From the NCBI GenBank assembly GCA_036939755.1, contig JALLAZ010000279.1, forward strand, positions 1 through 18,795: a stretch of 18,795 bases of DNA. Direction: 5' to 3'. This stretch comes from Stephanodiscus triporus. Its lineage: Eukaryota > Bacillariophyta > Thalassiosirophyceae > Thalassiosirales > Thalassiosiraceae. The notes under the pieces are model-generated. The model was not told the DNA's origin, ran no database searches, and saw only the letters and a program-made list of their open reading frames with translations. Position numbers and translations under genes: made by a program. Position 1 is the first letter of the stretch; the number at the start of each line of letters is the position of its first letter. This document shows, piece by piece, positions 1 to 18,795 of this stretch.

Positions 1-115
1 ATGGAACTCTCCACACCGATATTTTGTGCACGGGTGATGGCTGCGCCTGCCAGTTCTACCGCAGAAAAAAGTCCAAGCTGACATTCTTTTGGCACAGTAA
101 AATGTATTTCAATAG
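1..115 (-). CDS. Possible downstream exon of the NUMOD3-repeat gene, cut by the window edge
   Basis: On the minus strand, positions 115 to 1 read open for about 38 codons and run off the left edge. The frame includes a helix-like stretch (LGLFSAVELAGAAITRAQN). It is the same frame that the final, frameshifted NUMOD3 repeat would use, but a TGA at about 122-124 separates them. A TTTTAG just before position 115 could be a splice acceptor. The best nearby donor (GTAAAG, at 152) would give a 37-nt intron, shorter than the other introns here. This may be a real 3' exon, or the former C-terminus of the neighbouring gene after decay. I do not recognise the sequence. Confidence is low. Confidence 0.22.
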
Positions 116-135
116 CTAAAACTCAAAGGAGTCTG

Positions 136-951
136 TTACAGCCCTTCTTTACCTCCCTCATTTTGGCACGTGCCTCTGCGGAGTGCTTCTTTCCTCGTCT
201 TGCTCATATTGGCACGTGCCTCTGCGGAGTGCTTCTTGCCTTTCTTCGCCTTGCTGAGGTTGGCACAGTGCTCTGCAGAGTGCTTCCTGCCCTTTTTCGC
301 CTCGCTCATTTTGGCACGTGCCTCTGCGGAGTGCTTCTTGCCCTTCAGTGCCTTGCTCATATTGGCATGGTGCTCTGCAGAGAGATTTGTGCCCATCTTC
401 GCCTTGCTTATTTTGGCACGTGCCTCTGCGGAGAGCTTCGTGCCCATCTTCGCCTCACTCATATTGGTATGTGCCTCTGCGGAGAGCTTCTTGCCCTTCC
501 TCTTCTCATGACCTGCCTTCTTAGCTGCAACTTTGCATTCATACTTCATTTTCAACTTATGGATCTTTTCTTGATCAGTCGGTGCAAAAGCCAGCTTCAG
601 GTGCTTGAGTATCTTACTGGCAAAATAGCCCACTCCACATGATTCTCTGCAAAATGTCTTGAGAGTATCAGATACATCATTAATAACATCAACCACATCT
701 TGGCATTGCTTTTCAACTGTGCTACTGTTGAAACTGTCAAAGCATGTAATGTGAGTAGTTCTTGAGCTCATGCCAAACTTTTTGCTCATTGGAGAATCGG
801 TATTCACATCAATTTTACTGAGAAAATATTTATCCATATCCAAGGAAGTCCTGGCAAACGATAGAAGCAAATAGTTTACTCCTTCGGAAACAAGTACATT
901 CAAAGCAGTATTGAACAATGCCGACTGCACTTTGCCTTCAATACTCGTCAT
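136..951 (-). CDS. NUMOD3-type repeat protein with a frameshifted C-terminus
   Basis: The ORF encodes 271 aa and starts at an ATG (MTSIEGKVQS). Residues 1-150 are an N-terminal region I do not recognise, with several Cys and predicted helices. Residues 156-240 are five full copies of a 17-residue unit of the form (L/H)SAEARAxMSxAKxGxK, followed by a sixth unit broken near residue 254. This unit matches the NUMOD3 motif, a modular DNA-binding repeat known from GIY-YIG and HNH homing endonucleases; no nuclease domain is visible. The unit near 190 is about 5 nt shorter than its neighbours. The reading frame therefore shifts, and the final residues (ALRRGTCQNEGGKEGL) are an out-of-frame reading of a seventh repeat. 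The gene may be decaying, or its C-terminus may be newly altered. The function is unknown; a nucleic-acid-binding role is inferred from the repeat only. Confidence 0.6.
   Translation of the reverse strand: MTSIEGKVQSALFNTALNVLVSEGVNYLLLSFARTSLDMDKYFLSKIDVNTDSPMSKKFGMSSRTTHITCFDSFNSSTVEKQCQDVVDVINDVSDTLKTFCRESCGVGYFASKILKHLKLAFAPTDQEKIHKLKMKYECKVAAKKAGHEKRKGKKLSAEAHTNMSEAKMGTKLSAEARAKISKAKMGTNLSAEHHANMSKALKGKKHSAEARAKMSEAKKGRKHSAEHCANLSKAKKGKKHSAEARANMSKTRKEALRRGTCQNEGGKEGL
140..486 (-). repeat. 51-bp tandem repeats encoding 17-aa NUMOD3 units
   Basis: About seven tandem copies of a 51-bp unit are visible. On the plus strand each carries variants of ggcacgtgcctctgcggag followed by a pyrimidine-rich half. 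Six copies are read in frame by the minus-strand NUMOD3 protein and the most distal one is out of frame. Because the unit length is a multiple of three and the repeats lack stops in other frames, long shadow ORFs appear on the plus strand at 163-642. Copy-number variation between strains would be expected. Confidence 0.85.
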
Positions 952-1116
952 CTTAGGGCAATGTATTTATTGACAATATATTTATCCATGTCCAAGAAAG
1001 TCCTGGCAAACAATAGGAGCGAACAGTTTACTCCTTTGGAAACAAGTACATTCAAAGCAGTATTAAACAATTCCGACTGCACTTTGCCTTCAATACTCAT
1101 CATCTTAGGGCAATGT
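826..1116. repeat. Tandem duplication (about 139 bp, 152-bp offset) of the NUMOD3 gene 5' end
   Basis: Two diverged copies lie in direct orientation at about 826-964 and 978-1116. They share long identical runs such as gaaacaagtacattcaaagc and actttgccttcaatactc. The first copy contains the start codon and first 41 or so codons of the NUMOD3 gene. The second lies immediately upstream of that start codon and also keeps an ATG and an open frame. Substitutions are scattered, so the duplication is not very recent. Confidence 0.88.
948..1103 (-). pseudogene. Truncated duplicate of the NUMOD3 protein N-terminus
   Basis: This frame encodes 51 aa (start MMSIEGKVQS) and matches residues 1-41 of the downstream NUMOD3 protein closely, for example LFNTALNVLVS and FLDMDKY. 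It then ends in a stop that overlaps the start codon region of the intact copy by 4 bp. It lacks the middle region and all repeats, so it is a partial duplicate. It could be transcribed as a short upstream ORF in the leader of the main gene. No independent function can be supported. Confidence 0.6.
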
Positions 1117-1487
1117 GCATATTTTCCGATTGGAGGAGGAGGGAGGGGACAAGCAGGTCTAGAGTTCCCGTGCAATGCTGCTGATTCATTAAACAAGAAC
1201 AATGAATCCTGCCACCAAGCTTCATCAAGGATTGACACGATCCTCCCGGAGGCGCAATCTTGGAGAGTCTTTCCTCAGGGGCAGTATCCTCCAAGCCCGC
1301 ACAAAAAGCCTTTGTATGTTGCATACGAGTTCATGACGGAAATGAGGTTTCCCCCCAGGAAGAAATGTTGGAAAGTTTGCATAAAATTTCTGCCAAAAAT
1401 GGATCATGCGGATAGTATTTGCACATTCAAAGATTACGTTTTATCTCTGTAACTACCGCTTTATCAAGTCCTGATAGAGTGTCGGTA
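1117..1487 (-). other. Gap with a broken Cys-rich reading frame; no intact gene
   Basis: I see no intact gene in these 370 bases. One minus-strand frame reads FLCGLGGYCP, then a TGA at 1275-1277, then GKTLQDCASGRIVSILDEAWW and onward into the duplicated segment. The Cys/Gly spacing resembles the CxxGYCPxGxxxxxCxxG pattern of GCC2/GCC3-type extracellular Cys-rich repeats. It may therefore be a relic of a secreted-protein gene with one nonsense codon. A second minus-strand frame (1225-1391) is also open after a possible acceptor TTTTTGGCAG. The evidence does not decide between them. Confidence 0.25.
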
Positions 1488-1559
1488 TCAGTAGTAATCA
1501 TCAGAGTAATAAAGAGAAAGAATAAATAGTAGAAACATTGGATTGGGAGATGATCTTAC

Positions 1560-1673
1560 CTGCTTTCTTCTCTTCGTCCTTCTTTTTTGGTTGTGGGACG
1601 AATGCTCTTGATGCGCAACAAATAATGGCATAGGCAAAAGTGTGACAAGAAGCAGCATCAGTCCAGCTGTCAT
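1560..1673 (-). CDS. Possible first exon encoding a signal peptide
   Basis: The minus strand from the ATG at 1671-1673 encodes 38 aa. A strongly hydrophobic stretch (LMLLLVTLLPMPLFVA) is followed by a very basic segment (NQKRRTKRRKQ). This looks like a secretory signal peptide and mature start. The frame then meets GTAAGA right after codon 38, a good donor site, so it could be the first exon of a spliced gene running leftward. Candidate acceptors in 1390-1500 (TTACAG, TATCAG, TTGGCAG) give only short continuations, and the best one (after 1392) would add about 55 residues of unrecognised sequence. It may belong with the broken Cys-rich frame. Function is unknown. Confidence 0.3.
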
Positions 1674-1750
1674 CCTCACTAATCCTGCTGATCAGCTTCT
1701 TGAATGATTGATGACACTTGTGTTGTTTTGTGAAAACATCATCTAGGTAA

Positions 1751-1768
1751 CAATCAACATGTTGATTG
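1751..1768. other. Perfect 18-bp palindrome
   Basis: CAATCAACATGTTGATTG is identical to its reverse complement. It sits in a non-coding gap upstream of the possible signal-peptide exon. It could be a binding site for a dimeric protein or a chance cruciform; nothing else supports either. Confidence 0.5.
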
Positions 1769-1830
1769 AATTGCTTGCTTGATATGACATTGCTACAATA
1801 GATTGCATGTAATTAACATGTCATGCTCGG

Positions 1831-2181
1831 TCACTGCAGCAATTCCAGCATTGAAATTGCTGTTTTCGCCCATCTCTGACTTGATGTGGGCAATGCCAGC
1901 AATGACATTGCTATTACCCCCTCCCCACCTTCGATGTGGACTTTAAATGTTTGGTGCACAATATCACCAGAAGAGTTAAATGCATACGCTTCTACCTCAG
2001 CATGGTAAGTAATGTTGCTTCCGTCTATATGGACTATGTTGACTGCAATGACATTGCTATTTCCCCCTTCCCCACCCTTGATGTGGATTTCGAATGTCTG
2101 GTCCACAATCTCACCAGAAGAGTTAAACTCACATGCAGCACGGTGTGTAATGTTGCTTCTGTCTATATGGACTTGGATCAC
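1831..2181 (-). CDS. Open frame of two roughly 45-residue repeats, no start codon; exon or relic
   Basis: The minus strand is open for 116 codons but has no ATG at its 5' end; a TGA lies immediately upstream of the first codon (GTG). Two copies of one unit are visible: VHIDRSNITHRAACEFNSSG followed by EIVDQTFEIHIKGGEG, and VHIDGSNITYHAEVEAYAFNSSG followed by DIVHQTFKVHIEGGEG. The alternating hydrophobic pattern suggests beta strands, and each NITH/NITY and FNSS element carries a possible N-glycosylation sequon. That would fit a secreted or cell-surface protein, but I do not recognise the family. It could be an internal exon with its acceptor just upstream, or the remains of a larger repeat protein. 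The plus strand is also open across the repeat, but the minus frame looks more protein-like. Confidence 0.35.
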   Translation of the reverse strand: MIQVHIDRSNITHRAACEFNSSGEIVDQTFEIHIKGGEGGNSNVIAVNIVHIDGSNITYHAEVEAYAFNSSGDIVHQTFKVHIEGGEGVIAMSLLALPTSSQRWAKTAISMLELLQ

Positions 2182-2183
2182 TC
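1892..2183. repeat. Two tandem copies of a roughly 140-147 bp unit
   Basis: The segments at about 1892-2040 and 2041-2183 are diverged direct copies, sharing for example caatgacattgctatt, accagaagagttaaa and gtaatgttgct. They underlie the two protein-level repeats read on the minus strand. The copies differ by a small in-frame length change near 1985-2000, consistent with past selection on the reading frame. Confidence 0.8.
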
Positions 2184-2201
2184 AAACAACATCTACAGGA
2201 G

Positions 2202-2918
2202 ATGATGGGGAGGCCATCTTGCCACGAAAAATGTCGAAGGGTGATGATGCGGTGGGACATTTTGTTTGAGGTTGCGGAATTGGAAGGTTTTGGTCAGCTC
2301 AGCAACAACAACAAAAAGAGTGTTTTTTTAATTTCACAGAAAGATTGGAAAATCATGATCAATGTTGTTTGCACTGTCATCAAAAGAGAAGGTCTCTACC
2401 ATATTGGGAGGAGAGCTAAGGGGAAGTGTCTTCAGGACCTGTTCAAGTTCGTCAGAGGCAAGGTCGAGGATGGCGAGTGTTTTTTGACTGCCGTAAAAAG
2501 AAAGTTGCGTGAAGAAACTGGCATGTTCATTGAGGTTGGGAAGCTTCTCCATCCTGAAGTTTACTCACACGTCCACAAAGACATAATTTTGTGGCAATAC
2601 ATGTGTAAGCTTTCGAAGGTTAGTCCCGAACCCAAAGCAGTTCCTACCATTCATTTGGAGCTAGTGTGGGTCATGGCGGAGGAAATGAGTACTTACAAGT
2701 CGCTCCTGCAAATGAATCAATTGTACCACATCTCCAATGGTAAAAGCCTGCATGTTTTAGTCATCAACATTGTTGCTATTGACATTGATGTACAACCCGA
2801 TGACAATTGCAGCGCATTGGTGCTCGCTCGGTATGTCAATCCATCAAGAGCAGATCCTGGTTGTCTGGGGTGGAAGGTTTTCAACAGCGTACTCTTAAGC
2901 TCAAGAGTAGGTACTTAA
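2202..2918 (+). CDS. Nudix hydrolase-like protein with an altered Nudix box
   Basis: The ORF encodes 238 aa, intronless as read. Residues about 50-160 form a Nudix fold. The Nudix box (GX5EX7REUXEEXGU) is seen at G86, E92, R100, L102, E104, E105, G107 and M108, preceded by FVRGKVEDGE in place of the usual FPGGKVEPGE. The box is complete except that the Glu after R100 is Lys101. In E. coli MutT the matching residue (Glu53) is a catalytic acidic residue, while the EE pair that binds metal is kept here. Nudix enzymes hydrolyse nucleoside diphosphates linked to another group. Loss of this Glu suggests altered or lost activity, but that is inference. The first roughly 45 residues are not conserved-looking, so the true start could be one of the internal ATGs. 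Its 3' end faces the ATG16 gene. Confidence 0.72.
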   Translation: MMGRPSCHEKCRRVMMRWDILFEVAELEGFGQLSNNNKKSVFLISQKDWKIMINVVCTVIKREGLYHIGRRAKGKCLQDLFKFVRGKVEDGECFLTAVKRKLREETGMFIEVGKLLHPEVYSHVHKDIILWQYMCKLSKVSPEPKAVPTIHLELVWVMAEEMSTYKSLLQMNQLYHISNGKSLHVLVINIVAIDIDVQPDDNCSALVLARYVNPSRADPGCLGWKVFNSVLLSSRVGT

Positions 2919-3121
2919 GTTTTACGCCAGTTACCAAGTCCCACCAAAGCCACAAGGCAAATCTCATACAAATAGATGAGTGGCAAAGAAGTCAATGAGT
3001 AGTCTTAGGTTATGAAATACTTGGGAAGGGAGAGGAGGATTGGATTCTGCGTACACTGTTCCTGCAAATTTGACAGCGTCTCTGTTGCACACCATTCTCC
3101 AGTCAGGTTGTTGCAGTTGAA

Positions 3122-4906
3122 TTATGCCCATAAAATCAGAACTCCAGATTTGTCAATACTAGCAACTTGTTGTCCGTTGTTCCCCCCCTTTCCCCAAGCT
3201 AGTCCCACTGCCCCGCACTGATGAGAAGACAATCTCTTTTCTAAGTCACCACTTGAAACATTCCACACAAAAATATCTCCACTATCTCCACTCCCGGCAG
3301 CAGCATAGGCGCCATCGGGGCTGAATGAACTTGATGCCTGATTTGTCAAAGTTCGAAAGCCCGGATCGAGAAACGTTTTTATGACGGTGCTTGTCCTTGC
3401 ATCGACTACTTTCAAGGTTGAATCTCTACCATTTGTAAGGATTTCGTTATTATTCCCGGGCTTAAAATGCACTGACGTCACACCCCCATCATGCAGTGAA
3501 GGTATATCTAATACACGGTCTCCTGTCCGTGCATCCCAAAAGCGAATTCCACCTAAAAATAATGCACAAGTTGCAGAAAATAAAAAAGGAGAATTCAAAC
3601 GAACGAAAATAGTTAAGACAACATCGGAACAATTACCATCTAGGTGCCCCGAAACTGCAGAGTTGGTCTCACTGGACACATCAATGCAATTGCTGGTCGA
3701 GCTGTGTCGAAATGTTGTAGTTTGAGTGTAAATATGTCTTGAAATGTCCCAGACGCGCATCGAACGGTCCGCAGAGCCAGTAATGATATATTTGTGACAA
3801 GGAAACAGTCGGACACAAGTTATTTTTTGTGAATGGCCGGCAAGCTGGTGAATCATTCTCTTAGTTTGCTGTTGCCATACTCTGCAGGTCTTATCTGCAC
3901 CGCAGCCACATACTATATCACCTCCAATATCAACACCAATCAAGGGCAGCCTTCCCCCGGCGGAAAATGTTGCTTCCAGTTGTCCGTTACTCGTATCAAA
4001 CACCCTCACAGTAGCATCACTGCTAGCTGTGGCTACACGGTTCAAGTTTGCTCCGTCGTAACGAACGCAACTTGCATCATCACGATGTGCCTTGATTGTA
4101 TAGAGCGGTTGTGATGGCAATACAGCACAAGTCTCACCCCACTGCCTTTTTGGGTTTTCACCTGGATCTTTTGAATTATCGGTGTTAGAGGCGGAGAGAT
4201 TTTTGTCACCGAGCAGACCACGAAACAAGCCACCAATTTGACCTTTCCCCATCTTTGCATACGACCGAAGCATATTCACCTCTTTTTGTTGACATTCTAT
4301 CGTGGTATTCATGTTGTTCAACTGATCAGCCATCCTCTCCTTATCAGAGACTGTTTCGTCCACAAGTCTTTTGTTTAGCTTTGTCACCTCCTCGTTTTCC
4401 TCCTGCAGAGAACGGATCGCATCCTTGAGGCCGTCAATTTGCTTATCGGCCAAACTGGCGAGTGACTTTGAATTCTCCAGCTCTGACTGCAGATGGACAA
4501 TGATTTCATTACATCGAGCCAATTCCGTTCGCAGGTTGGAAATGGTTGCATCCTGTGCAGAATTTTCTTCTCTCGACTTTGACAATTCGTTGGATGCTTC
4601 GATGGCATCGGCTGTGTATTTCACCTCATTTTGTATTCTTTCTCGTAGATCCCCCTGCAGCTTGGCAATCTGTTCACGTAGTCGCGCCTCAACTTTCGTA
4701 GGGGCGCCATTGATGCTCAGTTCTATTGCCTGCTGCTGTTCTGCGACGATCTGCTGCTGCTCGAGGTATTGGCGCTCGAGCCACTCATAGCGTGCTTGGA
4801 GCGAATCGACAAGATTTCGAAGGTAAGCGTTGGAAGAGTGAATAGAAAGAAACGGCAACGTTTCACGACTATTGCGCTGCTGAATTAGGTTGTACAGGTC
4901 GTCCAT
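3122..4906 (-). CDS. ATG16: Autophagy protein ATG16 (coiled coil plus seven WD40 repeats)
   Basis: Two exons: 4906-3637 and 3552-3122. The 84-nt intron (3553-3636, GTAATT...TTTTAG) is a multiple of three without stops, so it also reads as 28 in-frame residues; removing it restores HLDGGIRFWD, a standard WD40 strand (human ATG16L1 has a very similar segment). The spliced protein is 566 aa. Residues 1-35 form a helix with QQRNSRETLPF, matching the ATG5-binding region. Residues about 40-225 are a coiled coil rich in Glu, Gln and Leu. Residues about 265-566 hold seven WD40 blades, with endings such as ATVRVFD, KTCRVWQ, RSMRVWD, GGIRFWD and GVLILWA at the C-terminus. ATG16 joins the ATG12-ATG5 conjugate to direct ATG8 lipidation on the phagophore membrane. 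Length and layout match ATG16L1-type proteins. It shares its upstream region with TAM41. Confidence 0.88.
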   Translation of the reverse strand: MDDLYNLIQQRNSRETLPFLSIHSSNAYLRNLVDSLQARYEWLERQYLEQQQIVAEQQQAIELSINGAPTKVEARLREQIAKLQGDLRERIQNEVKYTADAIEASNELSKSREENSAQDATISNLRTELARCNEIIVHLQSELENSKSLASLADKQIDGLKDAIRSLQEENEEVTKLNKRLVDETVSDKERMADQLNNMNTTIECQQKEVNMLRSYAKMGKGQIGGLFRGLLGDKNLSASNTDNSKDPGENPKRQWGETCAVLPSQPLYTIKAHRDDASCVRYDGANLNRVATASSDATVRVFDTSNGQLEATFSAGGRLPLIGVDIGGDIVCGCGADKTCRVWQQQTKRMIHQLAGHSQKITCVRLFPCHKYIITGSADRSMRVWDISRHIYTQTTTFRHSSTSNCIDVSSETNSAVSGHLDGNCSDVVLTIFVRLNSPFLFSATCALFLGGIRFWDARTGDRVLDIPSLHDGGVTSVHFKPGNNNEILTNGRDSTLKVVDARTSTVIKTFLDPGFRTLTNQASSSFSPDGAYAAAGSGDSGDIFVWNVSSGDLEKRLSSHQCGAVGLAWGKGGNNGQQVASIDKSGVLILWA

Positions 4907-5177
4907 TGTCCCTGGAGAAAGAGGAGATATTATGTGTGTGGCTTAATCGCATGCATCGAGCTTTCGGTGGGTGGGGGAGCGAGGGTCCTGTGTCGGAAGT
5001 TTTTGGAAGCTAGAGTAGTGCACTATTATTATAATAATGGCGGGTTCACCAGGCGCTCCTTGCCGGGCGGCTGGCTTCCCTCATTCCTCCTCCTCTAGAT
5101 AGCTGCCCTACCTGCCTCCTCCTATCCGGATCCCGCGGAGCCGCCCGCCCCGCCCGCCACTCCTTGGCTGATACAGT
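4907..5177. promoter_or_regulatory. Divergent promoter region, ATG16 (-) and TAM41 (+)
   Basis: These 271 bp separate two start codons facing away from each other, so both promoters and 5' leaders must lie here. The ATG16 side holds GT-rich sequence and the TAM41 side a pyrimidine-rich, GC-rich stretch (cctcctcctctagatagctg and gccgcccgccccgcccgcc). No clear TATA box is seen. Confidence 0.6.
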
Positions 5178-6491
5178 ATGGTGCGCTTATCATCCTCGTT
5201 GCGCATCAATCATCATGGACATCGTCGAATTCACACTTCCATCCATCACCAATCGGCTAAAGGAGGGAAGAATCATCGGCGCAACCGTACTACGGCCGCC
5301 GGCAATATCACCGCACAAATAACATCCAACGAAGAGCTTGCGGCGATTGCCCATCAATTTTCGCCTGGAATTGATTATGCATTTGGGTATGGTTCTGGGG
5401 TCTTCCACCAAAAATCTCGCGACAATACAAATCCAGGTATGATCGACATCATACTTGCAGTAGACAATCCCCGTGCCTGGCATGAACGCAATCTGCAACG
5501 ACATTCTGGCCATTACTCTTTGATGGCCCGCTTGGGGGGGGCGTATTTTGTCACGTGGTTGCAAGTGAACTTTGGAGCAAGGCTGTATTTCCATCCATTT
5601 GTGAACATGAACATAAATTTGGATTATAGTAAGAATGCTGCAAATCCACAACCAAATGAGTATGAAAACCAAACCAAAATCTCGAAGTCAGTCACTATCC
5701 GAAGGCAAGTGAAGTATGGGGTGGTCTCAAGTGATGACTTGATTCAAGATTTAGTAAATTGGGACTATCTGTATCTAGCAGGTCGTATGCATAAACCTAC
5801 TGTTTCTATTGAATTGACACCTATGTCAGGTTGCTCAGATGAGGGACAAGCCGTCTCAATGAAAACAAAGCATAGGGCGCACGAGATTGATGATGCTCAG
5901 CGAACAAATCTCCTATCAGCAGTTTCAGCTTCATTACTACTCCACAGTGCATTCAATAATCACCAATATCCCTCTTCACTACATTCGATTCCGACGAGCA
6001 AATTGTACAATACCATTGCGGGTCTTTCGTACACAGGCGATTTTCGCATGCAAACTGGTGCCGAAGACCCAAATAAGATCGACAAGTTGGTGGAGACACC
6101 AGGGATGATGGAACGTTGGGGTGAAAAGTATTCAGATACGATAGAAAGCTTGCAGAGCTTGGGATTACTCAGTGTGATGAATGACATCCAATCAAATCGC
6201 CTTGAAACTAGTTTAACTGACATGGCCATTCGGAAACGTTTGGTCCAAAATCTTCCACGACGACTGCGCAATCATTCTGACTTAATAGTTGGTAGCCAAG
6301 ATAGTCCGGAATCAATCTTGCGCGGTGGTTTAGTTCTTCGTCAAGAGCTGGCCAAAATTGTATCGCCTGCAGCAAAGAGTCAAAGCATGAAAGGTTTATT
6401 TACGGCAGGTGTTGTAAGGAGTTGGAAGTATGCTCTCGCCAAATTTTCAAAGGGCAGACTACGAAAATTCAAGGCTGAGAAGAGAGGTTGA
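5178..6491 (+). CDS. TAM41: Mitochondrial phosphatidate cytidylyltransferase TAM41
   Basis: A single exon of 437 aa. TAM41 converts phosphatidate and CTP to CDP-diacylglycerol at the matrix side of the mitochondrial inner membrane, the first step toward cardiolipin. Conserved family motifs are present in order: FGYGSGVF (69-76), a nucleotidyltransferase-like Asp after MID (D90), AWHERNLQRHSGHYS (100-114), KYGV (179-182) and DLVNWDYLYLAGRMHKP (191-207). The first 45 residues are rich in Arg, His and Ser with almost no acidic residues (MVRLSSSLRINHHGHRRIHT), as expected for a mitochondrial presequence. The first ATG of the frame was chosen because this presequence begins there. The C-terminus ends in a basic stretch (KGRLRKFKAEKRG). 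Length is similar to or slightly above fungal and animal relatives. The 3' end lies only 73 bp from that of the TPR gene. Confidence 0.92.
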   Translation: MVRLSSSLRINHHGHRRIHTSIHHQSAKGGKNHRRNRTTAAGNITAQITSNEELAAIAHQFSPGIDYAFGYGSGVFHQKSRDNTNPGMIDIILAVDNPRAWHERNLQRHSGHYSLMARLGGAYFVTWLQVNFGARLYFHPFVNMNINLDYSKNAANPQPNEYENQTKISKSVTIRRQVKYGVVSSDDLIQDLVNWDYLYLAGRMHKPTVSIELTPMSGCSDEGQAVSMKTKHRAHEIDDAQRTNLLSAVSASLLLHSAFNNHQYPSSLHSIPTSKLYNTIAGLSYTGDFRMQTGAEDPNKIDKLVETPGMMERWGEKYSDTIESLQSLGLLSVMNDIQSNRLETSLTDMAIRKRLVQNLPRRLRNHSDLIVGSQDSPESILRGGLVLRQELAKIVSPAAKSQSMKGLFTAGVVRSWKYALAKFSKGRLRKFKAEKRG

Positions 6492-6564
6492 ATAGTTGAC
6501 AATGAGGCTGTACTTTAGTTAGACTCCTGAAACGATACATCCTCTACGAATTATTTTTATCCGA

Positions 6565-7781
6565 CTAAACCAATCTATCCCCTACAGCTTTAGTCAAATA
6601 ACCCAACACTTCTTTCATTTTTGGAGGCCATACAATGACCTTATTCAAGTACTCCGCATCTGAATAACGTGCCCTCGCCCGATCAGGTATCTCCAAAAAC
6701 TTTTTCCGTGCAGCATCTTCCTCGCCCTTGTCCCATAGCAACACCGCATACGCTGCACGCACCTCAGGCGCTTCTGGGAAGCGATTACTTACCCTCTTTA
6801 TCAAGTCCATTGCGCCATTCGAATCTCCCAGTTGGTATTTTACCATGGACGACCGGAGCCAAAAGGGGTTGACTTCATTGGCTGTCATCGAGATAGCAGT
6901 CGTGTATGATTTGTCAGATTGACTGTAGAAGGAGTTGATCTCTTGTGCACGTGCCTAGTGCGGAAGATTGGCGAATGAAAAGAGTGAATATGTATCGATT
7001 TCACAAGTGACCAATTCTTGATCGGCACGTTTCTCACCAGATTTTGGAGGATTGTTGCATCCGGTCTCGCCCTTAATGTGTTTGAGTTCGTTAAATCAGA
7101 AAGCGCTTCCTTCGGCATGTTATTGTTCAGTCGCACCGATCCACGATTCAATAATATCAAGTACAAATCATCACAGCGCCTCGTTCCGAATGATGCTTCG
7201 GTCTGCTTCAAGTTCTCCTCGCATAGAGCAACGGCTTTGCTGTACGATTCATCTGCTTCCCTTAGCTGTCCCTGTGCCACCAATGTATTTCCTAGGTTGC
7301 TCCATCCATAAATAAATCTCGGTGCAATATTCGTAACTTTGGCATACAATCGTTGAGCCGCGAGGATATTCCCCTGTGCCTCGAATGCCCTCCCCTCATT
7401 GAACAACCTCTTCACGTCACCAGTTGCCACTACTTGCACTTCCGACGACGCAGCGGTGGACATCGCATCTTCTGCCACCGCCTTCGATGGCGGCAGGGTG
7501 GACGATGCCAAGCATATGGATGCCACTGACGTAGCGAACTTTCTTCTATCTGTAACAATAGTCTTCGTGTGAATGGTTCCGTAAACATTATCATGCTTCT
7601 CATATAAGGTGGTGGTGGAAGCTTGCGCCGTAATCAAGTTATGATAGGAGAAAGAAAATGCGCACGCCCTGGGCACCAACGCCGCCATCAATAATGCGAC
7701 TATCAGCATCCTATTCCAGCAGGGTAAGAACAGCTCTTTCCTTGGCCGATTGCGACTATCGCACAAACACTGACTTGGCAT
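6565..7781 (-). CDS. TPR-repeat protein, predicted thylakoid lumen
   Basis: Two exons: 7781-7038 and 6954-6565, with an 83-nt intron (6955-7037, GTGAGA...CACTAG). Splicing joins TILQNL to ARAQEINSFYSQSDKSYTTA and restores a TPR helix pair. The protein is 377 aa. About six TPR units fill residues 115-360, with a conserved-looking tail (YLNKVIVWPPKMKEVLGYL). The N-terminus has two signals in series. A signal peptide (LIVALLMAALVPRACA) precedes Phe42, like the ASAFAP motif of diatom plastid proteins. Then RRKF (79-82), a hydrophobic stretch and AVA|ED (101-105) resemble a Tat-type thylakoid signal. The likely site is therefore the thylakoid lumen, where TPR proteins often assist photosystem assembly; the exact role is unknown. 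The start may be the first ATG or the one at 7707-7709 (residue 25), which gives a more typical signal peptide. Confidence 0.82.
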
Positions 7782-8032
7782 AGAATGTCAAATGCCACGG
7801 GGAGCGGGGAGTCACGGTATGGTACTTTGAGTTGTGGAGTCAAAAAATAATTGAGATCGAGGAGGCACATAACGTACGTACGATAATAGAGGGTAAGTAG
7901 ATAAGTAGGTATGTACATGATGTTGTGGTGACTCTGGCAATACTATATCCGTTGGCTTGCTCCTCTCTCGCGTCGTACTTTACTTTATCCTTTACAGCTT
8001 CTCTTGATTGCCGAGGCGATAAGATACAAACA
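7782..8032. promoter_or_regulatory. Divergent promoter region, TPR protein (-) and membrane protein (+)
   Basis: These 251 bp (323 if the TPR start is at 7709) lie between two outward-facing genes. The segment holds gtacgtacgataatagaggg and a run of gtaag/gtagg repeats near 7880-7915. I see no recognised motif with confidence. Confidence 0.5.
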
Positions 8033-9352
8033 ATGCCGAAGACAATAGCAGGCGATAATGCTTCCGTGGCCACCACTGGCACGAAGAAGAAGAGGAAGAA
8101 TTTGATCAAAATCGTTGCGAAAGGGTTGTCCTTGACGAAAAAGAAGAAACGGCCGGATGACGAGAGCGTAGTTGGAGTTGAGTTGGATGGCGGAGGCAGC
8201 GTGGCAACAGCGGCTGGGCGGGCGCAACCGAAGAGCAATCAGCACATTTCCAAAAAAGGTGACTGTGCCCCATCTTCTGCCCCTTCCGACGGCACAGAAA
8301 GTAGCACGGCGAAGCCGATCCAAGTTGTCCTTCTCCTCATGGACCCGGCATCCCGACGATTCGAACTGCTACAACTCGAATTTGATTCCAACAAGGCAAA
8401 AGTAAGCGATGTCCTACGCCAGGTGAAATACTCTGCGACGGAAAAAACACTCCGCGATATGACTTATGATGGTGTATGTGATCAAGACGGAACGGAAATG
8501 ATTGCAGTGATGAAGTTGTCTGCGTTTTGCAAGGGAAACGATGTGGTCATTGCCATTCCGAACGGGATGACGGGAAAAGATACCGCTAAGTTAGCGGGGC
8601 CGATTTTGTTTGATCCGAAGGTGGAGGAAATGGTGAGTCTTTCATCTTAATTCTGAATTATTTCTCTAGTGATACATGTGTATGGCCAATCATCTAACGC
8701 ACGTTTGATATAATATTTATGCCGCAATGGTCGCTGGTAGCTTCCTCCTAACAGAGCGAAGGTCATATCCAAACAGGAAAGAAAGATGCGTCTGGCGGAC
8801 ACAAAACTCTCGAAAATACCGGAAGATACTCGTTCAAAAGAGAGGCGCCTTTCTCCTGGTAGTGCAGAACCGACAAAGAAAAAATCTTCATCGAATCTGC
8901 CAACGGTGATGCTTGGACTTATCATTTCCTCAATTCTTTATCTCGCCGCCCAGCACCATGTGCGTGTTTCGCGTCCGTTGGAATCTGGAAGCATCCTCCT
9001 ACGAGGAGAATGGAAGAGTCAATGCGGAATATTTGATCTTCTCCCGGAGAAATGGCTTGACAGGCTCCCTCTCGATAAAATATTGCCATCGTGCAACTCC
9101 TCGTCGTCGTCCATGTTGGAGTTAGGGAGGGACGGCACGTTGAGATACTTTACAAAAGGTAATGATGGTCAGCGGAAGGAAACGTGGACTGTTGTGTGCG
9201 GTGCTGGCGACGAGGGACAGTGTTCAGGTGGTAAATGTTTGGAGAGTGGGGTTTCATTTGTGAAGGATGGATATAATTGGTATGTGGTCATGGGACGAAC
9301 TAGGAACGCCTTAATACCGGATGTGGCACGTGACTTTTTTTATGAGCAATAA
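8033..9352 (+). CDS. Single-pass membrane protein of unknown function
   Basis: Two exons: 8033-8632 and 8741-9352. The 108-nt intron has donor GTGAGT and acceptor GGTAG, and the phase-0 join reads KVEEM/LPPNRAKVISKQERK. The protein is 403 aa. Residues 1-80 are basic and low in complexity (KKKRKN, TKKKKRP). Residues about 98-200 are a compact domain (PIQVVLLLMDPASRRFELLQ onward) with a beta-strand pattern reminiscent of a ubiquitin-like fold, which is only an impression. Residues about 254-271 are one membrane span (VMLGLIISSILYLAAQ). The C-terminal 130 residues carry five or so Cys in pairs, including CGAGDEGQCSGGKC, as in a lumenal disulfide-bonded domain, and a GEWKSQCG opening. The topology is probably type II. 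No family is recognised; it may be specific to diatoms or stramenopiles. The ATG at 8033 was chosen because the frame upstream of it has no other ATG. Confidence 0.75.
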
Positions 9353-9499
9353 TGATCATGAAGTAGAGTAGATGACTCCTTGGGAGATCGGTTGATTCAC
9401 GTGAAAGTAATGAATAATGCACACTAAGAGAGATAATTGTACATTTTTGTTCTCGTTTACAGTGAGGTTTCTCGCAAGTCGATACTCCCAAAAACTCGT

Positions 9500-10219
9500 T
9501 TACGTGGTTTCTTCTGGCATGTCTTCGACTTTATCACAGCCATCTCTCCTCCTAGACCCAGATACCCCGCTGGAGGGATTACGCAACTCCATAGCGAATC
9601 CAACATTCGGCATTGCCTGCGGTCTAACAGTTCTAACGTGCTGCAGGGCCTCGTCAAAAGTATGGAATCTATCTGAATGCCGAGAGAGGAGGTATGCCAC
9701 TATTACAGAAACTGAGCGGCTGACTCCTTTGGCACAATGAACGAGGCAAATTCTTTGTAGATTGTGGCATTTGTCATTGTCTTGATTGAAGTCGTTTAGG
9801 AGACAATTATTAGTACTCGGAGATAATGGGGTGATGTTTTTGCCAAGTGCCTCGTCGATTGCTGTCAACGAATCTGGTAGTAATGATGATAGATCAGAGT
9901 CCACAGTATCTTTGAGGGGAAACACTTTATGGTTGATGATGTCGATATAATATATTCTACGAGACTGATTATCTGAAGAATTATTCGTCGCATCACTTTG
10001 CAGTCGTTGTTGCTCCTTCAAAGCATTGGTGACTAATAGGATCAAATTAGGGTTTGATAGGACGGAAATAACTGTCACAACCACTTTGTCCGTTGAGCTG
10101 GACCCGATTTTGGTAGATTTCTTCGCGAGATACCCAAGATGAAACACGGACATGAAATTGCCCACCCACAATCCGGGAAGGACTTCACCAGCAGAATTCG
10201 ACGGTATGGTCCTGTCCAT
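9500..10219 (-). CDS. Dual-specificity protein phosphatase
   Basis: A single exon of 239 aa from the ATG at 10217-10219 (MDRTIPSNSAGEVLPGLWVG). The Cys-based phosphatase signature HCxxGxSRS is seen as HCAKGVSRS, with catalytic Cys162 and Arg168, followed by the typical VIVAYLL helix. The general-acid Asp is probably Asp104 in PLKDTVDSDL. VRTVRPQAMPNVGFAMEL matches the VRPxAxPNxGFMxQL segment that closes the DSP fold. Such enzymes remove phosphate from Tyr and Ser/Thr of target proteins, often MAP kinases; the substrate is not visible. A Ser/Asn-rich insert (residues about 65-90 and 130-155) makes the domain longer than usual. After MELRN the tail is short and rich in Arg and Glu, so a missed 3' intron is possible. 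The frame extends upstream to 10279 but without an ATG. Confidence 0.85.
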   Translation of the reverse strand: MDRTIPSNSAGEVLPGLWVGNFMSVFHLGYLAKKSTKIGSSSTDKVVVTVISVLSNPNLILLVTNALKEQQRLQSDATNNSSDNQSRRIYYIDIINHKVFPLKDTVDSDLSSLLPDSLTAIDEALGKNITPLSPSTNNCLLNDFNQDNDKCHNLQRICLVHCAKGVSRSVSVIVAYLLSRHSDRFHTFDEALQHVRTVRPQAMPNVGFAMELRNPSSGVSGSRRRDGCDKVEDMPEETT

Positions 10220-10586
10220 TTTATGATGTTTGCCGTTGCGGTGCTTTGAGTAGGAGACGACGTGACGACATAATGACAAAGCTGGGGTGAGTAAATAATC
10301 TCCTCGGCGGCTCGACTCTCGACCGACCGACCGTCGAACTTGGTGGAAAGAGTGAGGATTTGGGGTCCACTTGAAACCCGAAGTGATTCGTCCACCCTCG
10401 TCACAGGGAGGAGTTTAGTCTACATAGGAATACATATCAGGAGTAAGTCGATACGCGGGGGGATGACTCACATTCCTCGCACCTCCGAACGCCACGAACG
10501 AGGCGAGCGCTGTGTCCATTCTCCCTTCACTCCACTTTTCCGTTTTACGTTTTCGCCAGAACATCTACCGGATTGCTCGTCGTAAT
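10220..10586. promoter_or_regulatory. Divergent promoter region, phosphatase (-) and selenoprotein (+)
   Basis: These 367 bp lie between the two start codons. Notable is ctcgaccgaccgaccgtcg near 10318-10336, a short GACC direct repeat. Part of the segment next to 10587 is the selenoprotein leader, pyrimidine-rich (ctcccttcactccacttttc). No TATA box is evident. Confidence 0.5.
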
Positions 10587-11530
10587 ATGAGGTTACTGAC
10601 CTCCGTCGCAACCCTTGCCACTGTGGTTTGGGCTCCGCATGCCGTCGGCGCCTTCGTCCCGCCATCTACCGCTCGAAGTCCGATTCCCTTCAGAGCAAGC
10701 CTCGGCGACGACCGCACCCAGACCGTGTGCGACATCCCCTCCGAATTCGACGAAACTCCATCCTTGGTGGGAGTTTCCAATGGCGCTGATGCCATCCGCT
10801 CCGCGGTGGTAATCAACTCCGCGGGAGATTTCGTCCGCGTCGACGATGCGATCAAATCCAGCAAGGCGGCAGCGAGCGCCCCGCACGTCGTGGTTTACCT
10901 CCGTCACATGGGATGACCCTACTGCTGGAGCTACGCCAAGCAGTGGTGTAGCATTCAGCCGCAATTGGATGAAGCGGGCGTTGGCGGTCCCATATTCATC
11001 AGCATCGGGGATGCGGACAAGTTGAATACCTTTCTGGATGCTAACGATTGGATGGGCAGGGACCAGATGTTTGTGGATGATTACTCCTTCGACGCGTACA
11101 AGGCGGCCGGCTTTGGTCGGTTTGATCAGGTGGACAAGGAGAAGGTGAAAAATGTCAAGATGAGTGCGCCTGAATTGGGAGGGCTCGGGAGATGGATGAA
11201 TTATTTCTCCATCGTCGGTAAAGTATCTCCCGTGCCAAAGGTATGTAAGCTTTTTCTGCACAATTGTGCACTTTGGTATCATTTTGCACAAGATGTTGTG
11301 AATGAATGTCGACCTTTCCCACTCGCTAGGACCTTAAATTTGGTGAAGTCCCAGAAGGCGTCTTGTGGACTGGTGGAACTTTTGTGATTCAGGACAATAA
11401 CGTTCTTTACCAATGGACCGATACCGTTCCTGGAAACCACCCGGTGATCGAGGACATTGTTGACATAGCGAAGGATGCCGCTCAGAATACCAAGCAGAAG
11501 AATTTACTGGGCAAAGTCGGATGGTTTTAG
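10587..11530 (+). CDS. Plastid-targeted peroxiredoxin-like selenoprotein with a UxxC motif
   Basis: Two exons: 10587-11240 and 11330-11530, with an 89-nt phase-0 intron (GTATGT...CGCTAG). Reading the TGA at 10914-10916 as selenocysteine gives 284 aa. Sec110 lies in RHMG-Sec-PYCW, where AhpC/TSA antioxidant and PRXL2 (SelU-type) thioredoxin-fold proteins have RHFGCPFC. Cys113 is the resolving partner (UxxC) and Cys121 follows. The frame stays open and conserved-looking after the TGA: GPIFISIGDADKLNTFLDAN, then across the splice, LWTGGTFVIQDNNVLYQW. The N-terminus (MRLLTSVATLATVVWAPHAV, then GAFVPP) is a signal peptide plus the Phe-containing motif of diatom plastid proteins. The likely role is thiol or peroxide redox chemistry in the plastid. 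A SECIS-like stem-loop follows the stop codon. The alternative, a nonsense mutation or sequencing error, is unlikely given position, SECIS and downstream conservation. Confidence 0.87.
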
Positions 11531-11561
11531 ATGATCTGATGCGGTTGAGCTGGCACTTTAT

Positions 11562-11640
11562 TTCGGTTGATGTGAATGACGTAACATGGAACGTCGATGC
11601 AACTCATCATGTTCCACGTTGCTGACAAAATATCGCTGAA
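11562..11640 (+). promoter_or_regulatory. SECIS element in the selenoprotein 3' UTR
   Basis: The stem-loop starts 32 nt after the stop codon. Helix I pairs 11562-11571 with 11632-11640 (one bulge at 11567). An internal loop follows. The non-canonical quartet is formed by ATGA at 11576-11579 and TGA at 11623-11625 (G.A and A.G pairs). Helix II pairs 11581-11589 with 11613-11621, with one A.C mismatch and one G.U. AA at 11590-11591 comes ten bases after ATGA, the position of the conserved SECIS adenines, and GATG/CATC (11596-11599 with 11605-11608) forms a small apical helix, as in type II SECIS elements. The AA could also extend helix II by pairing with TT at 11611-11613. SECIS elements recruit SBP2 and the Sec elongation factor to recode UGA. 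Confidence 0.82.
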
Positions 11641-11769
11641 GTGAAAAACGGCCAATGCATCTCAACATTATAGTATCATTCTTCCTCAAAGAAGATTTGA
11701 GAGCATTTTGAAATAATTTAGGATTGAATTAGAACAAACCTCTGTGGTACAGCAACCCCGAACAGACGA

Positions 11770-12894
11770 TCACTCCTCCTTCAAACTCTTGCGAAGGTAC
11801 AGCAAAGGGACGCCGTCCACGAGGTACAATCCCTGATTCGCCATGGAGGGTCCCATCCACCCGTATCCGGCAATGCCATTCGTCGACGTGCCTCCTCTAT
11901 CGGGCACGCCCACGTAACCCAAGCTCGAGTACAACTCGCGAGCGATCCTGCCGGAATTCTCGTTCGCGTCGACGTGCAATCTGACGTCGTCGCATCCCCA
12001 AATTTTCGCGATCCCCTCCAGGGCCGCCATGAGCAGCCGGCCGTATCCCCGGCCCCTTCGCGTCTTCCAAACCAGCACGTTCGAAACGTATCCCCCGGGA
12101 ACTGCGACTCCCGCGGTCGTCGTCGTCGTCGTCGTCGTCGCGTCCCCGTTGTTACGGCCGAAGAAGCGCGATATCAGGGCCTTCGCGTAGTAAGGCAGCA
12201 CGTAGGGCGGCGCGTTGCTATTCGGATTCGGGGGTTGCCAACTCAATTCCGCGATGCCGACGATTTGTTCCGAATGACGATGCGATTCCACGAGGCAGAC
12301 TACGTTATGGTCCGGACGCGCCGAGTTGGCGTTGGAGTACCCCTCCTTCCGTCGTTTGACGCGCTGCGTAAGCCCGATCAGGACCGTGAGCGAAAATAGA
12401 TAGTTCTCGACCTTGGACGACAGTTCGTCCCCGGGTTCCGGCGCCGGGGCGAGCGAGCCGAATTCCCGAACTATCTCCGGCAGTATCGACGCGATGTCCT
12501 CTTCTTCCAGGTGTCGAATTATGAGTCTATCCGGCCGATCGTTCCCGCCGTCATTAGGAGTCGTTTGGCGGGGGGGCATCATCTCGACCTCATATGGGAA
12601 TGGCGGCGACGTACGTCCCGGGCCGAAGCCTCCGCCCATGTAGTGGATGTTCGCCTCCGGCACTCGATGGGTAGACGACGACGAACCGCCGCCGGTCGAA
12701 CGTCCCCGCCGATCGTTGCGTTTGCTGTCGCCGTGCCGCTTCTGTTTTTGCCAAAGGGGATCGAAAAGATGGATGCGACTACCATTGCATCTAGGATTGG
12801 TCGGGGATGGACGGATGTCGATGTTGAATGGCCGACAAAACGTGGCAAATGATAATACCATCGTCGAGACGACCGCTCTTCGGTGTCCATTCAT
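11770..12894 (-). CDS. GNAT-family N-acetyltransferase
   Basis: A single exon of 374 aa. The GNAT fold occupies residues about 124-370: a first strand RLIIRHLEEEDIASILPEIV (123-142), then VVCLVESH and IVGIAELSW, then motif A at 270-285, where VSNVLVWKTRRGRGYG holds the R-x-x-G-x-G acetyl-CoA pyrophosphate loop (R280, G283, G285). LHVDANENSGRIARELYSSLGY (306-327) is motif B with the Tyr-containing end. The last strand is LYLVDGVPLLYLRKSL. The enzyme moves an acetyl group from acetyl-CoA to an amine; the acceptor is unknown. The N-terminal 120 residues are basic and low in complexity after a short hydrophobic stretch (MVLSFATFC), perhaps an organelle presequence. An eight-Thr run (253-260) lies in a loop and comes from a trinucleotide repeat. 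The gene is visibly GC-rich compared with those to its left. Confidence 0.85.
   Translation of the reverse strand: MNGHRRAVVSTMVLSFATFCRPFNIDIRPSPTNPRCNGSRIHLFDPLWQKQKRHGDSKRNDRRGRSTGGGSSSSTHRVPEANIHYMGGGFGPGRTSPPFPYEVEMMPPRQTTPNDGGNDRPDRLIIRHLEEEDIASILPEIVREFGSLAPAPEPGDELSSKVENYLFSLTVLIGLTQRVKRRKEGYSNANSARPDHNVVCLVESHRHSEQIVGIAELSWQPPNPNSNAPPYVLPYYAKALISRFFGRNNGDATTTTTTTTAGVAVPGGYVSNVLVWKTRRGRGYGRLLMAALEGIAKIWGCDDVRLHVDANENSGRIARELYSSLGYVGVPDRGGTSTNGIAGYGWMGPSMANQGLYLVDGVPLLYLRKSLKEE
12116..12142. repeat. (TCG)n trinucleotide microsatellite inside the GNAT gene
   Basis: About eight consecutive gtc/tcg units on the plus strand encode the Thr run of the minus-strand acetyltransferase (ACG codons). 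The run keeps the reading frame, so length changes would only alter the number of Thr residues in a loop. Confidence 0.85.
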
Positions 12895-13192
12895 TTTAGC
12901 GTTATCTAGTTCAATAGGAATGGATTAAAAGAGCAGTTGGGTGTTTGAAATGAATGTCGCCGATTATGCATTGTGGGTATCGACGGTGCATGCGTCTTTC
13001 CCTCCCCCTCTTCCCGCCCGGTGTTGGGTGGGTCGGGTGCGGTGTGTGTCGTTTATTTTTTTTGTCGCGTTGTTTCACTCAGGACTTGCTTAAGTCTGTC
13101 CGTCTGCCCCCCCCCAAAATTGCACTCCCCTGATTGCTGATTGCAGAGGCGACATTTTTTTGTTGGCAATGCCATCGATCAGTGTAAGAACC
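12895..13192. promoter_or_regulatory. Divergent promoter region, GNAT (-) and ABCF (+)
   Basis: These 298 bp separate the two start codons. They contain a strand-asymmetric block: ctttccctccccctcttccc, then ggtgttgggtgggtcgggtgc, then a T run near 13053. No recognised promoter motif is seen. The ABCF frame is open from before 13160, with a second possible ATG at 13169. Confidence 0.5.
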
Positions 13193-16100
13193 ATGGCCGA
13201 CCAAACGCTCTCGATCCTGACCAACGCGCTCTCCTCGACCCCCTCTCTCTCGGCGCACCTCGACGAGGACACCACGGAATACATCCTCTCCATTCTCCTC
13301 GACGATCCCAACGACGAGGATGCCCGCGACGCCGTGTCGGCCTTCTTCCGAGGACACGACATCGACGACGAGGTTCGCGCCCGATTCTTCGCCGCCCTGG
13401 ACGACGCCACCTCCGCGCGGTCAAATGCCGACGATGGCGCCGCGTCGACGATGAGAGATCTCGCCATACGCGACGACGACGTCCCGCTCCGCAGGCTCGA
13501 CGTCGCCGTGACCCTCCAAACGCGGGACGTGGTCACCTTCGCGTCCGGCCTAGTCGCGGACGCGGACGCGTCGGGAACGAGGGCGGACGGAGGCGGAATC
13601 GTCGGCCGCGACGACGATGACGGCGACGACATCGACCGAGGAGGCGATGCGCGACCGTCGAGCATACAGAGCTTCTACGCCAACATGATCGACGCGTCCG
13701 ACAATCCTCGCGCCACGTCCGAGCGCGAGAGGAGGAAGGCGCGGCAGAGGGAGATGAGGGAGAAGATGGACGAGGAGGAGCGCAAACGCGCCATCGAGGA
13801 CGCCGCGAGGATGATGATGGAGGATGAGGGGGGCGGGAGGACGAAGGCGGCGGGAGGGGACGGCGTCGTCGTCGACGACGACGACCACGGCGGGGGGAGG
13901 ACAACGAACGACGACATGGTCGAGATTTCCACCGCCTCCGACAACTCCGCGGACGTGCACCTGACCGGCTTCAACCTTCCCAATCGCAGGGGTGGAGGGC
14001 CGGACCTGCTCGCCGACGCGAATCTGACATTAGCGTCCGGACGCAGGTACGGACTCATGGGGCGGAACGGATGCGGGAAGACGACGCTGCTCACCGCCCT
14101 GGCGTCGCGCGAGTTGAACGGCGGAGGCGGAGGCGTACCCCAGAACATGGCGATGCTCCTAGTCCGACAGGAGATAATGGGTAACGATCTGAGCGCGGTG
14201 GAGACGGTACTCAGGAGCGACGTGAAGCGCGAGGGGGTGAAACGCTGGATCGATCACGTCGAACGGGAACTGAATAGGCTCGATAATCCGCAGGAGGAGG
14301 TGGGGGTAGACGTCGGAGCGGACGACGGAGGGGAGGCGCGGCAGCAGCAGGGTGCGGAACAACCATCCAAGGGGAGGCAGAGGCTCAAGGATCGGAAGAA
14401 GAAGACGGCATCTTCCACTTCCGCCGTCGGTAAGAAATCGATCGGGAAGGGGCCGTCGTCGAGGCAATCGTCGTCGTCGTCCCCGACGGAGGAGGGAGTC
14501 GAGGAGAAACGCAAACGGCTCAACGCGAAGCTTGCCCTCGCATACGAACGACTCGCCCGGATCGAGCAGGACGAGGGAGGCGATCCCGAACCCCGAGCTC
14601 GCAGGGTTTTGTTCGGCCTTGGATTCGTCACCCCCGAGATGCAGGACAAGCCGACGAGGGAGCTCAGCGGCGGGTGGAGGATGAGGGTCTCGCTCTCGTG
14701 CGCGTTGTTCGCGGATCCGGCCTTGCTGCTGTAAGTGAAAAGAAAGGTTCATCGAATCTGCCATTCCGAACGTGTATGTTTTCTATTGCTCCATTCGTCA
14801 TCCAGCCGTGACACTGACACACGACGATGGTGCAACTCACAGCCTCGACGAGCCAACTAATCACTTGGATTTGGAGGCCGTTTGTAAGTCTATGGATGTT
14901 TTTTTTTTTCACTCCCTTGTCTACATGAAGTAATGTACTCACTGCAATATTTCATCAGTATGGCTCGAGCGATACTTGACAAAAGACTTCAAGGGAATAT
15001 TAGTCGTCGTCTCTCACGATCGCCACTTTCTTAACGAGGTGGTCACCGACGTAGTTCACTTCCACCAGGGCAAACTGACGACCTATCGCGGAGACATATC
15101 CAACTTCACCGCCGTCAGGGAGGAGAATCGCAAACGGCAAATCCGGCTCTACGAACAACAGGAGGCCAAGCGGGCGCATCTTCAGAAATACATCGACCTG
15201 CACGCCGAATCGGGCGAGAACGGCGTCAAGGCGGCGAGACAGCGAAAATCTCGAATGAAGAAGCTCGATAAGTTGGGCGTGATGGCCGCCGGGGAGGGGA
15301 AGAAGTTTAAGGCATCGTACGATGGAGAGGCAAAGGAGATAGAAGAGTACGAAGAAGACGAGGAGGTGGTGTTGCTATTTCCGGATCCCGGCGGCTTCGA
15401 CAACAGCATTGTTGTTCTGGATCAGGTTTCGTTTGGTTATTCTGCGGACAAGACCTTGTTAAAGAACGTGGATCTTACCATCGATATGAAATCGCGAGTT
15501 GCTCTCCTGGGAAGGAACGGATGTGGTAGGTTCATACTTGAGCTTGTTCTTTCTCGCTTGTTTCGTACACGACCCCTTTTCCTCTCATACCAATTTTTGC
15601 GTGGTAAGGAAAATCCACTCTGATCAAAATCATTGTTGGTGCGCTATCTGCCAGTAAAGGCAAGGTTTCCATCAACGGTAGGGCCAAGATTGAATACTTG
15701 GCTCAGCATCAACTTGAGCAGTTAGATCCGGATTCTTGTCCGATGACCACGATGCTTGAACGTTATCCAGGTGATCAAGGGAATGCACATAAAGGCGTCA
15801 TACGTCGATATCTAGCAAATTTTGGATTAGGCGGGGATGAATTGCCTACGCAGCAGATACACACCATGTCGGGAGGTCAAAAATGTCGTCTTTGCCTTGC
15901 TGCTGCTATGTATCGCAAGCCCCACCTGTTGATTTTAGATGGTAAGTTGGTTGTGAATCCTCTCGGCAATTTATTTTTTGTTCCTAATGAAAATCTTCAA
16001 TCGAAACTACAGAGCCTACGAATCACTTGGATCTGGAAACAACAGAGGCCCTGATTGATGCAATCAAAGGGTTCCAAGGAGGAGTGTTGCTTGTCAGCCA

Positions 16101-16239
16101 TGATCAGCACTTGTTAACGAGCGTTTGTAAGAACTTGTACGTGGTAGAAAAGGGAAATGTTGAGCTCTTGCGACAAAGCATGTCGAACGGCGAAGCTTTT
16201 GAGAAGTACAAAAAAGATGTCGTCCAAGGACGACGATAG
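13193..16239 (+). CDS. ABCF-family ATPase, GCN20/ABCF3-like
   Basis: Five exons: 13193-14730, 14843-14883, 14959-15525, 15609-15941 and 16013-16239, with introns of 112, 75, 83 and 71 nt, all GT-AG. The product is 901 aa without membrane spans. Residues about 22-70 (LDEDTTEYILSILLD, DAVSAFFRG) resemble the N-terminal domain of ABCF3/GCN20. NBD1 has Walker A GRNGCGKTT (290-298), signature LSGGW (491-495) and LLLLDEPTNHLDLEAV. The ABCF linker follows, rich in Arg and Lys. NBD2 has Walker A GRNGCGKST (711-719), signature MSGGQ (802-806), LDEPTNHLD and SHDQH. ABCF proteins act on ribosomes in translation or its control; GCN20 supports Gcn2 activation. An acidic and Ser/Lys-rich insert (about 365-440) lengthens NBD1. 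The start at 13193 has a good context (accATGG); 13169 is possible. Exon 1 is much richer in GC than exons 3-5. Confidence 0.9.
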
Positions 16240-16327
16240 AATATTATAGAGAGCCAGTAAAATGGTAGAGTACGGATAGCCTGGTCTAAGAGTAAAATCG
16301 GGTAAAACATGTCGGTCGGTTATGCCG

Positions 16328-17317
16328 CTAATATTTTGGTAATGTTCTTTCGCGCATCGTCCCATTTTTGCCTCGTATCATATCCTTCCCCAAAATCAAA
16401 TGCGGTACGTTTACGCTTTGGCCCCGATCAATCTCCGGGTGGAGGTCGAAATTGACATTCGCCCGACCCCAGCATCCCTCATCGATGTCGAACATATCCG
16501 CCATCAGACGACCGGTGGCCGGGTCTTCGATGTCGATCTCGACCAAGTTACTCCGCGACACGATCTCGCGAACGCGTCGGACGTGCTTGCAAAAGAAGTC
16601 TTTGAAATCTCGGTCTCTGAAATCTCGCGGACCGCCGGTGATATTGGCAGCAACCATTTCATCTCTCAAAGTCCTTTTTTTGGATTTCGCGCCAAGTCCC
16701 GACCAGAAATTGGTTATGCTGTGATACCATCTGTCCACGCTCCGAAACGTCAGGAAAAAAGTGGCATTGGGGTACGCGCGAACGATTTCTTCCAACAATT
16801 CGACCTGCGGAAAGTACAATCTTCCCTCGACCGGGCCGTTGATCTCCGCGAAGACATCGGCCCATTGCCCGCATTTTTGGAGCGGGGGCAAGCCCTCTTT
16901 GACTGAATTCAAAATGCACTGCGCGCAATGCACTTTTATTGAGTCCCTTCGGCACATCCAGTGCGTTGCAGAGTAGCCGGCACATCCGAAGAACCCCTGA
17001 AGGGAGGTCGACCCCATTTTCGGTAGTCCGAGATTGATTGCCGGCGGATTCAAATACGAATATCCACGCGGTGTTCGCGGAGCTGCACTCTTTTGAGCTC
17101 GCAAGCAAGATGGCAACGTATCCTCCGCATCCGTCGCGGGGAGGTCATCGATATTTTGTTGCGACGATGAAATCGAATCGACGAGATTGAGATTGATCAT
17201 ATAATTAAAGTTCACGCGCAACGCACATGCTACAAATGATAGCCACCACAGCCAGAATCTGATTCCGTCTATTGCCGAAGACGATGACCTGTACCGGACT
17301 GCATCATCTGACCTCAT
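16328..17317 (-). CDS. Type II membrane sulfotransferase
   Basis: A single exon of 329 aa from the ATG at 17315-17317 (MRSDDAVRYR). A single hydrophobic anchor (FWLWWLSFVACAL, about residues 21-33) follows a basic N-terminus, as in Golgi type II enzymes. The PAPS 5'-phosphosulfate-binding loop is INLGLPKMGSTSLQGFF (about 94-110). The 3'-phosphate-binding segment is FFLTFRSVDRWYHSITNFW (about 187-205), with the expected Arg192 and Ser200. Cys residues at 112-145 probably form disulfides in the lumen. Such enzymes transfer sulfate from PAPS to a sugar, protein or small molecule; the acceptor cannot be read from the sequence, though diatoms make sulfated polysaccharides. The C-terminus (GTMRERTLPKY) is basic. 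The open frame extends four codons further upstream, but without an ATG. It converges on the ABCF gene with an 88-bp gap. Confidence 0.83.
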   Translation of the reverse strand: MRSDDAVRYRSSSSAIDGIRFWLWWLSFVACALRVNFNYMINLNLVDSISSSQQNIDDLPATDAEDTLPSCLRAQKSAAPRTPRGYSYLNPPAINLGLPKMGSTSLQGFFGCAGYSATHWMCRRDSIKVHCAQCILNSVKEGLPPLQKCGQWADVFAEINGPVEGRLYFPQVELLEEIVRAYPNATFFLTFRSVDRWYHSITNFWSGLGAKSKKRTLRDEMVAANITGGPRDFRDRDFKDFFCKHVRRVREIVSRSNLVEIDIEDPATGRLMADMFDIDEGCWGRANVNFDLHPEIDRGQSVNVPHLILGKDMIRGKNGTMRERTLPKY

Positions 17318-17335
17318 CTGTTGATGCAACTATCT

Positions 17336-17358
17336 CCGCCGCTGAACTCCAGCGGTGG
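17336..17358. other. Hairpin in the sulfotransferase leader or promoter
   Basis: CCGCCGCTG (17336-17344) pairs with CAGCGGTGG (17350-17358) around the loop AACTC: nine pairs including one G.U. It sits 19 bp upstream of the sulfotransferase start codon, so it may lie in the 5' UTR and affect initiation, or have no role. Confidence 0.45.
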
Positions 17359-17397
17359 CTAGTGCTCGCGTATAACTTAGTAATCGAAGATTATTAA

Positions 17398-17720
17398 TTA
17401 AAAGTGAGAGTAGCGGATGAACGCTCTCTCCCACGCTATTTCTAGGGGCTTGCCCAGGAGGCGTAGTGCTCGGTACACTCCTGGGCTCCATGGGCGACCA
17501 TCTACAATTTTGATTGGTGCTCGCTCCCCCTCTGGTCTGCCCCAGTGCGCTCCACTATTAGCAGGTTCGCACTGCTGGCTTTCGTCTAATGGTCTGTCCC
17601 CGGTCAGAGGCGATTGATTTCCCTCAACATCATCTTCGAGCCAAAACATGCTGGTGTTACTCGTCCACCCAACGCTCCCGATTTTGGGGTCAACTATTAT
17701 TACTTCCGGGGCGGTCGGGA
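17398..17720 (-). other. Unexplained open frame of 107 codons
   Basis: The minus strand is open from just after a TAA near 17721 down to a TAA at 17398-17400; the only early ATG gives 83 aa (MFWLEDDVEG). The text is protein-like, with segments such as APEVIIVDPKIG and RPWSPGVYRALRLLGKPLE. It has no signal peptide, repeat or motif I recognise, and the sequence around it is non-coding in character. It could be a fragment of a retroelement polyprotein, an exon of an unseen gene, or chance. It lies upstream of, and on the same strand as, the sulfotransferase. Confidence 0.22.
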
Positions 17721-17868
17721 CTTAACAGAGTGTGTTATTGAGCTCATATCCTCTCTATCATAGGCGAAGCTCTCCAAAAAAGGTTTAGAAGGCAATCTTT
17801 CCCCGGGGAAAGAAATCAAAGAAAAAAACACCCTAGATCCTAACTTTCTCAAGTATCTCCTTATCGAT

Positions 17869-17892
17869 CTTTTTGACCGTTTGGTCAAAAAG
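17869..17892. other. Perfect 10-bp inverted repeat with 4-nt loop
   Basis: CTTTTTGACC (17869-17878) is followed by GTTT and by its exact reverse complement GGTCAAAAAG (17883-17892). It lies in AT-rich non-coding sequence. A second, shorter perfect inverted repeat, AAACTG-GT-CAGTTT, lies at 17945-17958. Either could be part of a decayed transposable element or a bidirectional terminator-like structure. Confidence 0.55.
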
Positions 17893-18606
17893 AATACTCT
17901 CTAATACAAAGCCTCAACCTCAACTTTGATGGCGTTTAATTAATAAACTGGTCAGTTTACCACCCAAAACTAATAACACATAGAGAAAGCTGACAGAATG
18001 GTTTCCGACAATTCGCCTAGGCCTACTGACCGTAATATGATTGATCTGTCATCGGCTACTATGGTTCAGACGTCTTCCGACCATGCATGCGCATAGGATG
18101 GGTTCTTCAAATGTCCCCATCCGACCATTATTGACTGAGATATGTGGCCGGGCAGTGGGTGGCTTTTGGGTGGTTTTTGAGTTGTGGGACATCTGAAACA
18201 CGCTTAGCTAGGCGGGAGCTAGCTAAAACAACACACCCCAACCATGGCAGCCGCCATCGTCCCATGGCCGCCATGGTGCCCCCCCCCCCGGCGCCGCTGC
18301 ATACAACAATTAGCCGACATGCTGCGCGACAAATCTATGTCGTTAAAACTAGAGAATATAATTGTTTTTACTATGTATTAGCTATTTAACATTTAACAGC
18401 TTTACCCCTACGGGTGCAGATATGCGCCCAGTTTTTTTCAAGCTCCGTTGGCAATTAGTGACTTTTGGAATATCCATCTGCTCAGCTAGCTGAAGGCATC
18501 AAAATTTAGCTGAGCTCTTCAGCTTTAATTCTGGCAATTCACATTTAAACGAAGCTTGTCGCATCGATAAGCTGAGTAGAGGGTCTGTTTTGGGGTATGA
18601 AATTCT
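17893..18606. other. Non-coding stretch, no gene seen
   Basis: About 700 bases without a convincing ORF or RNA gene. It holds a C run of about ten bases at 18279-18289 beside overlapping CCATGG palindromes (18252-18277), and several copies of the hexamer gctagc or relatives of it (for example 18218-18223 and 18484-18489). The composition alternates between AT-rich and GC-rich blocks. Confidence 0.5.
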
Positions 18607-18651
18607 CACTTTTAGTTAGTAAAAAAGTACGATACGTGCTAGCTAAAAGTG
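18607..18651. repeat. Imperfect 14-bp inverted repeat
   Basis: CACTTTTAGTTAGT (18607-18620) and GCTAGCTAAAAGTG (18638-18651) are inverted copies matching at 12 of 14 positions, separated by 17 bp. The core gctagctaaaa also occurs directly at 18218-18228. This could mark the end of a small transposable element, but I cannot find a matching partner end or a target-site duplication. Confidence 0.4.
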
Positions 18652-18795
18652 TGTTTCGTGTTTTTGTCATGACGAGCGAGCACTGGCCCGGTGGCGGCGT
18701 TTAGGGGCTTTGCATGAAGCCACCAAAAGGCTCCATATCAGGCGATGTGACTCGCGCCGTATCGCCCCGGCGGCATGGCAGTCGAAATCGCCGTC
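18652..18795. other. Right edge, no feature seen
   Basis: The last 144 bases are GC-rich and carry no ORF that can be supported. A gene could begin or end just beyond the window, but nothing here shows it. Confidence 0.3.

Follow-up and report, generated by a model that had tools for sequence, protein, structure and literature searches.

The window analysed here, a stretch of 18,795 nt from the diatom Stephanodiscus triporus taken at its full length, carries on its plus strand a reading frame that opens with an ATG at 10587 and meets a TGA at 10914-10916, which raises the question of whether this triplet marks a dead or misread gene, an ordinary amino acid, or selenocysteine (Sec). The first-pass annotation, made from the sequence alone, had read the locus as a peroxiredoxin-like selenoprotein with a UxxC centre, and this reading appears largely right. 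The locus is very probably a nuclear diatom selenoprotein gene, encoding a protein of AhpC-TSA_2/PRXL2 (SelU-type) thioredoxin fold that is probably imported into the plastid, with UGA at codon 110 read as Sec by means of a SECIS element. The sequence supports the gene structure, the TGA at a conserved redox position, the flanking conservation, a hairpin common to other selenoprotein genes and most of the decoding machinery; Sec insertion at residue 110 is very likely, and peroxidase activity, substrate and electron donor are what we infer from the fold and the UxxC centre. The SECIS candidate, the plastid-type leader, the Sec machinery, the TGA conservation and four more TGA-bearing genes in the assembly go beyond the earlier annotation. 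The features are as follows.

10587..11240, plus strand: exon 1, 218 codons, codon 110 being TGA (from the open reading frame translation)
10587..10652, plus strand: leader, residues 1-22, hydrophobic and followed by Phe23, a plastid-type signal-peptide/transit-peptide junction (by a home-made rule)
10914..10916, plus strand: in-frame TGA, codon 110, putative selenocysteine (from the frame and the relatives)
10914..10925, plus strand: UxxC redox centre, U110-P-Y-C113 (from the alignment)
11241..11329, plus strand: intron of 89 nt, GT-AG, phase 0 (relatives P0001 and P0002 are continuous here)
11330..11530, plus strand: exon 2, closing with TAG
11560..11642, plus strand: SECIS-like hairpin in the 3′ flank, with a lower helix, a 7x7 internal loop and an upper helix containing one A.C mismatch
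11576..11580, plus strand: 5′ side of the SECIS core, ATGAC
11623..11626, plus strand: 3′ side of the SECIS core, TGAC

The TGA lies in frame with the ATG at 10587, as had been claimed, and the frame runs on past it for 108 more codons within exon 1 and across the phase-0 intron bounded by GT and AG, also in agreement with the first-pass annotation. Splicing yields a product of 284 residues in which codon 110 is the only TGA; all eight Trp are encoded by TGG, and the three Cys by TGC or TGT. When the bases after the TGA were shuffled with dinucleotides kept, the frame stayed open in 41 of 5000 shuffles, so that the open frame alone is more than chance yet modest evidence. What is decisive for the reality of the gene past the TGA is similarity to relatives downstream of it. 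Homologs dissimilar in that region had been named as an outcome that would count against the selenoprotein reading, and the homologs found are similar there, aligning both upstream and downstream of the TGA around the redox Cys position. Two of them, P0001 (99% identical) and P0002 (96%), bridge the splice junction without a break and thereby support the intron call. A second copy of the gene did not turn up in the assembly.

The state of the Sec position was compared across relatives collected by a homology search with the TGA entered as Cys (95 proteins) and a profile search (294, of which the best 120 were listed), together giving 151 different sequences among the matches listed. The site is spanned by 28 of these 151, with Cys in 14, Trp in 13 and Asp in one. 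The Cys in half of the spanning relatives listed agrees with the earlier claim that the TGA takes the place of the redox-active Cys. The motif RHFGCPFC, which had been expected in Cys forms, was replaced in the 14 listed by RHLACPYC (n=6), RHLGCPYC (n=5), RHLGCFNC (n=2) or RHLGCFHC (n=1). Among the non-spanning relatives listed, 112 of 123 have an imputed first residue at 111-145, just past the TGA, and five gene models skip the site, namely P0003 (Cyclotella cryptica), P0009 (C. atomus), P0044 (Attheya), P0076 (Fistulifera solaris) and P0087. The prediction that annotation would split or truncate the gene is thus borne out in these entries, and we read the site-skipping models as annotation artefacts. 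P0093 stops at residue 109, P0014, P0041 and P0086 are frame-shifted gene calls across the site, and P0043 and P0092 belong to none of these kinds.

When the shifted calls were read back by hand, the triplet separating Gly from Pro in RH-x-G-?-P-Y-C came out as YGA in P0014 and P0041 and as NGA in P0086; neither form admits a Cys or a Trp codon, and both are compatible with TGA. Some gene callers try a genetic code in which TGA is Trp, turning a TGA into Trp, and the Trp of the 13 relatives is probably best read as TGA called under that code. Taken together, the 112 of 123 starts past the site, the Trp in 13 of 28 and the three shifted reads, all among the matches listed, indirectly suggest that the TGA is conserved among the relatives. 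Sec is not required in the family, given that 14 of the listed relatives have Cys and one has Asp. The Cys forms occupy five places on a rough tree built from 148 columns, in which many forks are open, truncated rows are labelled Sec by inference, and P0089, P0092, P0093 and P0095 were left out as short or odd. The Asp form, P0122 (RHLGDPYCW), has a Cys form, P0115, as its tree neighbour. The back-read sequences of P0014, P0041 and P0086 also suggest an intron inside the Trp codon directly after UPYC in some relatives, without a counterpart in the gene studied here. Pattern searches for relatives gave 26 matches in viral contigs and 33 in prokaryote genome contigs, none of which was confirmed.

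The hairpin in the 3′ flank has a minimum free energy of -30.2 kcal/mol and a z-score of -4.0, and none of 200 shuffles was equally stable. It has the AUGA/NGA core between two helices that is asked of a SECIS element: AUGAC, beginning 46 nt past the stop, and UGAC both lie within the 7x7 internal loop. At the usual place of the apical AA, 10 nt downstream of AUGA, this hairpin has an AA whose bases are paired in the minimum-free-energy fold. A strict scan, in which an AA had to stand 7-11 nt into the helix, picked out this element and two weak matches on the other strand of the window, and none in the other loci then examined; random sequence reached it in 56 of 5000 trials at the flank's composition and in 3 of 5000 at the window's. 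The two weak matches, at 899-951 and 1051-1103 on the minus strand, correspond to the start of a repetitive NUMOD3-motif gene (136-951) and to a repeat of this start about 150 bases upstream of it. Once the data had been seen, the AA requirement was dropped, and the shuffle controls given below apply to this loosened version of the detector. ATGACG is not rare in the window (12 observed against 11.4 expected), and the signal is the placement of ATGACG together with the hairpin, not ATGACG alone. An Rfam scan of the window and the 3′ flank returned no SECIS, only unrelated names below threshold; Rfam SECIS_1 had no match in the assembly, a null that says little because the 14 control genomes were without a match too.

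Four further genes in the assembly carry a TGA at the expected Sec site: SPS2 (L008), GPx (L009), a SelU1-type gene (L001) and SelT (L022). The SelU1-type gene, at L001:918-1961, reads AVRRPG-U-FLCREE, its TGA beginning two bases into an exon, and has an ATGAC/TGAG hairpin past its stop; SelT has the motif FCTS-U-GMK. In all four, ATGACG lies 31 to 106 nt past the stop, at the foot of a helix that NGAN closes, so that with the gene studied here the ATGACG core lies within 110 nt of the stop in five of five TGA-bearing genes examined. Of 2000 shuffles each, the combined score for core and helix was reached by 0 for this gene, 0 for SelU1, 5 for SPS2, 33 for GPx and 42 for SelT. The test is weak for GPx and SelT, whose loosened scores were 8.1 and 7.9; across 690 background tiles of 300 nt, positives included, 1.6% reached a score of 8 and 3.6% a score of 7. 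The 3′ flank of SelT is uncertain, since its stop was placed where a stop first occurs in a frame that possibly crosses an intron, and the GPx match carries a TAG besides the TGA, taken for intron read-through. The five hairpins had no common spacing to the conserved SECIS AA, and Rfam returned no SECIS at the SelU1, SPS2 and GPx loci. Five MsrA matches in the assembly hold no TGA, and hence not every candidate family is in the Sec form here.

Most of the Sec machinery appears to be encoded in the assembly (21.65 Mb in 1324 contigs), as judged from tRNA-Sec, SPS2 and eEFSec. The tRNA-Sec has the anticodon TCA (83.7 bits), SPS2 itself contains a TGA, and a eukaryotic eEFSec domain (113.1 bits) lies in an 812-residue open frame on contig C523, with no match in 14 prokaryotic control genomes. 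A second tRNA-Sec match (71.1 bits, L004:1501-1589), for which ARAGORN could not name the anticodon, adjoins an RNase MRP match at 1021-1459. SepSecS was not found in the assembly with PF05889 or TIGR03531, presumably owing to the incompleteness of the assembly. An initiation-factor-like protein on another contig, C244, had at first been suspected to be eEFSec and was ruled out by its domains. Two of eight reading frames checked, those of the neighbouring genes GNAT and TAM41, have TGA as their stop, which argues that TGA is not reassigned throughout this genome.

The product scores just above the cut-off for PF13911 (AhpC-TSA_2; residues 124-249, 28.8 bits against 27), a comparison that the first-pass annotation had proposed, and weakly matches the SelL-related redox protein profile NF040769 over residues 95-263 (36.6 bits, E 3.4e-9), far short of the 120 bits set as its cut-off. 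Among solved proteins, prostamide/PGF synthase 9us9 comes closest by sequence (E 0.0057 from the single sequence and 2.4e-4 from the profile), and in this alignment the CxxC of the synthase (C44/C47, according to the title of 9usa) falls on U110/C113. A structure model of a Cys-form relative, P0096 from Cylindrotheca fusiformis (mean pLDDT 84), gave 9usa, the C44S/C47S PGF synthase, as the first match in a fold search, with peroxiredoxins among the next. A further PF13911 protein lies on the minus strand of L002 at about 1501-2325; it has LPQLGEFDS in place of CxxC, the stretch that follows may hold a glutaredoxin-like domain, and both TGA that the match contains are probably intronic. The leader of the gene studied here ends in AVGA and is followed by FVPPSTARS. 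Of the 29 rows that have an N-terminus, 23, this protein among them, show by a home-made rule a hydrophobic stretch with Phe directly after it, at +1 (P0093 being doubtful). We take this pattern to be the ASAFAP motif of diatom plastid preproteins, and import of the protein into the plastid is probable. No plastid-directed SelU-type member was found in the open-licence literature, which does not prove its absence.

Could the TGA instead be a nonsense change of a Cys codon, or a sequencing error, in a gene that is dead or misread? The Cys in 14 of the 28 spanning relatives listed would suit such an origin, as would the fact that this gene was read in one assembly, but the frame is otherwise intact, a SECIS-like hairpin follows it, the relatives 99% and 96% identical are cut at the same site, as many distinct others appear to be (112 of the 123 non-spanning ones listed), and the three shifted reads require an NGA-type codon; we therefore consider a pseudogene or error highly improbable. 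Still more remote is a genome-wide use of TGA for an ordinary amino acid, Trp or Cys, without selenium. It would account for the Trp seen at the site in 13 of the listed database relatives, yet it is at odds with the GNAT and TAM41 genes of the window ending in TGA, with the exclusive use of TGG, TGC and TGT for the eight Trp and three Cys of this gene, with the TGA at known Sec positions of SPS2, GPx, SelT and SelU1, and with the presence of tRNA-Sec. The listed relatives in which the codon state is readable, moreover, show Cys, unmixed save for one Asp.

An alternative that we hold to be possible, though doubtful, leaves Sec in place and changes the function: a real SelU-type selenoprotein that does not remove peroxide and acts as a disulfide reductase or as an endoperoxide reductase like prostamide/PGF synthase, perhaps outside the plastid. 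UxxC and CxxC centres are also found in disulfide reductases, and the synthase is the nearest solved relative both by sequence (9us9, with the profile) and by fold (9usa), whereas many further fold matches are peroxiredoxins, and a location outside the plastid sits poorly with the leader followed by Phe in 23 of 29 rows. We favour a peroxiredoxin-like selenoprotein that is probably imported into the plastid. In this protein, UGA at codon 110 would be decoded as Sec by tRNA-Sec and eEFSec, directed by the SECIS hairpin in the 3′ UTR. After import into the plastid, Sec110 would attack a peroxide, either H2O2 or a lipid hydroperoxide; the selenenic acid would then be resolved by Cys113 into a Se-S bond, which a donor of thioredoxin or glutathione type would reduce again.

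Whether the wider pattern amounts to a diatom-wide, mostly Sec-form and plastid-imported peroxiredoxin-like family, systematically truncated or spliced around by gene prediction, tying selenium supply to chloroplast peroxide defence, and having switched between Sec and Cys several separate times and once to Asp, seems to us evenly balanced. If the plastid location is true, a chloroplast selenoenzyme would be a concrete reason for a possible selenium dependence of light-stress defence in diatoms. The public gene models of C. cryptica, C. atomus, Attheya sp. and F. solaris are without the active-site stretch, and many metagenome entries start past it; because this stretch is missing, the Sec peptide is out of reach of proteomic and functional searches against these entries.

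SelU-type selenoproteins of diatoms are already in print, so that the kind is known and the gene described here is another member of it. Two SelU genes are reported in Thalassiosira pseudonana (PMC2375036). A study of algae counts SELENOU as one of the four Sec proteins with the widest distribution, gives diatoms 20 to 44 selenoprotein genes and describes an AhpC_b with UxxC in T. oceanica (PMC7539508). Sec forms are reported in all three SelU subfamilies among invertebrates, PRXL2B being SelU3 in that naming (PMC3473315), and several UxxC Prx-like families are listed from ocean data (PMC2398784). Literature on SelU together with AAED1 was not found, and the matches listed for PRXL2 with selenoprotein held nothing on algae. 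Less expected are a leader of plastid type, a TGA form that apparently predominates among the relatives listed, and the consistent cutting of the database entries.

Among known systems, prostamide/PGF synthase (PRXL2B) is the best match by both sequence and fold among solved structures; the human enzyme has Cys where this protein has U110, and identity in the fold alignment with the P0096 model is 18-20%. Selenoprotein U (SELENOU; PRXL2, SelU1-3) resembles the protein in PF13911, in the thioredoxin fold, in the UxxC/CxxC centre and in existing in both Sec and Cys forms, whereas this protein carries a plastid-type leader and reads RHMG-U-PYCW against RRPG-U-FLCREE in the SelU1-type gene of the same assembly. 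SelL, according to PMC3473315, has two Sec and this protein one. AhpC_b of T. oceanica, compared here by its description in PMC7539508, is likewise a diatom protein with an AhpC_TSA domain and UxxC; that description covers a single species and names prokaryotes as the sole source of Cys homologs, whereas the family described here has many diatom-type relatives.
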